Of a stretch of 64,000 bases of DNA, positions 1-64,000 are shown piece after piece. This stretch comes from Pseudidiomarina aquimaris (GTDB lineage: Bacteria > Pseudomonadota > Gammaproteobacteria > Enterobacterales > Alteromonadaceae). The stretch is from assembly GCF_003987395.1 (NCBI RefSeq), contig NZ_PIPT01000006.1, positions 1-64,000 of the forward strand, given 5' to 3'. How positions within the stretch are numbered: position 1 is the first letter of the stretch; each line of letters starts with the position of its first letter. The notes under the pieces are model-generated. The model was given only the letters and a program-made list of their open reading frames with translations. It ran no database searches and had not been told where the DNA came from. Both the position numbers and the translations under genes were made by a program.

Positions 1-8
1 CAAGTTTA

Positions 9-126
9 TGCCTGGCGGCCATAGCGAAGTGGAACCACCTGATCCATTCCGAACTCAGACGTGAAACGCTTCAGCGCCGATGGTAGTGTGGGGCTTCCCC
101 ATGTGAGAGTAGGACACCGCCAGGCT
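9..126 (+). rRNA. rrf: 5S ribosomal RNA
   Basis: This is a complete 5S rRNA. It begins with TGCCTGGCGG and ends with CCGCCAGGC, which pair to form the terminal stem I. The conserved internal stretches CCGAACTCAGA, GTGAAACGC and GCGCCGATGGTAGTG are all present, and the length of about 118 nt is normal. The 23S gene should lie immediately upstream, outside the window, so this is the distal end of an rRNA operon. An intrinsic terminator follows 11 nt downstream, and no distal tRNA is visible. Confidence 0.95.
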
Positions 127-136
127 TTAAATAGAG

Positions 137-167
137 AACCCCAGTCCAGATGGACTGGGGTTTTTTT
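137..167 (+). terminator. Intrinsic terminator of the rRNA operon
   Basis: A perfect 10-bp stem, CCCCAGTCCA (139-148) pairing with TGGACTGGGG (151-160), closes a 2-nt GA loop. It is extended by AA/TT and followed by seven T residues. Its position just after 5S makes it the rrn operon terminator. Confidence 0.93.
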
Positions 168-350
168 ATGCCTCAAAGACAACTGCGTTGTTCGTGCGCT
201 ACGCTGTTCGTGCTTCGTCCGCTGCGCTGTTCGAACAGCGAACGCAGTGAGTGGACGAACAGTGAGGCATAGCCGAACGGACGAATAACGAGTAACGCTT
301 TTGTATTTAAACAAACAGCGAACAGCATACATCGAACATCGCTCTTCGTT
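168..350. repeat. Inverted-repeat-rich spacer after the rRNA terminator
   Basis: This is most of the 316-nt stretch between 5S rRNA and the TonB receptor, and it holds no convincing gene. ATGCCTCA (168-175) pairs with TGAGGCAT (263-270), ACTGCGTT (182-189) pairs with AACGCAGT (241-248), and the centre CGCTGTTCGAACAGCG (225-240) is a perfect 16-bp palindrome. The unit CGCTGTTCG recurs at 202-210 and 225-233, and its complement core CGAACAG recurs at 256-262 and 319-325. The nested arrangement suggests a mobile intergenic repeat (REP/MITE-like) or a cruciform. The family is unknown to me. Confidence 0.55.
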
Positions 351-442
351 CTTTCTTAGACTAAAGTCAACTAAGCAATTGCATGATCCGTTGCTATGCT
401 TGTAAGACTATAAGAAGTACTAGTCTAGGAGAGGTAAACATC

Positions 443-2860
443 ATGAAGAAGAATAAAACGTTGCTTGCAATGTTAAGCACCGGCGCCTTGTCGAGCTTAA
501 CCTTAATGAACACAACCGCTATAGCGCAAGAAGATACGAGCGCGACGGTTGAAGCGGAGGAGCGAATTCAGGTTGTCGGTTCGCGTTTATCGATGCGTAC
601 CGCTACTGATGGTACTGCACCTGTTGATATTATTTCAGGTGAAGAGCTCACCGCGAGCGGTATCACCGAAACTGCACGTGCGCTCCAGTATGCGGTTCCA
701 AGCTTTAACTTCCCTTCGTCATCGATCACCGATGGTTCTGATGCCGTACGCCCAGCGTCTTTACGTGGCTTATCTCCTGATCACACCTTAGTTCTCGTGA
801 ACGGTAAACGCCGTCATATGAGTGCGTTGGTGCATTTGAATGGTACCACCGGTCGTGGTAGTTCGAACGTTGATTTGAACGCTATCCCAATTTCATCAAT
901 CAAACGCATTGAAGTATTGCGTGATGGTGCTGCGGCACTGTACGGCTCAGATGCGATTGCGGGTGTAATCAATATTGTATTGAAAGACCAGTCTGAAGGC
1001 GGTTCGATCACCGCAAATGCCGGTCAAACCTATGAAGGTGATGGTGAGCAGTACAAAATTCATGGTAGCACCGGATTCGCACTGGGTGACGATGGTCACT
1101 TTACGCTATCTGCTGAATATCACCACAAGAACAAAACTAATCGTGCCGGTCTTGATCCACGTCAACAGTATCCATTGGTCGACGGCGAGTTGGACCCACG
1201 CGAAGCTACATTTGACCGTTTGAATCACCATGTGGGTGCTGCCTCCTTTGAAAACAAAGCCGTCTTTTTCAATGCCGCCATTGCGGCTGGCGAAGGTGAA
1301 TTCTATGCGTTTGGTGGGGTGAGTGACCGTACCTCACAAAGCGGCGCATTTTATCGTCGCGCCCTTGATAACCGTAATATCCTCGAAATTTATCCAGACG
1401 GTTTCTTACCGTTGTTGAGCCCAGAAACCCAAGATATGTCGGGTTACGTTGGCTATCGTTTCAACCTTGCCGGCTGGGATGTTGATGCCAGTGCAGGCTA
1501 CGGGGAAAGCGAGTTCCAATATCGTTTAGAGAACTCGCTGAACGCATCCATTGGTCCGAGCTCACAAACTCAGTTTGATGCCGGAACACTAACAACGGAT
1601 GAGCTCAATGCAACGATAGATTTTCAGCGTTTCTTCCCGTTCGTCAACAACTCAGATCTCGCTGTGGCATTTGGCGTCAGCTATCGTGAAAATAGTTACC
1701 AAATTGCCGCCGGTGAAGAAGCCTCGTATATCAATGGTGGCTACGATAATCGCCCAGGCGGCAGCCAAGGCTTTACCGGTTTTAAACCTGAGTCAGAAGT
1801 GGACCAGTCGCGTGACAATACAGGTTTCTACCTCGAAGTCGAAAATATGCTGACCGCCAACTTCCAGTGGGGCGCAGCGGTTCGCTATGAAGACTATTCT
1901 GACTTCGGTAGTAATACCAGTTGGAAGGTATCAGGTCGCTATGATCTGAATGACCAGTGGGCGGTTCGTGCGACGGCAAATACTGGCTTCCGCGCACCTA
2001 GTGTGCAACAGCTCTATTTCTCTAATATCTCGACGTTATTTGTCGACCGTGGTGATGGGTTGCAACCAGAGCAAAGCGGTACCTTTAACAACATCAGTCC
2101 GGTGGCAAGTGCATTAGGGATTGAAGGTTTAGAGCCTGAAGAGTCTCAGAGCTTTAGTGCAGGTTTGGTTTATAACGGCTACGAGGGTTTTACCTTGACC
2201 ATCGATGCCTTCCAGATCGCAATTGATGATCGGATCATTCTCTCTGGTGATTTGAGCCCTCAAGATTCTGACGCAGTAGCTGAGGCATTAGCTGCCAGTG
2301 GCGCAGATAACGCACGTTTCTTCGTGAACGCAGTCGATACAACAACGCGTGGTGTTGATGTTGTGGCGTCACAAACCTTTGAGCTTGATGATATGGGCTC
2401 GCTGCGTGCGCAATTGGCCTATGGTTACAACAAAACCGAGATTGACGATATCAATCTACCCGTTTTGTTAGACGGACTTGAGGATAACTTGTTCGACGGC
2501 GTCGAGCGCACGCGAATGACACGCTCAGTTCCGCGTAATAGCGGCAGCGTTGCTTTCACCCATACTTTGGGAGATCTACAAACGCGCGTAGCCTTTAATT
2601 ACTTTGGTGATTACGTACTGGAGAACAGCCAAGGCGTACAAACCGAGTTTGGTGCGAAGTGGGTGACTGATCTATCGGCGAAGTATCTACTCACCGACCA
2701 GTTAACAGTAAGTGCTGGGGTACAAAATTTGTTTGATGAGTATCCTGACAAGCAACGTCCGGCAAGCCAATTCAACGGAATCTTTATGTATCCGAATACC
2801 AATGCTCCGTTTGGCTTTAACGGCGGTTATTACTACGCTGAGTTGACGTACAACTTCTAA
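443..2860 (+). CDS. TonB-dependent outer-membrane receptor
   Basis: The protein (805 aa) is a TonB-dependent transporter: a 22-strand outer-membrane barrel with an N-terminal plug that imports a ligand using TonB-ExbBD energy. I chose the ATG at 443 because GGAGAGG lies just upstream and a signal peptide follows (MKKNK, hydrophobic core, cleavage near AIA-Q). The plug domain begins near residue 40 (RIQVVGSR) and holds the typical LVLVNGKRRH and IEVLRDGAAALYGSDA segments. The protein ends in the aromatic terminus LTYNF expected of barrel proteins. It is a single gene flanked by the rRNA spacer and a strong terminator. The substrate is unknown: I see no Fur box or neighbouring transporter that would identify it as a siderophore receptor. 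Confidence 0.93.
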   Translation: MKKNKTLLAMLSTGALSSLTLMNTTAIAQEDTSATVEAEERIQVVGSRLSMRTATDGTAPVDIISGEELTASGITETARALQYAVPSFNFPSSSITDGSDAVRPASLRGLSPDHTLVLVNGKRRHMSALVHLNGTTGRGSSNVDLNAIPISSIKRIEVLRDGAAALYGSDAIAGVINIVLKDQSEGGSITANAGQTYEGDGEQYKIHGSTGFALGDDGHFTLSAEYHHKNKTNRAGLDPRQQYPLVDGELDPREATFDRLNHHVGAASFENKAVFFNAAIAAGEGEFYAFGGVSDRTSQSGAFYRRALDNRNILEIYPDGFLPLLSPETQDMSGYVGYRFNLAGWDVDASAGYGESEFQYRLENSLNASIGPSSQTQFDAGTLTTDELNATIDFQRFFPFVNNSDLAVAFGVSYRENSYQIAAGEEASYINGGYDNRPGGSQGFTGFKPESEVDQSRDNTGFYLEVENMLTANFQWGAAVRYEDYSDFGSNTSWKVSGRYDLNDQWAVRATANTGFRAPSVQQLYFSNISTLFVDRGDGLQPEQSGTFNNISPVASALGIEGLEPEESQSFSAGLVYNGYEGFTLTIDAFQIAIDDRIILSGDLSPQDSDAVAEALAASGADNARFFVNAVDTTTRGVDVVASQTFELDDMGSLRAQLAYGYNKTEIDDINLPVLLDGLEDNLFDGVERTRMTRSVPRNSGSVAFTHTLGDLQTRVAFNYFGDYVLENSQGVQTEFGAKWVTDLSAKYLLTDQLTVSAGVQNLFDEYPDKQRPASQFNGIFMYPNTNAPFGFNGGYYYAELTYNF

Positions 2861-2883
2861 CGTTAGAGTTTTTCGATTGTGTG

Positions 2884-2911
2884 AAAACCGCCACTTTGTG
2901 GCGGTTTTTTT
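2884..2911 (+). terminator. Intrinsic terminator after the TonB receptor gene
   Basis: AAAACCGCCAC (2884-2894) and GTGGCGGTTTT form an 11-bp stem around a TTT loop, ending in a run of seven Ts. It lies 24 nt past the receptor stop codon. Confidence 0.93.
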
Positions 2912-2966
2912 ATGCCCAAACACTTTAACTTTAGTCTAACCCTAAGAAAAACAGAGGTTTAAAAGA

Positions 2967-2982
2967 TGGCACGATTATTGAA
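2967..2982 (+). promoter_or_regulatory. Near-consensus sigma-54 (-24/-12) promoter candidate
   Basis: TGGCACG (2967-2973), four bases, then TTGAA (2978-2982) match the sigma-54 consensus TGGCACG-N4-TTGCA with correct spacing. The single deviation is A for C in the -12 GC pair. It sits about 60 nt upstream of the small membrane protein gene at 3043, on the same strand. No activator site was identified, so this remains a pattern match. Confidence 0.4.
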
Positions 2983-3042
2983 TATCCAAGAGAGGATAAA
3001 AATTTAGCAACCTCTTGAAGTTGTCTTTAGTTGGAGAAAAAA

Positions 3043-3354
3043 ATGCGTAAACAATCAACTTGGCTTTGGGTTATCGCTGCTGTTCTAGCTTTCTTTTTGT
3101 TTGGCGATGAGATTCTGGGACTTATCGGCGCCGTAGTCGGTTTGGTCATTAGCATTGGTGTGACTGGCTTATTATTGGTAGCCATTGCACTCGGAGCTTT
3201 TGCGTTAGTCGTTGCCATTGGCGGTAGTATTGCGGTAGCGGTCGCAGTCGCTGCAGTTGCCTTAGTCGCTGTCTTATTCAGTTGGCTGTGGCCGTATCTA
3301 TTGTTGTTGGGCATTTTGTATTTGTTAGTGCGAAAACGCCCCAAAGCTGTGTAA
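3043..3354 (+). CDS. Small hydrophobic membrane protein of unknown function
   Basis: The 103-aa product is almost entirely hydrophobic. After a short basic N-terminus (MRKQSTW) come three or four probable membrane segments: a tryptophan- and phenylalanine-rich one at about 6-22, then long Gly/Ala/Val-rich ones spanning about 24-80, and a Leu-rich last segment before the basic tail RKRPKAV. I chose the ATG at 3043 over an in-frame TTG at 3031 because GGAG (3033-3036) sits 6 nt before it. I do not recognise a named family. A near-consensus sigma-54 site lies upstream, which faintly recalls phage-shock-type small membrane proteins, but the sequence is not clearly PspG. The copper chaperone gene begins 33 nt downstream. 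Confidence 0.7.
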   Translation: MRKQSTWLWVIAAVLAFFLFGDEILGLIGAVVGLVISIGVTGLLLVAIALGAFALVVAIGGSIAVAVAVAAVALVAVLFSWLWPYLLLLGILYLLVRKRPKAV

Positions 3355-3387
3355 ACTAACCCCATGATTCATTATGGGGAGAAACTT

Positions 3388-3816
3388 GTGAAAGTAATTC
3401 GTCAATTAGCGCTCGCCGCATGCTTGGTCCTGCCGTTGAGCGGCTGGGCAGAAGTCGTAGTGAGCGATGCATGGGTCAAGCCGACTATTCCAGGTACTGA
3501 AAATGGCGCCGGTTATTTTGTCATTGAGAACCAAGGCACGTCGGCTGTGACATTGGTGGGCGTAAAGACCGATGTCGCTCGCGCTAGCGAAGTGCATCAA
3601 CATGTGATGAATGACGAAGGCATGATGCGTATGCGTCGCGTCCCGGAATTGACGTTGGCTGCCGGTGAACAAGTGACATTCCAACCCGGAAGTTATCACG
3701 TCATGTTCTTTGGTGTAAAAAATCCGTTTAAAGTGGGTAGTAGCGTTGCTTTTCAACTGCAATTCGCTGATGCTGATGCGCTAGACGTAGTGGCCGAAGT
3801 ACGACCGCTCAAATAA
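3388..3816 (+). CDS. PCu(A)C-family periplasmic copper chaperone
   Basis: This is a 142-aa protein of the PCu(A)C (DUF461) family. These periplasmic copper(I) carriers deliver metal to the CuA site of cytochrome oxidase or act in general copper handling. A signal peptide covers residues 1-21 (hydrophobic ALAACLVLPLSGWA). The family's copper motif is visible: H70/H72, M82, then exactly 21 residues to H104-x-M106. I chose the GTG at 3388 because GGGGAG lies 6-7 nt upstream and the signal peptide follows; the upstream ATG at 3364 would add residues before it. No SCO1/SenC or oxidase gene is adjacent. The next gene, an outer-membrane protein, follows after 23 nt. Confidence 0.88.
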   Translation: MKVIRQLALAACLVLPLSGWAEVVVSDAWVKPTIPGTENGAGYFVIENQGTSAVTLVGVKTDVARASEVHQHVMNDEGMMRMRRVPELTLAAGEQVTFQPGSYHVMFFGVKNPFKVGSSVAFQLQFADADALDVVAEVRPLK

Positions 3817-3839
3817 ACCTTAGCGTAAAGGAGTAAGGC

Positions 3840-4601
3840 ATGCGCAAAGTAACACTCTCGCTAGCATTGGTGATCAGTGCTGGTGGACTCATAGCCGCCC
3901 CCCAAGCCAATGCCGATACAGTTTTCGGTGTCTACGCAGGGGCTCAGACATGGAAAGCCGATACCAGTGGCTCATTCGGTTCCGAGCGTTCCACTTCTGA
4001 CTTTTCGTTTGCCGACGATCAACAAGGTAGTGCTTATATTGCCTTTGAGCATCCTATTCCACTATTCCCTAACGTCAAAGTTCGCCACAATGATTTGGTA
4101 ACAGACGGCAGCCAACTATTGAATGAAGACTTTTCATTCTTCGGTACGAATTTCGCAGCCAATAGCCGTGTTAACTATACCGCTGACTTGAGCCACACCG
4201 ATTACACGCTCTATTATGAGCTGTTTGATAACGACCTAGTGTCGTTTGACTTGGGGGTGACCGCTAAGCGGGTGGATGGCAGTATTGAAGTTCGTGGCGA
4301 ACAAACGTTGCAAGGGCAGAGCACTGACGGTTGGATCCCGACGCTCTACAGTCAGCTTAGGGTTGGCATTCCGGCCACAGATCTCACGCTTTATGGTCTT
4401 GCCAATGCAGTTAGTATTGAAGACTCGAAAGTTGAAGATTATGAATTCGGTGTTGAGTATCGTCCGATTGAGAACTTAGCAGTCGATGTTAATTTGCAAC
4501 TAGGTTATCGCGTGTTCAATGTTGAACTTGACGACCTCGACGGTGTTTACTCAAACCTAGAATACAAAGGTCCATACCTAGGTATCGAATTCCATTTCTA
4601 A
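3840..4601 (+). CDS. TIGR04219-type outer-membrane beta-barrel protein
   Basis: This is a 253-aa secreted protein with a clear signal peptide (MRKVTLSLALV, cleavage near ANA-D at 26). It has alternating polar/hydrophobic strands and ends in phenylalanine (LGIEFHF), typical of outer-membrane barrels. The early VYAGAQTWKAD stretch and overall length match the TIGR04219 family of uncharacterised outer-membrane proteins in marine gammaproteobacteria. AAGGAGTAAGGC provides a strong ribosome binding site before the ATG. It follows the copper chaperone closely and may share its transcript, but the function is unknown. Confidence 0.82.
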   Translation: MRKVTLSLALVISAGGLIAAPQANADTVFGVYAGAQTWKADTSGSFGSERSTSDFSFADDQQGSAYIAFEHPIPLFPNVKVRHNDLVTDGSQLLNEDFSFFGTNFAANSRVNYTADLSHTDYTLYYELFDNDLVSFDLGVTAKRVDGSIEVRGEQTLQGQSTDGWIPTLYSQLRVGIPATDLTLYGLANAVSIEDSKVEDYEFGVEYRPIENLAVDVNLQLGYRVFNVELDDLDGVYSNLEYKGPYLGIEFHF

Positions 4602-4622
4602 GGGAGTTCAATAAAGCTTGCG

Positions 4623-4645
4623 AGCGCCGTTATTGATACGGCGCT
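4623..4645. terminator. Bidirectional terminator-like hairpin
   Basis: AGCGCCGT (4623-4630) and ACGGCGCT (4638-4645) form a perfect 8-bp GC-rich stem with a 7-nt loop between two convergent genes. It overlaps the stop codon of the minus-strand DUF3299 gene. T-runs on both sides are weak, so termination is inferred mainly from position. Confidence 0.5.
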
Positions 4646-5115
4646 ACGTTTACAGCATCCATTTGATAGGCGACAACGGCCAAATCACCTTCAGCACGTT
4701 CAACTTTAATTGTTCCTTCTACCCAGACAGGGTTGAACGCCTGACGAATCGGGTAGCCCTCAGGAAACCGCACCAATACAACTTGATTCGGTGGTGGTGG
4801 CGGAACGTGGATACAGGCCCCTTCATAGGGCACCAACAAGAACTCGGTGACTTTACTGTCCTCGGCTTGCAATTGCACAACGAAACCGGGAATGCGTACT
4901 TTTCTACCATCGAGCGCTTCAACTACCGGCGCGTTTAGCTCGGGTTGCCCCATCGCTTCTGGGTTCATATCGTAGAAGGCTTGACTACGCACTGGTGGGG
5001 GCTTGTACCCTTCTGGGACCAAGTCTTTCCATTCAGTTTCGACAAACTCTTGCCCCTGCACAGGCATTGCGACAAACACACAGAGTGCCAGTAAACTTGC
5101 AAAAAACGACTTCAT
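4630..5115 (-). CDS. DUF3299 secreted protein linked to an ABC transporter
   Basis: This 161-aa exported protein has a signal peptide (MKSFFASLLALCVFVAMPVQGQ). The mature part carries the DUF3299 features: an early W-K-D-L-V-P-x-G segment, the central RIPGFVVQL strand and the ACIHVPPPPPNQ loop, whose Cys, His and prolines are characteristic. I chose the start at 5115 because its ATG overlaps the stop of the upstream permease gene (ATGA), implying translational coupling. It forms an operon with the ABC permease and ATPase. The family often sits beside such transporters, so a periplasmic accessory role is likely; the biochemical activity is unknown. Confidence 0.82.
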   Translation of the reverse strand: MKSFFASLLALCVFVAMPVQGQEFVETEWKDLVPEGYKPPPVRSQAFYDMNPEAMGQPELNAPVVEALDGRKVRIPGFVVQLQAEDSKVTEFLLVPYEGACIHVPPPPPNQVVLVRFPEGYPIRQAFNPVWVEGTIKVERAEGDLAVVAYQMDAVNVAPYQ

Positions 5116-6392
5116 AATTTCACCGTTAAACCATCTGCCAAGGCATTGCGATAGGCTCGCCATGCCGGGAATAAACTGAGTAAGGTCGCGGCCACTAATA
5201 TGGCAAGCAACAGGTAGATCTCGCGCAAGGTTAAGACACTGGCACTGACTTGAATACCCATTTGCTGTTGCAACAGCTCGGCGCCGAATAGCAATACCGT
5301 ATAGAGCCCAGCCGTCCCAAGCGTCACGCCGACCAAAGTGACCACAAACGCTTCGACGACTAATAATCCGAGAATCGTAATCGGGCCTGCACCGATAGAA
5401 CGTAAGACCGCCATTTCGCGGCGGCGTTCACGCAAGCTTGCTAACAATGTCGTTAACATGCCGAGCAACCCAGTAATGACGACGAGTATTGAAATGGCTA
5501 CCAGTGCGCGTTCAAACAGGCTTAGGGTGCGCCAAAAATTCTGCAGCGCCAAGCCTGGCATAATGGCTGATAACGCTTCACCTCGATAGGTATTGATCGT
5601 ACGTTGTAAGCGCAATGCGAGGGCTGGATTCTCGAGGCCGAGCAGTACTGCGCTTAATGTGTAAACAGGCGGCTCAGTTGTGACGACGTTTTCATTCTCA
5701 TGCTCATGCTCATGGTCGTGAGAATGTTCTTCTGCACCCGAGTCGGGCAAATATTCGCCGTGCACTAAGCCTTGCGCGGTGAGTGGAATAAAGACCCCGC
5801 GGTCGATCGGCGTTCCGGTCCGCTCAAGCACGCCAACCACCTGAAAAGGGTGAGCGTCGTGCTGGCTGAAACTAATCTCTCCAGTGCCATGTGCGACAAT
5901 TAAATCACTCCCCACTGACAGTTGGCGTTCACGTGCAACTTCCGCACCGAGCACGGCAACGGTCACCTCATTTTGCTCCGCAAAAGCACCTCCAGCAGCG
6001 AATGAAAGAGGCCGCTTATTGCCATATTTAAAGTTTTCAAACAACGCGTCAGTCGTGGCGATGACAGGGTAGCCATGCACGCTATCGCCCATGGCCATTG
6101 GAATATGCCAGCTAACACCGGGAAGCGACTGCAGGTGCTCGTAACTTTGCCAACTTAGCGTGTTGGATAAATTTCCAATATGAAACACGCTGCTTAACAG
6201 CAGCTCGGTCGAGCCAGTACGCGCACCGACAATAAGGTCCGTGCCAGAAATGGTATTGGAAAAGTTCTCTTGGGTTTGTACCCGTATGCGCTCGACGCCC
6301 AACAAAAGTAAGGTACTGACGGCAATAGCAATGACGGTTAACCAGACACTGCCACGGCGGTTCCAAAGGCTCGCGAGCGCCAACTTAAACAT
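5112..6392 (-). CDS. FtsX/MacB-like ABC transporter permease with His-rich loop
   Basis: This is a 426-aa permease of the FtsX/MacB/LolC superfamily. One transmembrane helix lies near the N-terminus (about 18-33), followed by a large periplasmic domain and three C-terminal helices (about 290-420). The SLRERRREMAVLRSIGA coupling segment is typical. Such permeases drive extracytoplasmic, mechanotransmission-type work rather than classic transport. An unusual histidine/acid-rich stretch (residues about 221-235, encoded near 5688-5732) contains five His within fifteen residues and suggests metal binding. I chose the ATG at 6392 for its AAGGAG site; it overlaps the end of the ATPase gene by 8 nt. 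The layout recalls zinc-regulated transporter operons of Vibrio (zrg), from memory and unverified. Confidence 0.88.
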   Translation of the reverse strand: MFKLALASLWNRRGSVWLTVIAIAVSTLLLLGVERIRVQTQENFSNTISGTDLIVGARTGSTELLLSSVFHIGNLSNTLSWQSYEHLQSLPGVSWHIPMAMGDSVHGYPVIATTDALFENFKYGNKRPLSFAAGGAFAEQNEVTVAVLGAEVARERQLSVGSDLIVAHGTGEISFSQHDAHPFQVVGVLERTGTPIDRGVFIPLTAQGLVHGEYLPDSGAEEHSHDHEHEHENENVVTTEPPVYTLSAVLLGLENPALALRLQRTINTYRGEALSAIMPGLALQNFWRTLSLFERALVAISILVVITGLLGMLTTLLASLRERRREMAVLRSIGAGPITILGLLVVEAFVVTLVGVTLGTAGLYTVLLFGAELLQQQMGIQVSASVLTLREIYLLLAILVAATLLSLFPAWRAYRNALADGLTVKL

Positions 6393-7083
6393 CTGCGACG
6401 GCTCCTTGATTGATCTCACTTAGCTCGATGGCGCGCGGAAATAGCGGCGCAAGTGTAGCGTCATGAGTGACAAATAAGAGCGTTGTGTTTTGTGCATCAC
6501 AAGCTTCAAAAAGTAACTGAATAAAGTTATCTCGATGCGCTTGATCGAGCGCTGAGGTTGGCTCATCGGCAATAATAAGCGCTGGACTACCAAGCAGAGC
6601 ACGTGCCGCAGCGACGCGCTGTTGTTGCCCAACGCTGAGTTGATGCGAGGGCTGCTGTTGCTGCTCGGGCGTGAGACCTAAGCGCGTTAATAATTGCTTT
6701 GCTTCTTGTTCTATCGACTGCTGAGAAAGACGCTTGCGCCGGGCTGGAGCAAATTGACAAGCCAAAGTCACATTAGCGCGTGCTGAGAGATAAGGAAGAA
6801 GATTAAACTGCTGGAAAATATAGCCGATTTCGTTGGCTCGCAATTGGTCTCGGCGATGCTGATTCAAACCAGCCAAATCTTGCCCGAGAACCTTAACTTG
6901 CCCAGCGCCTGTTGTATGAATACCGGCAATGAGACCAAGCAAGGTCGATTTACCGCTGCCACTGGCACCCCGCAACAACACACGCTCACCGCGTGCGATG
7001 GTCAGTTCCGGAATGCTCAGCAGCGGTAACTGAGCACCCGGCCATTTAAACTGAAGTTGTTTCAGTTCAATGCAGGTGCTCAT
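6385..7083 (-). CDS. LolD/MacB-like ABC transporter ATPase
   Basis: This 232-aa nucleotide-binding subunit has Walker A GASGSGKST (39-47), a Q-loop in YIFQQFNLLPYL, the signature LSVGQQQR (149-156), Walker B ALIIADEPTSALD (168-180) and the switch His in LLFVTHD. The length and the QQFNLLPYLS stretch place it in the LolD/MacB/FtsE group, which pairs with FtsX-like permeases. Here the partner is the permease that overlaps it downstream. The gene begins only 5 nt after the end of ppa with no terminator between, so it is probably cotranscribed with the pyrophosphatase. It is not lolD itself, since lolC/E are absent nearby. Confidence 0.92.
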   Translation of the reverse strand: MSTCIELKQLQFKWPGAQLPLLSIPELTIARGERVLLRGASGSGKSTLLGLIAGIHTTGAGQVKVLGQDLAGLNQHRRDQLRANEIGYIFQQFNLLPYLSARANVTLACQFAPARRKRLSQQSIEQEAKQLLTRLGLTPEQQQQPSHQLSVGQQQRVAAARALLGSPALIIADEPTSALDQAHRDNFIQLLFEACDAQNTTLLFVTHDATLAPLFPRAIELSEINQGAVADV

Positions 7084-7088
7084 AGGTC

Positions 7089-7619
7089 TTACTTAGCTTG
7101 AGCGCGTTCAAACGAAGAAACGATTTCTTCTTTTGCTTCGTTGATATCGCCCCAGCCTTCAACTTTCACCCATTTACCTTTCTCGAGCTCTTTGTAACGC
7201 TCGAAGAAGTGTGTAATTTGCGCTTTCAGCAATTCTGGCAGGTCGTTCACATCTTGGATGTGATCGTATTCTTTGCTGAGTTTGCTAATTGGTACCGCGA
7301 TAACTTTTGCGTCTTCGCCCGACTCATCGGTCATTTTCAATACGCCCACGGGACGACATTTGATAACCGAGCCAGCTTGCAGAGGGTAAGGAGTAGGCAC
7401 AAGCACGTCGACTGGGTCGCCGTCGAGTGACAAAGTGTCATTTACGAAACCGTAGTTCGCAGGGTAGAACATTGGCGTTGCCATGAAACGATCAACCCAT
7501 AGTGTACCGGTGTCTTTGTCGACTTCGTACTTGATCGGATCTGCATTGGCAGGAATCTCGATGATCACATTTACTTCATCTGGCAGGTTCTTGCCTGCGC
7601 TCACATCACTCAAGCTCAT
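7089..7619 (-). CDS. ppa: Inorganic pyrophosphatase
   Basis: This is soluble family I inorganic pyrophosphatase (176 aa), which hydrolyses pyrophosphate to phosphate and so pulls biosynthetic reactions forward. The signature DGDPVDVLV sits at residues 66-74 with its three metal-binding aspartates. The upstream [16 protein letters not shown] and the later [10 protein letters not shown] and [17 protein letters not shown] segments are typical of the E. coli-type hexameric enzyme. AGGAAAAACC precedes the ATG. The ABC transporter operon follows after 5 nt, so ppa may be its promoter-proximal gene. Confidence 0.97.
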
Positions 7620-7668
7620 GGTTTTTCCTATTGATAACTTAATGTCAGAATAAAATTTTGGCCGCTTA

Positions 7669-8661
7669 TTATACGTTGCTTGGCTTCGATTGCGAACCTT
7701 GTAGATAACTTAAACAGGTATCAACTTCATTGGCTGAGCCCAGTATAACGCCAATACGCTGGTGAATATCATTTGGTTCGATGTCCATGATGCGTTGCTC
7801 GCCACTGTGGGCTTTACCGCCCGCCTGCTCGACCAGATACGCCATCGGATTACCTTCGTACATCAAGCGCAATTTATACGGCTTGCCTGGCTTGCGGTTG
7901 TCCCATGGGTAGGTGAATAGACCACCACGACAGAGAACCCGATGAACATCTGCAACCATTGCTGCAATCCAGCGCATATTAAAGTTTTTACAGCGCGGCC
8001 CTGTTTCACCTGCTAATAAATCATCGATATAGCTGCGCATTTCAGGTTGCCAATGGCGGTAATTCGACATATTGATGGCAAATTCACAGGTATCTGTAGG
8101 TATTTCTAAATTCTCGTCGGTTAGCAAAAATTCACCGACTGTGGTATCGAGCGTGAAAACACGAAGCCCCTTACCTGTAGTGAATACTAACATTGTCGAT
8201 GGGCCGTATAGCACGTAGCCCGCCATCAATTGTTGGTGACCTGGCTGCAAGAACATGTCGGCGCCAGAGCGCTCGTTAGTTGGCGCTGGTAATACCGAAA
8301 AGATGGTTCCCACCATGCTATTGATGTCAATATTGGAGCTGCCGTCGAGTGGATCAAATGCGATAAGGTACTTACCGTCAGCGAAGCCATCGACGATTCC
8401 TTCTTCTTCCTCAGAGGCAACTGCGCGTACAAATTTGTTCTCGAGTAGGATATCTTTCAGCAGTTGGTTAGAAAGAACGTCGAGCTTTTTCTGGGTTTCG
8501 CCCTGAATATTCTCATCAAGAGTAGAACCTAACACGCCGGCAAGTTCACCTTGATGAAGTCGGTAGGAGATTTCTTTGGCGCAAATCTGCAGGGTATTTA
8601 TGACTGAGATAAGGCCTTCTGCGACTTGATCACGGCGTAACGTCGGAATTAAACGCTGCAT
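7669..8661 (-). CDS. fbp: Fructose-1,6-bisphosphatase class I
   Basis: This class I FBPase (330 aa) converts fructose 1,6-bisphosphate to fructose 6-phosphate in gluconeogenesis. Diagnostic segments are the EEEEGIVDG metal site, [20 protein letters not shown], the [16 protein letters not shown] substrate region and GGLFTYPWD. An open frame extends 32 codons upstream to 8757. I chose the ATG at 8661 because GAGG lies 5 nt upstream and the resulting length matches the family (about 330 aa). The gene is divergent from mpl, with 151 nt between the two starts. It complements the glycolytic/gluconeogenic cluster at 56573-61926. Confidence 0.95.
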
Positions 8662-8812
8662 AACATCCTCATTTGGTGGGCTGCTCAAAATCGCGGCTAA
8701 GTTTACCGCAAAATTAGGTAAATTGCCTGCAAGAATCTCCGTAAAAGTGACTTGCATGCTACACTAGCCGCATTTTTTCGGGCACCGAAACTGTAGAACG
8801 AGCTAAATTTCT

Positions 8813-10174
8813 ATGCACATTCATATTTTAGGCATTTGTGGCACTTTCATGGGCGGCATTGCGGCCCTTGCAAAAGCGCTGGGCCATCATGTAACTGGCA
8901 GTGATGCCCACGTGTATCCGCCGATGAGTGATCAACTGGCTGCATTAGGTATTGATGTTTACCAAGGCTATGACGCCTCACAGCTGAATCCTCGACCTGA
9001 TTTGGTGATCATCGGTAACGTGTTGAGCCGCGGCAATGAGGCGGTAGAGGCTGTGTTAAACCAACGTATTCCTTATCGATCCGGAGCACAGTGGTTACAC
9101 GATGAGTTACTGCAGGAGAAGTGGGTGCTAGCTGTTGCGGGTACACATGGTAAAACCACTACCTCGAGCATGCTAACTTGGATTTTGGCCTATGCAGGTT
9201 ATCAACCTGGGTTTTTGGTTGGCGGCGTACTGGCTAACTTCGGCTGCTCGGCGCAGTTGGGTAATAGCGACTTCTTTGTCATTGAAGCAGATGAATACGA
9301 TACGGCGTTTTTTGATAAGCGATCGAAGTTTGTGCACTACCAGCCGTCGACACTAATTTTGAATAACCTCGAATACGACCATGCGGATATTTTCCCAGAT
9401 CTTGCCGCAATTCAAACGCAGTTTCATCACTTGGTGCGAATTATTCCTGGACATGGCCAGATTATTTATCCAGCACAGGATGACAACCTACAGGCAGTGC
9501 TGGATAAAGGCTGCTGGAGCGAGCTCAAAACGCTTGGCGGTGATTGGCAGTTTAAGCTGTTAAGTGATGACGCAACGCAGTTTGAGGTGCGTCATGGAAG
9601 TGAGAGCGTTGTAGTGGAATGGCAGGTGGTTGGCGCCCACAACGCTGCTAACGGTGTTATGGCCATCGCGGCAGCACATCATGTCGGCGTTCCGCTCGAT
9701 GTTGCGGCAGCGGCGTTGGGCGAATTTAAGAACACCAAGCGACGTCTAGAGCTGTTGGGAGAGCCTAACAAAGTCGCAGTTTACGATGATTTTGCCCATC
9801 ATCCCACAGCGATTAAACTAACGCTTGATGCCCTGCGTGCTAAAGTAGGTAAAGAGCGTATCGTCGCTGTGCTCGAGCCGCGCTCCAATACCATGAAACG
9901 TGGTGTGCATGCCGCTGAGTTGGCGCCTGCGCTGGCGTCTGCAGACGCGTGTTATCTGCTGCAACCGGAAGGGATTGAGTGGCAACTAAGCGACTACGTG
10001 CCCAATGCCAACATCAGTCATAGTGTTGATGAACTACTTGCGAAGTTGCAACGTACGTTAGCGCCACACGAGCATGTTTTAATTATGAGCAATGGCGGCT
10101 TTGGCGGTCTTCACCAGAGGCTACTTGCAGCATTAAAAGAAGCTGAGGAACTTACCCATGAGTCCACAGAATAA
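8813..10174 (+). CDS. mpl: Mpl murein peptide ligase (UDP-MurNAc:tripeptide ligase)
   Basis: Mpl (453 aa) attaches recycled L-Ala-gamma-D-Glu-meso-DAP tripeptide to UDP-MurNAc, returning cell-wall peptide to precursor synthesis. It is a Mur ligase: an N-terminal Rossmann motif [12 protein letters not shown] (distinct from MurC), the ATP loop GTHGKTTTS (110-118), the central [11 protein letters not shown] and [12 protein letters not shown], and the C-terminal [11 protein letters not shown] and [11 protein letters not shown] segments. The last 17 nt overlap ubiX, indicating coupling. Other recycling genes in the window are anmK and a degenerate amgK. Confidence 0.96.
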
Positions 10175-10799
10175 CGCAATCACGCTTGCGATAACTGGAG
10201 CGTCAGGTGCACCTTATGCGGTGCGTTTGTTAGAATGTCTGCTGCAACAAAAACAACAGGTTCACCTGTTAATGTCGAGCGCAGCTCGAGTGGTATTTGC
10301 GACTGAGTTGAATTGGCAATTGCCTGCCGCACCGAAAGCGATGGGTGACGCCTTGCGTGAGCACTTTCAGGTAGGTCCAGAACAGTTGCAAATATACGGC
10401 AAAGAGCAATGGTTCTCGCCGGTGGCTTCAGGCTCGGCAGCGCCTAAGCGTATGGTTATTTGTCCTTGTTCGACAGGCTCCTTGTCGGCTATTGCACAAG
10501 GTGCAAGCGATACCCTACTCGAGCGCGCCGCCGATGTGGTTATCAAAGAGCGTGGGCAATTGATCGTGGTACCACGCGAGATGCCACTTTCCGCAATTCA
10601 TTTGGAAAATATGCTGAAATTAGCACAGTTAGGCGTGACCGTAATGCCGGCAGCACCGGGTTTTTACCATCAGCCGCAAAGCATCGACGACTTAGTCGAC
10701 TTCGTGGTTGCTCGAATTCTTGATCATCTGCAGCTCTCGCAGGAACTGCAACCGCGTTGGGGCTACGATCAGTCAGCGGCAACGCGTGAGGAGTCGTAA
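10158..10799 (+). CDS. ubiX: Flavin prenyltransferase UbiX
   Basis: UbiX (213 aa) prenylates FMN to make the cofactor used by the UbiD decarboxylase in ubiquinone synthesis. The N-terminal [15 protein letters not shown] binds the flavin phosphate, [17 protein letters not shown] lies in the middle, and the [17 protein letters not shown] segment with its conserved Arg-Glu-Met is present, as is [15 protein letters not shown] precedes the ATG inside the 3' end of mpl. The pairing with mpl is common in gammaproteobacteria. Confidence 0.95.
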
Positions 10800-10805
10800 A
10801 AGTAC

Positions 10806-11753
10806 ATGAAAGCTCTATCTATTAAAGACCTACGGAAGACATACAAAGGCGGATTTGAGGCCTTGAAAGGGATCGACTTAGAAGTTGCTGAAGGCGACTT
10901 TTTTGCTTTGTTGGGGCCAAATGGCGCCGGCAAATCGACCACCATTGGAATCATTTCATCTTTGGTCAACAAGACCTCCGGGGAGGTCAGTGTCTTTGGC
11001 TATGACCTAGATACACAATTGGTTGACCTGAAACGCCAAATTGGGCTGGTTCCGCAGGAGTTTAACTTTAACCAGTTCGAAACAGTCCGCCAAATCGTGG
11101 TGAATCAAGCTGGTTATTATGGTGTGCCTCGCGAAGTCGCCCATGAACGTGCAGAGCATTATCTCAAGCAGCTCGGCTTGTGGGATAAGCGCGATGCGCC
11201 GGCGCGGATGCTCTCAGGCGGGATGAAACGTCGCCTGATGATCGCCCGGGCATTATTGCACGAGCCACGCTTACTTATTTTGGATGAACCTACCGCTGGT
11301 GTAGATATCGAGCTGCGCCGCAGTATGTGGGACTACCTTGAGGAAATAAACAAGCAAGGTATTACGATTATCCTTACCACTCATTATTTAGAAGAAGCGG
11401 AAACGCTGTGCCGCAATATTGCCATTATCGACCAAGGCACCATTGTCGAGAACACCTCTATTAAGCGTTTATTGACGACTTTGAATCGCGAGACCTTTGT
11501 TTTGGACTTAAGTCGTGGTGAAGAGCAACGCATCGAACCGCAACTCGATGGTTTTACCATGCGCCAAATCGATGACCATACCATCGAAGTCGATGTGGAA
11601 AAGTCGCAGGGACTCAATAAGGTATTTGAGCAATTGAGTGCACAGGAGATTAAAGTTCTGTCCATGCGTAATAAAGCCAACCGCCTCGAAGAGCTCTTCG
11701 TTGACCTGGTGGAGCGTGGGCGCGCAAACAAATCGGCAGCAGGAGCGAAGTAA
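10806..11753 (+). CDS. yadG: ABC transporter ATPase, YadG family
   Basis: This 315-aa ABC ATPase has Walker A GPNGAGKST (37-45), signature LSGGMKRR, Walker B LLILDEPTAGVD and the switch TTHYLEEAE. The N-terminal half is strikingly close to what I recall of E. coli YadG (for example IGLVPQEFNFNQFETVRQI), and the C-terminal extension ending with SMRNKANRLEELFVDL is shared too. It pairs with the YadH-type permease whose start overlaps its stop (TAATG). The substrate is unknown; related ABC-2 exporters move drugs, polysaccharides or lipids. Confidence 0.93.
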   Translation: MKALSIKDLRKTYKGGFEALKGIDLEVAEGDFFALLGPNGAGKSTTIGIISSLVNKTSGEVSVFGYDLDTQLVDLKRQIGLVPQEFNFNQFETVRQIVVNQAGYYGVPREVAHERAEHYLKQLGLWDKRDAPARMLSGGMKRRLMIARALLHEPRLLILDEPTAGVDIELRRSMWDYLEEINKQGITIILTTHYLEEAETLCRNIAIIDQGTIVENTSIKRLLTTLNRETFVLDLSRGEEQRIEPQLDGFTMRQIDDHTIEVDVEKSQGLNKVFEQLSAQEIKVLSMRNKANRLEELFVDLVERGRANKSAAGAK

Positions 11754-12529
11754 TGGCATCGTCTTATAGTTTCATCGCATTGAAAACGATTTGGATTAAA
11801 GAGTGCACGCGGTTTTTACGTATTTGGATTCAGACGTTGGTACCACCAGCGATTACCATGACGCTGTATTTTATTATTTTCGGCAGCATCGTGGGCGAGC
11901 GCATTGGTGAGATGAGTGGTCGGCCTTACATGGAATTTATCGTGCCAGGCCTTATCATGATGTCGGTGATCACCAACTCGTATTCAAATGTAGCATCGTC
12001 ATTTTTCAGTGCTAAGTTTCAGCGCAATATTGAAGAGATGCTGGTAGCTCCCGTATCAACGCCAGTGATTATTGCCGGCTACGTTGGCGGTGGGCTGGCG
12101 CGGGCGCTCATTGTCGCGGTTATTGTCACCATCGTGTCGTTCGCGTTTGTCGAAAATGTCAGTATTAACCATGCTGGGATTCTTATCCTAACAGTGATTT
12201 TAACGTCGACCTTGTTTTCGCTCGCTGGCTTGATTAATGCCGTTTATGCCAAGACGTTTGATGACATCTCGATTGTGCCAACTTTTGTGCTGACGCCGCT
12301 GACTTATCTTGGCGGGGTATTTTTCAGTATCAGCTTATTGCCAGGTATTTGGGAAACCGTTGCTCAGGCCAATCCGATACTTTATATGGTAAATGCCTTC
12401 CGTTATGGTTTCTTGGGTGTTTCAGACGTCAATGTTGGGGTTGCGCTAGGCGTGATTATCGCCTTTAACGTGGCCTTTTTCTTGACCGCATATATCTTGT
12501 TACAACGCGGTGTAGGGATTCGCTCGTGA
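11753..12529 (+). CDS. yadH: ABC-2 type permease, YadH family
   Basis: This 258-aa inner-membrane permease of the ABC-2 class has six predicted transmembrane helices. Family marks are the IWIKECTRFLRIWIQTLVPP N-terminus, the FGSIVGERIGEM loop, PYMEFIVPGLIMMSVI, and the late PLTYLGGVFFSISLLPG and NPILYMVNAFRYGFLG motifs. It is translationally coupled to yadG by a one-base overlap (TAATG, with AGGAG just before). Its own TGA lies within a GTGA that starts the next gene. It should form an exporter with YadG; the substrate is not known. Confidence 0.92.
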   Translation: MASSYSFIALKTIWIKECTRFLRIWIQTLVPPAITMTLYFIIFGSIVGERIGEMSGRPYMEFIVPGLIMMSVITNSYSNVASSFFSAKFQRNIEEMLVAPVSTPVIIAGYVGGGLARALIVAVIVTIVSFAFVENVSINHAGILILTVILTSTLFSLAGLINAVYAKTFDDISIVPTFVLTPLTYLGGVFFSISLLPGIWETVAQANPILYMVNAFRYGFLGVSDVNVGVALGVIIAFNVAFFLTAYILLQRGVGIRS

Positions 12530-13233
12530 CGGCAATGGAATCACGCCCAGTTACCACCAATCAACATGGCAATCATGACGATTTAACCCAAGTCGTCATG
12601 CGCCATTTGCGCTCGCCGTTCAAGAAGCCTATCCAAGAGCATAATAGGGCAGCCTTTGAGCAAGCGGCGGAGCAAGTCGCCAAGTGGCAGGGGCCGGTAA
12701 TCCTTGATAGTTGTTGCGGCGTTGGCGAGAGCACGGCATGGCTGGCGCAAGAGTATCCTGATGCGCTGGTCATTGGTGTCGATAAATCCGCACATCGCCT
12801 ACAACGTCATGCGAACTATCAAACTTCTGCGCAAGGTCAACGCTATCTGTTGGTTCGCGCAGATTTGCAAGACTTTTGGCGCCTTGCGGTTGAGCAACAC
12901 TGGCAACTGAGCAAGCACTATATTTTGTATCCGAACCCTTGGCCCAAGGCCGCTCACCTCAGCCGTCGTTGGCATGGGAGTCCAGTTTGGCCCTATGTTC
13001 TAGGTCTTGGCGGTGAATTGGTGATGCGCTCAAATTGGGTGACCTACTTGACCGAGGTAGCGAGTAGCCTCGCTTTGGTGAACTGTGCCGCACAGCTGCA
13101 ACCGTTGCTTGCTAAACATGCGCCAATCACCCCTTTTGAACGCAAATATCAACGCAGTGGCCAGCAACTTTGGCAATTGAATGCTAACCTCCCTGAAGAC
13201 GGTCGCTATTTTTCAGCGATCGAGGCAGAATAA
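12526..13233 (+). CDS. TrmB-like SAM methyltransferase paralogue
   Basis: The protein (235 aa, or 232 from the ATG at 12535) belongs to the tRNA (guanine-N7)-methyltransferase TrmB family or a close paralogue. The SAM loop is DSCCGVGESTAWLA (about 61-74). The active-site region reads YPNPWPKAAHLSRRWHG where TrmB has a DPWPKKRHHKRR-type motif. The C-terminal SNWVTYL and PFERKYQRSG correspond to TrmB's W and FE(x)RG segments. The N-terminus contains HLRSPFKKPIQEH. It starts by a GTGA overlap with yadH. The divergence (CC in the SAM loop, N for D in the PWPK motif) suggests a second TrmB-like enzyme with a possibly different substrate. Confidence 0.75.
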   Translation: MTAMESRPVTTNQHGNHDDLTQVVMRHLRSPFKKPIQEHNRAAFEQAAEQVAKWQGPVILDSCCGVGESTAWLAQEYPDALVIGVDKSAHRLQRHANYQTSAQGQRYLLVRADLQDFWRLAVEQHWQLSKHYILYPNPWPKAAHLSRRWHGSPVWPYVLGLGGELVMRSNWVTYLTEVASSLALVNCAAQLQPLLAKHAPITPFERKYQRSGQQLWQLNANLPEDGRYFSAIEAE

Positions 13234-13272
13234 GCAGTTCTGTAACGTTTGAGTTTCAACTCTAAGGATAAC

Positions 13273-14931
13273 GTGTTGAGTGACCAAGTTTTTGCTGAGG
13301 TAAGTGAAGAAGCACTATTAAAAATCTTCACGCTACCGGAGGCGCCGGATTCGACCCTCGGTCGTATTGAAAAAGATCTGTCAGAAAATTTGATGGGCTT
13401 TCTTGGTGAGCATATTGTCGCGCGTGAGAAACCTTTGCATGAGATCGAGCAAAATTTCTCCGCTAGCGAGGTCCCTGAGCAGCCACGTTATGTGTCTGAT
13501 CACACCGAGTTCTTGCTGAATAACTTAGTTGCCCACTCGGTCCACACCTCTTCGCCGCGTTTCATTGGTCACATGACTTCAGCCCTACCGTATTTCTTGT
13601 TGCCGTTGGCAAAGTTGATGGTAGGTCTAAATCAAAACTTGGTGAAAATTGAGACTTCGAAGGCCTTCACCCCGCTCGAGCGTAACGTGCTCGGCATGCT
13701 CCATAATCTGGTTTACGGACGCGATGCCGAATTCTACCGACGTTGGATGCACAGTGCTCAGCACTCGCTGGGGGCGATGTGTTCCGGTGGTACGGTGGCC
13801 AACATTACCGCGCTTTGGGTTGCACGCAACCTGTTACTTAAACCCACTACAGGCTTTGCCGGCGTTGCTGCCGAAGGTCTAGCGGCGGGCTTGCAGCACT
13901 ATGGTTATCGTCGCTTGACCGTAATGGTCTCTGAGCGTGGGCATTACTCATTGGCCAAAGCTGCGGATGTGCTTGGCATTGGTCGCCAAAACCTGATTGG
14001 TGTCGCGACCGATGATCATAATCGCATTCGTATGGATAAATTGCGCGAGGCGTGCGAGCAAGTGGCCGCCGACGGTGGCAAGGTAATGGCCATTGTGGGC
14101 GTTGGCGGAACGACCGAGACCGGACATATCGACCCATTGAGTGAGCTGGCTGACTACGCCGAGGAAATTGGCGCACATTTCCATGTTGATGCTGCTTGGG
14201 GCGGCGCAACGCTCATGTCGGCCAAACACCGTGAGCTATTGGCTGGCGTCGAGCGTGCAGATAGCGTAACGATTGACGCACATAAACAAATGTACGTGCC
14301 AATGGGTGCAGGCATGGTGTTGTTTAAAGAACCTGGCATGGTACGTGCGATTGAGCACCACGCGGAATACGTGATACGCCATGGCTCGAAAGATCTGGGT
14401 GCCCACACCATGGAAGGCTCACGCCCGGGCATGGCGATGCTGGTCTACTCAGCCATGCATGTGATGGGACGACGCGGCTATGAGTTGCTCATCGACAAGA
14501 GCATCGAAAAGGCCAAAGCTTTCGCCGAGTTGATTGCTGCGCAAGATGACTTTGAGGTGATCACTGAGCCACAGTTGTGCTTATTGACCTATCGTTTTGT
14601 GCCAAAGCAAGTGAAGGCTGCCTTACAGCAAGCGACTCCAGAGCAAGTAAAGCGCCTGACCCCGCACTTGAATGCAATCACGCGCTTTATTCAGAAGCGA
14701 CAGCGGGAAACGGGACGTTCGTTTGTGTCGCGAACCAAGTTAAATCCAGGCCAATATCAGCGTGAACCGACGGTGGTCTTTCGCGTTGTCTTAGCCAACC
14801 CGCTGACGACAACCGACATGTTACGCGAAGTCCTAGAGGAACAGCGTGCTATCGCCAACGAAGCCATGAGTTTGCGCGGTGCGTTGCACACTGAGATGCG
14901 CGAACTTGGGCTGTTAGCGCGCCAAGCCTAA
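13273..14931 (+). CDS. panP: PLP-dependent aspartate 1-decarboxylase, PanP type
   Basis: This fold-type I PLP decarboxylase (552 aa) resembles glutamate decarboxylases. The PLP lysine is in SVTIDAHKQMYVPMG, HVDAAWGGATLMS binds the cofactor, and CSGGTVANITALWVARN is the phosphate region. The match is to TIGR03799 (PanP), which makes beta-alanine from aspartate in bacteria lacking the pyruvoyl enzyme PanD. Its position, tail to tail with panC and panB (4-nt overlap), supports a pantothenate role. The start is uncertain: AAGGA (13264-13268) lies 4 nt before GTG 13273 and 7 nt before TTG 13276, while an upstream TTG at 13249 has no ribosome site. Confidence 0.85.
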   Translation: MLSDQVFAEVSEEALLKIFTLPEAPDSTLGRIEKDLSENLMGFLGEHIVAREKPLHEIEQNFSASEVPEQPRYVSDHTEFLLNNLVAHSVHTSSPRFIGHMTSALPYFLLPLAKLMVGLNQNLVKIETSKAFTPLERNVLGMLHNLVYGRDAEFYRRWMHSAQHSLGAMCSGGTVANITALWVARNLLLKPTTGFAGVAAEGLAAGLQHYGYRRLTVMVSERGHYSLAKAADVLGIGRQNLIGVATDDHNRIRMDKLREACEQVAADGGKVMAIVGVGGTTETGHIDPLSELADYAEEIGAHFHVDAAWGGATLMSAKHRELLAGVERADSVTIDAHKQMYVPMGAGMVLFKEPGMVRAIEHHAEYVIRHGSKDLGAHTMEGSRPGMAMLVYSAMHVMGRRGYELLIDKSIEKAKAFAELIAAQDDFEVITEPQLCLLTYRFVPKQVKAALQQATPEQVKRLTPHLNAITRFIQKRQRETGRSFVSRTKLNPGQYQREPTVVFRVVLANPLTTTDMLREVLEEQRAIANEAMSLRGALHTEMRELGLLARQA

Positions 14932-15773
14932 GCGTGGCGTGTGAATTGTAAGTTGTCGATCAAGCGAGTGCGGCCTAGAAATGCTGCAACCAATACCACC
15001 AGCTCATGGTCGTCTCCCCGAGCCGGTTGCAGATCGGAGCGTCTTCGCAATTCTAAGTAATCAATTCGAAAGCCATGCTCTTCAAGTTCATGGCGCGCGC
15101 CTGCGAGTGCGATTTCATCATCAATTCCCTGTTGATGAATGGCGTCTGCAAGCGCTGTTAAGGTCTTATAGATAACCGGCGCAAGCTGGCGTTCCGAAGG
15201 CGACAAATAACCATTGCGCGAGCTCAGTGCGAGTCCATCTTCAGCGCGCTCAGTCGGCATACCGATGACTTCAACAGGCAAGCTCAAATCTTGCGTCATG
15301 AGACGGATGACCTGCAGTTGCTGAAAGTCTTTTTCCCCAAATACCGCAGTATGCGGTTGCACCATATTGAACAGCTTCGCGACGATGGTCGCGACCCCGC
15401 GAAAGTGGCCGGGACGACTTGCGCCACACAATGTTTCGGAGATTTTGGGAACTTCAATATAGGTTTGAACAGCTAAGCCACGTGGATAAACATCGCTCAC
15501 CTGTGGCGCAAAGACACCGTGCGCACCGCGCTCGGCTAAGGCTTGGCAATCGGCATCTAGGGTTCTGGGATAGTTGTCCAAATCTTCATTGGCGCCAAAC
15601 TGCATCGGGTTAACGAAAATACTGACGATGACCACGTCGGCGTGTTGTTTGGCGAGATCCACTAATTTTAGATGCCCTTCATGCAAATTACCCATGGTTG
15701 GTACTAGGGCGATGCGGCCAGTTTGCTGTGCGCGCCAAGCACGTAATTCTTGCAAGCTTTTGAACAATTGCAT
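14928..15773 (-). CDS. panC: Pantothenate synthetase
   Basis: PanC (281 aa) condenses pantoate with beta-alanine using ATP. It has the HIGH-like VPTMGNLHEGHLKLVD (25-40), the SIFVNPMQFGANEDLDNYPRT stretch, the substrate region VFGEKDFQQLQVIRLM and the KMSKS-equivalent LALSSRNGYLS. panB lies 3 nt upstream, so the two form an operon that probably runs on from folK. The stop codon overlaps that of panP on the other strand (CTAA), leaving no room for a terminator. Confidence 0.97.
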   Translation of the reverse strand: MQLFKSLQELRAWRAQQTGRIALVPTMGNLHEGHLKLVDLAKQHADVVIVSIFVNPMQFGANEDLDNYPRTLDADCQALAERGAHGVFAPQVSDVYPRGLAVQTYIEVPKISETLCGASRPGHFRGVATIVAKLFNMVQPHTAVFGEKDFQQLQVIRLMTQDLSLPVEVIGMPTERAEDGLALSSRNGYLSPSERQLAPVIYKTLTALADAIHQQGIDDEIALAGARHELEEHGFRIDYLELRRRSDLQPARGDDHELVVLVAAFLGRTRLIDNLQFTRHA

Positions 15774-15776
15774 GAG

Positions 15777-16574
15777 TTAACCTTTGAAGCTGTGTTCGGG
15801 GCCAGGGAAGCTGCCTTCTTTGACTTGCTTCACGTACAAATCGACGGCACCGGCAAGGTCATTTGCTTCGGCTAAGAAGTCCTTCACAAATTTTGGCAAA
15901 TAATCACTGTTCATGCCCAACATATCGTGCATGACGAGGATTTGCCCGTCACAGTCGGGGCCTGCACCAATGCCAATCGTGGGAATGTCGAGCGCCTCGG
16001 TAATGCGCTTGGCAAGAGAGCTTGGCACACATTCAAGCACTAACAGCTGGGCTCCTGCTTCTTGCAGAGCCAAGGCTTGGCGCAGGGTATTTTCTGCTGC
16101 ACTCGCTTCTTTGCCTTGGACTTTGTAGCCACCGAGGACATTGACGGATTGCGGTAACAGGCCCAAATGTGCACAAACAGGAACACTGCGTTCGACCAAT
16201 TGGCGGATGGTATCAAGGAGCCAGTCACCGCCCTCGAGTTTGACCATATTGGCGCCTGCGCGCATTAACTTGGCCGCCTCTTGGCAGGCTTGTTGCGGCG
16301 TGGCATAACTCATGAATGGCATATCGGCCATAACAAAGGCATCGGGTGCACCGTTGCGAACGGCACGGGTGTGATAGGCGACATCGTTGACTGTTACCGG
16401 TAAGGTGCTGGATTCGCCGAGGACAACATTACCCAGTGAGTCGCCGACCAACATGAAGTCGACGCCTTGTTGTGCAAATAACTTCGCAAAAGAGGCATCG
16501 TAAGCAGTGAGTGAAGCGATTTTCTCGCCGTCCGCCTTCATTTTAGCGAGTTTGGCGATGGTCATTGCAGCCAT
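15777..16574 (-). CDS. panB: Ketopantoate hydroxymethyltransferase
   Basis: PanB (265 aa) transfers a hydroxymethyl group from 5,10-methylene-THF to alpha-ketoisovalerate, the first committed step of pantothenate synthesis. It shows [32 protein letters not shown] with metal-binding aspartate, [15 protein letters not shown] and the C-terminal [18 protein letters not shown]. It follows folK on the minus strand after 40 nt and precedes panC by 3 nt. Confidence 0.97.
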
Positions 16575-16614
16575 TTCAGATCCTTACCTTTAGAGGACGA
16601 TAGCCTCGATTGTA

Positions 16615-17094
16615 TCAGGTAATTTTCACTAGGTCATGGCTCGGTAGGCCCTCGAGCAACGCTGCTATACTGCGTCCATCAGGAAGGGTCAGTTCGGGTG
16701 CAAGCTCGTGCAGAGGCACCAATACAAAATCACGTTCCGCCATCCCTGGATGGGGCACGGTTAGGCGTGGATGTTGCAATTCTAAGTTGGCAAATAGCAA
16801 CAGATCGAGATCGAGGGTACGGGCGCCCCAGCGTCGACTGCGTACGCGACCAAACGCGTCTTCGAGTTGTTGCAAAAGGTCAAGCAAGGCTAACGGCGCA
16901 AGGTTGGTTTCTGCGCGCAATACGGCATTTACGTAGTCGGGTTGGTCTTGTGGCCCCATTGGTGCGCTGCGGTAGAGACTCGAGCACTCCACGTGGGCGA
17001 GTTCGGGCACATGATGCAAACGTTGCAACAACGCGCGCAGAGTCTCTACCGGCTCGCCTAAATTAGCGCCGAGCGCTATGTAAACCGTGTTCAT
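16615..17094 (-). CDS. folK: HPPK, dihydropteridine pyrophosphokinase
   Basis: FolK (159 aa) pyrophosphorylates 6-hydroxymethyl-7,8-dihydropterin in folate synthesis. It begins YIALGANLGEP, and has the SSLYRSAPMGPQDQPDYVNAV loop and the signature RWGARTLDLDLLLF with both metal-binding aspartates, then HPGMAERDFVLVPL. Its ATG overlaps the pcnB stop (ATGA), the arrangement known from E. coli. Confidence 0.96.
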   Translation of the reverse strand: MNTVYIALGANLGEPVETLRALLQRLHHVPELAHVECSSLYRSAPMGPQDQPDYVNAVLRAETNLAPLALLDLLQQLEDAFGRVRSRRWGARTLDLDLLLFANLELQHPRLTVPHPGMAERDFVLVPLHELAPELTLPDGRSIAALLEGLPSHDLVKIT

Positions 17095-18497
17095 GATTTG
17101 TTGTTGTCACCGCTTGGACGCTTGCGAGGCCCCCCGCGGCGTCGACCGCCGCGTCGACCGCGCTTTTTGCGCGGGGCGGGCGCATCGTCATGGCGTTTGT
17201 CGGCAGGCTGCATGCCTTTTTGTTGTTCGGTCCAAAACTGCGCTTGCTCGCTAAGCTTCTTGCGCTCGAGAGGGGTCGCAGTTGCGGCACGCAAGAGTAA
17301 AAAGTCATAGGCAGCACGGAAGCGGGGGTGGCCAAGTAACGTTTGCACACGTTTGCCCTTGGCGCGTTCGAGGCGTTGCTGCATCTGCCAGATTTCGCGC
17401 GCAGGAATCGTAAAGCGCTTCGGCACCGATACGGTCTGAACCTGCCGGCCCCAAACATCTGCGGCAGCGATATTCATAGCGTCCACCGGCGGCAAGCCGC
17501 TTTCGAACATCAGTTGTTCCATACGCGCCTGGAGTGGCCACCATAAAAGTGCAGCAAACAGGTAGGCTGGCGTGATGCTTAACCCTTGCTGAATGCGACT
17601 ATCGGTGTCGGCGAAGGTCTGCCGTAACATTTGGTAGGGCGCTTCGTCCGGCGTCTGCAAATAGCTTTTTAGCATCGGGAAGAGCTGCTGAAACAAATGG
17701 TATTCGCTGAGCATCTCAAAATTGGCTAACGCTTTACCTGCGGTAAATAGCTTTAGACATTCCTCGAATAGACGCGCTGGAGGTATGTTTTGCAGTAACG
17801 AAGCATGTTCGTGTATCGGCTTGGCGACACTGTCATCCATGCGCATGGAGAGCTTAGTGGCGAAACGAATCGCCCGCAGCATGCGCACGGGATCTTCACG
17901 GTAGCGCGTCTCGGCATCGCCGATCATACGTAGTACGCCAGCTTCAATGTCGCGGACACCATTAGCGAAATCGTAAATCGCGAAGTCAGCGATGTTGTAG
18001 TACAAGGCATTGACGGTAAAGTCGCGGCGTTGGGCGTCTTCTTCGATACTGCCGTAAACGTTGTCTCGTACGAGCATACCTTGTGCGTCACTCTTGGCGT
18101 GCTTTTGCGCATCCCCGTCGTCGTCATGGTGGCCACGGAAGGTTGCGACTTCAATCACTTCGCGGCCAAACATGATGTGTGCTAAGCGGAAGCGGCGTCC
18201 AACAAGGCGGCAATTGCGAAAGAGTTTGTGAACTTGTTCAGGACTTGCATTGGTCGCAACATCAAAGTCTTTAGGTTTGAGGCCGAGCAGGAGATCTCGC
18301 ACACAACCGCCGACAAGATAGGCTTCATAACCGGCATTGTGCAGACGATAGAGAACCTTCAACGCAGGCTCTGCGATATCCTTACGCGAAATAGGGTGTT
18401 GATCACGGGAGATCACCAAGGGTTTAGCAAGAATATTCTTGGGCAGCTCGCTGTTTTGTGGTTTGGCGCCAAGCGCTTTCTTAGCGAGGGCTTTCAT
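17091..18497 (-). CDS. pcnB: Poly(A) polymerase I
   Basis: PcnB (468 aa from this ATG) adds poly(A) tails to RNA 3' ends, promoting decay. The nucleotidyltransferase core is LVGGCVRDLLLGLKPKDFDVATNA. RNCRLVGRRFRLAHIMFG, EVIEVATFRGHH and RRDFTVNALYYN follow, and the C-terminal tail is very basic (KKRGRRGGRRRGG). The ATG at 18497 has no ribosome site. A GGAG at 18521-18518 is 8 nt before an in-frame ATT at 18509, and E. coli pcnB is known to start at AUU, so the true protein may be 4 residues longer. It is upstream of folK and downstream of gluQ. Confidence 0.95.
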   Translation of the reverse strand: MKALAKKALGAKPQNSELPKNILAKPLVISRDQHPISRKDIAEPALKVLYRLHNAGYEAYLVGGCVRDLLLGLKPKDFDVATNASPEQVHKLFRNCRLVGRRFRLAHIMFGREVIEVATFRGHHDDDGDAQKHAKSDAQGMLVRDNVYGSIEEDAQRRDFTVNALYYNIADFAIYDFANGVRDIEAGVLRMIGDAETRYREDPVRMLRAIRFATKLSMRMDDSVAKPIHEHASLLQNIPPARLFEECLKLFTAGKALANFEMLSEYHLFQQLFPMLKSYLQTPDEAPYQMLRQTFADTDSRIQQGLSITPAYLFAALLWWPLQARMEQLMFESGLPPVDAMNIAAADVWGRQVQTVSVPKRFTIPAREIWQMQQRLERAKGKRVQTLLGHPRFRAAYDFLLLRAATATPLERKKLSEQAQFWTEQQKGMQPADKRHDDAPAPRKKRGRRGGRRRGGPRKRPSGDNNKS

Positions 18498-18517
18498 GCG
18501 TTTGATAATGGTGGTGT

Positions 18518-18523
18518 CTCCCT
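18518..18523 (-). promoter_or_regulatory. Ribosome binding site favouring an ATT start of pcnB
   Basis: On the minus strand AGGGAG occupies 18523-18518. It is 8 nt before ATT (18509-18507), four codons upstream of and in frame with the ATG at 18497. The ATG itself is 20 nt from this site and has nothing better. The same rare AUU start is established for E. coli pcnB, where it limits expression. Confidence 0.6.
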
Positions 18524-18572
18524 AATCGACAACTGTATTAAAAACCAGCGTATTGTAGCCTGTCCGCAGCTT

Positions 18573-19424
18573 TCAGGAAAGATACTTTGCCGCCCAAGCC
18601 TGACTCGCCTCAGCTAAAAGTTGCTGAATGTCATTTCCGGTGTCGACCTCACCTAAGCCGAGAAAAGCAATTGCACGGGCTAATTGCTCTTTAGGTTCCT
18701 TAGCGTTCAGCGCGGGCGCATGATTTTGCTTACTCAGTTTACGGCCATTAACATCCAGCGCGAGAGGAACGTGCATAAGCCGTGGTTGGCGCGCCTCAAA
18801 CTGTTGCCAGAGTGTCAGTTGCCAAGCGGTGGGGGTAAGTAAATCGACGCCACGCACCAAGTCAGTAACACCTTGTGCAATATCGTCGACGACTACCGCC
18901 AGTTGGTAGGTGTAAAGTTGGTCGCGGCGAAAAAGCACAAAGTCTTCTGCGGCGAAGTTCGGCTCGATGTTCACCTCGCCTTGCCAACGGTCGTAAAAGT
19001 TCGCAATGGGCCGATCGTTGAGGATGCGAATCGCTGCATTCTCGGCATTGCGCTGTTTATCGCGGCAATAGCCAGTGTAGTAGGGGCCACGTGCTTTGAT
19101 TTGTTTACGGGTACAGGTGCAGTAATAGCAAAGGTGTTGTGCTTGCAGTTGCTGGAGCGCGATACGGTAGGCTTCATCGCGTTGTGATTGGTACATGACC
19201 TCGCCGTCCCAATGCAAGCCAAAGGCTTCAAGTTGTCTTAGAATAATGCTGTCAGCGCCGGCAACCGCGCGCGGTTGGTCAACATCTTCAATACGTACTA
19301 GCCATTTACCGCAGTGGGCTTGAGCGTCAAGGTAGCTAGCGACGGCGGCAACCAACGAGCCGAAGTGAAGTGGCCCCGACGGAGTCGGGGCGAAGCGTCC
19401 ACAATAAGGAAGGTCAATGGCCAC
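18573..19424 (-). CDS. gluQ: Glutamyl-Q tRNA(Asp) synthetase
   Basis: GluQRS (283 aa from this start) is a truncated GluRS-like enzyme that puts glutamate on queuosine-34 of tRNA(Asp). It has GRFAPTPSGPLHFGSL (HIGH-like), the zinc ligands in CYYCTCTRKQ and GYCRD, RGVDLLTPT, and KLSKQNHA in place of KMSKS. It lacks an anticodon-binding domain. The GTG at 19424 lies one base past the dksA stop; it gives a normal N-terminus but has no strong ribosome site. A longer frame to GTG 19481 would overlap dksA by 56 nt. The dksA-gluQ pairing is conserved. Confidence 0.92.
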   Translation of the reverse strand: MAIDLPYCGRFAPTPSGPLHFGSLVAAVASYLDAQAHCGKWLVRIEDVDQPRAVAGADSIILRQLEAFGLHWDGEVMYQSQRDEAYRIALQQLQAQHLCYYCTCTRKQIKARGPYYTGYCRDKQRNAENAAIRILNDRPIANFYDRWQGEVNIEPNFAAEDFVLFRRDQLYTYQLAVVVDDIAQGVTDLVRGVDLLTPTAWQLTLWQQFEARQPRLMHVPLALDVNGRKLSKQNHAPALNAKEPKEQLARAIAFLGLGEVDTGNDIQQLLAEASQAWAAKYLS

Positions 19425-19425
19425 C

Positions 19426-19878
19426 TTAGGCGCCAGTAAGTTGCTTCTCTTTGATTTCGGCAAGAGTTTTACAGTCGACACAAAGGTCAGCAGTAGGGCG
19501 TGCCTCTAAACGACGGATGCCGATTTCGATGCCACACTGGTCACAGAAGCCAAAGTCATCAGCTTCAATTTTCTGCAGTGTTTTCTCGATTTTCTTGATT
19601 AATTTACGTTCACGGTCACGCGTGCGTAATTCAAGACTAAACTCTTCTTCTTGTGCCGCGCGATCAACAGGATCAGGGAAGTTTGCCGCTTCATCTTTCA
19701 TATGATGCACGGTGCGATCCACTTCTTCACGCAACTGGTTACGCCAAACTTCCAAAATCTTGCGGAAGTGCGCCCGTTGCTTCTCATTCATGTACTCTTC
19801 ATTCGGCTGCTCTTGGTATGGTTCCAAGCCAGCTTGTGCCAAAATGCCATGAGCTTTTTTCGGCGTTCCTTGAGGCAT
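19426..19878 (-). CDS. dksA: RNA polymerase-binding transcription factor DksA
   Basis: DksA (150 aa) binds the RNA polymerase secondary channel and works with ppGpp in the stringent response. The sequence is nearly that of E. coli Dks[22 protein letters not shown], the coiled coil with [25 protein letters not shown] (the acidic tip is D-P-V-D), and the zinc finger C-x2-C...C-x2-C (CDQCG, CVDCK). AGGAGATCCACA precedes the ATG. Transcription probably continues into gluQ. Confidence 0.98.
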
Positions 19879-19920
19879 TGTGGATCTCCTATATGAGAGG
19901 GTTCTTCAAAAAGGTCGGTA

Positions 19921-19949
19921 CATATACCAGAAAGCTCAACCCTGCGCAA
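19921..19949 (-). promoter_or_regulatory. Candidate sigma-70 promoter of dksA
   Basis: On the minus strand TTGCGC (19949-19944) and TATATG (19926-19921) are separated by 17 bp, and a TGG precedes the -10 as an extended -10 element. It lies about 45 nt upstream of the dksA start, between sfsA and dksA. The -35 match is weak (3 of 6). Confidence 0.4.
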
Positions 19950-19974
19950 TTTTATTTGTGCAAAAGGTTGTTTC

Positions 19975-20697
19975 TTAAATGACCGGTAAAAGTCCTTTTG
20001 GGTTAATTCCGCTGGCGCTTATCATGCATTCAAGTGCATAAAACTCAACGCCTTTCTGTTTTGCAAGCTGAGCCATTTCAGCGTAGCTCGGGTCACAATG
20101 TTCAGCTGCGCTGACCTGTTGCACGGCACCATGAAAAACGCAATACAACACGACCGCTCGGTGCCCTTCCTCGACCATGGTGATCAAGCTGCGCAAATGA
20201 TCGCTGGCGCGTTGACTGACGGTATCTGGGAAGTAACCTTGCTGTTCTTGCGCCAAAGTTACGCTTTTGACTTCAATAAAGATCTGCTGCCCAGCGACAT
20301 TCTCTGCCAACCAATCAATGCGGCGGTTATCATAGCCATAACGTTGCTCGGCCCGCAGTTGCGTGAGCTTACCAAGTTCACTTAGCACGCCGTGCTCGAG
20401 TGCTTCACCGACGACGGAGTTAGCTCGGTGGGTGTTCACGCAAATCATGTCGCCATCGGCTGTCGATGCTAGTTCCCACGTGTAGCGATACTTGCGCTTG
20501 GGGTTGTTGGAATCACTCAACCATACCGGCATACCGGGTTCAGCGCAGCCGGTCATCGCCCCCGTATTCGGACAATGCACCGTTAACGGATCGTCGGGGC
20601 TATTATGCTCAGGCCACTCGGGATGATAAACATCGGCTAAAAAACGCTTGTAGCGGCGCACTAAAAAAGCCTGCTGCAAGGGGTTGTCAAACTGCAT
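19975..20697 (-). CDS. sfsA: SfsA family protein
   Basis: This 240-aa SfsA homologue is named for sugar fermentation stimulation in E. coli; the family is related to nucleases and its true role is unclear. Visible marks are RRYKRFLADV, HCPNTGAMTGC, IFIEVKSVTL (the nuclease-like E-x-K) and FPDTVSQRASDHLRSL. I chose the ATG at 20697 because GAGG sits 7 nt before it; the frame opens 4 codons earlier. It lies upstream of dksA on the same strand, as in E. coli. Confidence 0.94.
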   Translation of the reverse strand: MQFDNPLQQAFLVRRYKRFLADVYHPEWPEHNSPDDPLTVHCPNTGAMTGCAEPGMPVWLSDSNNPKRKYRYTWELASTADGDMICVNTHRANSVVGEALEHGVLSELGKLTQLRAEQRYGYDNRRIDWLAENVAGQQIFIEVKSVTLAQEQQGYFPDTVSQRASDHLRSLITMVEEGHRAVVLYCVFHGAVQQVSAAEHCDPSYAEMAQLAKQKGVEFYALECMISASGINPKGLLPVI

Positions 20698-20766
20698 TGT
20701 CAGCCTCATGTAGCTTAGATAGGATATACTTCAATTCATTCGCAACCATACTGGGAGCTAGTAACC

Positions 20767-22053
20767 ATGTCTACTGCACTTGCTGTTTTTGTTGTTCAAC
20801 AAGAGTTTTCGGATTCTGCTTGGAAAAAGTCCGCACCGGTGATTGTCGGAGAGCAGGGCGCGACCATTTACTTAGGGCAAGATGAAAGCGAGAACTTACG
20901 CAAAGTGCAAAAAGCAGGGCGCCAGTTGGACAACCTCGGTGTGAGTTCGGCGAAATTAAGTGGTGAAGGCTGGGATTTTGAGCGCCAGTGGGCCTTTGCC
21001 AATGGCTACACCGACACGCGTAGTACCAACAAACTAGAGTGGGCGAGCAATAGTGAAGCGCTGACGCAAACGCGGAATGTGGTGAATTGGACACGTGAGC
21101 TGGTGAACTTACCGCCGATGGACATTTACCCAGAAGCGTTAGCACAACGGGTCGCCGAAAAGTTAGAAAGCTTAGCGCCAGAGAAAGTAAGTAGTCGCGT
21201 CATTAAAGGCGATGAACTCTTGCAGGAAGGCTGGATGGGCATTCATACCGTAGGCCGCGCCAGTAAGCGCCCCCCTTGCATGCTGGTCGTTGACTACAAT
21301 CCTACAGGTAACGCCGACGCTGAGATCGATACGGTTTTGGTGGGCAAGGGCATCACTTTCGACTCTGGTGGTTACAGCCTGAAGTCGAGTGAAGGCATGT
21401 TAGCCATGAAATGCGACATGGGTGGTGCGGCTACAGTTGCTGGCGCTTTGGGCTTGGCTATCGAGCAAGGCTTGCAAAAGCGTGTGCAGCTGGTGCTGTG
21501 TTGCGCGGAGAACTTGGTCGACGGCAGCGCTTATTTACTCGGCGATATCATTACCTACAAAAATGGGCTGACTGTCGAAGTCGTTAACACCGACGCCGAG
21601 GGCCGCTTGGTGCTAGCGGATGGCTTGCAATATGCTGGCGAAGTTGGCGCCAAACGCGTCATAGATGCAGCAACCCTAACGGGTGCCGCGCAAGTGGCTG
21701 TGGGCAATGAGTACAACGCCTTGTTTAGTGTCGATGATGAGCTCGCCAACAAAGCTTTGAGTACTGCTGCAGCGCAACGTGAGAACTTGTGGCGCCTACC
21801 TTTACAGCCGTGGCATAAGGAAAATACTCCATCAGCCTTTGCAGATTGCGCCAACAGCCGCCCACAAAAAGGTGGCGGTACTGGTGGTGCGAGCAATGCG
21901 GCGGGCTTCTTGCTACGCTTTGCGCCGAATGACGGTAAGGGCTGGTTACATTTCGACATCGCGGGCGCCTATCACAACAGCGCCAATGCAATGTGGGCAA
22001 CCGGTGCCACTGCGCTAGGCGTGCGCACTATTGCGGCATTACTGCAGGACTAA
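20767..22053 (+). CDS. pepB: M17 leucyl aminopeptidase, PepB-like
   Basis: This 428-aa cytosolic aminopeptidase of family M17 releases N-terminal residues from peptides using two metal ions. The metal and active-site segments are GKGITFDSGGYSLK, MKCDMGGAATVAGAL and NTDAEGRLVLADGL; GWLHFDIAGAYHN is near the end. The length and the early KLSGEGWDFERQWAFANGY match E. coli PepB rather than the longer PepA (about 500 aa). The gene is divergent from sfsA. The next gene, hrpB, probably starts 1 nt after its stop. Confidence 0.9.
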   Translation: MSTALAVFVVQQEFSDSAWKKSAPVIVGEQGATIYLGQDESENLRKVQKAGRQLDNLGVSSAKLSGEGWDFERQWAFANGYTDTRSTNKLEWASNSEALTQTRNVVNWTRELVNLPPMDIYPEALAQRVAEKLESLAPEKVSSRVIKGDELLQEGWMGIHTVGRASKRPPCMLVVDYNPTGNADAEIDTVLVGKGITFDSGGYSLKSSEGMLAMKCDMGGAATVAGALGLAIEQGLQKRVQLVLCCAENLVDGSAYLLGDIITYKNGLTVEVVNTDAEGRLVLADGLQYAGEVGAKRVIDAATLTGAAQVAVGNEYNALFSVDDELANKALSTAAAQRENLWRLPLQPWHKENTPSAFADCANSRPQKGGGTGGASNAAGFLLRFAPNDGKGWLHFDIAGAYHNSANAMWATGATALGVRTIAALLQD

Positions 22054-22054
22054 G

Positions 22055-24523
22055 TTGGCCGCAACACAATTCAATGAGCTACCGATAACGGCGCTACTCT
22101 CTGAGGTCATCGCGCTGTTACCGGGGCAAAAAGTGGTCTTGCAGGCGCCGCCCGGTGCCGGCAAGTCCACCGCTTTACCTCTTGCTTTGCTGGCCGCAGA
22201 AGAGTGGCAGCAGCAACGGATTATCCTGCTGCAACCGCGCCGTTTAGCAGCAATTTCAATAGCCCATTATCTTGCCCGTCAGTTAGGTGAGCAGGTCGGC
22301 GAGCTGGTCGGCTACCATGTCCGCGGCGAGCAACGCAGTAGTGCCGCAACGCGCCTGCTGATTGTTACCGAAGGCACCTTTACCCAATATCTGCAGCAGG
22401 ACCCAGAACTCAATGGGGTGGGTTTGGTGCTATTTGATGAATTTCACGAGCGTAACCTGTTTAGCGACCTGGGTTTGGCCATGTTGCTTGAGGCGTTACC
22501 GCTGCGACCTGATCTTGGCCTATTGATTATGTCGGCAACGCTCCCGGCTGAACAAATTGCCGCTTGGCTAGGCGACGCCAAGGTTTTGCAGAGTGCCGGA
22601 CGCCAACACCCTATCACCTATCATTACCGTCCGGTGCCGCCGCGTAGCGACTGGCTGCAACATACCGCAACCGTGGTACGCGAGGCGGTGCAGCTAGCCG
22701 AGCACGGCGTGTTGGTGTTTTTACCAGGCTGGCGTGAGATCCAACGCTTAACTGAGGGCCTTGCACTGGGTGAGGGCATCCAGGTACAACCATTGCATCG
22801 ACAACTTGCACTGGCCGAGCAGCAGGCAGCGTTGCGCCCTGTCCCTGCCGGCGAGAAAAAGGTTGTATTGGCGACCAATATAGCTGAGACCAGTGTAACC
22901 ATTCCGGGTATCGATGTGGTCGTTGATAGTGGTCGCGAGCGCCGCGCGACTTTTTACCCTCGTCATGGTCTGACGCGTTTGGCAACTGAGCGCATAAGCA
23001 AGGCTGCAGCTACCCAACGTGCCGGTCGAGCTGGTCGACTGGGGCCCGGTCATTGTTTGCGTATTTGGGCAGAAGGCGAAACCCAAGGCCTACGCGACTA
23101 CGATGCGCCCGCGCTCGAAACGGAAGACTTAGCGGGTATAGTGCTCGAGGCGAAACGTTGGGGGAGTGATGTTGGGGAGTTGCAATTTCTTAGTCCACCG
23201 AATGAAGTTCACCTCGAGGTCGGCGAACAGCTGTTGCAAAAGCTGGGCATCGTTGATGACCGCGGTGTGCTCACTTCGATAGGTCAGCAAGTCGCCGCAC
23301 AGGGCACTGAACCGCGGTTAGCGCGAATTGCCGTTGCTGCAACCTCACAGGCTGAACCGATGCGAGCAGAAGCAGCTTTGCTGCTTGCACAGTTAGAATA
23401 TCCGACGTCATCTGCTCACTTTCCAGTACCTGCAAAAAAGTTAAGTAAACCCGCCCGTCAACGGTGGCAGTGGTGGTTACGTAAGCTCAAGGTCGCTGAG
23501 CCAGTTCAGGAGTTAAGCTCTGCGGCAGTTATCGAACTTGCCTTATGGGGATTTCCGGATCGTGTGGCGCAGCGGCGAACTGCTCGCGATAACGACAAAA
23601 ACTATTTCGTCGCATATGGGGGCGGAGCCCAATTTCATGAGCAAGATACCCGCGGCGGCGACGCGCTACTGCTAATTTTGTCGATGCGCCTGAGTGAGCG
23701 CAATGCGGATGCCATTATCGATGACGTTGTGCCGCTAAGTAGTGCTGACCTCGCGCACCCAGCGTTAGCCGTTACTTGGCAGACTGAATTGGCGTGGCAA
23801 GGGCCACAGCAACGTCTACAAGCGCTTGAACGCCAACGACTCGGCGCCTTAGTATTAGCTGAGCGCCCGGCACAACAGCAACCGACGGTTGCAGAACGGG
23901 TGCACTTGTTGGTTGCGCTGGTACAGGAACAGCGAGAGTTGCTACAAGAGTTGCTGCAAGAGCCTAAAAGCCAGCAATTTCTTGCCCGCGTGCGCTTGGC
24001 TCAGCAGCATTTGCCAGCAAACGAGCAATGGCCGGAGTTTAGCGAAGCGGCGCTCAGACAGCAGCTCGAAAGCTGGGCGGGACCTTATTGGCACGATATA
24101 CAGAGCCTTGCCCAGTTACGCAAATGGTCGCCGTTAGCTGCGCTGCAAGCGCGCTTAGACTACGGTCAACAACAGCGCTTAGCGCAACTTTGCCCCACGC
24201 ATTGGCAGGCGCCGAGTGGCTTGCAGCATAAGATTAACTATCAAGGCGACGCACCAGCAGTGGCGCTTAAGTTGCAAGAGGTTTTCGGTGAGCCCGTTTC
24301 GCCTAAGCTATGTCAAGGGCAGGTTACGTTGGTGCTTGAGTTACTCTCGCCAGCGCAGCGACCCTTACAACGCACAGCTGATTTAGCAAGTTTTTGGCAA
24401 AATGCCTATCAACAAGTAAAAAAAGAGATGAAAGGGCGGTATCCTAAGCATCCTTGGCCAGATGATCCGTTGCAGGCGCAGGCGACGCAAAAGACAAAAC
24501 GGATGATTGCACAGTCGAAATAA
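22055..24523 (+). CDS. hrpB: ATP-dependent helicase HrpB
   Basis: HrpB (822 aa) is a DEAH-type RNA helicase-like protein of unresolved cellular role. It has Walker A APPGAGKSTALPL, the DEFH box LFDEFHERNLF, SATLPAEQ (motif III), NIAETSVTIPGI (motif V) and QRAGRAGRLGPG (motif VI). The HrpB C-terminal domain follows, with the conserved KINY and CQGQVTLVLELLSPAQRPLQ. I chose the TTG at 22055 because AGGA lies 5 nt before it; the frame opens earlier, inside pepB. It is followed 18 nt later by mrcB, an order shared with E. coli. Confidence 0.94.
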   Translation: MAATQFNELPITALLSEVIALLPGQKVVLQAPPGAGKSTALPLALLAAEEWQQQRIILLQPRRLAAISIAHYLARQLGEQVGELVGYHVRGEQRSSAATRLLIVTEGTFTQYLQQDPELNGVGLVLFDEFHERNLFSDLGLAMLLEALPLRPDLGLLIMSATLPAEQIAAWLGDAKVLQSAGRQHPITYHYRPVPPRSDWLQHTATVVREAVQLAEHGVLVFLPGWREIQRLTEGLALGEGIQVQPLHRQLALAEQQAALRPVPAGEKKVVLATNIAETSVTIPGIDVVVDSGRERRATFYPRHGLTRLATERISKAAATQRAGRAGRLGPGHCLRIWAEGETQGLRDYDAPALETEDLAGIVLEAKRWGSDVGELQFLSPPNEVHLEVGEQLLQKLGIVDDRGVLTSIGQQVAAQGTEPRLARIAVAATSQAEPMRAEAALLLAQLEYPTSSAHFPVPAKKLSKPARQRWQWWLRKLKVAEPVQELSSAAVIELALWGFPDRVAQRRTARDNDKNYFVAYGGGAQFHEQDTRGGDALLLILSMRLSERNADAIIDDVVPLSSADLAHPALAVTWQTELAWQGPQQRLQALERQRLGALVLAERPAQQQPTVAERVHLLVALVQEQRELLQELLQEPKSQQFLARVRLAQQHLPANEQWPEFSEAALRQQLESWAGPYWHDIQSLAQLRKWSPLAALQARLDYGQQQRLAQLCPTHWQAPSGLQHKINYQGDAPAVALKLQEVFGEPVSPKLCQGQVTLVLELLSPAQRPLQRTADLASFWQNAYQQVKKEMKGRYPKHPWPDDPLQAQATQKTKRMIAQSK

Positions 24524-24541
24524 CTCGGTACTGGAAGGTAT

Positions 24542-26791
24542 ATGCGTTTTATATTGGTTCTCTTTGCTAAATTAGCGTTGGCAGTTTTGGCTGTTACTTG
24601 CTTCTATGTCATTTATCTAGACAGCTCCCTGACGCAACGCTTTGCGACTGAGCGCTATGAGGCCTCAGCAATTGTTTATGCCCGCCCGCTAGAACTTGCG
24701 CCAAACAAACCTTTGCGTCCGCAGCAGCTATTGCAAGAGTTGCAGCAGTTGCGTTACCGCCAAGATGCCACACTCACACAAAGTGGCTCCTATCATGACC
24801 AAGGCAGCGCAATCGAACTGCACCGGCGGCCGTTCGATTTTGCTGATGGCCCAGCGATGGCACAAAAAGTGCGTGTACGCTTTGCCCGTGGTGGCGTCAT
24901 TGCCGGAATCCAAAGTTTGCCCGACGGCCGAGAGCTAAATCGCTTTCAAATTGATCCCTTGGTGTTAGGACAAGTTACCGGTGAAAACGGCGAGGACCGG
25001 CTGATCGTTGGCCTTGAGCGCTTGCCAAGCTTGCTTATTGAGACGTTACTTTTAGTAGAGGACCGTGATTTTTACCATCATGCGGGTGTATCACTCTCTT
25101 CCATTGGCCGCGCTGCCCTGGCTAATTTAGCTGCGATGGATACGGTGCAAGGCGGCAGTACTTTAACTCAGCAGTTAGTGAAGAATCTCTACTTGAGCCG
25201 CGAACAAACTTTGTGGCGCAAAGCCAATGAAGCGCTGATGGCGCTGATAATTGACTTCCGCTTTAGTAAAGATGAAATCCTAGAAACCTACTTTAATGAG
25301 ATCTACTTCGGTCAGGACGGTGGCCGTGCAATTCATGGCGTTGGGCTGGCCAGCCGCTTCTACTTTGGCAAGCAAGTGGAAGAACTAAGTGCAGCCGAAA
25401 TAGCTATGCTCGTGGCGATTGTCAAAGGACCTTCCTATTACAACCCGTATCGTTACGCAGACCGCGTACGGGAGCGCCGCGATATGATTTTACAGTTGAT
25501 GTTTGCGCAGCAGCTGATCAACCAGCGTTCGTATTTGGCCGCGTTAGAGGAGCCGTTGGTACCGCCTCGCCGTGCAAGTGAGGGAAGAACTTGGGCGCCG
25601 CACTACTTAGCCCAAGTCAAACAGGAACTGGGTCAGTTGCAAGTGCCGCAAGAGTGGAATGAACAAGGTTTGCGAGTGTTTACTTACTTCGACCCAATTG
25701 CGCAACAGGCATTGGAGAAAAGTATTGCTGAGCAACTCCCGCGCTTAAGTGAAAGTAAAGAATTGCAGGTAGCGGCAGTCATCGCGAATCATCAGCAAGC
25801 CAGTTTGCGCGCACTGGTCGGCGACCGCGATCACCAGCAATTGGGATTCAATCGAGCTACTGGGGCGATGCGTCAAGTGGGTTCGTTAATGAAGCCAACA
25901 CTCTATGGGCTGGCACTGTCGCAGCCAGGCAGCTATAACCTCGCGAGTATTCTAGAAGATACCCCCATTACCCTAGAAGAGGTCGATGGCCGCATATGGC
26001 AGCCAGAAAATTATGACGGTGAATTCGTTGGCGACATTATGCTTTATGATGCCTTAGCTCAATCACGTAATGTTCCAGCGGTAAAATTAGCACTCGAAGT
26101 GGGAATCGAGGCGGTGGTTAGCAAGTTGCGACAAGCCGGGATTACCACCCCGATTCCAAATGTGCCCTCACTGGCCTTAGGCTCAGTCGAGTTATCCCCG
26201 CTGCAAATGACCGAACTCTATGGTGTCTGGGCGCATTACGGTCGCTATCGCCCTTACACAACCATTGACTCACTGACCAACCATGACGGTCTGCGTCTGT
26301 ATCAGCATCGGCCAAGCGCAGGACGCGAGGTGTTTGATCCGTTAACCACGGCGCTGGTGAATTACGGCTTGCGCGGCGTGGTAAATGACGGCACCGGGAA
26401 GCGTTTGGGGACGTTGTTTGGGCGTGATGCCTTAGCGGGTAAAAGCGGTACCACCAATGATTATCGTGACAGTTGGTTTGTTGCTTATGATGCGCAGCAG
26501 TTGATGACAGTTTGGTTAGGGCGTGATGACAACAAACCGATCAACTTGACTGGTGCAACAGGAGCGTTGCCGGTCGTCGCTAATACCTTCAGTGAGTTGG
26601 GCGTGCAGTCTCTCGACGTAGCTTTACCAGCACCGTTGCAATACCAAGCCTTTCATCCGCAAACGGGGGTGGCGATTCCTGCCGATTGCCGTCAGCAACG
26701 AACGTTTCCTGCTTTTCCGGTGAGTGTAGCGGAAGATATGAATTGTGAAGGCGTGCTTGAAGAAAAGTCGTGGTGGGAGAAAATTTTCTAA
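24542..26791 (+). CDS. mrcB: Penicillin-binding protein 1b
   Basis: PBP1b (749 aa) is a bifunctional class A enzyme that polymerises glycan strands and crosslinks peptides. One N-terminal membrane helix covers about 5-24, followed by a UB2H-like region. The glycosyltransferase motifs are LVEDRDFYHHAGV and QGGSTLTQQLVKNLYLS, with RKANEALMALI and ETYFNEIYFGQ. The transpeptidase motifs are SLMK (S-x-x-K), SRN (S-x-N) and KSGTTNDYRD (KSG). The cytoplasmic tail before the helix is very short compared with E. coli (about 844 aa). It is probably cotranscribed with hrpB. Confidence 0.96.
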   Translation: MRFILVLFAKLALAVLAVTCFYVIYLDSSLTQRFATERYEASAIVYARPLELAPNKPLRPQQLLQELQQLRYRQDATLTQSGSYHDQGSAIELHRRPFDFADGPAMAQKVRVRFARGGVIAGIQSLPDGRELNRFQIDPLVLGQVTGENGEDRLIVGLERLPSLLIETLLLVEDRDFYHHAGVSLSSIGRAALANLAAMDTVQGGSTLTQQLVKNLYLSREQTLWRKANEALMALIIDFRFSKDEILETYFNEIYFGQDGGRAIHGVGLASRFYFGKQVEELSAAEIAMLVAIVKGPSYYNPYRYADRVRERRDMILQLMFAQQLINQRSYLAALEEPLVPPRRASEGRTWAPHYLAQVKQELGQLQVPQEWNEQGLRVFTYFDPIAQQALEKSIAEQLPRLSESKELQVAAVIANHQQASLRALVGDRDHQQLGFNRATGAMRQVGSLMKPTLYGLALSQPGSYNLASILEDTPITLEEVDGRIWQPENYDGEFVGDIMLYDALAQSRNVPAVKLALEVGIEAVVSKLRQAGITTPIPNVPSLALGSVELSPLQMTELYGVWAHYGRYRPYTTIDSLTNHDGLRLYQHRPSAGREVFDPLTTALVNYGLRGVVNDGTGKRLGTLFGRDALAGKSGTTNDYRDSWFVAYDAQQLMTVWLGRDDNKPINLTGATGALPVVANTFSELGVQSLDVALPAPLQYQAFHPQTGVAIPADCRQQRTFPAFPVSVAEDMNCEGVLEEKSWWEKIF

Positions 26792-26801
26792 CCACCACGA
26801 C
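26767..26801. terminator. Long hairpin across the mrcB stop codon
   Basis: GTCGTGGTGG (26767-26776) pairs with CCACCACGAC (26792-26801), and the interior holds the palindrome AGAAAATTTTCT. It lies between convergent mrcB and hemL and probably terminates one or both, although no T-run follows on either strand. Confidence 0.45.
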
Positions 26802-26813
26802 CTAATTGCTAGC

Positions 26814-28094
26814 TTACAGCTCGGCGAAAGCTACTTTTGCCGCCGCCAAGGTAGCGTCAATGTCGGCGTCGGTGTGCGCTGCAGACATAAAGCCTGCTTC
26901 AAAAGCTGACGGTGCCAAGTACACGCCTTGCTTGAGCATGCTGTGATAGAACTTCTTGAAGTGTTCCATGTTGCACTCGGTGGCCTGTTGATAGCTGCTA
27001 ACCTGCTTGTCTTTGCTAAAGAAAAAGCCAAACATTGAGCCCGCACGATTGGTCGTGAATGGCACTCCGGCATCATCGGCAAGCTGCTGCATGCCGTTGA
27101 CTAAGCGTTCTACTCTCGCTGTTAGCTGTGGATACAACTCAGCATCGTCGAGTTGATTAAGTGCGGCAAGGCCAGCCGCCATTGCCACAGGGTTGCCTGA
27201 CAGCGTGCCCGCTTGATACACCGGCCCTACCGGGGCAATGTAATCCATGATTTCACGTTTACCACCGAAGGCTCCGACCGGCATACCACCACCGATGACC
27301 TTACCGAGTGTGGTTAAGTCAGGCGTCACCTTATAGAATTCTTGAGCGCCGCCACGCGCAACACGGAAGCCGGACATGACCTCGTCAAAGATCAGCACGC
27401 TGCCGTATTCATCACAGATCTCGCGCAAGCCTTCTAAGAAGCCTGGCGCCGGTGGAATGCAGTTCATGTTGCCAGCCACTGGCTCGACAATGATAGTGGC
27501 GATGTCGTCGCCCATCTCTTTGAAGATAGCGCGCACTGAGTCAAGATCGTTGAAGGTAACGGTCAGCGTATGCTTGGCAAAGTCTTCAGGGATCCCGGGA
27601 GAATTAGGTACGCCCAGGGTAAGTGCGCCAGAACCTGCTTTCACTAATAAGGCATCGGCGTGGCCGTGGTAACAGCCTTCAAACTTCAAGATCTTGTCGC
27701 GCCCGGTATAACCACGTGCTAGACGGATAGCGGTCATGGTCGCTTCAGTACCTGAATTCACCATGCGAACCTTTTCGATCGACGGTACCAACGAGATAAT
27801 CTTCTCTGCCATGGTGATTTCACTGGCGGTTGGCGTACCAAAACTCAAGCCACGTTCCACTGCTGCGTGCGTTGCTTCGCGAATGGCAGCATTATTGTGG
27901 CCGAGGATCATCGGGCCCCAAGAGCCGACATAGTCAATGTAGCGCTGACCATCTGCATCGTACATATATGCGCCATCGGCACGCTCGATAAAAATAGGTG
28001 AACCGCCGACGCCATTGAAAGCACGTACAGGTGAGTTTACACCGCCAGGAATGGTGAGTTGGGCTTGGGCAAATAAGTCTTCAGATCGAGACAT
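26814..28094 (-). CDS. hemL: Glutamate-1-semialdehyde 2,1-aminomutase
   Basis: HemL (426 aa) converts glutamate-1-semialdehyde to 5-aminolevulinate in the C5 haem pathway, using PLP. It begins with [23 protein letters not shown], contains [45 protein letters not shown] and the PLP lysine in [24 protein letters not shown] precedes the ATG. pyrB lies 20 nt upstream on the same strand. hemJ, another haem gene, is just beyond pyrB. Confidence 0.97.
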
Positions 28095-28114
28095 CGTGAT
28101 CCTCTTTTCGTTAG

Positions 28115-29128
28115 TTAGACGTTGCGCTTGTCGCTATACCAGTTGACTTCACATTCGTATTTTTCAACTTGGTCAGCAACACCTAAGGTAAGCGCAAATA
28201 ACGCCATGCGTATCAGTACGCCATTGTCCGCCTGGCGGAAAATAGCCAAATTCGGGTTCTGATTCAGGTCATTATCGAGTTCATTGGCCTCTGCGCGTGA
28301 GTCACGAGGCAATGGATGCATAATGACAGTATTGGGTTTGTAATGCTTGGTATAAATATCGCTGTTTAAACGAAACTTTCCGCGATATTGATCAGCTTCA
28401 GCCGGTGAAGTGAAACGTTCTTGTTGAATGCGAGTTTGATAGACAATATCGGCATCCGAACTCCCGCTCACTTGGTCGGTTACCATGACGTGATGGCCAG
28501 CTTTTTCAAGTGCGTTCATGACGCTATCGGGCATCATCAACTCACGTGGCGAAATAAGTGTGAAACGAATATTGTCATACAATGCGAGTAAGCGTGAGAG
28601 CGAGTGCACCGTGCGGCCGAACTTCAAGTCTCCCATCATGCAAATGTGCATGCCATCGATACCATGACCGTGATATGCCAGCTCTTTCTTGATCGTGTAC
28701 AAATCGAGGAGGGCTTGGGTTGGGTGCTCATTGGCGCCATCACCACCATTAATCACCGGCACGCGACTCCCCTCGGCAAACTCGGCAACCGAGCCCGATT
28801 TCGGGTGGCGCATGGCAATCACGTCACTGTAGCTACTGAGGACGCGCGCTGTGTCATAGAGTGACTCGCCTTTGGCTAAGGCTGAGCTTTCCATGCCCGT
28901 CGTCTCACGGACTTCACCACCCAGTAGATTAAATGCGGTGCCAAAGCTGACCCGCGTACGGGTAGAGGGTTCGAAAAACAGATTACCGAGAATGGCACCA
29001 TCGAGAACTCGCGTGCGCTTTTGCCGACGCGCATACGGCAACATGCGATCCGCCACTTGAAAAACTTGATCGATGCTATCGCGGTTAAACTGCTCGACAG
29101 AGAGAATGTTGGCGCCGGTAAAATTCAT
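28115..29128 (-). CDS. pyrB: Aspartate carbamoyltransferase
   Basis: PyrB (337 aa) makes carbamoyl aspartate in pyrimidine synthesis. The carbamoyl-phosphate site is [12 protein letters not shown], followed by the [18 protein letters not shown] loop, [13 protein letters not shown] and [16 protein letters not shown]. The length is slightly above the 311 aa of E. coli PyrB, and no pyrI regulatory subunit follows: hemL is next. This suggests an enzyme without the classical allosteric partner at this locus. GAGG precedes the ATG. Confidence 0.94.
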
Positions 29129-29216
29129 AGCGTAAGGCCTCAGTGAGTTGAGAAAAGGTGTTCAAACACTGGGCCGCAATGATAGCAAATAACCGCCGTA
29201 AAAAGAACGCTGCCGA

Positions 29217-29645
29217 TTAAAAAGGCTTCAACACTGCGAGCAGAATAATGGCAAAAAGTGCCAACACCGGAACTTCATTAAACACGCGGTAAAACTTGTG
29301 GCTGCGGCGGTTGCGGTCGTGGGCAAAATCAGCCAGTAATTTAAAACAGTAAATATGATAGCCGTAGAGCAATGCGACGATGACCAGTTTTACATGCATC
29401 CAGCCACTGGCCGCGAACCAAGCACTGCCATAGGCAAAAATCAGCCAAAGGCCAAACACTAGGGTTAAAATGGCGAAAGGAGTGACAAAGTAGAGCAAGC
29501 GCCGTTCCATGACTTTGAGTTGCGCGCTGACTTCACTCGACTCAGTTTGCGCGTGATAAACGAACAAGCGCGGAAGGTAGAAGATTCCAGCAAACCAAGC
29601 CACCATGAATGCCAGATGCAGGCCTTTAACCCAAAGCAATGTCAT
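29217..29645 (-). CDS. hemJ: HemJ-type protoporphyrinogen oxidase
   Basis: This 142-aa membrane protein with four hydrophobic helices belongs to the HemJ (UPF0093) family, which oxidises protoporphyrinogen IX late in haem synthesis. It starts WVKGLHLAFMVAWFAGIFYLPRLFVYHA with the conserved His and Arg, and carries the WMHVKLVIV helix and RVFNEVPVLALFAII at the end. AGGAATGAACA precedes the ATG. It lies upstream of pyrB and hemL on the same strand, so two haem enzymes are close together. Confidence 0.93.
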   Translation of the reverse strand: MTLLWVKGLHLAFMVAWFAGIFYLPRLFVYHAQTESSEVSAQLKVMERRLLYFVTPFAILTLVFGLWLIFAYGSAWFAASGWMHVKLVIVALLYGYHIYCFKLLADFAHDRNRRSHKFYRVFNEVPVLALFAIILLAVLKPF

Positions 29646-29702
29646 TGTTCATTCCTAAAATGTTGGTACCATGTCGTGCAACCCATGATAAGAACATCCG
29701 TT

Positions 29703-30383
29703 ATGAATGAGAAGCAAAAATACATATTCTTCGTTTTGTTCGGTTTAGCCGGCGTTGCGATTGGCTATTTACTCGGTGCTGGACAAAACTGGTACTTGCT
29801 GCAGCGCGTAGCGGATCTGGAAGAGCGCCAAGCCACGCTGTATGAGCAAGCTGAAACGGCGGACTATCAAAAGCATATGGCGGAAGTTGAGCTCGGGATC
29901 GAGCAGGCGGCGAGTCAACAGTTGCAACAGGAGCTTGCCGCTGCGCAAGATGAAGCCTTAGCGCTCAAACGCGAATTGAGTTTTTATCAAAAAATTATGG
30001 CGCCCGAATTAACCGCCGAAGGCGTCGTGGTCGATGACTTTGAGCTCAAACGCCTGAGTGAGGAGGGGCATTATCAATTCCGCTTTGCGGTGTTGCAAAC
30101 CGAGCGGCAGCGAGGCTTTGTCAAAGGCACTATCGAGGCTACGCTCGAGGGGCGCGGCGAAGCGAATCAGCCTATGGTATTCGATCTCTATGAGCTCGCT
30201 GGGCTCAGTCCTGACGAGCAAAGCTTTACCATGCGGTACTTCAAAGCTCAAACCGGCAGTTTTAAGTTACCCACCGATTTTGCTGCTGAGCAAGTGCGCC
30301 TGCGTGTTGTGCTCGACGACGGTTCGCCACGCGAGTTAGAGCGGTTGTTTTTGTGGAGCGAACTAACTGGGGACAATACTTGA
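29703..30383 (+). CDS. DUF6776-like membrane-anchored coiled-coil protein
   Basis: This 226-aa protein has a short N-terminal tail (MNEKQK), one transmembrane helix (about 7-25, with [17 protein letters not shown]) and a coiled coil (about 33-95, rich in Glu, Gln, Ala and Leu). A soluble C-terminal domain contains [31 protein letters not shown] and [11 protein letters not shown]. This combination is seen in a conserved gammaproteobacterial family near erpA/hemJ, which I associate with DUF6776. The function is unknown; the topology suggests a periplasmic domain. I chose the ATG at 29703 because the helix begins there; the ribosome site is weak. Confidence 0.75.
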
Positions 30384-30438
30384 CCACTATAGTCAGGTAA
30401 GCGAAAATAGACGCCTTATTAGTGGAGGTAGTATTCGA

Positions 30439-30786
30439 ATGACTGATGCAGCACAAGCGATGCCAATTCAATTTACAGAAGCGGCAGCCAATAAAGTGAA
30501 AACCCTCATCGCCGATGAAGAGAATCCGGCGTTAAAGTTGCGTGTTTACGTAACCGGGGGCGGTTGTTCAGGCTTCCAGTATGGCTTTACTTTTGACGAG
30601 AAAGTAAATCCTGGTGACATGGAAATTGAAAAAAATGGCGTGATCCTGGTGGTCGATCCGATGAGTCTTCAGTACTTAGTGGGCGGCACCGTCAATTACG
30701 AAGAAGGCCTACAAGGTGCACGCTTCTTCGTGGACAATCCTAATGCGACAACCACTTGCGGTTGTGGCGCTAGCTTCTCTGTATAA
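30439..30786 (+). CDS. erpA: Iron-sulfur cluster insertion protein ErpA
   Basis: ErpA (115 aa) is an A-type Fe-S carrier that delivers clusters to apoproteins such as IspG. The three cluster-binding cysteines are C43 ([11 protein letters not shown]), C107 and C109 ([11 protein letters not shown]). [31 protein letters not shown] is typical. TGGAGGTAG precedes the ATG. It lies within the hemL-erpA neighbourhood known from E. coli. Confidence 0.97.
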
Positions 30787-30804
30787 CTCGCAAGCGAGGT
30801 CCTC

Positions 30805-32115
30805 ATGAATTCTTACGCGGCGCATATTGCGACGGTTCAAGCACGTTTTGATGCAGCCTTGGCTGCGACCGATTTTGAGTCAGTCCTAGTCTACGCAGGA
30901 CAACCTCGAGTGGCGTTTTTAGACGACAACGCTGCGCCGTTTAAAGTGAATCCGTTATTCAAGTATTGGATCCCTGTCACAGATAGCCCGAAAAGCGCAA
31001 TTTTCTATACGCCTGGTGAACGCCCGGTGGTGTTTTTGTTCCAGCCACGTGACTTTTGGCATGCGGCGGTAAAAATTGCCCCTGCTGAGTGGCAAGAACA
31101 CGTTGAGTTAGTGGTGATTGATGAACTTGATAAGCTGACCGCTTACTTGGGTGACAAAATCAAAACGACCGCATTCCTAGGCGAAGACTTCGCTGAGCCA
31201 GTAAAGAGCTGGCCGGTGCGGGCGCGCAATCCACAACAGCTGATTGATCATCTGCACTTTCACCGTGCCTTAAAAACCGACTGGGAAATCGAGAACTTAC
31301 GCGTCGCTAACGAGCGTGCGGCGAAAGCCCACCTAGCGGCAAAAGAGGCGTTTTTTGCTGGTAAAAGCGAACTCGAGATTCATCACGCGTATTTGGCGGC
31401 AATTAACTTCCGTGAGAGCGAACTACCTTATAACAGCATCGTTGGATTGAACGAACATGGTGCGATTCTGCATTATGACGTCTACGAAACCACTGCACCT
31501 GCCGAAAGCCGCTCGTTCTTGATTGATGCTGGGGCGACCTATCGAGGCTACTGTGCAGATATCACGCGTACCTATAGTCGCAGTGAGACCGGCTTTTTTG
31601 CCGACCTAGTGAAGGCTGTAGACGCGGCTCAGCAAGAGTTATTGACTGAAATTAAGCCGGGTCTTGACTACTATCAACTGCACGTTTCGCAGCACTTGAA
31701 GATCGCGCAAATCTTGAGTGACTTCGATTTAGTGCGCGGCTCTGCTGAGAATATTTACGAGCAAGGTTTCTCAAGTGCTTTCTTCCCGCACGGTTTAGGT
31801 CATTTTATTGGTCTGCAGGTTCATGATGTCGGCGGCTTCTTACGTAACGACCGCGGTGACTTGTATGACCGTGACCCGCGTCATCCATTCTTACGTCTGC
31901 TGCGTCCGATTGAAGCCGGACAGGTGTTCACTATCGAGCCTGGTTTGTATGTCGTGGACCAACTGCTTGAAGCCCATGCCGATGCGAAAGAATTGAATTG
32001 GGAACGTATTGACGAGCTACGTCCATACGGCGGTGTGCGCATTGAAGACAGCATTGTCGTGGGTGAGAACGGTAACAACGAAAACCTTACCCGCGACGCA
32101 TTCGCCAAGCTTTAA
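30805..32115 (+). CDS. pepQ: Xaa-Pro dipeptidase (prolidase)
   Basis: PepQ (436 aa) is a pita-bread (M24) metallopeptidase that cleaves dipeptides with C-terminal proline. The metal ligands appear in FLIDAGATYRGYCADITRTYS (two Asp), FPHGLGHFIGLQVHDVGG (His), FTIEPGLY (Glu) and GGVRIEDSI (Glu). The length matches bacterial PepQ, and the family includes the Alteromonas organophosphorus acid anhydrolases. Hydrolysis of such esters is therefore possible but not shown. The stop overlaps that of anmK by 4 nt. Confidence 0.95.
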   Translation: MNSYAAHIATVQARFDAALAATDFESVLVYAGQPRVAFLDDNAAPFKVNPLFKYWIPVTDSPKSAIFYTPGERPVVFLFQPRDFWHAAVKIAPAEWQEHVELVVIDELDKLTAYLGDKIKTTAFLGEDFAEPVKSWPVRARNPQQLIDHLHFHRALKTDWEIENLRVANERAAKAHLAAKEAFFAGKSELEIHHAYLAAINFRESELPYNSIVGLNEHGAILHYDVYETTAPAESRSFLIDAGATYRGYCADITRTYSRSETGFFADLVKAVDAAQQELLTEIKPGLDYYQLHVSQHLKIAQILSDFDLVRGSAENIYEQGFSSAFFPHGLGHFIGLQVHDVGGFLRNDRGDLYDRDPRHPFLRLLRPIEAGQVFTIEPGLYVVDQLLEAHADAKELNWERIDELRPYGGVRIEDSIVVGENGNNENLTRDAFAKL

Positions 32116-33260
32116 GGAAGGAAAAGCCCACCAAGGACTGTGGCGCGGCTGGCGCCCGTCACACTTGGTAGATTGCCCGGCTGGCGCTGCATAAATTGAC
32201 GTGCTAGCCAGGCAAAAGCCATAGCTTCTAAATGCTGCGGGTCAACGCCCAGCTCGGCGACGGAATGCCAACTGGCCTGCGGATAGTTACGCGCTAAGCG
32301 TTGTATTAAGTCGTCGTTAAAGGCGCCACCACCTGCCACATAGACCTTCGAGATTGCTCCCAAATCTGCGGCTTTTAGGCATTGCTGTAAGCCATGCGCA
32401 ACCGACTGTGCGGTGAACTCAGCAAGCGTCGCTTGTAAGTCGGCGCCGTGCCAGTGGGGGAGCTGCTCTAGATAATCCTCTAGCCAACTCTGATTAAAGT
32501 ATTCGCGCCCCGTGCTTTTCGGCGGTGTCTGCTGAATATAGGGGTCTTGCATAAACTTGGCCAACAGCCGTGGGTTCACGTCACCACTAGCCGCATAGGC
32601 ACCGTTGCGGTCAAAGCTATCGGCGGCATCGGGATGTTGCAGTTGGTACCATAGGTCAAGCAAGGTGTTGGCAGGGCCGGTATCAAAGCCCAACACCTCT
32701 GTTGAATTAGCTGGTAACACGGAAATATTGGCGATACCGCCCAGATTCAGAATAGCTAGTGCCTCTGCTGCTTTTGCGTGTTGCCGAAAAAGCGCATCGT
32801 GAAACGCCGGAACCAGTGGCGCCCCCTGCCCACCGAGTGCGATATCTTTGCGTCTAAAATCGGCGACCACCGGAATACCAGTCAGCGCTGCAATGGTATT
32901 AGGATCGCCAAGTTGGACCGTATAGGCTGAGATTGCATCTGGCATATGGCGTACGGTCTGGCCATGGCTGCCGATCGCCTTTATGCTGTCGGCCTTGTAG
33001 CCAGTCGCTTGTAATAATGCCAAGACAAGCTCTGCAGAGAGTTCAGCGAACTGCCGATCGGCCAGTGCAAGCCGGTGCAGCTCATTGGCGCCAGGACTAC
33101 ATAGGTTGAGTAGTTCACTGCGGAGTGGCTCGCCAAGAGGAGTATCGAGGTGTTTAATAAGGCGCGGCTGGCCCGTTTGAAAATCCACCAGCACGGCATC
33201 AAGTGCGTCCATGCTGGTGCCTGACATTAGCCCGATATAGAGTTCTGGTTGGGACGCCAT
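32112..33260 (-). CDS. anmK: Anhydro-N-acetylmuramic acid kinase
   Basis: AnmK (382 aa) phosphorylates 1,6-anhydroMurNAc from muropeptide turnover to MurNAc-6-phosphate. Visible family marks are YIGLMSGTSMDALDAVLV at the N-terminus, IGSHGQTVRH, DFRRKDIALGGQGAPLVPAFH, ILNLGGIANI and FDTGPANTLLD. It sits downstream of an M23 endopeptidase gene with an 8-nt gap, so the two are probably cotranscribed and linked in cell-wall turnover. Confidence 0.96.
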   Translation of the reverse strand: MASQPELYIGLMSGTSMDALDAVLVDFQTGQPRLIKHLDTPLGEPLRSELLNLCSPGANELHRLALADRQFAELSAELVLALLQATGYKADSIKAIGSHGQTVRHMPDAISAYTVQLGDPNTIAALTGIPVVADFRRKDIALGGQGAPLVPAFHDALFRQHAKAAEALAILNLGGIANISVLPANSTEVLGFDTGPANTLLDLWYQLQHPDAADSFDRNGAYAASGDVNPRLLAKFMQDPYIQQTPPKSTGREYFNQSWLEDYLEQLPHWHGADLQATLAEFTAQSVAHGLQQCLKAADLGAISKVYVAGGGAFNDDLIQRLARNYPQASWHSVAELGVDPQHLEAMAFAWLARQFMQRQPGNLPSVTGASRATVLGGLFLP

Positions 33261-33268
33261 AACTCGCG

Positions 33269-34669
33269 CTAGCGCATGGCGAGCTGAACACGTTTCTGGT
33301 CAGCCAACATGGCTAACCGCTGTTCAGCAATCTTGTTAAACGCTGGTAATTCTTGCGCAGTCAATGATTCTGCTTGCGGGAATTTAACGGTACGCGGATT
33401 GCGATGGACGCCGTCCACGAGGAACTCGTAATGCAAGTGAGCGCCGGTTACACGGCCCGTAGCGCCGACACGACCAATCACTTCGCCTTGTTTCACGCGG
33501 TCGCCGCGTTTCACCAAGCGCTTACTCAAGTGCAAGTATTTGGTGACATAACGTTCGCCATGCTGAATAAAGACGTAGTTACCGTTCAGATTGTTGTAGG
33601 CACTGGCAATAACCTTACCTGCACCCGATGACATTACTGGGGTGCCGACGTTGGCAGCATAGTCGGTGCCATTGTGCGGTCGTACGCGACCGGTAACTGG
33701 GTGTAAGCGACGCGGGTTAAAGCTTGAGCTAATATAGGTAAATTTAACCGGTGAACGCAAAAACGACTTCCGCATGGCTTTGCCGTCGGCGGCGTAGTAC
33801 TCACCGTTGTCATGTAAAATTGCCTGATATTTATTGCCTTGATTAACGAATTCAGCTGCAAGCACCTTGCCGTAGCCAGCGAACTCGCCATCGACGTACT
33901 CTTTCTCATAAATAACCGAGAATTCGTCGCCTTTACGCAAATCCAAAGCAAAGTCGATATCCCAACCAAAAATGTTGGCGATACTCATGATTTGATTGTC
34001 GGTAAGGCCGGCGTTGATACCAGCATTCCAGAAATTAGAATCGATTTCGGCGTAAGCGAAGGCTTCTTGAATCTGTACTTCTTTGGTGGCTATTTCGCTG
34101 ACATAGCCTTTATCAGTCTGGCTGACGATAAGAGTTTCAATTGGACTTATTTGAAACGCCAACTGAACCAGCTCTCCATCTGGATCTTTAGCGAAGCGCA
34201 AGGTATCGCCAGGATGAATTTTCAGTAAGTATTTTTCGGCTTGATCATCTTGGGTTAGCTTGTACAGCTGTTGAGGGGTAAAGCCCATGACATCAAAAAT
34301 GCGTGCCAGGCTGTCGCCAGATTTTACTTCGTAACCGCTCCAATGCACGGTCGGCTGCACCGGTTCTTCAGCGACAACGGTATCGGCGGCACTGGTGTCA
34401 TCTACCGCGGGTAGTTGACGGTTACTGAGTACCTGTGCTGCCGGTGCTTTTACGCCAGCTTTCACTTGAATAGGTACTTCTAGACGCTCGCCCAGAATAA
34501 GTTGCTTATCGGCGAGGCTTGGATCGGATGTATTACGCGATGCAGTTGCTGGATCGGAGGGCAGCAACACAAGCGTCAGCGTGGTCAACGCCACTGCAGA
34601 CAAGAGAACTTGATGACGGCGCGGAAGCTGTGCAAACAGCCCTGCCATTCGTTGGGTAATGACCTTCAT
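33269..34669 (-). CDS. OapA/LysM/M23 peptidoglycan endopeptidase (MepM-like)
   Basis: This 466-aa envelope protein has a cytoplasmic basic start, a transmembrane anchor (about 20-37), an OapA/LysM-like region (VHWSGYEVKSGDSLARIFDVMG, about 109-130) and a C-terminal M23 metallopeptidase. The zinc motifs are HNGTDYA and HLHYEF, with the lysostaphin-type KYLHLSKR between. It should hydrolyse D-Ala-mDAP crosslinks, like MepM/YebA of E. coli. Position upstream of anmK and divergent from tyrS is common in Alteromonadales relatives. Confidence 0.92.
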   Translation of the reverse strand: MKVITQRMAGLFAQLPRRHQVLLSAVALTTLTLVLLPSDPATASRNTSDPSLADKQLILGERLEVPIQVKAGVKAPAAQVLSNRQLPAVDDTSAADTVVAEEPVQPTVHWSGYEVKSGDSLARIFDVMGFTPQQLYKLTQDDQAEKYLLKIHPGDTLRFAKDPDGELVQLAFQISPIETLIVSQTDKGYVSEIATKEVQIQEAFAYAEIDSNFWNAGINAGLTDNQIMSIANIFGWDIDFALDLRKGDEFSVIYEKEYVDGEFAGYGKVLAAEFVNQGNKYQAILHDNGEYYAADGKAMRKSFLRSPVKFTYISSSFNPRRLHPVTGRVRPHNGTDYAANVGTPVMSSGAGKVIASAYNNLNGNYVFIQHGERYVTKYLHLSKRLVKRGDRVKQGEVIGRVGATGRVTGAHLHYEFLVDGVHRNPRTVKFPQAESLTAQELPAFNKIAEQRLAMLADQKRVQLAMR

Positions 34670-34698
34670 AAACTTCCTGAGGTTAGCGCACTTTATAG

Positions 34699-34750
34699 TT
34701 TCGTTACGTTACTGCGGTTACGTTATGTCCGTTACCATGAACGTTACGAC
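34699..34750. repeat. Cluster of GTTACG-type hexamers in the M23-tyrS divergent region
   Basis: GTTACG or GTTACC starts at 34703, 34717, 34731 and 34743, giving steps of 14, 14 and 12 bp. The cluster lies just upstream of the minus-strand M23 gene start (34669). It could be a regulator binding array or chance low-complexity sequence. Confidence 0.3.
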
Positions 34751-34828
34751 AGCCTAATTTAAAATAGGTTTCACTGCAGAATAATACGAAGTTTGATGAT
34801 TTTCCAGTCGCTTTACCTTTATTTGCGC

Positions 34829-34857
34829 TTAAAACAACGCCGCAAATAGCATACAAT
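34829..34857 (+). promoter_or_regulatory. Candidate sigma-70 promoter of tyrS
   Basis: TTAAAA (34829-34834) and TACAAT (34852-34857) are separated by 17 bp, matching -35 (4/6) and -10 (5/6). The implied transcript would start near 34864, about 50 nt before the tyrS ATG. Confidence 0.45.
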
Positions 34858-34913
34858 GAGCCGTTTAACGCACTTATAGGTCGTTTGTTTTTATCATCAG
34901 GAGAATCGAGAGC

Positions 34914-36116
34914 ATGGCAATGTCAGTAGCGGATGCGCTTGCCGAAATCGCGCGTGGTACCGAAGAAATTCTGCTAACAGAAGAGCTTAAAGAAAAGTTA
35001 GCACAGGGCAAACCGCTAGTGATAAAGGCCGGTTTTGACCCAACAGCACCCGATTTGCACCTTGGCCATACCGTATTGATTAATAAACTCCGCTTGTTTC
35101 AAGACTACGGCCACAAAGTTGTTTTCCTGATTGGTGATTTCACTGGCATGATCGGTGACCCGACAGGCAAGAATGTTACGCGTAAACCTTTATCGCGGGA
35201 CGACGTGTTAGCCAACGCGCAGACCTACAAAGAACAAGTGTTCAAAATTCTCGATCCAGCCAAAACAGAAGTGCGCTTTAATTCAGAGTGGATGAGTAAG
35301 TTTGGTGCTGACGATATGATCAAGCTTGCTGCCCGACAGACCGTTGCGCGCATGCTTGAACGCGACGACTTTAAGAAGCGTTACAACACTGGCCAGCCAA
35401 TCGCGATTCACGAGTTCTTGTACCCGCTAGTACAAGGTTGGGATTCGGTTGAGCTCAAAGCCGACGTAGAAATGGGCGGCACTGACCAGCGTTTCAATCT
35501 ATTGATGGGGCGTGAACTGCAAAAAGAAGAAGGCCAGAAGCCACAAACAGTCATCATGGTTCCTTTACTCGAAGGTCTCGATGGCGTGCAAAAGATGTCG
35601 AAATCATTGGGGAATTATGTCGGTATTACCGAAGCCCCGAACGATATGTTCGGCAAGCTGATGTCAATCTCTGATGAGTTGATGTGGCGCTATTATGAGC
35701 TGTTGAGCTTCCGCCCGCTGGATGAAATCGCTAGCTTTAAGCAAGCCATTGCAGATGGAGCGAATCCACGGGACTATAAAGTGTTATTAGCGAAAGAGAT
35801 CATTGCGCGTTTTCATGATGAGGCTGCAGCTGATGCAGCAGAGCAAGACTTTGTTCAGCGCTTCAGTAAAAATGCTATTCCTGATGATATGCCAGAACTG
35901 GAGCTTGCGAGTGAAGAAGGCAGCCTCGGTATTTGTAACTTACTGAAAGACGCAGGCCTAGTTAACTCAACCTCAGACGGTATGCGCATGATCAAACAAA
36001 GTGCGGTGAAAATTGACGGTGAAAAAGTAACGGACACCAAGTTACAGGTGCAAGCTGGAACGACCGCTGTCTACCAAGTGGGTAAGCGTAAGTTTGCGCG
36101 CGTCACACTGAACTAA
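34914..36116 (+). CDS. tyrS: Tyrosyl-tRNA synthetase
   Basis: TyrS (400 aa) charges tRNA(Tyr). The class I signatures are HLGHT (in [16 protein letters not shown]) and KMSKS (in [14 protein letters not shown]), and a C-terminal S4-like RNA-binding domain ends the protein ([19 protein letters not shown]). The length and [13 protein letters not shown] place it in the shorter TyrZ-like subgroup rather than the 424-aa E. coli type. AGGAGAATCGAGAGC precedes the ATG; the third codon is also Met. The end overlaps apaH on the other strand by 4 nt. Confidence 0.96.
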
Positions 36117-36934
36117 TTGTTTTCTGCATGCCAGCGCTGGCCATCGGGCCAGCGCATAAGTGTCATATGCTCGCCCCAGACACAACCCGTGTCTAAGCCA
36201 ATCACATCATCTCGTTGCGTTGCCCCCTGTAACGCTGCCCAATGACCAAAAACGATACTAAATTGCTGCGGTTGCCAGTAATCAAACCATGGCTGCAGAC
36301 CTTGTGCGCGGGTTTCGTCATTTGGAGCTGTTTTAATCGTCATATTAAGACACTGCTTCGCATCTAGAAAACGCATGCGAGTGAAGGCATTAATGACAAA
36401 GCGGATACGCTCTGGGCCACTCAATTGTGTCGACCAACATGCGGGCTCGTTGCCGTACATCTTATCCAGCCAAAGTCCGAGTTTATCGTGGCGCCACGCG
36501 CGTTGTAGGCTTTCGCTCACCTCTTGGGCGAGGGCCTTAGCTTGCGCAAGGCTCCACTGCGGAAACAGTCCCGCATGGGTCATGACAACGTCATCAGCAT
36601 GTTGAATAAGCGGCTGCTTTACGAGGAAGTCGATCCATTGACGCTGTTGCTGTTCCGGTAGGGCGAGAATCGCATCGAGGTGATCTTTCGGATTGGCTTT
36701 GCGGATGCCGCAGAGCACAGCAAGAAGGTTGAGATCATGATTCCCAAGCACGCATTTCAGTGCATCGCCCAAACTGGCCAAACGCTGTAAACAGGCAAGT
36801 GAGTCGGGCCCACGGGCTACAATATCACCGACGCACCAGAGTTCGTCAAAGCGTGGATTGAAATTGACCTTGGTAAGCAACTCATCGAGTTGTTGTACGC
36901 AACCCTGGAGGTCGCCAACGAAATAGCGTGCCAT
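36113..36934 (-). CDS. apaH: Diadenosine tetraphosphatase, symmetrical
   Basis: ApaH (273 aa) splits Ap4A into two ADP and can decap Np4-capped RNA. It is a calcineurin-like phosphoesterase with [40 protein letters not shown] and late [10 protein letters not shown] and GLDTGCVWG. The usual GDIQG reads GDLQG. It is the last gene of the lptD-surA-pdxA-rsmA-apaG-apaH operon, beginning 12 nt after apaG. Confidence 0.96.
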
Positions 36935-36946
36935 CGTGGTTTCGAC

Positions 36947-37315
36947 TTAATGCAGTATGTTCGGTACAGCGAGACGGAACGATGGGATCTTGGCCTCGAA
37001 TTTACTACCGTCCGCATGAATCATTCCGTAGTGCCCCTCCATGGTGCCGATAGGCGTCGCGAGTACAGTACCGCTGGTATAGCTGTAAGATTCGCCCGGG
37101 GCAATATGCGGTTGCTCGCCAACCACACCATCACCAGCAACGCGGGTAATTTTATGGTCGGCGTCGGTGATGCGCCATGCGCGATTCAGCAACTGCACGC
37201 TGGCCTCACCTTGATTGGTAATCGTGATGGTATAGGCGAACACATATTGCCCGTTATCAGGATCAGACTGCGCGGCAAGGTAATGGGTTTTGACGTCAAT
37301 AGCTATCGTACTCAT
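36947..37315 (-). CDS. apaG: ApaG protein
   Basis: ApaG (122 aa) is a small fibronectin-III-like beta-sandwich protein. Mutants in other bacteria show altered Co/Mg efflux, but the molecular function is uncertain. Conserved stretches are [48 protein letters not shown] and MEGHYGMI. It is coupled to rsmA by an ATGA overlap. Confidence 0.96.
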
Positions 37316-38121
37316 AAGTCTCCTTGCTGTTCATAATACCAATTCGCCAACCGACAGTAATCGGCGACGCTTAAGGTTTCTGGACGGGCGCCTGGGTCGA
37401 TGCCAAGTGCTTCCAGCTGTTCGGCTGGAATGTGCTGCTTAAGGTTATTGCGAATGGTTTTGCGGCGTTGGTTAAACGCGACTAAACACAACTGCTGTAG
37501 CGTTTTACGGTCATGCACAGGATGAGGCGGTTCGCTGTAAGGCGTTAAGCGCACGACCGCCGACTCAACTTTTGGCGGCGGCGTAAAAGCGCCGGCAGGC
37601 ACTGTCAGTACGGGCTCAACAGCGCACGCTTGTTGCACAGAAACGGATAAGCGACCGTAGGTTTTGCTACCTGGTTCGGCGGCCAAGCGGTCAACGACTT
37701 CTTTTTGCAGCATAAAGTGCATGTCTTGAATCGCATCGAGCTGATCCAAAAGGTGAAAAATAATCGGCGTCGAGATGTTATACGGCAAGTTCCCAAACAC
37801 GCGTAACTTGCTGGAATCAGATTGGAACTGCCGGAAATCGGTTTTCAGGGCATCGCCACGATGCACCGTTAACTTATGTTGCAAAAACGGATGTTGCTCA
37901 AGCCGATCGGCAAGGTCGCGGTCGAGCTCTACCACAGTTAAGTGGTCAATACGCTCGGTCACAGGCTCGGTAAGGGCGGCGAGACCTGGGCCAATCTCCA
38001 CCAATTGCTCATCGTTTTGTGGATTAATGGCATCCACAATGGCATCGATGACCATTGTGTCGTGTAAAAAGTTTTGTCCAAAGCGTTTACGGGCGCGATG
38101 ACCGAGGTGGGTTTTACTCAT
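37312..38121 (-). CDS. rsmA: 16S rRNA dimethyladenosine transferase RsmA (KsgA)
   Basis: RsmA (269 aa) dimethylates A1518 and A1519 of 16S rRNA, a late 30S assembly checkpoint. It shows [11 protein letters not shown], the SAM motif [28 protein letters not shown] (the NLPY catalytic motif) and [14 protein letters not shown]. It follows pdxA by 7 nt and overlaps apaG. Confidence 0.97.
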
Positions 38122-38128
38122 TTAATTC

Positions 38129-39118
38129 TCATTTATTCCGTTGCTGCAGGTCCGCCATCTCGATGGCCGTTTGCAATGCGTAACGCGCACTGCCAATGGA
38201 AATATCGCCGGTACCAGCTTTGTCTAGTGCGGTACCATGGTCCACTGAAGTGCGAATAAAAGGTAATCCGAGCGTGATATTCACGGCATTACCAAAGCCT
38301 CGATATTTTAGCACGGGCAGCCCCTGATCATGGAACATTGCGACGACTACATCGGCATTTTCAAGGTAGTGAGGCTGGAAGACAGTATCGGCAGGCCAAG
38401 GCCCGCTGACATTTAAGCCCTGCTGCTGCAAGTGACGCAACGCCGGCTCGATATGCTCGATTTCTTCGCTTCCTAAGTGTCCTTGCTCTCCCGCATGAGG
38501 ATTCAGGCCACAAACTAAGATCGCTGGCTGCGTACAGCCGAATTTACTTTGCAGGTCGTCATGCACAATCTGAAGAACACTCTCAACTAATGGGCGCTTA
38601 ATCGCCTCGGCCACTTGTGCGAGCGGTAAATGAGTTGTCACCAAAGCAACGCGTAGGCCTGGCGTCGCAAGCATCATAACCACTTGTTCCGTCTGGCTGA
38701 GCTCGGCAAAAAACTCAGTGTGACCGCTAAAAGGAATGCCGGCGTCGTTAATGACGCCCTTGTGCACTGGGCCGGTCATGACGGCGGTAAATTCATTTGT
38801 CAGGCAACCTTGTCCCGCGTGTTGCAGCAGCTCGACAACATAATGGCCGTTCGCTGCGTCCAGCTGCCCAGCAGTGACCGCCGCGGTAGTAGCATGGTGG
38901 GCGACAATAAGGGTGCCAGCAGGCCATTGCTGCGGCGGACGTGACGCCTCATAAGGTACTATTGAAACGGCAAGACCGAGCTGGTTGGCTCGGTCTTGGA
39001 GTACGTACTGATCACCTAATACCACCACTTCGCAAGGCCATTCTTGCTGTGCTAGCAGCACAGCAATGTCTGGGCCAATGCCGGCGGGTTCCCCGCTGCT
39101 ATAGGCGATGCGCATCAT
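38129..39118 (-). CDS. pdxA: 4-hydroxythreonine-4-phosphate dehydrogenase
   Basis: PdxA (329 aa) oxidises 4-phosphohydroxy-threonine in PLP synthesis; epd (58582) acts earlier in the same pathway. Signature parts are [47 protein letters not shown] and [16 protein letters not shown] with metal-binding histidines. The first two codons are both Met; either could initiate. It lies 2 nt after surA. Confidence 0.96.
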
Positions 39119-39120
39119 AC

Positions 39121-40413
39121 TTAGTCAGTGATCTCTTCAATGTAGGCTTGGTCGCGCATTTCTTGCTGCCAGTTTTCTAACTCTTCCTGATACTTCCGGC
39201 GGTAGAGTAACTGGTAGGCACGGTTTTCTTTGCTGCGTTCAGTCGCATCTTGTACGCGGCGATCAAGCACTTCGACAATGTGCCAACCAAATTGTGAACG
39301 GAATGGCTCGCTAATTTCACCAATCTCCGCAGACTCCACGACTTGTTTGAAGTTTTCGTCAAAAATTCCTGGCTCATTCCAACCTAAGTCGCCACCTTGA
39401 CTCGCAGAACCGGTGTCATCAGAGTGCTCGAGCGCAAGCTCAGAAAACTCTGCTTCGCCGCTCATAATTTGCTGACGGAAGGTGCTTAATTGTTCTTTGG
39501 CGCGGTTATCCGACAAAATAACCGAAGTACGCAACAAGATATGACGTGCTTTTACTTCTTCGATTTCAACGGTTTCAATGCCGCGCGTGTCGGCAACTTT
39601 TAAGATATGGAAGCCGACGCCACTTTTGATAGGGCCAATAAGATCGCCCTTGCGCTTGCCACGCACCGCTTCGGCGAAGAGTGTTGGCATCGCATTGATA
39701 TTCATCCAACCTAAATCACCACCTTCCAGCGCGCGTGAGCCCGCAGATGAGCTGATCGCTGTTGCTGCAAAATCGCGGCCATCTTGCAATGAACTTAAAA
39801 CGCTCTCGGCGCGTTCGCGTGCGGCTTGAACTTCGCTACTGCTGCTACTATCGCGCAAACCGATAAGGATATGGCTAAGACGATACTCAACTTCGTTGCT
39901 CGACATCTCTTCCATCATGCTGGTGAGGTTGGCAATTTCTTGTGGCGAGATATAAACACGGTCGCGCACGGCGTTACGTTGTAATTCGCCGATGATCATT
40001 TCGCGGCGAATCGACTCACGATAGCCTTGCCAAGTTGAACCTAAGCCAGTGATTTCGGCACGTAAGCCTTCCACGTTCATTCCTGCCTCACGGGCAATGC
40101 TAGCGATGGTTTGCTCGAGTTGTGCATCGCTCACTTCAATACCGTTGCGGCGCGCAATTTGAAGTTGAATCTCTTGCAAAACTAAACGGTCGATAGCTTG
40201 TACGCGGAGCACGTCGTCGCTTGGTAATTGGATATCTTGCTCCGCAGCGTTGCGCTTGATCTGCACCAGCATGGTTTCAACTTCGCTTTGCAAAATCACA
40301 CCATCATTTACGATAACGGCAACACGATCGAGCACTTCGTTAGCTTGCGCTGGCACGGTCAAACTTGCGAGGGTCAGCCACGCAATGCTCACTATCTTCA
40401 ACATCTTATTCAT
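39121..40413 (-). CDS. surA: Periplasmic chaperone/isomerase SurA
   Basis: SurA (430 aa) escorts outer-membrane proteins to the BAM complex. It has a signal peptide ending near AQA-N, an N-terminal chaperone domain ([20 protein letters not shown]), and two parvulin PPIase domains (about 175-275 and 285-385) with ARHILLRT and [10 protein letters not shown]. The first PPIase domain has [10 protein letters not shown] and GGDLGWMN. It lies 9 nt after lptD, the classic operon in which both genes serve outer-membrane assembly. Confidence 0.96.
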
Positions 40414-40422
40414 GAAAACTAC

Positions 40423-42714
40423 CTAGTTGCTTAAGTAAAACGGGTGGCGATAACCGAACAGGCTCTGTTCAATCAGTTCAAACAGGTTACTGTTATCGGA
40501 CCCTAGCCCCTTAATAATAAATTGTACACTGACGCCTGTATCGAACTCTGGTTGCCGATTCATCGGGTCAGTTGCTTGTAATTCTAAGTTTCGGTTGATA
40601 CGTCGGTAAGCACTCACCCGTATCGCCCAACAACAATCGTTGTACTGTAACGCAAGAAGCGCGTCGTTGGTACGTTTCTGTTCAAGATCATAAAACCAGT
40701 TTGCGGCGACTTGCCAGTTGGCTTTCACTTGATAGACCGTCTGTAAGCCTAATTGTTCGATGTCGTCATTAAGAATATTTGTAACTTGTCGATGACTGAA
40801 CTGGATAAGGTTGCTCTCATCGATGCGATATTCAACCGCAGTCTGACTTTTGCGGGTGTTATTTTGCTCCATGTCGTATTGCATGGCAGCATTTAAGAAT
40901 AAGCGGTCGTTAAAACGAAAGCGCGTTTCGAAGGCAAGGTCAGAGCGATCGTCGGCAATCTGACTGTTTTCGTCAAATAAGCTCACTCGGCTATCGTCAA
41001 AATAGTAAATTTGTCCGGCACTAAAACGTACCATTTCTCGTGCATTTTCGTTAAAGATGCTGGTTGAGGCACCAATGGTGACTTGATTGGCATCGGCGAT
41101 GCGGTCAAGCCCCGAAAAGCGTCTTGCACGGAATAAACCTTGATAGTCATCCTGCATCAATGTCGAATCGTAAATGCCAATATCGGACTGGTCGCGATAG
41201 GGCACATACAGATATTGAATCTGTGGTTGTAAGGTCTGCTGATAGGTTTGGTCGCCCCAAGCGAAATCGCGCTCGAGATTCAACCGTCCACGTAGCCGAA
41301 ATTGTGGAATGCTACGCGATGGATTTTCGCTGAGCGTCGTATTATTGAAGCTACTCGAGGCGGCTTGGTCATAATAGGTGTAGCTGTAGCGCAACTCACT
41401 CAATACATCATAGGCTGGCTTTTCATAGGCGAACTTGACGGCCGGCTCAATGTGAAAACGCGTGGCATAATCATTACTGTTATCTTGGTTACGAAAATGC
41501 GTTAATTCTGAGAAAAGATTTACTTCAAGAGCAGGCGAATCCTGCCAATTAAAAAATGTCGTCAATTGCGGAGTGGTTCGATACGGCGAACGATAATCAC
41601 CCAGAATTTCAAAATCCTCAGCGCGCAGCATAACTTGCGCATTGTCGGTGTGGTAATCAACGCGGGCGTGGCGATAGAGTTGGGCATCGGCTCGACCGGC
41701 GAATTGGCTGCCCAAATCGTTGAGGTAGTCGTCGTCACTGATGTCGAGAATATTGACATAAGAACGCCAGCTAGGGCTCCAACTTTGCTCATGTTCAACA
41801 CGCCAAAGATAACGTGAGGCGTCGCTTTCTAAGCTGTCGTCGTTATCGAGGTAGGCGAGGTTTACTTGGCCTGACCCACCCTCGGTTAGAGTGCGATACT
41901 CGGCTTTCATCTGCAGCCCTCGTTCAGCCATGTAGCGAGGTGTTAGAGTGGCATCCTGATTGGGCGCGATGTTGATGTAGTAGGGGAGCTCAAACTCGAA
42001 ACCATTTTTTTGTGACGAGCGCACGGTTGGGAATAAAAAACCCGATTTGCGTTCATCGGTAATCGGAAAATTAATATAGGGCACATAGAGCACTGGGACC
42101 CCAAACAGCTCAAACTTCGCATGCCAAGCTTCGCCCCACGCTTCATCTTCGCTTAAATTAATTTCATCGGCGCTTAGTTGCCACGCAGGTTGATCTGTAG
42201 GACAGGTCGTGAACGTCGAGCCGGCTAACAACACTTGCTCGGGTGAAATAGAAAGTAACTCAGCAGTGCCGTGCGCTCCAGTTGTCTGCAGCTGATATTG
42301 CGCACCCGCAAGGTAGGCACGGTTATCTCCTGAATTGAGCCGAAAGTTGTCACTACTCACCTGCACGTAGCCATCGGTGAATTGGGTCGCACCACTGGCG
42401 TTTATATTTCCCGAGGCTTGATTAACCGTCGCTTGCTCAGTGAAGAGAAACTGATCGTTAAGTTGAACTTGTACGTTGCCGGTAAATGATGCCAGAGTAG
42501 TCTCAGAATCAATGTCTGCTGCATCGGCACGCACGCCAATGGCTTCTGGTGCTAAATCTTTAATTGGGTTTAACTTAGTCGTGGCAAAAAGCGGTGAGCG
42601 CACAGGGCATTGCTGCAGAAAGTCTGTATTGTCTTGAGCTACCGCACTGTTGGTGAAACCCACCGTAAGCGCGAAACTGATGCCCAAGCAGGCTCCTTTG
42701 GTAATGTTATGCAT
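40423..42714 (-). CDS. lptD: LPS-assembly protein LptD
   Basis: LptD (763 aa) forms the outer-membrane barrel that inserts LPS at the cell surface with LptE. After a signal peptide (to about residue 26, AVAQ) come an LptA-like jellyroll (about 55-190) and a 26-strand barrel with conserved VPYINFPITDERKSGFLFP. The four cysteines of the essential disulfides are all present: one near the mature N-terminus (FLQQCPVRS), one after the jellyroll (TFTTCPTDQP) and the C-terminal pair (NDCCWAIR). It is the first gene of the apaH operon and is divergent from the amgK-like gene. Confidence 0.96.
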   Translation of the reverse strand: MHNITKGACLGISFALTVGFTNSAVAQDNTDFLQQCPVRSPLFATTKLNPIKDLAPEAIGVRADAADIDSETTLASFTGNVQVQLNDQFLFTEQATVNQASGNINASGATQFTDGYVQVSSDNFRLNSGDNRAYLAGAQYQLQTTGAHGTAELLSISPEQVLLAGSTFTTCPTDQPAWQLSADEINLSEDEAWGEAWHAKFELFGVPVLYVPYINFPITDERKSGFLFPTVRSSQKNGFEFELPYYINIAPNQDATLTPRYMAERGLQMKAEYRTLTEGGSGQVNLAYLDNDDSLESDASRYLWRVEHEQSWSPSWRSYVNILDISDDDYLNDLGSQFAGRADAQLYRHARVDYHTDNAQVMLRAEDFEILGDYRSPYRTTPQLTTFFNWQDSPALEVNLFSELTHFRNQDNSNDYATRFHIEPAVKFAYEKPAYDVLSELRYSYTYYDQAASSSFNNTTLSENPSRSIPQFRLRGRLNLERDFAWGDQTYQQTLQPQIQYLYVPYRDQSDIGIYDSTLMQDDYQGLFRARRFSGLDRIADANQVTIGASTSIFNENAREMVRFSAGQIYYFDDSRVSLFDENSQIADDRSDLAFETRFRFNDRLFLNAAMQYDMEQNNTRKSQTAVEYRIDESNLIQFSHRQVTNILNDDIEQLGLQTVYQVKANWQVAANWFYDLEQKRTNDALLALQYNDCCWAIRVSAYRRINRNLELQATDPMNRQPEFDTGVSVQFIIKGLGSDNSNLFELIEQSLFGYRHPFYLSN

Positions 42715-42804
42715 GCGATAGCTGACTCAACGTTGTCCTTTCCAATGTGGAAGGTATGATAAAGCAAAATAACTAAGCCTGCCATTTGTGAGCGAGGAAA
42801 TAGC

Positions 42805-43806
42805 GTGGAAAATAAGCGAGAAGTGCAATTGCAAGCTTGGTGCGAGTCTGTCACCGGGCAGCCGCAGCAAGATTTGCAGCCGGTTTTCGGTGATGCGCGA
42901 CCGTGGCGTTATTACCGTGTGACTGATGGTGTGCGAAGCTTTATCGCGGTCGACACGCAGAATACTGAGCAAGCGTTACGCAGTTACATGGCGGTGGCCG
43001 ACAGCTATAAGTCGCGTGGAGTTTTAGTGCCTGAGTTGGTGGCCGTGCATGAGCAGCGTGGTTTTATGTTAATGACGGATTTGGGCTCCAGCTTGCTCTT
43101 GAGTCATTTGAGTGAGGCGACACTCACCGACTGGTACCCGCAAGTCTATCCGCATCTTGCCAACATCATGCAGGTACAAGATTCTGAATTAGGGGCGTTG
43201 CCATCTTTCGCTGAGCAAGAACTTCGCGCTGAATTGGAACTCATGGCCCAGTGGCTACTCAAAGAGCACTTACAGCTACAACTCACAGCCAGCGAACAAG
43301 ATCTATGGCAGGGGTTTTGTGACCGCCTCGTCGACAATGCACAAGCGCAACCGCAGGTGGGAGTACACCGCAAACTGCACGCGCGAAATATTTTGGTGCA
43401 GGGCGAGGGTCAATTGGCCTTTACTGGCTTTCATGATGCCGCAATAGGGCCGATTACTTATGATGCGGTAAGTTTACTGCGTGACTGTTATGTGCGCTGG
43501 CCACAAACACAAGTCCAGCAGTTGGCGACAGACTGTTACGATTATTTGCGCGACATCCGCAATGATTTGCAGGTTGACCGGGCCACCTGGCAACGTTGGT
43601 TTGATTTAATGGGGATGCAACGTCACTGTTATGTAAGTGGGCTTTTCGCTCGCCGCTACGAACGTGATGGCAATCCTGGCTATTTACAAGATATTCCGCG
43701 AAATTTGGCCTATCTCCACGATATTGCGGCTATCTACGCGGAGTTCGACGATTTTCGTGCGTTTTTGACAGAGCGTGTCATGCCGGCTTTTGCCCAAAGT
43801 AAGTAG
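42805..43806 (+). CDS. AmgK-like phosphotransferase with degenerate active site
   Basis: This 333-aa protein of the AmgK/APH fold is related to the MurNAc/GlcNAc anomeric kinase. The fold-level match is good: RPWRYYRVT, a VPELVAVHEQRGFMLMTDLGSS hinge, and AAIGPITYDAVSLLRDCYVRW. However, the catalytic motif H-x-D-x4-N reads HRKLHARN, with Lys190 (codon 43372-43374) for the catalytic Asp, and the DFQDA metal motif reads GFHDA, with Gly208 for the metal Asp. No murU follows: djlA is next. It is probably a pseudokinase or repurposed protein. The start is GTG with a GAGG site. Confidence 0.85.
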   Translation: MENKREVQLQAWCESVTGQPQQDLQPVFGDARPWRYYRVTDGVRSFIAVDTQNTEQALRSYMAVADSYKSRGVLVPELVAVHEQRGFMLMTDLGSSLLLSHLSEATLTDWYPQVYPHLANIMQVQDSELGALPSFAEQELRAELELMAQWLLKEHLQLQLTASEQDLWQGFCDRLVDNAQAQPQVGVHRKLHARNILVQGEGQLAFTGFHDAAIGPITYDAVSLLRDCYVRWPQTQVQQLATDCYDYLRDIRNDLQVDRATWQRWFDLMGMQRHCYVSGLFARRYERDGNPGYLQDIPRNLAYLHDIAAIYAEFDDFRAFLTERVMPAFAQSK

Positions 43807-43846
43807 CGACAACGCACAATGAGCATGTTTTTAATAAGGAGTAGAC

Positions 43847-44653
43847 ATGATTTGGGGTAAAGTGCTGGGTGGCTTTTTTGGTTTTATGTTGCTGCGCTGG
43901 CCAGGAATTTTCTTAGGCGTTTTGATTGGTCATTGGTTCGATAAAGCGCTCGAGCAGAACATGCGTCAAGGTGGCGGCGCCGCGATGCAAAAGTCGTTTA
44001 TTGATACTTTATTTGCGGTGCTGGGCCACTTGGCGAAATCCAAGGGGCGTGTTACCGAGCAAGATATCAATTATGTTTCGGCTCTCATGCAGCACCTAAA
44101 ATTGGATGAATCAGCCAAGTCGCAAGCGCAGGCAGCATTTCGTGAGGGGAAGAACGCTGACTATCCACTTGTCAGCAAAGTTTCGGAATTCCGTCGTCAG
44201 GTGGGTTGGCGCAAAGACCTCCTGCAAATTTTCATTGAGCAAATTCTGGTTGTTGCGCTGCACGATGGCAAACTTGAACAAGCGGAATATGACGTGCTCT
44301 TGCGTGTCACCCAAGCGCTTGGTTTTCGCCGTGCACAATTGGATATGTGGCTGCAAATGGCGCAAGCGGGGCAGCGATTTCGTGGCGGGCAAGGCGGCGG
44401 TGGCTACCAAGGTAGTGCAACGCAAAGCCCTAGCGAACGCCTAGATGATGCTTATGCCATTCTTGGGGTCACGCGACAAGCAAGCTTTGCGGAGGTGAAG
44501 AAAGCCTATCGTAAACTCATGGCGAAACACCATCCAGATAAACTCGCCGCGCAAGGTTTACCGCCTGAGATGCGCGAGTCTGCCCAAGAAAAAGCACAAG
44601 AAATTCAAGCAGCTTACGAACTTATTAAAAGTCAGCAGGGCAATGGAAATTAA
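43847..44653 (+). CDS. djlA: Membrane-anchored J-domain co-chaperone DjlA
   Basis: DjlA (268 aa) is a DnaK co-chaperone of the inner membrane. It has an N-terminal transmembrane segment (about 4-28), a TerB-like helical domain (about 45-175), a Gly/Gln-rich linker and a C-terminal J domain with the HPD motif in AKHHPDKL. AGGAG precedes the ATG. It is probably cotranscribed with the amgK-like gene, and its last 29 nt overlap rluA tail to tail. Confidence 0.95.
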   Translation: MIWGKVLGGFFGFMLLRWPGIFLGVLIGHWFDKALEQNMRQGGGAAMQKSFIDTLFAVLGHLAKSKGRVTEQDINYVSALMQHLKLDESAKSQAQAAFREGKNADYPLVSKVSEFRRQVGWRKDLLQIFIEQILVVALHDGKLEQAEYDVLLRVTQALGFRRAQLDMWLQMAQAGQRFRGGQGGGGYQGSATQSPSERLDDAYAILGVTRQASFAEVKKAYRKLMAKHHPDKLAAQGLPPEMRESAQEKAQEIQAAYELIKSQQGNGN

Positions 44654-45281
44654 TCGGCTGCTCGGTTTGCGGGTGTAAAAAACCAATCTCTTCAGCATGT
44701 AGTAATAAGCGTGGCGCTGCGGCATAGGCGGCAGCGTCAGCGTAAAACTTATCGCCGAGAATCGGCGTCCCCAGAGCCTGCATATGCACGCGCAACTGAT
44801 GCGAGCGCCCAGTAACGGGAAACAGCAACACCTCACTGACTCCCTCGGCATAACGCACGACTTTGTAGCGCGTTTGCGCGTGACGACCTGCTACCAGATC
44901 TAACATTTGCCGTGGCCGGTTCGGCCAATCGCAGCGCATCGCCAGCTCAATGCTGCCAGCGTCTGCCGGCAGTTCTCCAGCGACGCGCGCACGGTAATAC
45001 TTACGCACTTGGCGACGTTCAAATTGTCGCTGCAAATGCGCCTGTGCCGTTTTTCCTAAGGCAAATACAATCAACCCAGAGGTCGCCATATCGAGGCGGT
45101 GCACGATGCGCGCCTCGGGAAACACTCGGGTGACGCGCGCTGAGACGGAATCGCGGTGCGCGGGATCTTTACCCGGCACACTGAGTAGGCCCGCAGGTTT
45201 GTTCACCACCACCAAAGCATCGTCCTGATGCACTAAGGTCAAATAGGGGGTGGTTGGCGGGGCGTAATGGAGCAATGTCAT
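44625..45281 (-). CDS. rluA: RluA-family pseudouridine synthase
   Basis: RluA (218 aa) makes pseudouridine 746 in 23S rRNA and position 32 in several tRNAs. The catalytic Asp is in RIVHRLDMATSGLIVFA; VVVNKPAGLLSVPGK and GRSHQLRVHMQALG are characteristic. The short form without an S4 domain fits RluA. Its ATG overlaps the rapA stop (ATGA). Confidence 0.94.
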   Translation of the reverse strand: MTLLHYAPPTTPYLTLVHQDDALVVVNKPAGLLSVPGKDPAHRDSVSARVTRVFPEARIVHRLDMATSGLIVFALGKTAQAHLQRQFERRQVRKYYRARVAGELPADAGSIELAMRCDWPNRPRQMLDLVAGRHAQTRYKVVRYAEGVSEVLLFPVTGRSHQLRVHMQALGTPILGDKFYADAAAYAAAPRLLLHAEEIGFLHPQTEQPINFHCPADF

Positions 45282-47983
45282 GTCGGTAAGTTTACCATGA
45301 CGCGCACACTGTCGAGCTGTAACAACGGCTGCTTAAGTGCCTGTGTGAGTTGCTCATGGCGCTGCTCGACGCCATCAATCTCCGCTTGCCGTACCGCTGG
45401 ATTGCGCTGTTTGAGTTGGTTGAGGCGCTGCTTGGCTTGTGCCATATAGTTTTCGAGTTCAGCTTGTGCCTGTTGCAAGCGCTGTTGCTGCTGCGTCTCG
45501 GCGGGTTGCCATGCGGCTTTAATATGCTGCTGCAGGGCTTGGCGTAACTGTTGCATGAGCTGCCGCGCTTGTTTTTTGTCGACGAACTGCAACTGCTGAT
45601 CGAGGGCGCTTGCAGCCACTCTTGTGGTAAGGTCGCGCCCTTGACTGTCCAGCAGGACCCGCAAGTTTTGTTGCGGATAAAATTCATGTGCGACCAGTGC
45701 CGGAGCGGTCGTCAGTTGGCTGCTAAAGTTCAATTCAACAAACCATGCGCCGGCTGGCAACGCGCGATTTTGCATTAAGGCGACACAGGTCGAGCCGTAA
45801 CTATCGCGCGTCAACAATTCCAACGCATGTTGTACTTGCGGGTGGTCCCAAGTGAGAAACTCAACAGGCTCATGGGCCAAAGCATAGTCGCGCGAAAAGG
45901 TGACCGTCATCCCTTCATCTGGCAGTCCAGGCAGGGTCACTCGCATGTGTTCGGTTGGGCGCAGCCAACCGCTTTCTTCATTTAAAGCGTCATAATCAAC
46001 ACCGAAGCGTGCCCAAAACTCTTGCATGAAATTCGCCAGTTCATCACTGCGTTCACTGGCAGCAACTTCAGCGACAATGGCTTGGGCCTGTTGCGGCCGG
46101 AAAGCATTGAGTTCTTGCAGTTTGTCACGGCCGTTACGAATTTTTTCACGCAACTCAGCAGCGCGCTCAGTGGTAGCACTTAACAAGGCTTCGAAAGCCG
46201 TGTCATCGTACGGTTCGTCATTGGCAACAGCCGTCAAAAAGTCGGTCAATTGCGCGGCGAAGGCTTGGTGCACCAGCGCACCAACTGCATTTGGTTGGGC
46301 GAAGGCGTCCATCGCTTCATACCATTGCAGTAAAATGTCATCGCGTGAACCCAAAAGAACCGGCACGTGGATCTGTACCGCACCGCGTTGGCCAATACGG
46401 TCCAAACGGCCAATGCGTTGCTCCAATAGGTCGGGGTGCTGCGGCAAATCAAACAGGACTAAATGCTGTGCAAACTGAAAGTTACGGCCTTCGCTACCAA
46501 TTTCGGAACACAATAAAATCGGGCAGCCGTCTTCTGGGCTGGCAAAAAACTCCGCCGCGCGATCGCGTTCAACCAGCGACATTCCTTCGTGGAAGACCGC
46601 CGCATGAATGCCATGCTCGATGCGTAGATAGTCGTAGAGCTCCTGCACCGTCAGCGACGAACCGCAAATCAAAACAATCTTTTCGTTTTTGTGCTGTTTA
46701 AGCAGTTGCTGTAGCCATTGCGCCTTGCCCACAAAAGCACTTGCACCTTCGAGCTCAAGTTCAGTGAGTTCATAGGTGTGCAAGTGGCGCTCTGGAAAGC
46801 CGCCGATGTGGGCGCGACTGTTACGGAACATGAGACGCCCTGTACCGTAGTAATCGAGCAGACGGTCAAGAAGTTTTTCGGCGCCATGTTTCGCAAGCAC
46901 CTCCGCCATGGGCGTTAACGCTTGATAACTTTCTTGTTCCGCAAGGAATGCGGAAAAATCGTGAAAGCGATCGGGGTCGAGCAATTGTAATCGGGCAAAG
47001 TGAGCCTGCATACCAGCCTGTTCAGGCGTCGCAGTAAGTAACAATACACTGCTAATCGCTTGGGTGAGCTGTTGCAAGGCATCAAAATGCTCAGAATCCG
47101 GCTCAAGGCGGTGCGCTTCATCGGCAATCAGTAGGTCGAAGTCTGCAGTGGTCAGTTGCTCCAGCCATTCGCTCGTCTCGAGCATGCTTTGCGGTATCAG
47201 GATAAGTTGCTCAGCGGCAAACACATTCTCATGTTCACCGCGCAGCGCCTCGCAGCGTTCAGCGTCAAATAGGCTGAAGCTCAGAGCAAAGCGACGTTTC
47301 AACTCGACTAACCACTGGTGGCAGAGGCTGTCTGGCACAATGATAAGGGCACGCTGGCTGCGCCCGGTTAGCAGGCGGCGTTGCAAGATCATACCGGCTT
47401 CAATGGTTTTACCTAAGCCGACTTCGTCGGCTAGCAGCACACGTGGTTGGAAGCGATCGGCGACCGTATAGGCAATATAGAGTTGATGCGGGAGCAACTG
47501 TGCGCGGGCTCCGAGTAAGCCCGTCACTTTGCTTTGCTGCCAGCGCTGTAGGTGCTGTTGTGCTTGCTGGCGCAACCGATACATATCAAGGCGGTCAGCT
47601 TTACCGGCCAAGATTCGCGTGAGTGGATGCTGGGTTGCAACTTGCGCGGCCAATTGGGCCTCTGGCAAGCTGACGCTTTCATCGGTGTCTTCGCGGAGGC
47701 CATGATAAGTGAGGATATGGTTCTTTACCTCAACTTCGGTGACGCGAAACCACCAACCTTCCGCATGTTGTCCACGATCATCAGGTAGTAATTGATAACG
47801 CGCCAAGGGCGCTTGTTGCGAGGCATAATGACGCAGCTCGCCGGTGGCGGGGAATAGCACAGTCAACATGCGGCCGTTCACCTGCGTGATCAGGCCGAGC
47901 CCTTGCTCGAGTTCAGTCTCACTTAGCCAACGTTGGCCAGCGACAAACGCTTGTGCAGGGTCTTGTACCGTGCTTTGAGTCAT
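45278..47983 (-). CDS. rapA: RNA polymerase recycling ATPase RapA
   Basis: RapA (901 aa) is a Swi2/Snf2 ATPase that binds RNA polymerase and helps it recycle. It has tandem Tudor-like N-terminal domains (FVAGQRWLSETELEQGLG start), Walker A LADEVGLGKTIEAGMIL, the DEAH box LIADEAHRLE, and the C-terminal helicase lobe with GRNFQFAQHLVLFDLP and QRIGRLDRIGQ. The ATG at 47983 has a GAGG site; the open frame extends 14 codons further. It is slightly shorter than E. coli RapA (968 aa). The frame overlaps rluA by ATGA. Confidence 0.96.
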   Translation of the reverse strand: MTQSTVQDPAQAFVAGQRWLSETELEQGLGLITQVNGRMLTVLFPATGELRHYASQQAPLARYQLLPDDRGQHAEGWWFRVTEVEVKNHILTYHGLREDTDESVSLPEAQLAAQVATQHPLTRILAGKADRLDMYRLRQQAQQHLQRWQQSKVTGLLGARAQLLPHQLYIAYTVADRFQPRVLLADEVGLGKTIEAGMILQRRLLTGRSQRALIIVPDSLCHQWLVELKRRFALSFSLFDAERCEALRGEHENVFAAEQLILIPQSMLETSEWLEQLTTADFDLLIADEAHRLEPDSEHFDALQQLTQAISSVLLLTATPEQAGMQAHFARLQLLDPDRFHDFSAFLAEQESYQALTPMAEVLAKHGAEKLLDRLLDYYGTGRLMFRNSRAHIGGFPERHLHTYELTELELEGASAFVGKAQWLQQLLKQHKNEKIVLICGSSLTVQELYDYLRIEHGIHAAVFHEGMSLVERDRAAEFFASPEDGCPILLCSEIGSEGRNFQFAQHLVLFDLPQHPDLLEQRIGRLDRIGQRGAVQIHVPVLLGSRDDILLQWYEAMDAFAQPNAVGALVHQAFAAQLTDFLTAVANDEPYDDTAFEALLSATTERAAELREKIRNGRDKLQELNAFRPQQAQAIVAEVAASERSDELANFMQEFWARFGVDYDALNEESGWLRPTEHMRVTLPGLPDEGMTVTFSRDYALAHEPVEFLTWDHPQVQHALELLTRDSYGSTCVALMQNRALPAGAWFVELNFSSQLTTAPALVAHEFYPQQNLRVLLDSQGRDLTTRVAASALDQQLQFVDKKQARQLMQQLRQALQQHIKAAWQPAETQQQQRLQQAQAELENYMAQAKQRLNQLKQRNPAVRQAEIDGVEQRHEQLTQALKQPLLQLDSVRVMVNLPT

Positions 47984-48140
47984 GCAAATTACCTCTTCTA
48001 ACGACCACTTACAAAAAGGGCGCACATGGTAGCGAAATTTTTTTCAATGTTCACACCATTTTCATGAAAACTGCGCTAGTCTTAAAGTTGCTAGGCACGC
48101 AAATATTATAACTAAACATTCCTGCTGCTTGAGGTTGCGC

Positions 48141-49526
48141 ATGACAGAAACGACGCCCAAATACTATCTGTTAGACACCAACATTTTACTCCACGAACCC
48201 CTCGCTTTCCTGAACTTTGAAGAACATAACGTCGTCATCCCCATGGTCGTGCTGGAAGAGCTCGACAATATTAAAGACCGTCACAAAGATGTAAGTCGCG
48301 AAGCACGCGTTGCCATTCGATCTCTCGAAGACGCTCTGAAAGATGCAAGTCCGGAAGAAATATTGGCCGGTGTGCCGTTAAGTCGTATGCAAGGCGCGCA
48401 TCATGCCGAAGGAACGTTAGCGATTTTCCCAGATTACCAATTGAAGCAAACCGATTCGGTGCTCAACTTATCTGAGAACGATCATCGTATTATTCAGGCA
48501 GCGCTTGAGCTGCAGAAAAAGCACAGCGGCACGAAAGTGGTATTGGTGACCAAAGACATCAACATGCGCCTCAAGGCCAAAGGTGCGGGTATTAAGTATG
48601 TTGAGGATTACCGTACTGACCAGCTCATTGACGACATTCGCTTCCTGTCGAAGGGCTTTGTCGAGCTCGAGGGCGACTTCTGGCAGAACGTTGGCGAGGT
48701 AACCAGCGTGCAAGAAGGCCGCGAGACTTTCCATGAGGTGGAACGTGAGGTCCTACCCACGGTGTTTCGCAACCAATATTTGATCGACGAGACAGAACAT
48801 TTCGCTGCTAAGGTCGTCGGCTATGATAAAGAACATGTGCGCCTACATGATTTAGGTTTTGAGCGCATGATGAGCTATCACGCTTGGGGCATTCATCCCA
48901 AGAATATTTATCAAGCTATGGCCATGAATGCGTTACTTGATCCAAGTATCGACCTAGTGATCCTCACTGGTCCTGCCGGTAGTGGTAAGACGCTATTGGC
49001 GCTTGCTTCGGCGCTTGAACTTGTGATTGAGCAGGGTATTTACGAGAAAATCATCGTCACCCGTAATACGCCTGAGATTGCTGAATCTATTGGTTACTTA
49101 CCCGGCACCGAAGAGGAAAAAATGGCGCCTTGGTTAGCGGCGATCACTGACTCTTTAGAGGTTTTACATAAGCATGATGAGAGTATGGATTCCAGCCTCA
49201 ACTACATCATGAATAAAGCCAACATTCAGTTTAAGTCACTAAACTTTATGCGCGGTCGAAGCATCCAGAATGCCATCGTACTGCTCGATGAGTCGCAAAA
49301 TTTAACCGCGTCGCAATTGAAGACCATTATTACCCGCTGCGGTACGGGCACCAAGATCATTTGTTCGGGTAACTTAGCGCAAATTGATAGTTACTATTTG
49401 ACCGCGGTTACCTCGGGTTTAACCTATATCGTTGAACGCTTTAAAGACTATCCGGGGAGCGCTACGGTGAACTTAAACGGAGTAGTGCGCAGTAACTTGG
49501 CGCAGTATGCCGAAGAGAATCTCTAA
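48141..49526 (+). CDS. PIN-PhoH ATPase family protein
   Basis: This 461-aa protein joins an N-terminal PIN nuclease-like domain (YLLDTNILLHEP, then DNIKDRHKDVSREAR and the acidic site LVTKDINMRLKAK) to a C-terminal PhoH ATPase (Walker A LTGPAGSGKTLLALA and Walker B VLLDESQN). This PhoH2-type arrangement is thought to be an RNA helicase with nuclease activity, but its bacterial role is unsettled. I chose the ATG at 48141 for its GAGG site; a TTG lies 12 nt upstream. It is divergent from rapA and convergent with ruvX. Confidence 0.93.
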   Translation: MTETTPKYYLLDTNILLHEPLAFLNFEEHNVVIPMVVLEELDNIKDRHKDVSREARVAIRSLEDALKDASPEEILAGVPLSRMQGAHHAEGTLAIFPDYQLKQTDSVLNLSENDHRIIQAALELQKKHSGTKVVLVTKDINMRLKAKGAGIKYVEDYRTDQLIDDIRFLSKGFVELEGDFWQNVGEVTSVQEGRETFHEVEREVLPTVFRNQYLIDETEHFAAKVVGYDKEHVRLHDLGFERMMSYHAWGIHPKNIYQAMAMNALLDPSIDLVILTGPAGSGKTLLALASALELVIEQGIYEKIIVTRNTPEIAESIGYLPGTEEEKMAPWLAAITDSLEVLHKHDESMDSSLNYIMNKANIQFKSLNFMRGRSIQNAIVLLDESQNLTASQLKTIITRCGTGTKIICSGNLAQIDSYYLTAVTSGLTYIVERFKDYPGSATVNLNGVVRSNLAQYAEENL

Positions 49527-49535
49527 CGTGACTGT

Positions 49536-49946
49536 TTATAAGTGCGAAAGATAGTCTTCGAGAATTAACTGCGCAGCAGCGCTATCAATCTTATCTTTAC
49601 TTAGCTCGCGGTAACCGCCGCGAGCAAATAACTCTTCTTTGGCTGCGACTGTGGTCAAACGCTCGTCTTGTAATTCGACTGGCAAACCAAAGCGGCCATG
49701 CAAGCGGTTTGCGAATTTTCTCGCCAAATCGGTAAGTGGCTGCTCACTTCCGTCCATATTAAGTGGCAGTCCAACGACGAGTAACTTGGGTTGCCATTCG
49801 GCAATGATTTTCTCAACTTTGTGCCAGTCGGGTTGGCCATCTTTGGCTTTCAGCGCCGGTAAAGGCGACGCTGTGCCGGTAATGGTTTGCCCGACAGCGA
49901 CGCCAATATTATGGGTACCAAAATCAAAACCGAGGAGTTGGCTCAT
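49536..49946 (-). CDS. ruvX: Putative Holliday junction resolvase RuvX/YqgF
   Basis: This 136-aa RNase H-fold protein acts in 16S rRNA 5' maturation and possibly junction resolution. It starts with [15 protein letters not shown] and shows [28 protein letters not shown] and [18 protein letters not shown] chose the ATG at 49946 because it forms an ATGA overlap with yqgE; the frame is open further upstream, inside yqgE. Confidence 0.95.
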
Positions 49947-50509
49947 GCGTGTCCCGCACCTGGGCCCAGTTGCCAAGCATGGAAGCCGAGCTTCTCGGTA
50001 GCCCGCTGCCATCTTTCGTTACTTGGCGTATGAAAAAGAATGTCGGGATCTGCAGGAATGGTTAGCCAACTATTTTCCGCGAGTTCACGCTCGAGCTGTC
50101 CCGCTTCCCAACCAGCATAGCCTAACGTCAGAATAAAGTTTTCCGGCGCCTGGTCACGCCCCATGGCCTCAAGAATATCCTTCGAAGTCGTGATCATGAT
50201 GTCGTCGCTGATATGCGCCGAGCTATTCCAATCATTACTCACGCCGTGCAATACAAAACCGCGGTCCCGCGCTAACGGGCCTCCAGCGAATACCGGCTTA
50301 TCAAACATGCTCGACTGCTCCGGTACAACAATTTCCAGCTGCTCCAGAACCTTCGCCACATTCAACTCAATCGGTTGATTGATCACGAGGCCCATGGCTC
50401 CTTCTGCGTTATGTTCACAGATATAGGTCACGGACCGATGGAAAAACGGGTCTTCCATATCGGGCATGGCGATTAGAAAATGATTCTGTAAATTTGTGAG
50501 TGCTTCCAT
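49943..50509 (-). CDS. yqgE: UPF0301/AlgH family protein YqgE
   Basis: This 188-aa protein of the UPF0301 family is recognised by [47 protein letters not shown] and [18 protein letters not shown]. The structural fold is known but no activity is firmly established. It keeps the gshB-yqgE-ruvX order of E. coli and is coupled to ruvX by ATGA. Confidence 0.95.
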
Positions 50510-50540
50510 AAACCTCGTAGCCCTTTTGCGCTGTTATGCT

Positions 50541-51485
50541 TTATGCATTGATGCGCGCTTCAATAGCGGCAAAAAGCTGCCCAGCGATATTGATATCATA
50601 TGCGGCCTCAATCTCGCGCATACAAGTAGGGCTCGTCACATTTATCTCGGTAATACGATCGCCAATCACATCAAGCCCCACTAACAATAAGCCGCGGCGC
50701 TTCAGTTCCGGCCCAACCCGTCGTGCGAGTTCCCAGTCACTATCACTCAATGGCTGTGGACGGCCACTACCGCCCGCAGCTAGGTTACCCCGGGTTTCAC
50801 CTGCCGATGGTACGCGAGCCAGAGAGTAGGGCATCGGTTCGCCGTCGATGATTAAAATACGTTTGTCACCGTCTTTAATTTCCGGCATGTAGCGTTGGAT
50901 CATCGCGTATCGTGCGCCATGATCAGTGAGTGTTTCAATAATAACGCCCAGGTTATTGCCATCGGGCCCAACGCGGAAAATCGATGCGCCACCCATACCA
51001 TCAAGGGGCTTCAAAATAATATCCTGGTGCTCTTGGTGAAACGCACGAATCTGCTCGGCACGGCGGGTGACAATCGTCGGCGGTGTTAAATCAGCAAACC
51101 AAGCGGTAAAGAGCTTTTCGTTACAGTCGCGCAAACTCTGTGGTTTGTTGACGACCAGCGCCCCCGCTTGTTCGGCAAGTTCGAGCATATAGGTGGCGTA
51201 GACATACTCGGTATCAAAAGGTGGGTCTTTACGCATCATGACCACATCGAAATCCGCGAGCGGCTGTTCAACGCTGTCGCCCAACTGATAGAAGTTTTCT
51301 TTTTGGTCGACAACTTTGACCGGACGACTCCGTGCCATTGGCTTGCCTTGCACCAAGGACAGGTCGTGCATTTCTAAATAATGACACTCATAGCCACGCG
51401 CTTGGGCTTCGAGTAGCAAGCGGAAGCTCGTATCCTTGTAGGTTTTTACGGTAGCGATTGGATCCATAATCATTGCTAACTTCAT
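50541..51485 (-). CDS. gshB: Glutathione synthetase
   Basis: GshB (314 aa) adds glycine to gamma-glutamylcysteine using ATP. It has the ATP-grasp elements LKPLDGMGGASIFRVG, QRYMPEIKDGDKRIL, the glycine-rich RGNLAAGGSGRPQPL loop and LVGLDVIGDRITEINVTSPTC. It begins with LAMIMDPIATVKTYKDTSF. AGGAG precedes the ATG. It lies between rsmE and yqgE, as in E. coli. Confidence 0.97.
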   Translation of the reverse strand: MKLAMIMDPIATVKTYKDTSFRLLLEAQARGYECHYLEMHDLSLVQGKPMARSRPVKVVDQKENFYQLGDSVEQPLADFDVVMMRKDPPFDTEYVYATYMLELAEQAGALVVNKPQSLRDCNEKLFTAWFADLTPPTIVTRRAEQIRAFHQEHQDIILKPLDGMGGASIFRVGPDGNNLGVIIETLTDHGARYAMIQRYMPEIKDGDKRILIIDGEPMPYSLARVPSAGETRGNLAAGGSGRPQPLSDSDWELARRVGPELKRRGLLLVGLDVIGDRITEINVTSPTCMREIEAAYDINIAGQLFAAIEARINA

Positions 51486-51505
51486 GGCTCGAACTCCTGC
51501 TTAAA

Positions 51506-52282
51506 TTAATTGCCACTGCCGGCGAGATCGCCGAATTGATATTGCACTACTGATAACGCGGTGAGTGCTGCTGTTTCTGTTCGTAAAACGCGTGGGCCAA
51601 GTTGCACGGGTTGAAAATCGGCAGTTGCCGCCGCGGCAACTTCTGTGTCTGTTAACCCACCTTCTGGGCCCACCAGCAATTGAATTTGCTGATTGATGAC
51701 CTGCTGCTCACGCAACGCTTTCGTGGCCTGCGGGTCGAGCGTGAGGCGCAAAGCTGGAGGTAAATTCGCCAACCATTGCGGCAACGTAACCGGCATCTGT
51801 ACTTCAGGTACGAAAGCGCGGCCGCTTTGTTCACACGCGCTGACCACGATTTTCTGCCATTGCAGACGCTTCTTCTCGAGCCGTTCACCACTAAGTTTGA
51901 CGCCACAGCGCTCGGTAAATAGTGGCGTTATACTATGCACCCCAAGCTCTACGGATTTTTGCAGTACAAAGTCCATACGGTCGCCGCGCGAGATGCCTTG
52001 CCCTAAGTGAATCTTAACTGGTGATTCGCTGTTATTAAGCTGGATACCAGTGATACGGACTTCTACGTTCTTTTTACTGGCACTAACAATCTCGGCACTG
52101 TAATCATAGCCGTCACCGGTAAAGACTTGCAGCGCTTGACCCGCACTCATACGCAATACGCGGCCGACATGATTAGCGGCTTCGTCGTCTAAAGCGAACA
52201 CTTGGCCCTCTGCTAAGCTGGGTTGTTCACTATTTTCCGGTAAAGGCTGAAGCAAAGGGTGATAAATTCGCGGTACTCGCAT
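51506..52282 (-). CDS. rsmE: 16S rRNA m3U1498 methyltransferase
   Basis: RsmE (258 aa) is a SPOUT methyltransferase acting on U1498 of 16S rRNA. A PUA-like N-terminal domain includes NHVGRVLRMSAGQALQVFTGDG. The SPOUT core has QKSVELGVHSITPLFTERC, KIVVSACEQSGRAFVPEV and LLVGPEGGLTDTEV, with LGPRVLRTETA at the end. It is the first gene of the rsmE-gshB-yqgE-ruvX group. Confidence 0.96.
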   Translation of the reverse strand: MRVPRIYHPLLQPLPENSEQPSLAEGQVFALDDEAANHVGRVLRMSAGQALQVFTGDGYDYSAEIVSASKKNVEVRITGIQLNNSESPVKIHLGQGISRGDRMDFVLQKSVELGVHSITPLFTERCGVKLSGERLEKKRLQWQKIVVSACEQSGRAFVPEVQMPVTLPQWLANLPPALRLTLDPQATKALREQQVINQQIQLLVGPEGGLTDTEVAAAATADFQPVQLGPRVLRTETAALTALSVVQYQFGDLAGSGN

Positions 52283-52333
52283 AACATGGTCCTAATTAAC
52301 TAACGTCATCATCTTATCAGAAGGAAACCCAAC

Positions 52334-54181
52334 ATGGCGACAACGTACAACCTAAAACCATGGGCGTTAGCGGCAACACTCGTAGCCGCCGCCACAACGC
52401 AAAGCGCGTTGGCGGAAGACGCGCATAGTTATGCTCAGTTACAGGAAGTGGCAACGCCACATCTTGAGCTCGATTTAACCGTCGACTTTGAAGCCAAGCA
52501 ATTACGTGGTACCGCAACGTATGACTTGGTACGTCACGGTGATGCCACAGAAGTGCATATGGACACCCGCGAACTGACAATCAGTAAAGCGGAGATTTGG
52601 CAGGACAACGCTTGGCAGGAAACGCAATTTACCCTAGCGGAACCGCACGAAACCCTCGGCCAAGAGCTCACTGTTAGTATCGGCGAAGAGAGCGATAAGG
52701 TGCGTATTCATTATCACACGGCACCGACCGCCAGTGGTCTGCAGTGGTTGACACCAGAGCAAACCAAGAGTGGCAAGTTTCCATTCATGTTCAGTCAGTC
52801 ACAGCCAATCCATGCGCGCAGCTGGATCCCTATTCAGGATACACCTGCACTGCGGCTTACTTATGACGCAACCTTGCGCACGCCAGTAGGTATGCTTGCG
52901 GTCATGAGTGCTGACAACGAGCTCGATGCTGAACTTGATGGCAATTACTCGTTTAGCATGCCACAGCCGATTCCACCTTATTTGATTGCCATCGCCGCTG
53001 GTGAGCTGGTGGTAAAAGAAATCAGCGACAACGTGGCGGTATTTGCCGAACCTTACATCGTTGATGATGCCGCCTGGGAGTGGGCTGATACCCCGGCGAT
53101 GATCACTGCGACAGAAGAAATGTATGGTCCTTATCGCTGGGATCGTTATGACTTGCTGGTACTACCGCCGAGCTTCCCATTTGGCGGCATGGAAAACCCA
53201 CGTTTGTCGTTCATTACACCGACCGTGGTCTCCGGCGACCGCACGCTGATCAATTTGATTGCGCACGAGCTGGCGCACTCGTGGTCGGGTAACCTAGTGA
53301 CCAACGCCAGCTGGCGCGATTTGTGGCTGAATGAAGGTTTCACTAGCTACGTTGAAAACCGCATCATGGAAGCCCTCTTTGGCGAACGTCGTGCGCAAAT
53401 GGAACTGGCGCTTGGCTATCAAGACCTACTCGAGAATATGGAGCGCTTAGCACCTAAGGATACTGTGCTGAATATTGAGCTTGGTACACGGCATCCGGAT
53501 GATGTGTTCTCGCAAGTTCCCTATGTGAAAGGGCAGTTGTTCTTGGTGTATTTGGAGAACAAATTTGGTCGCGAGACGTTTGATAACTTCTTGCGTCAAT
53601 ATTTTGACGACTTTGCCTTCCAAAGTATTTCGACTGCTGAATTCAAAGAGTATTTGGCACGTAACTTGTTAGCCAAAAATCCAGGCGTAGTATCGATGGA
53701 TAAAGTGAACGAGTGGATTCACCAACCAGGGCTACCGGAAGATGCGCCAAAACCTACCTCGAATGCCTTTGCCGAAGTAGAGAAGCAAATGCAACGTTGG
53801 CTCAAAGGCGGTCAACTTAAAACCGAAGACTGGACGACCCATGAGTGGTTGCATTTCATTAATAACCTGCCGCTCGATATCTCTAGCGTCAACATGCGCC
53901 GCTTAGACGAACAGTTCAACCTGACCCAGAGTAAGAATGCTGAAATCGCTCACGCTTGGTTAAAATTGTCGATTGTAAAAGACTATGAACCAGCGCGGGA
54001 TCGTTTGCGTAACTACTTGCTGACGATCGGTCGTAATAAACTGGTCAGCCCGCTTTATCGTGAATTGGCGAAGAGCCCAGAAAACCTGAAATGGGCACGA
54101 GAAATTTACCAGCAGGCAAAGCCTGGCTACCACCCACTGACACAAACAGTGAATGAAGCCTTGCTTTATCCGCAACCGTAA
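52334..54181 (+). CDS. Exported M1-family zinc aminopeptidase
   Basis: This 615-aa gluzincin has a signal peptide (hydrophobic core WALAATLVAAATTQSALA) and so probably works in the periplasm or outside the cell. The exopeptidase motif reads GGMENPRLSF, the zinc motif HELAHSWSGNLV and the second Glu NEGFTSYVE. The C-terminal helical domain and overall size match leukotriene-A4-hydrolase-like aminopeptidases such as the cold-active enzyme of Colwellia. AAGGAAACCCAAC precedes the ATG. The dehydrogenase gene follows 13 nt later and may share the transcript. Confidence 0.93.
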   Translation: MATTYNLKPWALAATLVAAATTQSALAEDAHSYAQLQEVATPHLELDLTVDFEAKQLRGTATYDLVRHGDATEVHMDTRELTISKAEIWQDNAWQETQFTLAEPHETLGQELTVSIGEESDKVRIHYHTAPTASGLQWLTPEQTKSGKFPFMFSQSQPIHARSWIPIQDTPALRLTYDATLRTPVGMLAVMSADNELDAELDGNYSFSMPQPIPPYLIAIAAGELVVKEISDNVAVFAEPYIVDDAAWEWADTPAMITATEEMYGPYRWDRYDLLVLPPSFPFGGMENPRLSFITPTVVSGDRTLINLIAHELAHSWSGNLVTNASWRDLWLNEGFTSYVENRIMEALFGERRAQMELALGYQDLLENMERLAPKDTVLNIELGTRHPDDVFSQVPYVKGQLFLVYLENKFGRETFDNFLRQYFDDFAFQSISTAEFKEYLARNLLAKNPGVVSMDKVNEWIHQPGLPEDAPKPTSNAFAEVEKQMQRWLKGGQLKTEDWTTHEWLHFINNLPLDISSVNMRRLDEQFNLTQSKNAEIAHAWLKLSIVKDYEPARDRLRNYLLTIGRNKLVSPLYRELAKSPENLKWAREIYQQAKPGYHPLTQTVNEALLYPQP

Positions 54182-54194
54182 TAAGGAGTACAAC

Positions 54195-55250
54195 ATGCCA
54201 CAAGCTATAGGCTATGCAGCACAAGCTGCCGATAAAGATCTTGATTACTTTGAGTTTGAACGTCGCGACCCAACGGCCGAAGATGTAGAAATTGAAATTG
54301 CCTACTGTGGTGTTTGTCACTCTGACTTACACCAAGCACGCAACGAGTGGGGCGGCACCGTATTTCCATGTGTGCCAGGCCACGAAATTGTTGGCAAAGT
54401 TACCCGTGTTGGCGACAAAGTCGCAAAGTTTAAGGTCGGTGATACAGTCGGTGTGGGCTGTATGGTTGATTCGTGCGGCCATTGCCACAGCTGTGATGAA
54501 GGCCACGAGCAATACTGTGAGAATGGTTTTGTCGCTACCTACAACGGTGAAGACAAGCACTTAGGTGGCGTCACTTTTGGTGGTTATTCAAACCGCATCA
54601 CCGTTAAAGAAGGCTTTGTTCTGAAGGTTTCTGATGAACTCGAGTTAGCTGGGGTAGCACCGTTGTTGTGTGCCGGTATTACGACTTACTCACCGTTACG
54701 CCACTGGGGCGTAAGCAAAGGCCACAAAGTCGGTGTCGTTGGTTTGGGCGGACTTGGCCATATGGCAGTGAAATTGGCCGCAGCCATGGGTGCGGAAGTA
54801 GTGCTATTCACCACCTCACCGGGTAAGGTCGAAGACGGCAAGCGCTTAGGTGCTGATCATGTCGTAATTTCAAAAGATGAAGAGCAAATGCAGGCGTGGA
54901 CCAACAAGCTCGACTTCATCCTCAACACTGTTGCTGCACCGCACGACCTCGATGCTTATTTATCGCTGTTGCGCCTCAATGGCACAATGTGCCTAGTTGG
55001 CGTTCCAGCTGAGCATCATCCATCACCCGCCGTCTTTAATTTGATTTCGAAGCGTCGCAGCTTAGCGGGCTCATTGATTGGTGGCATCGCTGAAACCCAG
55101 GAAATGCTGGACTTCTGTGCCGAGCATGGCATCACCTCCGATATTGAAATGATTGCCATGGACGACATCAATGAAGCCTACGAACGGATGCTGAAAAGTG
55201 ACGTGAAGTATCGCTTTGTAATTGATATGGCGACGCTAAAACAGAAATAA
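54195..55250 (+). CDS. Zinc-dependent NAD(P) alcohol dehydrogenase (YahK/CAD type)
   Basis: This 351-aa medium-chain dehydrogenase has catalytic zinc ligands in YCGVCHSD and PGHEIVGKV, structural-zinc cysteines in CGHCHSCDEGHEQYC and a Rossmann loop GLGGLGHMAVKL. It belongs to the cinnamyl-alcohol-dehydrogenase-like group (YahK/AdhC), which reduces aldehydes with NADPH. The substrate is not evident. AAGGAGTACAAC precedes the ATG at 54195; the frame opens 14 codons earlier inside the preceding gene. Confidence 0.92.
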   Translation: MPQAIGYAAQAADKDLDYFEFERRDPTAEDVEIEIAYCGVCHSDLHQARNEWGGTVFPCVPGHEIVGKVTRVGDKVAKFKVGDTVGVGCMVDSCGHCHSCDEGHEQYCENGFVATYNGEDKHLGGVTFGGYSNRITVKEGFVLKVSDELELAGVAPLLCAGITTYSPLRHWGVSKGHKVGVVGLGGLGHMAVKLAAAMGAEVVLFTTSPGKVEDGKRLGADHVVISKDEEQMQAWTNKLDFILNTVAAPHDLDAYLSLLRLNGTMCLVGVPAEHHPSPAVFNLISKRRSLAGSLIGGIAETQEMLDFCAEHGITSDIEMIAMDDINEAYERMLKSDVKYRFVIDMATLKQK

Positions 55251-55266
55251 AGACTTTTAGACGTCT
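55251..55266 (+). promoter_or_regulatory. Tandem MetJ-like met boxes upstream of metK
   Basis: AGACTTTT (55251-55258) and a perfect AGACGTCT (55259-55266) are adjacent 8-bp met boxes, scoring 6/8 and 8/8 against the MetJ consensus. The second lies in a 14-bp palindrome (55256-55269). A possible metK promoter follows: TGGAAA (55272-55277), 17 bp, then TAAACT (55295-55300). metK belongs to the MetJ regulon in E. coli. Confidence 0.6.
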
Positions 55267-55278
55267 AAATGTGGAAAG

Positions 55279-55314
55279 TTGGGCGTGGTTTCGATAAACT
55301 ACGCCCAATTTTTT
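55279..55314 (+). terminator. Intrinsic terminator after the alcohol dehydrogenase gene
   Basis: TTGGGCGTGGTTT (55279-55291) pairs with AAACTACGCCCAA (55296-55308), with one G-U pair, around a 4-nt loop, and six Ts follow. It lies only 30 nt before metK, so the metK promoter probably overlaps it. Confidence 0.8.
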
Positions 55315-55343
55315 AGGCTTGAAACAAGTTGAGATAAAACACT

Positions 55344-56492
55344 ATGGCGAAGCACCTTTTTACTTCTGAGTCAGTATCAGAGGGACATCCAGATAAAATT
55401 GCCGATCAGATTTCAGATGCGGTACTCGATGCGATCCTTACGCAAGATCCTCGCGCTCGCGTCGCCTGCGAAACCTACGTCAAAACCGGTATGGTTCTCG
55501 TTGGTGGTGAAGTATCGACCAAAGCTTGGGTCGATATCGAAGAGCTGGCGCGCAATACCGTTCGTGATATTGGTTACACCCATTCCGATATGGGATTTGA
55601 CGGTGCTTCGTGTGCAGTATTGAATGCCATCGGCAAACAATCGATGGATATTAATCAAGGTGTGGATCGCGCTTCGTTAGAAGAGCAAGGGGCCGGTGAC
55701 CAAGGTTTGATGTTTGGCTACGCCTCTAACGAAACCGATGTGCTGATGCCAGCCCCGATTACTTATGCGCACCGACTGATGCAGCGCCAAGCTGAAGTGC
55801 GTAAAAACGGCACCTTGCCGTGGTTGCGTCCCGACGCGAAAAGCCAATTGACCTTTGTTTATGAAGATGGCAAACCGGTCGCAATTGATACCGTGGTGTT
55901 GTCAACGCAACATGCGGAAGGGATTAGTCAGGCTGATTTACGTGAAGCGGTGATTGAAACAATTATCAAACCTGTGCTGCCAGAAGAATGGTTCCCAGCG
56001 AAGCAAGAGCGTATCTTTATTAATCCAACCGGCAAATTTGTCATTGGTGGACCGATGGGCGATTGCGGTCTAACAGGACGTAAGATCATCGTTGATACCT
56101 ATGGCGGCATGGCACGTCACGGCGGTGGCGCTTTCTCAGGTAAAGATCCATCGAAAGTCGACCGCAGTGCCGCTTATGCGGCGCGTTATGTGGCGAAGAA
56201 CCTCGTGGCTGCGGGCCTTGCTGAGCGTTGTGAAATTCAAGTTTCTTATGCAATTGGCGTGGCTGAGCCAACGTCGATCAGCATCGAAACCTTTGGCACC
56301 AGCCCTTACAGCGAAGAACAATTAATTGCCTTAGTACGCAAGCACTTTGATCTGCGCCCGTACGGCTTGATTCAAATGCTTGACCTTGAACGCCCGATTT
56401 ATCAGCAGACGGCAGCCTATGGTCACTTTGGTCGTGATGACTTCCCGTGGGAGAAAACAGACAAAGCTGAAGCCTTACGCGCTGATATCTAA
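55344..56492 (+). CDS. metK: S-adenosylmethionine synthetase
   Basis: MetK (382 aa) makes SAM from methionine and ATP. Hallmarks are [35 protein letters not shown], the P-loop-like [19 protein letters not shown] and [25 protein letters not shown]. Tandem MetJ-like boxes lie 78-93 nt upstream. The ribosome site is weak. In E. coli metK also lies near rsmE-gshB and tkt. Confidence 0.98.
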
Positions 56493-56504
56493 TTTGCTTA
56501 GAAG

Positions 56505-56568
56505 CCCCGAATTGTGGAGAATACGCGCACCTAGTGAGCATTTTCTCAAGCAGCAATTTGGGGTTTTT
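56505..56568 (+). promoter_or_regulatory. Long stem-loop ending at the tkt start (terminator or attenuator-like)
   Basis: CCCCGAATTG (56505-56514) pairs with CAATTTGGGG (56554-56563) through one G-U pair. An inner GAGAA/TTCTC stem (56517-56521, 56543-56547) and a further GC(g)CAC/GTG(a)GC hairpin stack inside. Five Ts follow (56564-56568), and the tkt ATG is at 56573. GGGG at 56560-56563 is the only ribosome-site-like sequence before it, so the fold would mask it. Confidence 0.55.
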
Positions 56569-56572
56569 CGTT

Positions 56573-58585
56573 ATGACGACAGCAGTTTCTGAACGCAAGC
56601 ATCTCGCCAACGCTATTCGTGCACTGAGCATGGATGCCGTGCAACAAGCCAACTCTGGGCACCCTGGTGCACCGATGGGAATGGCCGACATCGCCGAGGT
56701 GTTGTGGCGTGACTACCTGAAACATAATCCTGCAAACCCCAATTGGGCCGACCGCGACCGTTTTGTTTTATCAAACGGCCATGGTTCGATGCTGATCTAT
56801 TCGCTGCTGCACCTAACCGGTTACGATTTGCCCATTGATGAGCTGAAGAATTTCCGCCAATTACATTCAAAAACGCCGGGTCACCCAGAATATGGTTATG
56901 CGCCGGGTGTTGAAACAACGACAGGCCCCTTAGGCCAAGGAATTTCAAATGCGGTGGGGATGGCCTTAGCGGAAAAAGTGCTTGCCGCACAGTTTAATCG
57001 CCCAAGCCACGACATCATCGACCATTACACCTACACCTTCTTAGGTGATGGCTGCTTGATGGAAGGTATTTCACATGAAGTATGCTCGTTGGCGGGCACG
57101 CTTGGTCTTGGCAAGCTAGTTGCCTTTTATGACGATAACGGCATCTCGATTGATGGTGAAGTTGAAGGCTGGTTTACCGATGACACGGCCAAGCGTTTCG
57201 AAGCTTACGGCTGGCATGTTATCCGTGACGTTGACGGTCATGACGCGGAAGCAATTGATAAAGCTATCCAGGCTGCGCGCAGCGAAAGTGAAAAGCCGAC
57301 TCTGATTATTTGCAAAACCATCATCGGTTTTGGTGCGCCAAACAAGCAAGGCTCTGAAAGCTGCCACGGTGCACCATTGGGTGCCGACGAAATTGCTGCG
57401 GCGCGCGAGCAACTGGGCTGGAACTATGCGGCCTTTGAAGTGCCTGACGATGTTTATCAAGCTTGGTCCGCTAAAGACAGCGGTGCCGCACAAGAAAACC
57501 AATGGAACCAGCGCTTTGATGCCTATGCGCAAGCGCATCCAGAGCTGGCGGCAGAACTAAAACGTCGCTTAGCAGGAGACTTACCTGCTGATTTTGCGGC
57601 GCATGCACAAGCGTATATCGAGAAGCTGCAAGCTGAGCCCGCCGATATCGCGAGCCGCAAAGCGTCACAAAATGCGATCAATGCTTTTGCCCCTAAACTG
57701 CCTGAATTACTCGGCGGTTCTGCGGACCTTGCGGGCTCCAACCTAACGTTGTGGGACGGCGCTAAAGGCGTCACCGCCGACGACGCCAGTGGTAATTACG
57801 TTTATTACGGGGTGCGGGAGTTCGGCATGTCGGCCATTATGAACGGTATAGCCTTACACGGCGGTTTGGTACCCTATGGTGCGACCTTCTTAATGTTTAT
57901 GGAGTACGCGCGCAATGCAGTGCGTATGGCCGCGCTGATGAAACAGCAAAGCATTTTTGTTTACACCCACGATTCGATTGGTTTGGGTGAAGACGGTCCA
58001 ACTCACCAACCGGTAGAGCAGTTGGCCAGTCTGCGTATGACGCCAAACATGAGTACGTGGCGCCCGTGTGACCAAGTCGAGTCGGCCGTTGCGTGGAAAG
58101 CTGCGCTTGAGCGCAAAGATGGCCCGACGTCGCTGATCTTCAGTCGCCAAGGTCTACCACAGCAACCTCGCAGTGCGGAGCAACTTGCAAATGTTGCCCG
58201 CGGTGGTTACGTGCTGCTTGATAGCCCTGCAACCCCAGAACTTATTTTGATCGCGACCGGCTCTGAAGTGGGTATCACGGTCGCTGCGGCGAAAACCTTG
58301 CAAGCGCAAGGCAAACAAGTGCGGGTTGTCTCATTACCGGCAACTGACGTGTTTGACGCGCAGTCCAGCGAGTACCGCGAGAGTGTATTGCCGAAAGCAG
58401 TTACCAAGCGCATTGCTGTTGAAGCTGGGATTGCCGACTACTGGTTTAAATATGTTGGCTTGAACGGTCGTATCGTAGGCATGACGAGCTTCGGCGAGTC
58501 GGCGCCGGCTGGCGATCTGTTTAAGCACTTTGGCTTCACTGCGGAACATATTGTCGCGACAGCTGAGGAGTTACTCGCAGAATGA
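56573..58585 (+). CDS. tkt: Transketolase
   Basis: Transketolase (670 aa) moves two-carbon units between sugar phosphates with thiamine diphosphate. Marks are [48 protein letters not shown], the ThDP motif [13 protein letters not shown] and the middle-domain [16 protein letters not shown]. The ATG at 56573 gives the family length; the frame opens 13 codons upstream. Its stop overlaps epd (ATGA), heading a tkt-epd-pgk-fba operon. Confidence 0.97.
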
Positions 58586-59619
58586 CACAAGCTCCTGCGC
58601 GGATAGCTATCAATGGTTTCGGTCGCATTGGCCGCAATGTCCTGCGTGCTCTCTACGAGCGCGGCTATCGTGAGCAGTTGCAGATTGTCGCCATTAACGA
58701 ACTGGCACCGGTGTCGGCGATGGCCCACTTGCTCAAGTACGACACCAGCCACGGGCGCTTCCAGCAGCCCGTGGCAACGCCTGATGCCCATGTATTGCAG
58801 GTCGGCGATGATCGCATCAAGGTATCAGCCGAGTCGGAAATCAGTTGTTTGGAGTGGACCCAACTGAACGTCGATATCGTCTTGGATTGCACGGGTGTAC
58901 ATGGCTCGCGTGAAGATGGTGCGCATTATCATGAGCTCGGTATTGAGCGCGTGTTGTTTTCTCATCCAGGCGACCCGGATGTCGATTTCACAGCAATTTT
59001 TGGCGTCAATAGCGATCAGCTGTCCGCCGCGCACAAAATCGTTTCGAATGGCTCGTGTACGACCAACTGTAGTGTCCCGGTTCTCAAGGTCTTGGACGAC
59101 GCATTTGGCATCAAAAGCGGCGCAATCACGACAATTCACGCCGCCATGCACGATCAACAAGTCATCGATGCTTATCACCAAGACCCACGCCTTGCGCGGG
59201 CCGCAGGGCGCTCGATTATTCCGGTGGATACGCGTTTAGCGCGCGGAATTGAGCGTATCATGCCGCACTTTGCCGGTAAGTTTGAAGCCATTCAGGTACG
59301 GGTGCCGACCACCAATGTGACGGCCATGGACCTTAGTGTCACCGTGCGTGACGAGGTGAGTATTGAGCGCGTCAATAGTGTCTTGTCACAAGCTGCGCGC
59401 GGCAGTATGGCATCGATACTTGGCTATATAGATGAACCTTTGGTATCGATCGATTTTAATCATGATCCGCGTTCCAGTATCGTCGATGGTACGCAGACCC
59501 GTGTCGCCGATAAGCATTTAATTAAAGTTCTGTGCTGGTGTGATAACGAGTGGGGTTTTGCCAACCGTATGTTGGATACCGCACAAGTCATGCTCGCAAA
59601 ACAAGCAGTTTCAACTTAA
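58582..59619 (+). CDS. epd: D-erythrose-4-phosphate dehydrogenase
   Basis: Epd (345 aa) oxidises erythrose-4-phosphate, feeding PLP synthesis upstream of PdxB. It is a GAPDH-family protein with the NAD loop [15 protein letters not shown] and the catalytic Cys in [14 protein letters not shown]. The longer insertions, MSH-like FSHPGDPD and the placement between tkt and pgk favour Epd over GapA, although gap activity cannot be excluded by reading alone. It is coupled to tkt by ATGA. Confidence 0.88.
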
Positions 59620-59642
59620 CGAATTAGTAAGAGGGTGCAGGA

Positions 59643-60827
59643 ATGTCTTCAGTCATCACGATGGATGATCTCGATTTAACCGATTTGCGCGTTTTGATTC
59701 GTGAAGATCTGAACGTACCGGTTAAAGACGGTAAGGTTACTTCAGATGCACGTTTAAAAGCGGCAATTCCGACCATTCAAAAAGCCTTGGATGCGGGTGC
59801 CAAAGTCATGGTCATGTCGCATCTAGGACGTCCTGAAGAGGGTGTCTATGACGCGCAGTTTTCCCTACAGCCAGTCGTTGACTATCTAAACGAAGCGTTG
59901 TCGGTACCGGTAAAACTCAGCAATGACTACCTTGACGGCGTTACGGCCGCCAAAGGCGAAGTGCTGGTGTTCGAAAACGTTCGTTTCAACGTCGGTGAAA
60001 AGAAAAACGATGATGCTCTAGCACAAAAGCTCGCAGCCTTATGTGACGTCTTTGTGATGGATGCGTTTGGTACTGCACACCGTGCGCAAGCGTCTACCCA
60101 TGGGGTAGCAAAATATGCCGACGTGGCATGTGCGGGGCCATTATTGGCAGCTGAGCTTGAAGCCTTAGGCAAAGCTTTGGCCAATCCAGCACGGCCTTTG
60201 GTCGCAATTGTCGGTGGTTCAAAAGTATCGACTAAATTGACCGTATTGGAATCGTTGTCAGGGGTCGTCGATCAGTTGATTGTTGGCGGCGGGATAGCCA
60301 ATACGTTCATCGCCGCGAGCGGTCATGCTGTCGGTAAGTCACTCTATGAGGCCGACCTGCAGGATGAAGCGCAACGTCTTATCGCTGCAGCACAAGCCAA
60401 AGGCGGAGATATTCCCGTTCCGACGGATGTCGTCACTGGCAAAGAATTTAGCGCTGAGGCCACAGCAGAAACAAAAGCGGTCGACCAAGTAGCTGCCGAC
60501 GACATGATTTTCGATATTGGTCCAGAAACCGCTGCAGCTTTTGCAAAAATTCTGCAAAATGCCGGTACTATCGTATGGAATGGCCCGGTTGGCGTGTTTG
60601 AATTTGATCAGTTTGGTGCTGGCACTAAGGCGCTTGCTGAGGCCATCGCTGCGAGCTCAGCATTCTCAATTGCTGGCGGCGGCGATACCCTAGCGGCAAT
60701 TGATAAGTACGGTATCGCTGATAAAATTAGCTATATTTCAACCGGCGGCGGTGCCTTTTTAGAATTTTTAGAGGGTAAAAAATTACCTGCAGTCGCGATT
60801 CTGGAAGAACGCGCAGAGAATGGTTAA
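59643..60827 (+). CDS. pgk: Phosphoglycerate kinase
   Basis: Pgk (394 aa) interconverts 1,3-bisphosphoglycerate and 3-phosphoglycerate with ATP. It shows [85 protein letters not shown] and [13 protein letters not shown]. The usual RVDLNVP reads REDLNVP, as in E. coli. AGAGGGTGCAGGA precedes the ATG, and fba follows. Confidence 0.98.
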
Positions 60828-60861
60828 AAACCATTACGATTCAATCATCAGGAGATAAATC

Positions 60862-61926
60862 ATGGCCTTAATTTCACTACGCCAATTGCTCGACCACGCA
60901 GCCGAAAATGGTTACGGCGTACCTGCGTTTAATGTAAATAACCTCGAGCAAATGCGCGCCATCATGGAAGCAGCGGACGCGACCGATAGTCCTGTGATCG
61001 TGCAGGCTTCAGCGGGTGCGCGTAGCTATGCGGGCGCACCTTTCCTACGCCACTTAATTTTAGCCGCCATCGAAGAGTGGCCGCATATTCCGGTGGTAAT
61101 GCACCAAGACCACGGTACCTCACCAGCAGTTTGTCAGCGTTCAATTCAATTGGGCTTTAGCTCAGTGATGATGGACGGCTCGCTGAAAGAAGACGGTAAG
61201 ACGCCTGCTGATTACGATTACAACGTGCAAGTAACGCAAACAGCCGTTGCGATGGCGCACGCTTGTGGTGTGTCGGTTGAAGGTGAGTTGGGTGTTTTGG
61301 GCTCACTAGAAACCGGTGAAGCTGGCGAAGAAGATGGTGTTGGCGCCGAAGGTAAACTCAGCCACGACCAATTGCTGACCGATCCAGAAGAAGCGGCACA
61401 GTTTGTTAAGGCAACCAACGTTGATGCGTTGGCGATTGCCTGTGGTACCTCGCATGGTGCATACAAGTTTAGTCGTCCACCGACAGGTGACATTTTAGCC
61501 ATCGATCGCATCAAAGAAATTCATAAGCGTATCCCGACCACTCACTTGGTTATGCATGGTTCGTCTTCAGTACCGCAAGAATGGTTGAAAGTGATCAATG
61601 AATTCGGTGGTGAGATTCCAGAAACCTATGGTGTGCCGGTCGAGCAAATTGCGGAAGGCATCAAGCATGGTGTTCGTAAAGTGAATATCGATACTGACTT
61701 GCGTCTTGCGTCAACCGGTGCGGTGCGCCGTCATTTAGCGCAAAACACCAGTAATTTCGATCCACGTAAATTCTTGAAAGCTTCAACAGATGCGATGTTC
61801 GACATTTGTAAGGCGCGCTACGAAGCCTTCGGTTGTGCTGGACAAGCGCACAAAATCAAGCCGATTTCTCTGGAAGAGATGTTCAAACGCTACGAAAAGG
61901 GCGAATTGGACGCTAAAGTGAACTAA
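60862..61926 (+). CDS. fba: Class II fructose-bisphosphate aldolase (Calvin-cycle subtype)
   Basis: This 354-aa zinc aldolase splits fructose 1,6-bisphosphate. Zinc ligands appear in MHQDHGTS and the [22 protein letters not shown] loop; GTSHGAYKF and VMHGSSSVP carry further ligands, and [10 protein letters not shown] closes the site. The sequence fits the CbbA/Calvin-cycle subtype (TIGR01521) rather than E. coli FbaA, although it occupies the same operon position. AGGAGATAAATC precedes the ATG. Confidence 0.95.
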
Positions 61927-61934
61927 TCGGGGTT

Positions 61935-61989
61935 CTTTTTCATTACGATCCCACGTTATACTTACAGATAATGTGGGATCGTGAAAAAG
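61935..61989 (+). promoter_or_regulatory. 55-nt hairpin just upstream of the DUF481 gene
   Basis: CTTTTTC (61935-61941) pairs with GAAAAAG (61983-61989), ACGATCCCAC (61945-61954) with GTGGGATCGT (61973-61982), and GTTAT with ATAAT inside. The hairpin ends 2 nt before the GAGG ribosome site (61992-61995). No T-run follows, so it is more likely a leader structure than a normal terminator, although it could help end the fba transcript. Confidence 0.5.
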
Positions 61990-62000
61990 ACGAGGTGTTT

Positions 62001-62801
62001 GTGAATTTTAAAAAGACTTTGCCGGCTATTGCCGTAGTAGCATGTTTGAGCACGCCAGGTGCCTACGCGCAAGCATCGATTTTTATGTTCGATGATGCGA
62101 GTGACCTCAATACGGAAGAGAAAAAAGACTGGGATGCCTCTGCTGAGCTCGGTTTACTTTTCACCTCAGGTAATACCAAAACTGAAACTTTCAAAACCAA
62201 ATTGAATGCAGCCCGTGACTACGAAAATTGGCGTCACAAGGGCATGATCGACTATTACCGCTCGGAGCAAGAAGATCAGAATACCGGTGACACCTACGTC
62301 ACAGGCGATCGTTTGTTTGTATCAGGGCAGTCAAACTATAAGTTTAGTCCTGATAGCCGTTCATCGCTGTTCGTGTTCGGCTCGTATGAAAAAGACAAAT
62401 TTAGTGGTTACGAATACCAAGGTACTGTCGCCGTAGGTTATGGCGCGCGCTATCGTTATAGCCCGACCTTGTTCGCTGATTATGAGATCGGTCCGGGTTA
62501 CTCGGTGAATAAACCCATTGTAAACGGTGTTGTGCAAGAGCAAGAAAGCAGCGCAATTTTGCGTCTAGCTGGTAACTTGGTGTGGGACATTACAAAGAAT
62601 TCGAAGTTTAATGCCTTAGCATCAACCGAAATTGGTGAAGAAAATACCAAGTCGCGTGGTGAGTTGTCGGTATCGGCAAACGTAAATAGCTCACTCGCAC
62701 TGAAGTTTTCGGTCGCTGCCAACCATAACTCCTATCTAGAAGACCCAAGCAAAGAGAAGCTTGATACTGAAACGGCTGTGACGCTCGTCTACAGCTTCTA
62801 A
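62001..62801 (+). CDS. DUF481 (YdiY-like) outer-membrane protein
   Basis: This 266-aa secreted protein has a signal peptide (MNFKKTLPAIAVVACL, cleavage near AYA-Q) and a DUF481 barrel beginning WDASAELGLLFTSGNTKTETF, where the SGNT motif is characteristic, and ending with LVYSF. The family is induced by acid or salt in some bacteria; its function is unknown. I chose the GTG at 62001 because GAGG lies 5 nt upstream and the signal peptide starts there. The longer frame to 61971 would translate the hairpin. Confidence 0.88.
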   Translation: MNFKKTLPAIAVVACLSTPGAYAQASIFMFDDASDLNTEEKKDWDASAELGLLFTSGNTKTETFKTKLNAARDYENWRHKGMIDYYRSEQEDQNTGDTYVTGDRLFVSGQSNYKFSPDSRSSLFVFGSYEKDKFSGYEYQGTVAVGYGARYRYSPTLFADYEIGPGYSVNKPIVNGVVQEQESSAILRLAGNLVWDITKNSKFNALASTEIGEENTKSRGELSVSANVNSSLALKFSVAANHNSYLEDPSKEKLDTETAVTLVYSF

Positions 62802-62823
62802 CTTCTCTCGCTCGGAACAGCTT

Positions 62824-62861
62824 AAGCGGGTTGCCGATTAGTCCTCGGCAATCCGCTTTTT
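62824..62861 (+). terminator. Intrinsic terminator after the DUF481 gene, overlapping terC
   Basis: AAGCGGGTTGCCGA (62824-62837) pairs along its full length (one G-U) with TCGGCAATCCGCTT (62845-62858), with a 7-nt loop and five Ts (62857-62861). The distal arm also encodes the C-terminus and stop of the minus-strand TerC-family gene. Confidence 0.8.
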
Positions 62862-63581
62862 CAAATGAACCGGCTTATTACGCTTCCGCACACGAATGTT
62901 GAGTAGCTCGACGATAAGCGAGAACGCCATTGCAAAGTACACGTAGCCTTTCGGTACATGGAATCCTAAGCCTTCGCCCATCAGGGTAAAACCAATCAAG
63001 ATAAGAAAGCTCAAGGCCAACATTTTGATGGTGGGATGGCGATCGACAAAATCACCAATCGCTTTCGCCGCCAGCATCATCACCAAGACCGCTACAACGA
63101 CTGCGATAATCATCACCGCCACATAATCCACTAAACCCACCGCCGTAATAACCGAGTCGAGTGAGAAGACGATATCAATGACCGCAATCTGCGTGATAAT
63201 GGCACCGAAGGTAGCTGCTTTACCGATTGTTTTGCTTTCTTCTACACCCTCTAGGCTATGATGAATCTCAAGGGTGCTCTTACCGAGCAAGAATAAACCA
63301 CCAAAGAAGAGAATTAAGTCACGGCCTGAAAACGCGTAACCAAGCACTTCAAACAAGGGCTCCGTAAGGCCCATGACCCAAACGATACTGAGCAATAAGG
63401 CAATGCGCATCCCCATCGCCAGTAGCAAACCAATTTGTCGTGCTTTTTGTCGCTGGTGTTCCGGTAGGCGGCCGACTAAAATCGAAATAAAGATAATATT
63501 ATCAATGCCTAAGACCACCTCGAGGGCTGTGAGCGTAGCCAGTGCAATCCAAGCTTCGGGTAAAAAGATCCATTCAAACAT
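62838..63581 (-). CDS. TerC family membrane protein
   Basis: This 247-aa inner-membrane protein of the TerC family has seven hydrophobic segments. The signature ALEVVLGIDNIIFISILVGRLP lies near residue 20, and DIVFSLDSVITAVGLVD and the membrane acid residues are conserved. Family members are linked to tellurite resistance or manganese and metal export; the short form here, with ending RVRKRNKPVHLKKRI, resembles YgdQ-type proteins. No tellurite operon is nearby, so a metal-homeostasis role is possible but unproved. Confidence 0.9.
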   Translation of the reverse strand: MFEWIFLPEAWIALATLTALEVVLGIDNIIFISILVGRLPEHQRQKARQIGLLLAMGMRIALLLSIVWVMGLTEPLFEVLGYAFSGRDLILFFGGLFLLGKSTLEIHHSLEGVEESKTIGKAATFGAIITQIAVIDIVFSLDSVITAVGLVDYVAVMIIAVVVAVLVMMLAAKAIGDFVDRHPTIKMLALSFLILIGFTLMGEGLGFHVPKGYVYFAMAFSLIVELLNIRVRKRNKPVHLKKRIAED

Positions 63582-63675
63582 TTAGCTTTCTCTTACATTG
63601 TGGTGTGATTGAATTACAATAAACAGGTTATTTCGCAAAAACAATGTGGAATACTCTTTGCGCAGCGCTTTCATT

Positions 63676-63703
63676 TTGGCTAGTATGCGCACCCCGATAA
63701 AAT
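63676..63703 (+). promoter_or_regulatory. Candidate sigma-70 promoter of the DUF47 gene
   Basis: TTGGCT (63676-63681) and TAAAAT (63698-63703) are separated by 16 bp, matching -35 (4/6) and -10 (5/6). The transcript would begin near 63710, 40 nt before the ATG. Confidence 0.35.
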
Positions 63704-63749
63704 GTCGGGAACACGATGATTCTAATAGCAGCAACAAAGGCGAACTTTT

Positions 63750-64000
63750 ATGTCTGCAAACTCGTTTCTAGGTGTATTTGCTAAGTCTCCGATCAAACCG
63801 ATGATCGAGCACATCGAACAAGTGCATGACTGTGCAATGACTTTAAAACCCTTCTTCCAAGCCGTTTATGCCGGTAATTGGGATGACGCTGAAGAGCATC
63901 GCAAGGCGATTGTAAAGAAAGAAAAAGCCGCAGATGATCTGAAACGCCAAATTCGTTTGAACCTTCCTGGTGGTCTATTTATGCCAGTCGAGCGCACCGA
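63750..64000 (+). CDS. DUF47/PhoU-like protein (TIGR00153), 3' truncated
   Basis: The first 83 codons of a DUF47 family gene run off the window end. The N-terminus (MSANSFLGVFAKSPIKPM...) and the helical PFFQAVYAGNWDDAEEHRKAI and KEKAADDLKRQIRLNLPGGLFMPVERT stretches match TIGR00153. The family resembles PhoU and usually accompanies a Pit-type phosphate transporter. A pit gene would therefore be expected downstream, outside the window. Confidence 0.85.
   Translation, partial: MSANSFLGVFAKSPIKPMIEHIEQVHDCAMTLKPFFQAVYAGNWDDAEEHRKAIVKKEKAADDLKRQIRLNLPGGLFMPVERT

Follow-up and report, generated by a model that had tools for sequence, protein, structure and literature searches.

The gene at positions 42805-43806 on the forward strand of the window, by which we mean the whole stretch of 64,000 nucleotides of Pseudidiomarina DNA that was analysed, probably encodes a pseudokinase which is derived from AmgK and is kept for some non-catalytic role. 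It starts with GTG and forms one open frame of 333 aa. By its position and by alignment over the full length, the protein is an AmgK orthologue. As read in the nucleotide sequence, the AAA codon at 43372-43374 (+) specifies Lys190 in place of the catalytic aspartate of the H-x-D-x4-N motif, and the GGC codon at 43426-43428 (+) specifies Gly208 in place of the metal-binding aspartate, by which DFQDA becomes GFHDA; the corresponding motifs of the window protein are VHRKLHARN and TGFHDAA. Lysine and glycine occur at these positions in all nine members of one clade of the genus, and aspartate at both in all 14 other genus genomes with the gene; these forms are referred to below as K/G and D/D. A sequence-only reading of the DNA had described an AmgK/APH-like protein with these two residues and was right in this, as the codons and a match to the Pfam family APH (PF01636; 61.7 bits at a cut-off of 23.2) demonstrate.

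The top NCBIfam match of the window protein is the AmgK model NF045759, with 186.4 bits at a cut-off of 550. As a control, four D/D orthologues from the genus reached 254-280 bits, and four K/G proteins including that of the window 186-210 bits. Since the D/D orthologues also stay below 550, the cut-off is uninformative here for distinguishing live from dead proteins, and it was dropped as a sign of inactivity. The homologue is present as a single copy in the window's genome, and a second AmgK copy which could have taken over was not found there; 22 of the 23 genus genomes with a match have it in a single place. The exception, G132, probably holds one gene split by two contig ends.

A homologue of amgK was found in 74 of the 118 genomes of the GTDB family. 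Both motif positions are aspartate in 72 of these homologues, the two exceptions being the window's genome and G102. Within Pseudidiomarina, which is placed in the Idiomarinaceae (Gammaproteobacteria), 23 of 26 genomes harbor the homologue, nine in the K/G form and 14 in the D/D form. The K/G genomes, with HRK and GFH, comprise the window's own and eight whose proteins are 69-87% identical to the window protein; those with HRD and DFQ encode proteins which are 47-55% identical to it. Named records of K/G carriers are Pseudidiomarina sp. CB1, P. atlantica, P. sediminum, P. insulisalsae, P. piscicola, P. halophila and P. terrestris, and those of D/D carriers include P. gelatinasegens, P. tainanensis, P. 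donghaiensis, P. marina, P. woesei, P. aestuarii, P. indica, P. taiwanensis and Idiomarina loihiensis. Altogether, 80 named loci were kept: 66 D/D with murU in the locus, seven D/D without it and seven K/G without it.

The nine K/G genomes are monophyletic, with a support of 1.0, in a FastTree phylogeny of 14 flanking genes. Sequencing error or a strain-specific pseudogene is ruled out by the presence of both substitutions in 9/9 clade genomes, seven of them also as named records. Nor is the K/G form a common variant: among 394 genomes from the order, a sample which held only one other member of the genus, a DNA pattern of the HRK type occurred in the window's genome alone; this pattern detects HRK only and no other losses of the aspartate. 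The check for conservation in related genomes that the sequence-only reading had proposed thus found both residues conserved throughout the clade and the 14 other genomes D/D. Close relatives with restored aspartates, which that reading had named as evidence against itself, are absent from the nine-genome clade and present in the rest of the genus; its suggestion that activity was lost only recently did not hold, given the fixation of both residues in 9/9 genomes and an omega of 0.089 (see below). In the wider family, the second aspartate of the DFQDA motif is not invariant: five D/D homologues (L040, L063, L068, L070 and L074) have DFQGG, DFQGA or DYQGA in its place. The AmgK match in G059 (L019) was reported with one in-frame TGA, yet a long open frame is present there.

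The loss of the aspartates coincides with the loss of the partner gene. The gene order is amgK - murU - djlA in 14/14 D/D genomes of the genus and amgK - djlA in 9/9 K/G genomes. In the window, djlA (43847-44653, +; DjlA NF006948 with 321 bits at a cut-off of 162) lies directly downstream, as in the whole clade, and no murU adjoins the gene, just as the sequence-only reading had it. A genome-wide search with a Pseudidiomarina MurU, a check which that reading had also proposed, detected one stretch of 24.8 bits and no orthologue in the window's genome. Across the genus, the same search gave 291-507 bits in the 14 D/D genomes, and a murU elsewhere in the K/G genomes was not found, the best stretch in the nine reaching 48.9 bits vs at least 291 in the 14. 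Among the fetched amgK loci of the family, 72 of 74 contain murU, and only those of the two K/G genomes lack it.

According to the accessible part of a published survey (PMC5371407), beta- and gammaproteobacteria use either MurQ or AmgK-MurU. In Pseudidiomarina, MurQ exceeds its cut-off in 12 of 26 genomes, namely in 9/9 K/G genomes, in 3/3 genomes without an amgK match and in 0/14 D/D genomes; weak matches of up to 32.4 bits occur in all 26 and probably represent other SIS-domain proteins. This distribution indicates that the K/G lineage has switched from anabolic recycling by AmgK-MurU to catabolic recycling by MurQ. MurQ alone is insufficient as the cause of the loss: of the 11 family genomes in which MurQ and AmgK occur together, nine retain the D/D form and murU. 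AnmK, the maker of the MurNAc-6-P that MurQ would use, is found in 26/26 genus genomes whichever recycling route is present. In the window, anmK is located at 32112-33260 (-; NF007139, 485 bits, cut-off 367) and the muropeptide ligase gene mpl at 8813-10174 (+; TIGR01081, 701 bits, cut-off 388.7). The proposal that recycling goes through AnmK and Mpl was correct as to the presence of both genes, but the genome also has a MurQ cluster outside the window, and AnmK does not distinguish the routes.

The MurQ of the window's genome (TIGR00274, 419.6 bits, cut-off 302) is encoded in a MurNAc catabolic cluster at L183:164-15108 (G000:C20:42000-58000). The cluster begins with a NagZ-like hydrolase scoring just under the cut-off, an M14-type peptidase, an FAD/FeS oxidoreductase and an RpiR/MurR-type regulator, continues with NamZ, MurQ, a sodium:solute symporter and a protein without a Pfam match, and ends with a NagK-like kinase (under the cut-off), NagB-II and NagA. 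The regulator adjoining murQ shows the Pfam domains HTH_6 and SIS and falls short of the cut-offs set for the named NCBIfam models. NamZ is an exo-muramidase and the symporter is a candidate MurNAc transporter; the oxidoreductase, which judging from its Pfam domains is probably related to D-lactate dehydrogenases, may consume the D-lactate that MurQ releases. A MupP/Gph-like phosphatase, whose loss might have been a further sign of the switch, was also sought in seven genomes (loci L189-L194): it was detected in the MurQ genomes G000, G131 and G026 and in the D/D genomes G120, G121 and G136, was not found in G102, and stayed under the MupP cut-off in all four genomes scanned.

A second group of Pseudidiomarina with MurQ comprises three genomes without an amgK match (G026, G133 and G135). 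In G026 (L187) and G135 (L188), lptD and djlA adjoin with no gene-sized frame between them; the contig of G133 does not cover this place, and G133 and G135 are incomplete genomes. By eye, the open frames around murQ in G026 follow the same order as in the window's genome, apart from the M14-type frame, which did not show up. This second lineage deleted amgK-murU, apparently independently. Forcing the nine K/G and the three gene-less genomes into one clade costs 70 lnL, a plain likelihood difference from data in which G133 is represented by some of the genes only, and a single origin of both MurQ lineages was rejected on this result; two switches to MurQ, or a transfer of the cluster, are likelier. 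With the gene missing in three genomes that have MurQ, the role of the pseudokinase is thus dispensable in the genus.

The changes in the K/G protein extend well beyond the two aspartates. At 19 positions, the residue is invariant within the K/G group and within the D/D group, yet different between them: S28F, S32R, F33P, R34W, F37Y, A51T, P53N, F61Y, A114V, D190K, M197L, I207T, D208G, Q210H, K276Y, I280L, L284R, K290N and T300N. Twelve of the 19 lie in the glycine-rich, beta3, catalytic and metal loops (Fisher p = 8e-5), a value which is indicative only, the four active-site segments having been drawn after the site list was seen. The glycine-rich (P-) loop at residues 28-37 (42886-42915, +), with S28F, S32R, F33P, R34W and F37Y, has been rewritten from GDASFRRY to GDARPWRY (GDGRPWRY in one member), and the beta3 loop at residues 51-53 (42955-42963, +) has changed from APP to TxN, that is, from VDAPP to VDTxN or IDTxN. 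A C-terminal helical segment (43630-43704, +) carries the clade-fixed changes K276Y, I280L, L284R, K290N and T300N. The 48 D/D relatives share 47 invariant positions, of which all eight K/G rows aligned retain 40; R34, P52, D190, D208, Q210 and K276 are changed in all eight, and A31 is mixed. Lys276, invariant in 48/48 aligned D/D relatives, is tyrosine in the clade.

The APH fold of the protein is predicted to be intact and kinase-like. The AF2 model of the window protein has a pLDDT of 94.2 and a pTM of 0.91, and a D/D orthologue was modelled with a pLDDT of 95.3. Compared with the D/D model, the K/G model shows a break in strand 25-31, and its helix following beta3 begins at residue 55 rather than 59, four residues earlier. 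The structural alignments included, next to the window, 55 of the 80 named loci in one case, and 42 of the 80 in the other. In a Foldseek search, the best PDB match was 3csv with a TM score of 0.72, and the next matches include APH(2''), methylthioribose kinase and choline/ethanolamine kinases.

In APH(3')-IIIa, as far as the accessible text of PMC3691515 goes, the aspartate matching Asp190 is essential, and the counterparts of Asp208 and Asn195 hold magnesium. The loss of both aspartates alone does not prove that all catalysis has ceased, and the pocket could have been rebuilt for another chemistry or another phosphotransfer in which Lys190 is functional. What the old pocket residues were replaced by is fixed (K190, G208, H210, R32-P33-W34, T51, N53, Y276, R284 and N290), invariant in nine sequences which are 69-100% identical to that of the window, and some enzymes with the kinase fold dispense with otherwise invariant residues, HSK2 lacking the beta3 lysine and the C-helix glutamate (PMC4702295, in the portion available). 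We nevertheless regard such a new activity as unlikely, for the catalytic and the magnesium-binding aspartate are both gone, and the K/G proteins have kept Asn195 and fixed no new acidic residue in either the catalytic or the metal loop.

An older binding or structural role would explain the retention differently. If AmgK already had such a moonlighting role before the switch, this role might have saved the protein once the kinase reaction had become useless or harmful without MurU. Like reasoning has been published for spore-associated CAK proteins, the BSKs (PMC2860764, seen in part), and the 40 of 47 family-invariant positions which are kept would agree with it. Twelve of the 19 changed sites, however, fall into the active-site loops, a pattern more suggestive of a new mode of binding than of an old one, and the second MurQ clade discarded the whole gene; we consider a role of this age rather doubtful.

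Selection on the protein was analysed with an author-written codon model of the GY94 type (F3x4, branch classes) on the nine K/G sequences together with 13 of the 14 from D/D genomes, L090 from G132, which is cut by a contig end, being left out of this and of the type II analysis. Omega is 0.089 in the K/G clade vs 0.081 in the background, and the two are not different, equal omegas costing 0.46 lnL (2 x delta lnL = 0.92); a clade omega of 1 is rejected, being about 647 lnL worse. The sequence-only reading had inferred selection on the gene and asked for dN/dS, and these values bear out purifying selection. Together with the fixation of lysine and glycine in 9/9 genomes, they also lend support to its suggestion that the protein is a pseudokinase and not a working AmgK. 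Pairwise omega of the gene is 0.042-0.094 in seven K/G pairs, six of which show a dS greater than 1; in the same pairs the neighbours are held more tightly, with 0.012-0.040 for djlA and 0.028-0.062 for lptD. For djlA, omega is lower inside the clade than outside (0.050 vs 0.075), a drop which amgK does not share. There is no stop within the match in any of the nine genomes, and 159 of 332 positions are invariant in the clade.

The stem branch of the AmgK protein is about 3.9 times as long as expected, with a stem-to-rest ratio of 0.225 vs 0.058 for 14 flanking genes, and within the K/G clade the protein evolved about 1.6 times as fast as expected from these genes (0.580 vs 0.356). There was thus excess change on the stem, followed by strong constraint which is by some measures looser than that on the live enzyme. 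Omega on the stem is about 1.16 for amgK; for djlA and lptD it runs to the upper bound, which indicates saturation and makes the stem omega of amgK unreliable, and positive selection on the stem is not claimed. A slowly decaying relic, useless since the loss of murU and persisting as the first gene in a unit with djlA, would account for the loss of murU and catalysis on the same branch, for the faster protein evolution and weaker constraint than in the neighbours and for the deletion of the whole gene in the second lineage, but it is very improbable in view of the rejection of omega = 1 by 647 lnL with a clade omega equal to the background, the lack of stops in 9/9 genomes despite dS above 1 in six of seven pairs and the 159 of 332 invariant positions, a spacer role being one that would not keep an amino-acid sequence.

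Upstream of the gene lies the divergently transcribed lptD (40423-42714, -; PF04453, 323.7 bits, cut-off 22.4), and the 52 nt before the start codon form an unusually conserved promoter/leader (42753-42804, +) in which 43 of 52 nt are invariant in the nine K/G species, compared with one of the 59 fourfold sites of the gene itself. The divergent lptD promoter could equally account for this conservation. A search for RNA structure in the leader found none (z 1.40). Where sequence covers the region, a similar TATGATAAAGCAA core also occurs in the D/D members, whose leader is often longer. The gene inherited its place between lptD and djlA from the active amgK-murU pair, and the neighbourhood is thus no evidence for a new role; the link to the LPS assembly operon that the sequence-only reading had drawn is unsupported so far.

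The reading that we favour, a pseudokinase kept for a non-catalytic role, rests on the following course of events. The common ancestor of the nine Pseudidiomarina species changed its MurNAc recycling from AmgK-MurU, the salvage of UDP-MurNAc, to MurQ, the cleavage of MurNAc-6-P. As the comparison shows, the gene murU disappeared, and AmgK was deprived in the same lineage of its catalytic aspartate, its metal-binding aspartate and several other family-invariant positions. Without MurU, the kinase would yield only dead-end MurNAc-1-phosphate, which would render its activity useless or costly, and the protein would have retained or acquired a non-catalytic task. The protein has since been under strong purifying selection, roughly equal to that on the live orthologues, and its pocket has a new, fixed sequence. 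The present protein is predicted to have an APH-type fold, to be unable to transfer phosphate and to act non-catalytically. With Asp208 and Asp190 lost and Lys190 and Arg32 gained, the former Mg-ATP site may have become a metal-free, positively charged pocket, which would bind either a protein segment or an anionic ligand such as a nucleotide or phosphosugar; the protein could act as a ligand-gated adaptor or regulator. A more specific version, to which we give little weight, is that a former metabolic kinase has turned into a sensor or regulator whose metal-free Lys190 pocket would recognise a phosphosugar or nucleotide of peptidoglycan origin and signal its presence to a partner in the envelope or among the chaperones, for example in the LptD/DjlA neighbourhood.

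Compared with known systems, the protein resembles AmgK (NF045759) in the position lptD - amgK - [murU] - djlA, in length, fold and alignment and in 40 of 47 invariant positions, with an identity of 47-56% to D/D AmgK proteins of the genus. It differs from AmgK in the replacement of both aspartates by lysine and glycine, in the rewritten P-loop and beta3 loop, in the exchange of Lys276 for tyrosine and in the lack of murU from the genome. On these sequence comparisons it is an AmgK by descent in which the meaningful marks of a functional AmgK, both aspartates and a MurU, were found to be missing. The closest solved structure by sequence (E 2.6e-15) as well as by fold (TM 0.72) is 3csv, a putative aminoglycoside phosphotransferase of Silicibacter sp. 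TM1040, which unlike the window protein has an intact HRDFHAQN and the metal-loop aspartate. The MurQ route of the window's genome shares MurQ, AnmK and an RpiR/MurR-type regulator beside murQ with the E. coli type; in contrast to the latter, its cluster adds NamZ, the sodium:solute symporter, NagB-II, the NagK-like kinase and the FAD/FeS oxidoreductase, and a remnant of AmgK is kept.

Gammaproteobacteria such as Idiomarinaceae are not known to make endospores. The BSKs, which are spore-associated proteins of spore formers, share with the K/G proteins the APH/CAK fold, the loss of the catalytic aspartate, the retention of fold residues and an inactivity inferred from comparison only; according to the accessible part of PMC2860764, their activity is predicted to have been lost more than once, and a main non-catalytic function has been proposed. 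The present case differs in that the ancestor was a housekeeping recycling enzyme and that the loss coincides with a pathway switch. No report on an AmgK pseudokinase, an inactive AmgK or peptidoglycan recycling in Pseudidiomarina was found in the open-access literature searched, subscription papers being outside the scope of the search; the available part of PMC13046382 applies the term "catalytically inactive" to AmiR and NagZ.

The origins of pseudoenzymes are usually reconstructed from deep and blurred events, whereas here the event lies within one genus. The same genus offers active-looking sister proteins, a lost partner gene, an identified replacing pathway and a second switched lineage without the gene, which opens the sequence of events, and the non-catalytic function under selection, to direct testing. 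For the annotation of recycling pathways, the presence of AmgK does not equal a working salvage of UDP-MurNAc unless the aspartates and murU are checked. If the protein has indeed become a sensor or regulator, Pseudidiomarina would provide a datable conversion of an enzyme into a regulator, driven by a pathway switch.
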